DNA of 9,088 nucleotides from Candidatus Eiseniibacteriota bacterium (GTDB lineage Bacteria; JAFGKV01). The notes below the pieces were generated by a model. That model was given only the letters and a program-made list of their open reading frames with translations, did not search any database and was not told the origin of the DNA. Positions 1 through 9,088 of the stretch are shown one piece after another (the first letter of the stretch is position 1; each line of letters starts with the position of its first letter). A program made the translations under genes and the position numbers. The stretch is taken from the NCBI GenBank assembly GCA_025453925.1, contig JALOPK010000112.1, forward strand, positions 1-9,088, read 5' to 3'.

Positions 1-2
1 TT

Positions 3-1202
3 CTGTGCAGCCGCCGTTTCGATATCGTGGGCCTCTCGGTGGTGACCAGCCATCTGACACCCGCGACCGAGGTCAGCAGAATGGTGCGGACCATTGCTCC
101 ATCTGCAGTTATCGTCTGGGGCGGGGCGCATCCAACGGTCATGCTGGAAGAGACCGCCGCACGCCCGGAAGTTGACGTTGCCGTCGCGGGGGAAGGCGAG
201 ATGGTGCTTTCGGCGCTGGCCGATGACCCCGCGCGCCGTGACGTACCCGGGCTGGCGTTTCGGCGCGCAGGGGTGGTTGAGACCACGGGGCATGCCATGC
301 CCATCGCCGACCTTGATTCCCTTCCTTTCCCGGCCCGACACCTTGTGCCAATGGAGAGTTACCTTCGCTATTGGTACTCGCTGGACGCGGTGTCCCCCCG
401 CATGCGCGGCACCGGGATCATGGCGAGCAGGGGCTGTCCGTACCGATGCAGTTTCTGCCAGCCGACGCTGTCAAGGCTCTTCGGAAGGAAGGTGCGGAAG
501 CGTTCTCCTGCGAATATCGTGGCGGAACTTGAACACCTCCAACGCGACTACCACATTAATGGATTCATGTTCGAAGACTCGACGTTCGTGCTCGACAGGG
601 GCTGGGTACTTGCCGTGAGCGAGGCCGTTCGATCCACCGGTCTCGAGTGGTGCTGCAACATCCGGGCTGACCTGGTTGACGGGGAGCTGCTGGCCGCCAT
701 GGCCGCGGCCGGCCTCCGCAAAGTGAACATCGGCATCGAATCCGGTGTCCAGCGCATCCTCGACGAAGCCTATCAGAAGCAGATCACGCGCGTCGACGTC
801 GACCGCGTTGTCGCCATGTGCAGGAAGCTGGGGATCAAGGTGCAGGGGTACTTCATCCTCGGCGTGCCCATCGAGACGAGGGATGACATGCTCGAGACCA
901 TTCGCTACGCCGTTGGTCTCGATATCGATGACGCCGTCTTCGACATTGCGACGCCATTCCCCCAAACGCACATGTACGACAAGTGGAAGGAGCATGTCAC
1001 GGCTGACTTCGCGCAGTTCGACTGCTTCCAGAAGAGCGTCTTCCGCAACCTCCACGGGGTCTCGTCACGCTGGATCGAACGGGAGAAGCGACTCGCCTAT
1101 TTCCGGTTCTACCTGCACCCGAGACGCTGGGTCTACACCGCCCGCATGGTGGCGACCCCCACCGGGCTCGGCCGCACCCTCATGAAGGCTCGCCGGGTAT
1201 GA
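3..1202 (+). CDS. B12-binding domain radical SAM protein, 5' end cut by the window
   Basis: A radical SAM enzyme with an N-terminal cobalamin-binding domain. The frame is open from base 3 and reads LCSRRFDIVGLSVVTS, a typical inner part of the B12-binding fold, so the GTG at 27 is not the true start and the gene begins outside the window. Visible B12-domain marks are GGAHPT and GEGE. The [4Fe-4S]-binding motif is GCPYRCSFC, with cysteines at residues 137, 141 and 144 counted from base 27. After it come GIESG and FILGVP, typical of the radical SAM barrel. The stop overlaps the next start as ATGA (1199-1202), implying translational coupling with a second protein of the same family. Members include methyltransferases and ring-forming enzymes that act on unactivated carbons. 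The substrate cannot be read here; the neighbouring glycosyltransferases suggest a lipid or sugar. Family assignment is firm, function is not. Confidence 0.9.
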   Translation: MCSRRFDIVGLSVVTSHLTPATEVSRMVRTIAPSAVIVWGGAHPTVMLEETAARPEVDVAVAGEGEMVLSALADDPARRDVPGLAFRRAGVVETTGHAMPIADLDSLPFPARHLVPMESYLRYWYSLDAVSPRMRGTGIMASRGCPYRCSFCQPTLSRLFGRKVRKRSPANIVAELEHLQRDYHINGFMFEDSTFVLDRGWVLAVSEAVRSTGLEWCCNIRADLVDGELLAAMAAAGLRKVNIGIESGVQRILDEAYQKQITRVDVDRVVAMCRKLGIKVQGYFILGVPIETRDDMLETIRYAVGLDIDDAVFDIATPFPQTHMYDKWKEHVTADFAQFDCFQKSVFRNLHGVSSRWIEREKRLAYFRFYLHPRRWVYTARMVATPTGLGRTLMKARRV

Positions 1203-2626
1203 GAGTCCTGCTGGTCGTCCACGATTGCCTTACAATGCCGCTGGGTGTAGGCTACCTTGGCGCCGTCGCGCGGCGGGCGGGGCATGAGGTTCGACTCGGC
1301 ACGCTGCTGCACGACGACATCGTCGATCTGGCGCGTTCCTTCGGCGCGGATCTCGTTGGATTCACCGCGACGACCGGGTTCCATCTGAAGTATCTTGCAC
1401 TCGCGAAGGCCCTCAAGTCCGCGTTGCCGTCGGTCAGCGTTGTGATGGGAGGTGCGCATCCCACCTTCTTCCCGGAAGTGATCGAACGACACCCTGCGCT
1501 CGATGCAATTTGCATCGGCGAGGGAGAGGACGCTTTCGTGGAGTTCCTCGACGCCATGGAATCCGGGCGCGACCACACGACGGTGCGCAACTTCTGGGTT
1601 CGTGGACCGCGAAACGACATCGCCAGAAACCCCGTTCGACCTCGGATCGAGAACCTCGACGGCATTCCATTTCCAGATCGCACTCTGTGGCATCCTTACG
1701 CGCGAAGAATGACGCTCAAAACGCCGTTCGTCATGGCAGGACGCGGCTGCCCATACCGCTGCTCCTACTGCTTCAATCACGCCTACAACCGGCTCTATGC
1801 ATTCGACGGGCGCGTGCTGCGCCGTCGATCGGTGGACAATGTGCTCGCCGAATTGCGTAAGCTGAAGGCTGCCTACCCGGTTCAACTCGTCGTTTTCCAA
1901 GATGACATCTTCATCCTGGATCCCGAGTGGATCGCCGACTTTTCGATCCGATACCGCGCCGAGATCGCCGTCCCATTTCACTGCCACCTCCGCGCCAATC
2001 TCGTCACCAAGGGAGTCGTCGCGGCTTTGGCTGAGGCGGGCTGCGTGAGCATCAAGATGGCCGTCGAGTCGGCAGATGACGGCATCCGGAACGGCCTGCT
2101 CAAGCGCGGTATGACCCGGGACCAGATCGTGAACGCCACGAGTCTGGTGCGCGAGGCAGGGATCGTGCTGGTTACCCAGAACATCCTCGGGAACCCCGGC
2201 GAGACCATCAACCAGGCTCTCGAGACATTGCGGCTCAATATTACCTGCCAGCCGAGCTATGCCTTCGCAACGCTGCTTCAGCCTTACCCCCGCACCGAGA
2301 TCGGTGAGTACGTGCGGCAACAAGGTCTGCTGACGGAGGATCCATCCGAGGCCGATCATATCTCGTTCTTCGACCGCAGTACGCTCCAAATCCCCAACCG
2401 TGACCACATGGAGCGTTTGCGCATGCTCTTCCCGTTGGCAGTGGAATGGCCCTGGCTCCTCCGCGTGCTGCCGCTGTTGCTTCGTCTGCCTCTGGGGCGG
2501 CTGTATGGCGCGGCCGACAAGCTGTGGAAAGGATATGCCGTCAAGCACCGCGAGATGCCGTATCGACTTACCCTGCGAGAGTACCTCAACTCCTTGCGCG
2601 CGTACCTTTCGTCGAGCTACTACTGA
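1199..2626 (+). CDS. B12-binding domain radical SAM protein
   Basis: A complete 475-residue paralogue of the preceding gene. The N-terminus MRVLLVVHDCLTMPLGVGYL followed by a Rossmann-like region with GGAHPT and GEGED is the usual cobalamin-binding domain (about residues 1-135). The radical SAM core spans roughly 175-380, with the cluster motif GRGCPYRCSYC and cysteines at 184, 188 and 191. The C-terminal 90 residues contain a hydrophobic patch (WPWLLRVLPLLLRLPL) that could touch the membrane, fitting a lipid-linked substrate, although this is inference. The ATG start is set by the 4-base overlap with the upstream gene and by the exact family N-terminus. The stop is 19 nt before the ATG of the following glycosyltransferase. 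The two radical SAM genes match across the whole barrel but are clearly diverged, so they probably act on different carbons or substrates. Confidence 0.92.
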   Translation: MRVLLVVHDCLTMPLGVGYLGAVARRAGHEVRLGTLLHDDIVDLARSFGADLVGFTATTGFHLKYLALAKALKSALPSVSVVMGGAHPTFFPEVIERHPALDAICIGEGEDAFVEFLDAMESGRDHTTVRNFWVRGPRNDIARNPVRPRIENLDGIPFPDRTLWHPYARRMTLKTPFVMAGRGCPYRCSYCFNHAYNRLYAFDGRVLRRRSVDNVLAELRKLKAAYPVQLVVFQDDIFILDPEWIADFSIRYRAEIAVPFHCHLRANLVTKGVVAALAEAGCVSIKMAVESADDGIRNGLLKRGMTRDQIVNATSLVREAGIVLVTQNILGNPGETINQALETLRLNITCQPSYAFATLLQPYPRTEIGEYVRQQGLLTEDPSEADHISFFDRSTLQIPNRDHMERLRMLFPLAVEWPWLLRVLPLLLRLPLGRLYGAADKLWKGYAVKHREMPYRLTLREYLNSLRAYLSSSYY

Positions 2627-2645
2627 CGTGCGACTCGCCGCTTCT

Positions 2646-3350
2646 ATGGGCTCCGACACACTCTCGGTGGTGCTGCCCGCCTACAATGAGGAGGGCAACA
2701 TCGAGGTGGCGATCAGCGCAGCGCTGGAGGCGTTGTCCTCTTGCGTGAGGGACCTCGAAGTTATCGTCGTGAATGACTGTTCGCTTGATCGCACGGGCGA
2801 GCTGGCCGCGAGCTACGCCCACCGCGACAGCCGAGTACGAGTGGTCTCCAATCCCCACAATCTTGGGCTTGGCGGATCCATGCGGGCGGGATTCGAGGCC
2901 TCCCGAGGATCACTGGTGTTCTACACCGATTCCGACTTGCCCATTGACATGCACGATGTTCCCAGAGCCCTCCCGCTGTTGGCTCGGTACGATTTCGTGG
3001 CAGGGTACCGGCTCAACCGTGACGAGGGCTTTCGACGCGCCTTCTACTCGTGGGCCTATAACCGCCTAGTGCGTGTGTTGTTTCACCTCCCCGTACGCGA
3101 CGTGAACTTCTCGTTCAAACTGATCAAACGTTCGGTGTTGGAACGGGTAGAACTGCGTTCGCTGGGCTCGTTCATCGACGCGGAACTCCTGGCGGAGGCG
3201 GTTGCGGCGTGATTGACCTTCGGTGAGCTTGGTGTGTGCTACCGCCCGCGAGTATGGGGCACGTCGACCCTGGCGTCGCCACGGGTAATCCGGGGCATTC
3301 TTCGGGAACTGGCCTCCTACATCCGATGGAGGAGGTCGGGACGCCGGTGA
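2646..3350 (+). pseudogene. DPM1-like family 2 glycosyltransferase interrupted by an in-frame TGA at 3210
   Basis: A GT-A glycosyltransferase related to dolichol/undecaprenyl-phosphate sugar transferases, which move a sugar from a nucleotide donor to polyprenyl phosphate at the cytoplasmic membrane face. Visible marks are LSVVLPAYNEE (residues 6-16), VVNDCSLDRT, the metal-binding DSD at 95-97, and the late block DVNFSFKLIKR. A TGA at codon 189 (3210-3212) ends an open frame of 188 residues, but the same frame continues for 45 more codons with GELGVCYRPRVWGTSTL and LASPRVIRGILREL, the normal family C-terminus, and stops at 3348-3350. The full frame would give 234 residues, the usual length. 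By spacing, the TGA stands where the family has a glycine (as in RRxGxxIxE), so a GGA-to-TGA change explains it. The shortened product keeps the catalytic domain and may retain some activity. The ATG start gives the family N-terminus; GTG at 2628 is an alternative. Confidence 0.82.
3328..3336 (+). promoter_or_regulatory. Ribosome binding site deciding the methyltransferase start
   Basis: GGAGGAGGT lies 10 nt before GTG 3347 and matches the anti-Shine-Dalgarno sequence strongly. It sits inside the last codons of the glycosyltransferase frame. It supports GTG 3347 as the start rather than the in-frame GTG at 3236, whose translation down to 3346 would be out-of-frame glycosyltransferase coding sequence. 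Confidence 0.6.
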
Positions 3351-4090
3351 GCACCGTGCCCGGGTCCGGCACAGGGGAATGGCCCGCACGACTCTCCCCG
3401 GCACCCCGCCGACGAACCGCACAGGACTTGGCCGCTCTCGCTCGAACCCTGTGTGCCTATGCCGTCGGCGGTCCGTGGCCGCTGCTGCGCGCCTCATGGC
3501 GTTTCGCGTCTGCTCCTCTGGCGAGAGTCGCGGCGGTTCTCCCTCAGGAAGGAACCATCGTGGACGTTGGCTGCGGTCAGGGGCACTTCCTGCGGTACTG
3601 CCTTGAGACGGGCCACCAACGCCTCATCGGCGTTGAACTCAGTTCACGGTCTCTCACGCGTGCGCGGGTCTGTCTCCCTCCTGCGGTGCGGCTCGTTCGC
3701 GCCGCAGCGGAAACGCTCCCCCTGCGAGGTGCAGCGTGCGTCGTCGTGCTGGATGTACTCTACCTGCTTGAGCCACGAAGCCAGGAGATGTTTCTTGCTT
3801 CGGCTGCGGTGGCCCTGCAGCCAGGCGGATTCCTGATCATCAAGACCATGGAACCGAGCCGGCGAATCAGGCAGACGCTCAACCGTCTACAGGAATGGTT
3901 GGCAGTGAGAGTCCTTCACATCACATTGGGGCGTGATTTCCACTTTCGCAGCTCGACCGAGTGGGTATCCTTGTGCCGTCGGCACGGCATGTCGGCATAC
4001 AGCGTTCCCCTTTGGCGGGGGTATGTTCACCCGCACGTCATGATTGTGGCTCGGCGGATCGACGGAGAGCCGACCCAACCCCAGGGATAG
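3347..4090 (+). CDS. Class I SAM-dependent methyltransferase
   Basis: A 247-residue Rossmann-fold methyltransferase (type 11-like). Motif I, IVDVGCGQG, at residues 71-79 binds S-adenosylmethionine. LIGVELS carries the acidic end of strand 2, AAAETLPL corresponds to the motif II region, and VVLDVLYLLE plus LQPGGFLIIKTMEP are the later core motifs. The first 65 residues are Arg/Ala-rich, without a known domain. The start is GTG 3347, which forms a GTGA overlap with the second stop of the upstream glycosyltransferase frame and has a strong ribosome binding site. Coupled translation would therefore be expected once the glycosyltransferase is read to its natural end. The acceptor is unknown. Position between glycosyltransferase and epimerase genes suggests a sugar, lipid or glycan methylation, perhaps together with the radical SAM proteins. 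The fold call is firm and the substrate is open. Confidence 0.88.
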   Translation: MSTVPGSGTGEWPARLSPAPRRRTAQDLAALARTLCAYAVGGPWPLLRASWRFASAPLARVAAVLPQEGTIVDVGCGQGHFLRYCLETGHQRLIGVELSSRSLTRARVCLPPAVRLVRAAAETLPLRGAACVVVLDVLYLLEPRSQEMFLASAAVALQPGGFLIIKTMEPSRRIRQTLNRLQEWLAVRVLHITLGRDFHFRSSTEWVSLCRRHGMSAYSVPLWRGYVHPHVMIVARRIDGEPTQPQG

Positions 4091-4112
4091 GCGCGGCTCG
4101 ACAGCCGGAGAC

Positions 4113-4126
4113 GAGGAGGTAGGTGA
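4113..4126 (+). promoter_or_regulatory. Ribosome binding site deciding the epimerase start
   Basis: GAGGAGGT followed by AGGTGA lies just ahead of GTG 4131. This pair of purine-rich stretches supports GTG 4131, whose product opens with VRVLVTGGAGFIGS, the expected N-terminus, over any earlier in-frame start within the methyltransferase gene. Confidence 0.55.
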
Positions 4127-4130
4127 AGTC

Positions 4131-5066
4131 GTGAGAGTGCTGGTTACCGGCGGCGCCGGTTTCATCGGGTCCCAGATACAGGATGAACTCCTATCACGCG
4201 GCCACGAGGTGGTGGTCGTCGACGATCTCTCGACGGGACATCGGGAGAACGTCAACACACGCGCCGTCTTCCAACAGCTTGACATAGGAGATGAACGCCT
4301 CGGCGAGGTGTTCGCGGCATACCGGCCTGAGGCGGTCTTCCATCTTGCCGCGCAGATGGATGTGAGACGATCCGTCCGGGAGCCCGTCTACGACGCGCAG
4401 GTGAACATTCTTGGCTCTCTCCGTCTTCTGGAGCTGTGCCGGCAGCACGGCACGCGGCGGGTGGTCTATGCATCGACCGGGGGCGCCATCTACGGTGAGC
4501 CTGAGTACCTCCCGGCCGACGAATCACACCCCATCAATCCCATAAGCCAGTACGGCATCTCGAAGCATACCGTTGAGCACTACCTGCGTTTATACTGGCA
4601 GAACCACGGCGTGTCATACCTGGCGTTGCGGTTCCCGAATGTGTATGGTCCCCGTCAGGACCCCCATGGCGAGGCAGGCGTTGTAGCGATCTTCAGCCTC
4701 CAGATGCTAACCGGCACGCAACCCGTCATCTTCGGCGATGGTTCGAAGACCCGCGACTATGTATTCATCGGCGACATCGTCCGGGCCGGCCTAATCGGAC
4801 TCGACAGCACCGTGGTAGGTGTCTACAATCTTGGTTGGGGCAACGAGATCACCGATTTGACCATCTTCGACACGGTGCGCCGGGCAATCGGCATCAACGT
4901 GGAACCCCGGTTCGCTCCGCGACGGCTCGGTGAAGTGGAACGCATATGTCTGGATGCGCGGCGTGCCCGGGAAGATCTGGGCTGGCTTCCTACGGTATCT
5001 CTCGAAGAGGGGATCGCCAGGGCCGTCGAATACTACCGGTCGAACCCCCACGGTTTCCGGGCGTAG
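4131..5066 (+). CDS. NAD-dependent epimerase, UDP-glucose 4-epimerase (GalE)-like
   Basis: An extended short-chain dehydrogenase/reductase of 311 residues, the normal size for this group. NAD binds at the N-terminal TGGAGFIGS (residues 6-14). Further family marks are VVDDLSTG, HLAAQMDVRRS, the catalytic STGG (S115/T116) and YGISK (Y141, K145), then NVYGPRQDPHGEAGVVAIF and GDGSKTRDYVFIGD, typical of bacterial GalE-type proteins. The reaction is most likely reversible C4 epimerisation of a UDP-hexose, giving a UDP-galactose-type donor, although close relatives act on GlcNAc or uronic acid forms. The ORF is open further upstream, but the GTG at 4131 gives the exact family start and has a ribosome binding site, leaving 40 nt after the methyltransferase. 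It probably supplies a sugar donor to the glycosyltransferases in this cluster. The exact substrate is uncertain, so no gene symbol is given. Confidence 0.9.
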   Translation: MRVLVTGGAGFIGSQIQDELLSRGHEVVVVDDLSTGHRENVNTRAVFQQLDIGDERLGEVFAAYRPEAVFHLAAQMDVRRSVREPVYDAQVNILGSLRLLELCRQHGTRRVVYASTGGAIYGEPEYLPADESHPINPISQYGISKHTVEHYLRLYWQNHGVSYLALRFPNVYGPRQDPHGEAGVVAIFSLQMLTGTQPVIFGDGSKTRDYVFIGDIVRAGLIGLDSTVVGVYNLGWGNEITDLTIFDTVRRAIGINVEPRFAPRRLGEVERICLDARRAREDLGWLPTVSLEEGIARAVEYYRSNPHGFRA

Positions 5067-5192
5067 CCCTCCTCGGGAGAGGATGCCTGTGGGCGCCCAT
5101 CAACACACACGCCCTGGTATGTGACCGGCGTTGCACCCTCTGCAGCTCTGCTGCTCCATCGATGAGATGTCAGGACAGGAATCAGTCCTCTT
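5067..5192 (+). other. Non-coding gap after the epimerase, first half
   Basis: There is no credible gene in this stretch. It holds a perfect 10-bp palindrome TGGGCGCCCA at 5090-5099 and a small 5-bp inverted repeat, AGGAC at 5172-5176 with GTCCT at 5185-5189. No promoter with both convincing boxes and no U-tract terminator was seen. Transcription may simply run through from the epimerase into the next gene. Confidence 0.4.
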
Positions 5193-5297
5193 CGCAATGC
5201 TATTGGCCGGGGAGACCCTGCCAATAGAGCGTTGTTTCCGCGTGGGGACACGCACCCGGCCAAGCCCGTCGTGTCCCCGCCTTCCGGCAGCATTGCG
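5193..5297 (+). ncRNA. Candidate structured leader RNA (branched, two hairpins inside a closing stem)
   Basis: Three complementary arm pairs nest without crossing. The closing stem pairs CGCAATGC (5193-5200) with GCATTGCG (5290-5297). Hairpin 1 pairs CTATTGGC (5200-5207) with GCCAATAG (5220-5227), then after one mismatch GGG/CCC closes on a GAGA tetraloop of the GNRA type. Hairpin 2 pairs GGGGACACG (5244-5252) with CGTGTCCCC (5270-5278), extended by a G-U and a G-C pair. Base 5200 is claimed by both the closing stem and hairpin 1, so one of those pairs must give way. The element ends 18 nt before the ATG at 5316 of the membrane glycosyltransferase, leaving its ribosome binding site free. I do not recognise it as a known riboswitch class. 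A double terminator lacking U-tracts, or chance pairing in GC-rich DNA, are alternatives. Confidence 0.35.
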
Positions 5298-5315
5298 GCA
5301 GCCGCGAGGTAGAGG

Positions 5316-6716
5316 ATGGCGATGAATTCGCGGGTCTCCAAAGCGAGTTGCGAGCCGGGAGACTCGCCACATGGTGTGCAGCGAACGCGCCACGCGGGCA
5401 TACCGCTTGGGGCGGTATTCGCAGCAGCGTTGGCCATCCGGCTGGCAGCGCTGGTGGTGGCGATCGAGGCGCCCTTGGGAGAGGGCGAAATCCTCCTTGA
5501 TGCCGCAGGCAACATTGCCGCCGGGCGCGGCCTGTGCCTTTCGGATTCACTCTTGCGGGTCCCAGAAGGAGCCCCGCCCATCCTCAGGCGCACGATCGAG
5601 CAGTGGGCCGCCGCGGGTGGTGTATGGGGCGTGGTTCCCCCGGGCAGACCCACTGCTTTCCTTCCGCCGCTGTACCCGTGTCTCCTCAGTCTCTTCATCC
5701 GCTGCCCTTCGGGGGTGCTACTCGCCCGGCTTCTCGGAGTGATGATGGGCTCCGCGACCGTCGCCATGGCCTACGCGACAGCCCGACGATGGTCCACGGT
5801 CGCTGCCCCGTTCGTCGCAATCCTGGCCGTGTGCGATCCTCTGGCGGCATTTCAATCCGCGGAGATCTCGACCCATCACCTGGCTGCATTCACCGTGATG
5901 CTCCCGGTCTGTCTCGTGAGCATTCGCGGTGCCGGCTGGGGATGGGCATGGGCCGCCGGGTCTGCCGCCGGGGTTGCGTTCCTTGCCCGGCCGACCGCCT
6001 GGATGCTCCTACCCCTGCTGGCTCTGGCAGTACGGTGGAACCCTCATCGAGTGCGACATGCGGGTCTCTTTGTCCTGAGCGCGGCGGTCGTGGTCTCGCC
6101 GTGGGTTGTTCGCAATGCGCTCCAGCTCGGTCGTCCATTGCTCCTCACCACGAACGGAGGTCGAAACCTTTGGGAGTTCAATAACCAGAAGTTGGGGCCG
6201 GAGTACGCGTGGTCCGAGCCTCAAGTCAGCCGTTCGCTGTATGATCCCATACGACAGCGGTATGGCGACTCACTGTTGCGTCCGGAACTGCTTCCGTTCC
6301 CCTCATTTTCCTCGGAGTCTGAGTTGGCAAGAGACCGACTACTACGCGCCAATTTCGCGGGCTTTGCCCGCGCCAACCCTCGCGCATACGCCGAACTGGT
6401 CGGCGTTCGCGTGACCCAGATTCTGGCACTCTGGCCTCTCCACTCACCCACGTGGCTGCGGATGGTGTTCGCGGCGCACTCGCTCCCGATTCTCGTGCTG
6501 GCGTGTATCGGCACGTGGCTGGCCATTCGAGGACAAGGGCTCCGCTTGGCGGTTGGCCTGTTCGTACTGCTCTTCTTCGCGCTCCACGCCCTCACCGCCG
6601 CAGGGTTTGTGTATCGTGGGATGATCGCCCCCTTCGTAGCACTGCTGGCCGGGGACGGTGCCGTCTGGCTCGGTGGTGTGGCGCGGCCCACCCGGGAATC
6701 CGGCGTGACCTCATGA
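5316..6716 (+). CDS. GT39-like (PMT/ArnT superfamily) membrane glycosyltransferase
   Basis: A 466-residue polytopic membrane protein of the GT-C type, which transfers sugars from lipid-phosphate donors on the outer face of the cytoplasmic membrane. Hydrophobic segments lie at about 29-50, 115-128, 133-155, 162-178, 188-203, 208-240, 247-265 and several near the C-terminus. Family-like marks are GEILLDAAGNIAAGRGL in the first outer loop (acidic residues here are the expected catalytic area), PPGRPTAFLPPLYP, LARPTAW, SPWVVRNALQLGRPLLLTTN with GGRNLWEFNN, and near the end YRGMIAPFVALLAGDG. Starts at ATG 5316 and ATG 5322 are both possible; AGAGG at 5311-5315 is better spaced for 5322 and GAGGT at 5306-5310 for 5316. 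It would use the lipid-linked sugar made by a DPM1-like enzyme, as encoded upstream. Its stop overlaps yhhQ as ATGA. The acceptor is unknown. Confidence 0.8.
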   Translation: MAMNSRVSKASCEPGDSPHGVQRTRHAGIPLGAVFAAALAIRLAALVVAIEAPLGEGEILLDAAGNIAAGRGLCLSDSLLRVPEGAPPILRRTIEQWAAAGGVWGVVPPGRPTAFLPPLYPCLLSLFIRCPSGVLLARLLGVMMGSATVAMAYATARRWSTVAAPFVAILAVCDPLAAFQSAEISTHHLAAFTVMLPVCLVSIRGAGWGWAWAAGSAAGVAFLARPTAWMLLPLLALAVRWNPHRVRHAGLFVLSAAVVVSPWVVRNALQLGRPLLLTTNGGRNLWEFNNQKLGPEYAWSEPQVSRSLYDPIRQRYGDSLLRPELLPFPSFSSESELARDRLLRANFAGFARANPRAYAELVGVRVTQILALWPLHSPTWLRMVFAAHSLPILVLACIGTWLAIRGQGLRLAVGLFVLLFFALHALTAAGFVYRGMIAPFVALLAGDGAVWLGGVARPTRESGVTS

Positions 6717-7318
6717 TCCCGGCAATCATCGTCAGCGCGAGCTACATCGCAGCACAGATGCTCGCGGACATTGCAAGCCTGCGGATCGTCACGCTGGGGG
6801 GCTTTTCCATCGACGCGGGCACGTTCGTGTATCCGCTCACCTTCACCCTGAGGGATCTGGTCCATAAGACGGCGGGAATACGGGCCGCCCGGGTCCTGAT
6901 CGTTACCGCGGGAATCATCAACCTCTTCATGGCAGTGTTCCTGTGGATGGTCTCGCGGCTTCCGGCGGATCCATCGGTCGGCCCCCAGGTGGAGTTCGGC
7001 ATCGTGCTGTCACCGGTCTGGCGAATCGTGTTCGCGTCCATCATTGCCGAGCTTCTCTCGGAATTCATCGACACTGAGAACTACCGCTTCTGGGTCACCC
7101 ACGTCACGCGGCGGTTCCAGTGGTCCCGTGTGCTGGTGAGTAATGCGATCAGCGTCCCCATCGACAGCCTGGCATTCGCATGGCTCGCCTTCGGCGGCAG
7201 GCTTCCCGACACAGTGGTGTGGTCTATTGTGGTCAGCAACGTTGCCCTAAAGGGAGCCGCGACGCTGCTCTCTCTTCCGGCGATCTATCTTGTCGGCGAG
7301 CATTCCGACTCCACATGA
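6713..7318 (+). CDS. yhhQ: Queuosine precursor transporter, YhhQ family
   Basis: A 201-residue integral membrane protein of the VUT/DUF165 family, which imports queuine or preQ0/preQ1-type bases used to make queuosine at position 34 of GUN-reading tRNAs. The family marks are the membrane segment with IAAQMLADI, YPLTFTLRDLVHK followed by G and AAR, ASIIAELLSEFIDT, RFQWSRVLVSNAISVPIDS and FAWLAFGG. About six membrane helices can be drawn. The start ATG 6713 gives the expected short N-terminus and overlaps the preceding stop as ATGA, so it is translationally coupled to the membrane glycosyltransferase. The frame is open further upstream, but that part is only the shadow of the glycosyltransferase gene. 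It is the last gene of the plus-strand block. No queuosine biosynthesis gene is visible, consistent with a salvage role. Confidence 0.88.
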   Translation: MIPAIIVSASYIAAQMLADIASLRIVTLGGFSIDAGTFVYPLTFTLRDLVHKTAGIRAARVLIVTAGIINLFMAVFLWMVSRLPADPSVGPQVEFGIVLSPVWRIVFASIIAELLSEFIDTENYRFWVTHVTRRFQWSRVLVSNAISVPIDSLAFAWLAFGGRLPDTVVWSIVVSNVALKGAATLLSLPAIYLVGEHSDST

Positions 7319-7551
7319 TGCGGATAGGTGACGCCCCAGTGCGGGATGCTCAGGGACAGTAGGGTCGTCAACGAGCCGGCGCCGCACGTTTCTTCTGTCA
7401 CGGGGAGCGGGCTGCGTGCCCACGCGTCAGCCGCGTGAGCAGGATAATGATGGACCATCGTGCCGGGCCGTGGGAGCCAAACGCAAGGCCAAGCGGGCCA
7501 CGGGGCAATCGGCGGATGCCTCGGACACGACTCGCACGTCCGAACGCGCGC
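7319..7551. other. Convergent intergenic region, no gene seen
   Basis: This stretch lies between the end of yhhQ and the terminator-like palindrome after tRNA-Ser. No protein frame has a plausible start and recognisable product. A 6-bp stem, CACGCG (7421-7426) with CGCGTG (7432-7437) and a 5-nt loop, and a looser CCGTGG/CCACGG pair (7468-7473, 7498-7503) are the main structures. Either may help end transcription from yhhQ, but no U-tract follows. The 4.5S SRP RNA core motif, which often lies near tadA in other bacteria, was not found on either strand. Confidence 0.4.
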
Positions 7552-7573
7552 CGGCTTCCGGGCCCGGAAGCCG
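7552..7573 (-). terminator. Perfect 22-bp palindrome after tRNA-Ser, probable terminator hairpin
   Basis: CGGCTTCCGGG is followed directly by its exact reverse complement, giving an uninterrupted 22-bp palindrome that starts 16 nt beyond the CCA end of tRNA-Ser. The RNA would form a very stable GC-rich hairpin with a small central loop. On the minus strand it is followed by GCGCGCGTTCGG and not by a U-tract, so it is not a classical intrinsic terminator. Terminators without U-tracts are often proposed in high-GC bacteria. Because it is symmetric, it could also act on transcripts coming from yhhQ, or be a binding site for a dimeric protein. Confidence 0.5.
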
Positions 7574-7589
7574 CCCGTCTGAAGTGAAC

Positions 7590-7678
7590 TGGCGGAGGGG
7601 GTGGGATTCGAACCCACGGACCCCAGAGGGGTCAACGGTTTTCGAGACCGCCCCGTTCGACCGCTCCGGCACCCCTCC
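7590..7678 (-). tRNA. tRNA-Ser, anticodon CGA
   Basis: The minus strand folds as a class II tRNA of 86 nt plus encoded CCA (7590-7592). The acceptor stem is GGAGGGG/CCCCTCC with discriminator G, correct for serine. The anticodon stem-loop GCGGT-CTCGAAA-ACCGT places CGA at 7644-7642, reading UCG. The long variable arm GACCCC-TCT-GGGGTC (7619-7633) is diagnostic of Ser/Leu/Tyr tRNAs. The T arm is GTGGG-TTCGAAT-CCCAC. The tadA reading frame overlaps the 5' half of this tRNA by 47 nt and stops inside it. No clear separate promoter was seen in tadA, so the tRNA may be cut from a tadA-containing transcript. Confidence 0.97.
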
Positions 7679-8180
7679 GCACTGATTCTCCGCGCATGGC
7701 CGAGAAAAACCCGCGCAGCAGCGCCTCGCTCTCGGCGGCAAGTATTCCCTTCCGTACCGACAGCCTGCCCGCGAGTCTCGCACTCACCAGCAGATCGGTG
7801 GTCGAGCCACACGCACCCATGGTAGGATCCTGGGCGCCGAACACAAGCACGCCCACTCTGGCGAGCAGGATCGCCCCGGCGCACATAGCGCAGGGCTCCA
7901 GTGTTACGTAGAGCTCGACATCGGGGAGGCGCCAGCTACCCAGCGCAGACCCCGCGGCACCAAGGGCGATGATCTCGGCGTGGGCCGTTGGATCACACAA
8001 GGCCTCACATCTGTTGTGCCCCCGACCCACCACGACGCCGCCATTGACCACGACGGCCCCGACCGGGACCTCCCCTTCGTCAAGGGCACGAGCCGCTTCG
8101 CGGAATGCCTCCTGCATCCATTTCTGATCGTCGGATGGTGGAGCGTTCACGAAGGGGTATCCATTGGTGAGGGCAGACAC
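7632..8180 (-). CDS. tadA: tRNA-specific adenosine deaminase TadA
   Basis: TadA converts adenosine-34 of tRNA-Arg(ACG) to inosine so that one tRNA reads CGU, CGC and CGA. The protein (182 residues from GTG 8180) has the core EVPVGAVVV, the catalytic HAE (H67, E69), TLEPCAMCAG with zinc ligands C97 and C100, and VVFGA-like VLVFGAQDPTMGACGS. Its normal end is near LLRGFFSAMRG; beyond that, the frame runs into tRNA-Ser and adds about 15 residues (168-182) that look like translated tRNA, stopping at 7634-7632. The start is uncertain: GTG 8180 and GTG 8150 are both in frame and neither has a good ribosome binding site. GTG 8150 would give a more usual short N-terminus. The gene lies 9 nt downstream of tRNA-Arg(ACG), its own substrate. 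Confidence 0.93.
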   Translation of the reverse strand: MSALTNGYPFVNAPPSDDQKWMQEAFREAARALDEGEVPVGAVVVNGGVVVGRGHNRCEALCDPTAHAEIIALGAAGSALGSWRLPDVELYVTLEPCAMCAGAILLARVGVLVFGAQDPTMGACGSTTDLLVSARLAGRLSVRKGILAAESEALLRGFFSAMRGESVRRGAGAVERGGLENR

Positions 8181-8189
8181 AAAGTAGGC

Positions 8190-8266
8190 TGGTACGCCCA
8201 GGAGGAGTCGAACCCCCAGCCTTCTGGTCCGTAGCCAGACGCTCTGTCCAGTTGAGCTATGGGCGC
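8190..8266 (-). tRNA. tRNA-Arg, anticodon ACG
   Basis: The minus strand gives a 74-nt tRNA plus encoded CCA (8190-8192). The acceptor stem is GCGCCCA/TGGGCGT with a G-U first pair and discriminator A. The D arm contains GCTC-AACTGGACA-GAGC. The anticodon stem-loop TCTGG-CTACGGA-CCAGA places ACG at 8232-8230. The T arm is GGGGG-TTCGACT-CCTCC with one G-U pair. In bacteria this is the tRNA whose A34 is deaminated to inosine by TadA, encoded immediately downstream on the same strand. Confidence 0.97.
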
Positions 8267-8283
8267 ATTACCAACAGCCTGCT

Positions 8284-8312
8284 AATGTGCCGGCCCTGCT
8301 GTCTGCTGTCAA
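8284..8312 (-). promoter_or_regulatory. Probable housekeeping promoter of the tRNA-Arg/tadA/tRNA-Ser unit
   Basis: On the minus strand a perfect -35 box TTGACA (8312-8307) is separated by 17 nt from CACATT (8289-8284), a weak -10 box (3 of 6 matches to TATAAT). The -10 lies 17 nt ahead of the tRNA-Arg 5' end, which would leave a leader of about 10 nt, as is common for tRNA promoters. The weak -10 keeps confidence moderate. Confidence 0.5.
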
Positions 8313-8360
8313 CACCGCTTCCCCCGCCGGCGTGGCGGCCTTACCGGCACAGGTGCGGAG

Positions 8361-8990
8361 CTATGCCCCAGGCGGCGGCATGAGGTGGCGCTCCTCCAAC
8401 AGCCTGGCGACGACCCGCCTGATGCTCGTGGCGATCATCTCCTGGTCTTCGGATGCATCGAGAATCTGCAAATCGGGCACGCGCGGGGCCCACGCGAGGT
8501 ACATCTCTCTGACGCGGACGAGATAGTCGCGGCGTTCAAAGGGATCCGCGTGGCGGCTCTTGGCGATACGCCTCAGGGCCTCCGACGGGTCAATGTCGAA
8601 GAGGAAGGTGACGTCGGCAACCGGAGAGAACCTGACACACCTACCCAGGATGGCCGCCGGGTCGAGCCCCAAAGCGCCCTGGTAGGCCACTGACGACAGG
8701 TAGTGGCGATCCAGGACCACCACGATGCCTTCGCGAAGCAATGGCCGGATCACTGACCGTGCCTGCTCTCGCCGGTCACGTACGAACAGTGCCAGTTCGG
8801 TCTCCGGGGGCAATCGCCGTTTGGCGGCGATCGCCTTGCGCAGCAGAGACCCGGCCAATGAGCTGGAGGGTTGCGCCAGCGTCGCCCACCGCACGCCGGC
8901 CTGCGCCAGCCACCGCCCCAGCATGTCACGCTGCGTGCTCTTGCCCGAACCGTCGATGCCTTCGAACACCACCAGAACTCCACGGCCCAT
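8361..8990 (-). CDS. tmk: Thymidylate (dTMP) kinase
   Basis: Phosphorylates dTMP to dTDP with ATP in the cytoplasm, on the route to dTTP. The protein is 209 residues, the normal size. The P-loop GIDGSGKST is at residues 11-19; DRHYLSSVAYQG (94-105) is the conserved dTMP-binding DR and YQG region; RFSPVADVTFLFDIDP is the next strand; and RHADPFERRDYLVRVREMY fits the lid and the helix after it. Where many bacteria have REPGGT, this one has AQPSSSLAG, a variant seen in some tmk lineages. The start ATG 8990 gives the expected N-terminus and has the ribosome binding site GGAGGAGA (9000-8993). The frame stays open to 9077, but that extension does not resemble tmk. The stop lies 94 nt before tRNA-Arg, with a promoter between, so tmk and the tRNA unit are probably separate or only partly cotranscribed. 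Confidence 0.93.
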   Translation of the reverse strand: MGRGVLVVFEGIDGSGKSTQRDMLGRWLAQAGVRWATLAQPSSSLAGSLLRKAIAAKRRLPPETELALFVRDRREQARSVIRPLLREGIVVVLDRHYLSSVAYQGALGLDPAAILGRCVRFSPVADVTFLFDIDPSEALRRIAKSRHADPFERRDYLVRVREMYLAWAPRVPDLQILDASEDQEMIATSIRRVVARLLEERHLMPPPGA

Positions 8991-8992
8991 GA

Positions 8993-9000
8993 TCTCCTCC
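8993..9000 (-). promoter_or_regulatory. Ribosome binding site deciding the tmk start
   Basis: GGAGGAGA on the minus strand lies directly upstream of ATG 8990, with GGAGG 5 nt away. It supports the 209-residue form over the 238-residue reading that begins at 9077. Confidence 0.65.
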
Positions 9001-9088
9001 GCGAGCAGTCTCCCCCCCTCTATGGGAAGGGATCCAACGGAATGTATGAGCCACGGCCGCCAGGACAAGCGGGTCATGGTTCGCGGCA

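Follow-up and report, generated by a model that had tools for sequence, protein, structure and literature searches.

The interrupted gene and its neighbourhood

The window, of 9,088 nucleotides, comprises an entire contig (G000:C87) from a draft genome of 3.9 Mb in 502 contigs, which is 82% complete and was assembled from an environmental sample. Its forward strand begins inside a B12-binding radical SAM gene (3..1202), which is cut by the contig start and otherwise intact, followed by a second, intact gene of the same kind (1199..2626); both belong to the conserved gene order. A GT2 glycosyltransferase gene comes next and is the subject of this work. It is followed by an intact SAM methyltransferase-like gene (3347..4090; Pfam PF13649/PF13489; orthologues at 72% and 52%), an intact NAD-dependent sugar epimerase/dehydratase gene (4134..5066; PF01370, E 5.1e-60; orthologues at 86% and 71%) and an intact gene for a membrane protein, which is probably PMT/GT-C-like (5316..6716; orthologues at 63% and 49%). 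The membrane protein itself has no Pfam match; of its three aligned orthologues, one has a match to PF13231 (PMT_2) at 8.6e-12.

The GT2 gene is divided by a stop codon. The part before the stop (2628..3209, forward strand, starting at GTG 2628 or ATG 2646) encodes a DPM1/GtrB/ArnC-like catalytic domain, recognized by Pfam, orthologues and a structure match; the Pfam match (PF00535) has an E-value of 5.3e-27 and 95.2 bits, well over the cut-off of 23.3. A premature in-frame TGA at 3210..3212 (forward strand) stands directly after AELLAEAVAA. Beyond it, 45 open codons (3213-3347) encode LTFGELGVCYRPRVWGTSTLASPRVIRGILRELASYIRWRRSGRR and run up to a second TGA at 3348-3350. The region 3213..3350 (forward strand) is the separated C-terminal part of the gene, as indicated by tblastn, orthologues, homologue columns and the structure model, and the second TGA is the ancestral stop, which a possible GTG start of the methyltransferase-like gene overlaps (GTGA). 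This arrangement had been described in a sequence-only reading of the window, and every element of it is seen in the sequence. That reading placed the stop at codon 189, which is correct when counting from ATG 2646 and corresponds to codon 195 from GTG 2628. The GT2 locus is single-copy, and a search for a second, intact copy of the gene elsewhere in the genome found none.

Two genomes served for comparison: G001, the only other genome of the same genus returned by the search, and G002, from the same family. In tblastn with the read-through protein, the alignment crosses the stop in both orthologues, at 77% identity in G001 (231 aa) and 60% in G002 (234 aa), and the 45 downstream codons alone match them at 6.9e-15 and 2.1e-11, respectively, well outside what chance would give. 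Both orthologues (on G001:C201 and G002:C155), which are 76% and 59% identical to the window gene, are intact, collinear with the window locus and free of a stop at this position. All three genomes share the order radical SAM, radical SAM, GT2, methyltransferase, epimerase, membrane protein, and the remaining genes of the cluster in the window are full length, barring the truncation of the first by the contig start. As the same-genus and same-family orthologues read straight through, and as the downstream block is conserved and constrained (see below), the 45 codons are real coding sequence. This supports the earlier view of a full-length, DPM1-like gene that one in-frame TGA has broken in two; none of the homologues was seen to stop at this position, and the downstream codons match the GT2 family.

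In G001:C201 and G002:C155, the first radical SAM gene is immediately preceded by another GT2 gene, which shares about 41% identity with the interrupted one. The window contig begins inside that radical SAM gene, and the corresponding position is therefore outside the window. At 7632-8266 on the reverse strand of the window, a tRNA-Arg whose anticodon is ACG, the tRNA on which TadA usually acts, is followed directly, on the same strand, by a gene for a tadA-like tRNA adenosine deaminase. A tRNA-Ser (CGA) predicted at 7590-7678 on this strand shares 47 bases with the 3' end of the deaminase frame (7632-8180), which thus seems to terminate within the tRNA gene.

Fold of the read-through protein and the part beyond the stop

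A structure model was built on the read-through sequence (mean pLDDT 80.5, pTM 0.82). Its best match is the dolichol-phosphate mannose synthase (DPMS) of Pyrococcus furiosus (5mlz; Z 25.8, rmsd 2.9 Å over 227 residues), followed by the undecaprenyl-phosphate glycosyltransferases ArnC and GtrB (9bhe, 9nyd, 5ekp), which have the same fold (Z about 22) and a similar reaction class. With P. furiosus DPMS (PDB 5mlz/5mm1/9ep0), itself a GT2 enzyme, the window gene shares the GT-A catalytic domain and the DxD motif, which reads D101-S-D103 in the read-through sequence with D103 present in 40 of 40 homologues. The two differ in that the window gene encodes no transmembrane domain, is interrupted by TGA, is only about 27% identical, and has Pro (DSDLPID) in place of the motif Gln of DADLQH. 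ArnC and GtrB are more distant, with 21–22% identity and C-terminal transmembrane helices that are absent from the window gene, and the protein lies far below the NCBIfam cut-offs (52.7 versus 529 bits for ArnC). The gene encodes a putative, polyprenyl-phosphate-sugar-synthase-like GT2 glycosyltransferase.

In the model, the stop falls directly after a helix (183-193). Beyond it lie a core strand (198-203), a loop with R208 and G211, and a C-terminal helix (218-238), the loop belonging to an acceptor-loop block of the form Y-R-P-R-x-x-G-x-S-T. The acceptor-loop Arg and the following G-x-S are thus present in the gene, only after the premature stop. Here, R208 and G211 are invariant in 40 of 40 homologues, and S213 is found in 23 of 40.

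The role of this region is known from P. furiosus DPMS, whose A-loop, which spans residues 202-210 and includes Arg202, closes over the donor; Arg202 couples donor binding, and an interface helix, IFH2, follows the A-loop and takes part in acceptor binding (PMC5526996). The equivalent of the A-loop Arg lies in the post-stop block of the window gene: model residues 7..241 align to 5mlz residues -2..235, and this register, which is the range given by the structural aligner since a fragment sequence search for an alignment to 5mlz gave no match, puts R208 near 202. The phosphate-binding residues of the archaeal enzyme are Arg117, Arg131 and Ser135 (PMC5526996). R128, R137 and S141 of the window protein are invariant in a four-sequence alignment, and their fit with the 131/135 spacing is by eye only.

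If the stop is real, termination would occur after 194 codons and would yield a protein that lacks the last core strand, the acceptor loop and the membrane-interface helix. A P. furiosus DPMS variant without residues 230-352 is still active (PMC5526996). The premature stop cuts about 40 residues before the equivalent of that point and removes both acceptor loop and interface helix, and for this reason the 194-codon product is, judging from the model, very probably inactive.

Divergence across the stop and the codon at its position

The ratio of divergence at codon positions 1 and 2 to that at position 3, relative to G001, is 0.35 both before the stop (0.168/0.479) and after it (0.267/0.756). 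In addition, the codon alignment with G001 contains no second stop or frameshift in the GT2 gene. The equal ratios and the lack of a second lesion point to constraint on the full-length gene that lasted through most of the period after its divergence from G001.

Third-position divergence itself is higher after the stop (34 of 45 codons versus 93 of 194; Fisher p 0.0009), which suggested recombination or a chimeric contig at this point. This was rejected, as a nucleotide alignment with G001 runs across the stop and has the same length in both sequences (10-3301 versus 13222-16513), and as the genes around it are collinear orthologues in which the divergence blocks are similar. Across the cluster, third-position divergence in 45-codon blocks ranges from 0.40 to 0.76, with another block reaching the post-stop level, and we therefore read the difference as regional noise.

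At the stop site, the three nearest homologues in the codon alignment carry GGC, GGC and GGA, all Gly, and the two nearest orthologues are those with GGC. Gly occupies the column in 31 of 40 closer homologues and in 51 of the approximately 93 homologues that cover it, followed by Arg, Lys and Asn; Trp occurs in three, and neither a stop nor Cys occurs in any of these approximately 93. The proposal that the stop stands at a conserved glycine thus holds for the three nearest orthologues and most closer homologues, but in the wider set Gly is found in little more than half. The related proposal of a single GGA-to-TGA change describes a possible single step that is not demonstrated. As GGC in the two nearest orthologues is two changes away from TGA, this path requires an intermediate codon, for example GGA.

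Readings of the in-frame UGA and their meaning

Could the UGA be decoded instead of ending translation? Selenocysteine was considered seriously, as the genome holds a tRNA-Sec (78.8 bits, anticodon TCA) and a full-length SelB, so that the organism is able to insert this residue at UGA and might make a full-length selenoprotein glycosyltransferase. This was rejected because a SECIS-like signal and a Cys at the column are both lacking, and we consider it highly improbable. Downstream of the UGA, the RNA folds less stably than its shuffled versions (z +1.57; 191 of 200 shuffles at least as stable), and a crude bSECIS stem-loop scan gives the site a score that 52% of the positions in the window equal or exceed, both being simple tests that use no trained SECIS model. 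The orthologues have Gly, no homologue has TGA, and no redox role in GT2 catalysis is known for the residue at this column. The selenocysteine loci are found at G000:C26:8188-8281 and G000:C170:4813-6693, and SelB is also present in both relatives; real selenoproteins with in-frame TGA codons are thus to be expected elsewhere in the lineage. General reassignment of UGA, for which the open frame is the one point in favor, is ruled out by the presence of RF2 and by 171 domain matches from three large families of this genome (46, 73 and 52), none with an internal stop; most window genes also end in TGA.

If a near-cognate tRNA, such as that for Trp, or a suppressor read the UGA often enough to be useful, some full-length enzyme would be made. 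Such readthrough would agree with the downstream codons being as constrained as the upstream ones and with Trp at the column in three homologues; recency of the stop alone, however, accounts for this constraint, since the relative used to measure it is a distant one. No other genome compared shares the stop, RF2 is present and no readthrough signal was identified, all of which leaves this reading improbable. Near-cognate readthrough at a low level may occur, although no observation points to it. It is more doubtful still that the UGA serves, by programmed or tolerated readthrough, to restrict how much full-length glycosyltransferase the lineage makes. Tolerated readthrough had been among the initial suggestions and finds no support here, with neither a selenocysteine signal nor recoding elsewhere. 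That the short form is a real, functional protein and the downstream match a relic is equally as improbable as selenocysteine insertion: we found no point in its support, no homologue was seen to end here, and the lost block holds the core strand, acceptor loop and helix together with the residues invariant in all 40 homologues.

What remains, with high confidence, is that the TGA, which stands alone, arose by a recent nonsense substitution in the sampled strain or is a one-base error of the draft consensus, the substitution being moderately favored. In either case, an ordinary GT2 gene in a conserved sugar/radical-SAM cluster carries one premature TGA in this sequence. Recent mutation, strain variation and base error had all been named at the outset, and they remain the best readings. 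Strain-level nonsense pseudogenes and draft consensus errors present the same picture of one in-frame stop, intact flanks and intact orthologues, and no feature distinguishes the window case from them. The recency of the stop, termination at the TGA and the inactivity of the product are inferred, while the stop itself, the intact orthologues, the conserved synteny, the constraint on both sides, the single copy and the lack of recoding signals are observed.

The genome has 46 GT2-domain matches, and redundancy for the lost copy is therefore possible. The suggestion that its loss would starve a GT39-like enzyme downstream is speculative, as the membrane protein in question has no Pfam match of its own, PMT_2 is matched by one orthologue, and those 46 matches exist. 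The finding has few consequences outside annotation, in which the gene is best flagged as a GT2 gene that may be broken, and neither as a short GT2 protein nor as a recoded one. A genuine stop would amount to a loss, at the level of the strain, within a conserved and sugar-related cluster of this uncultured lineage.
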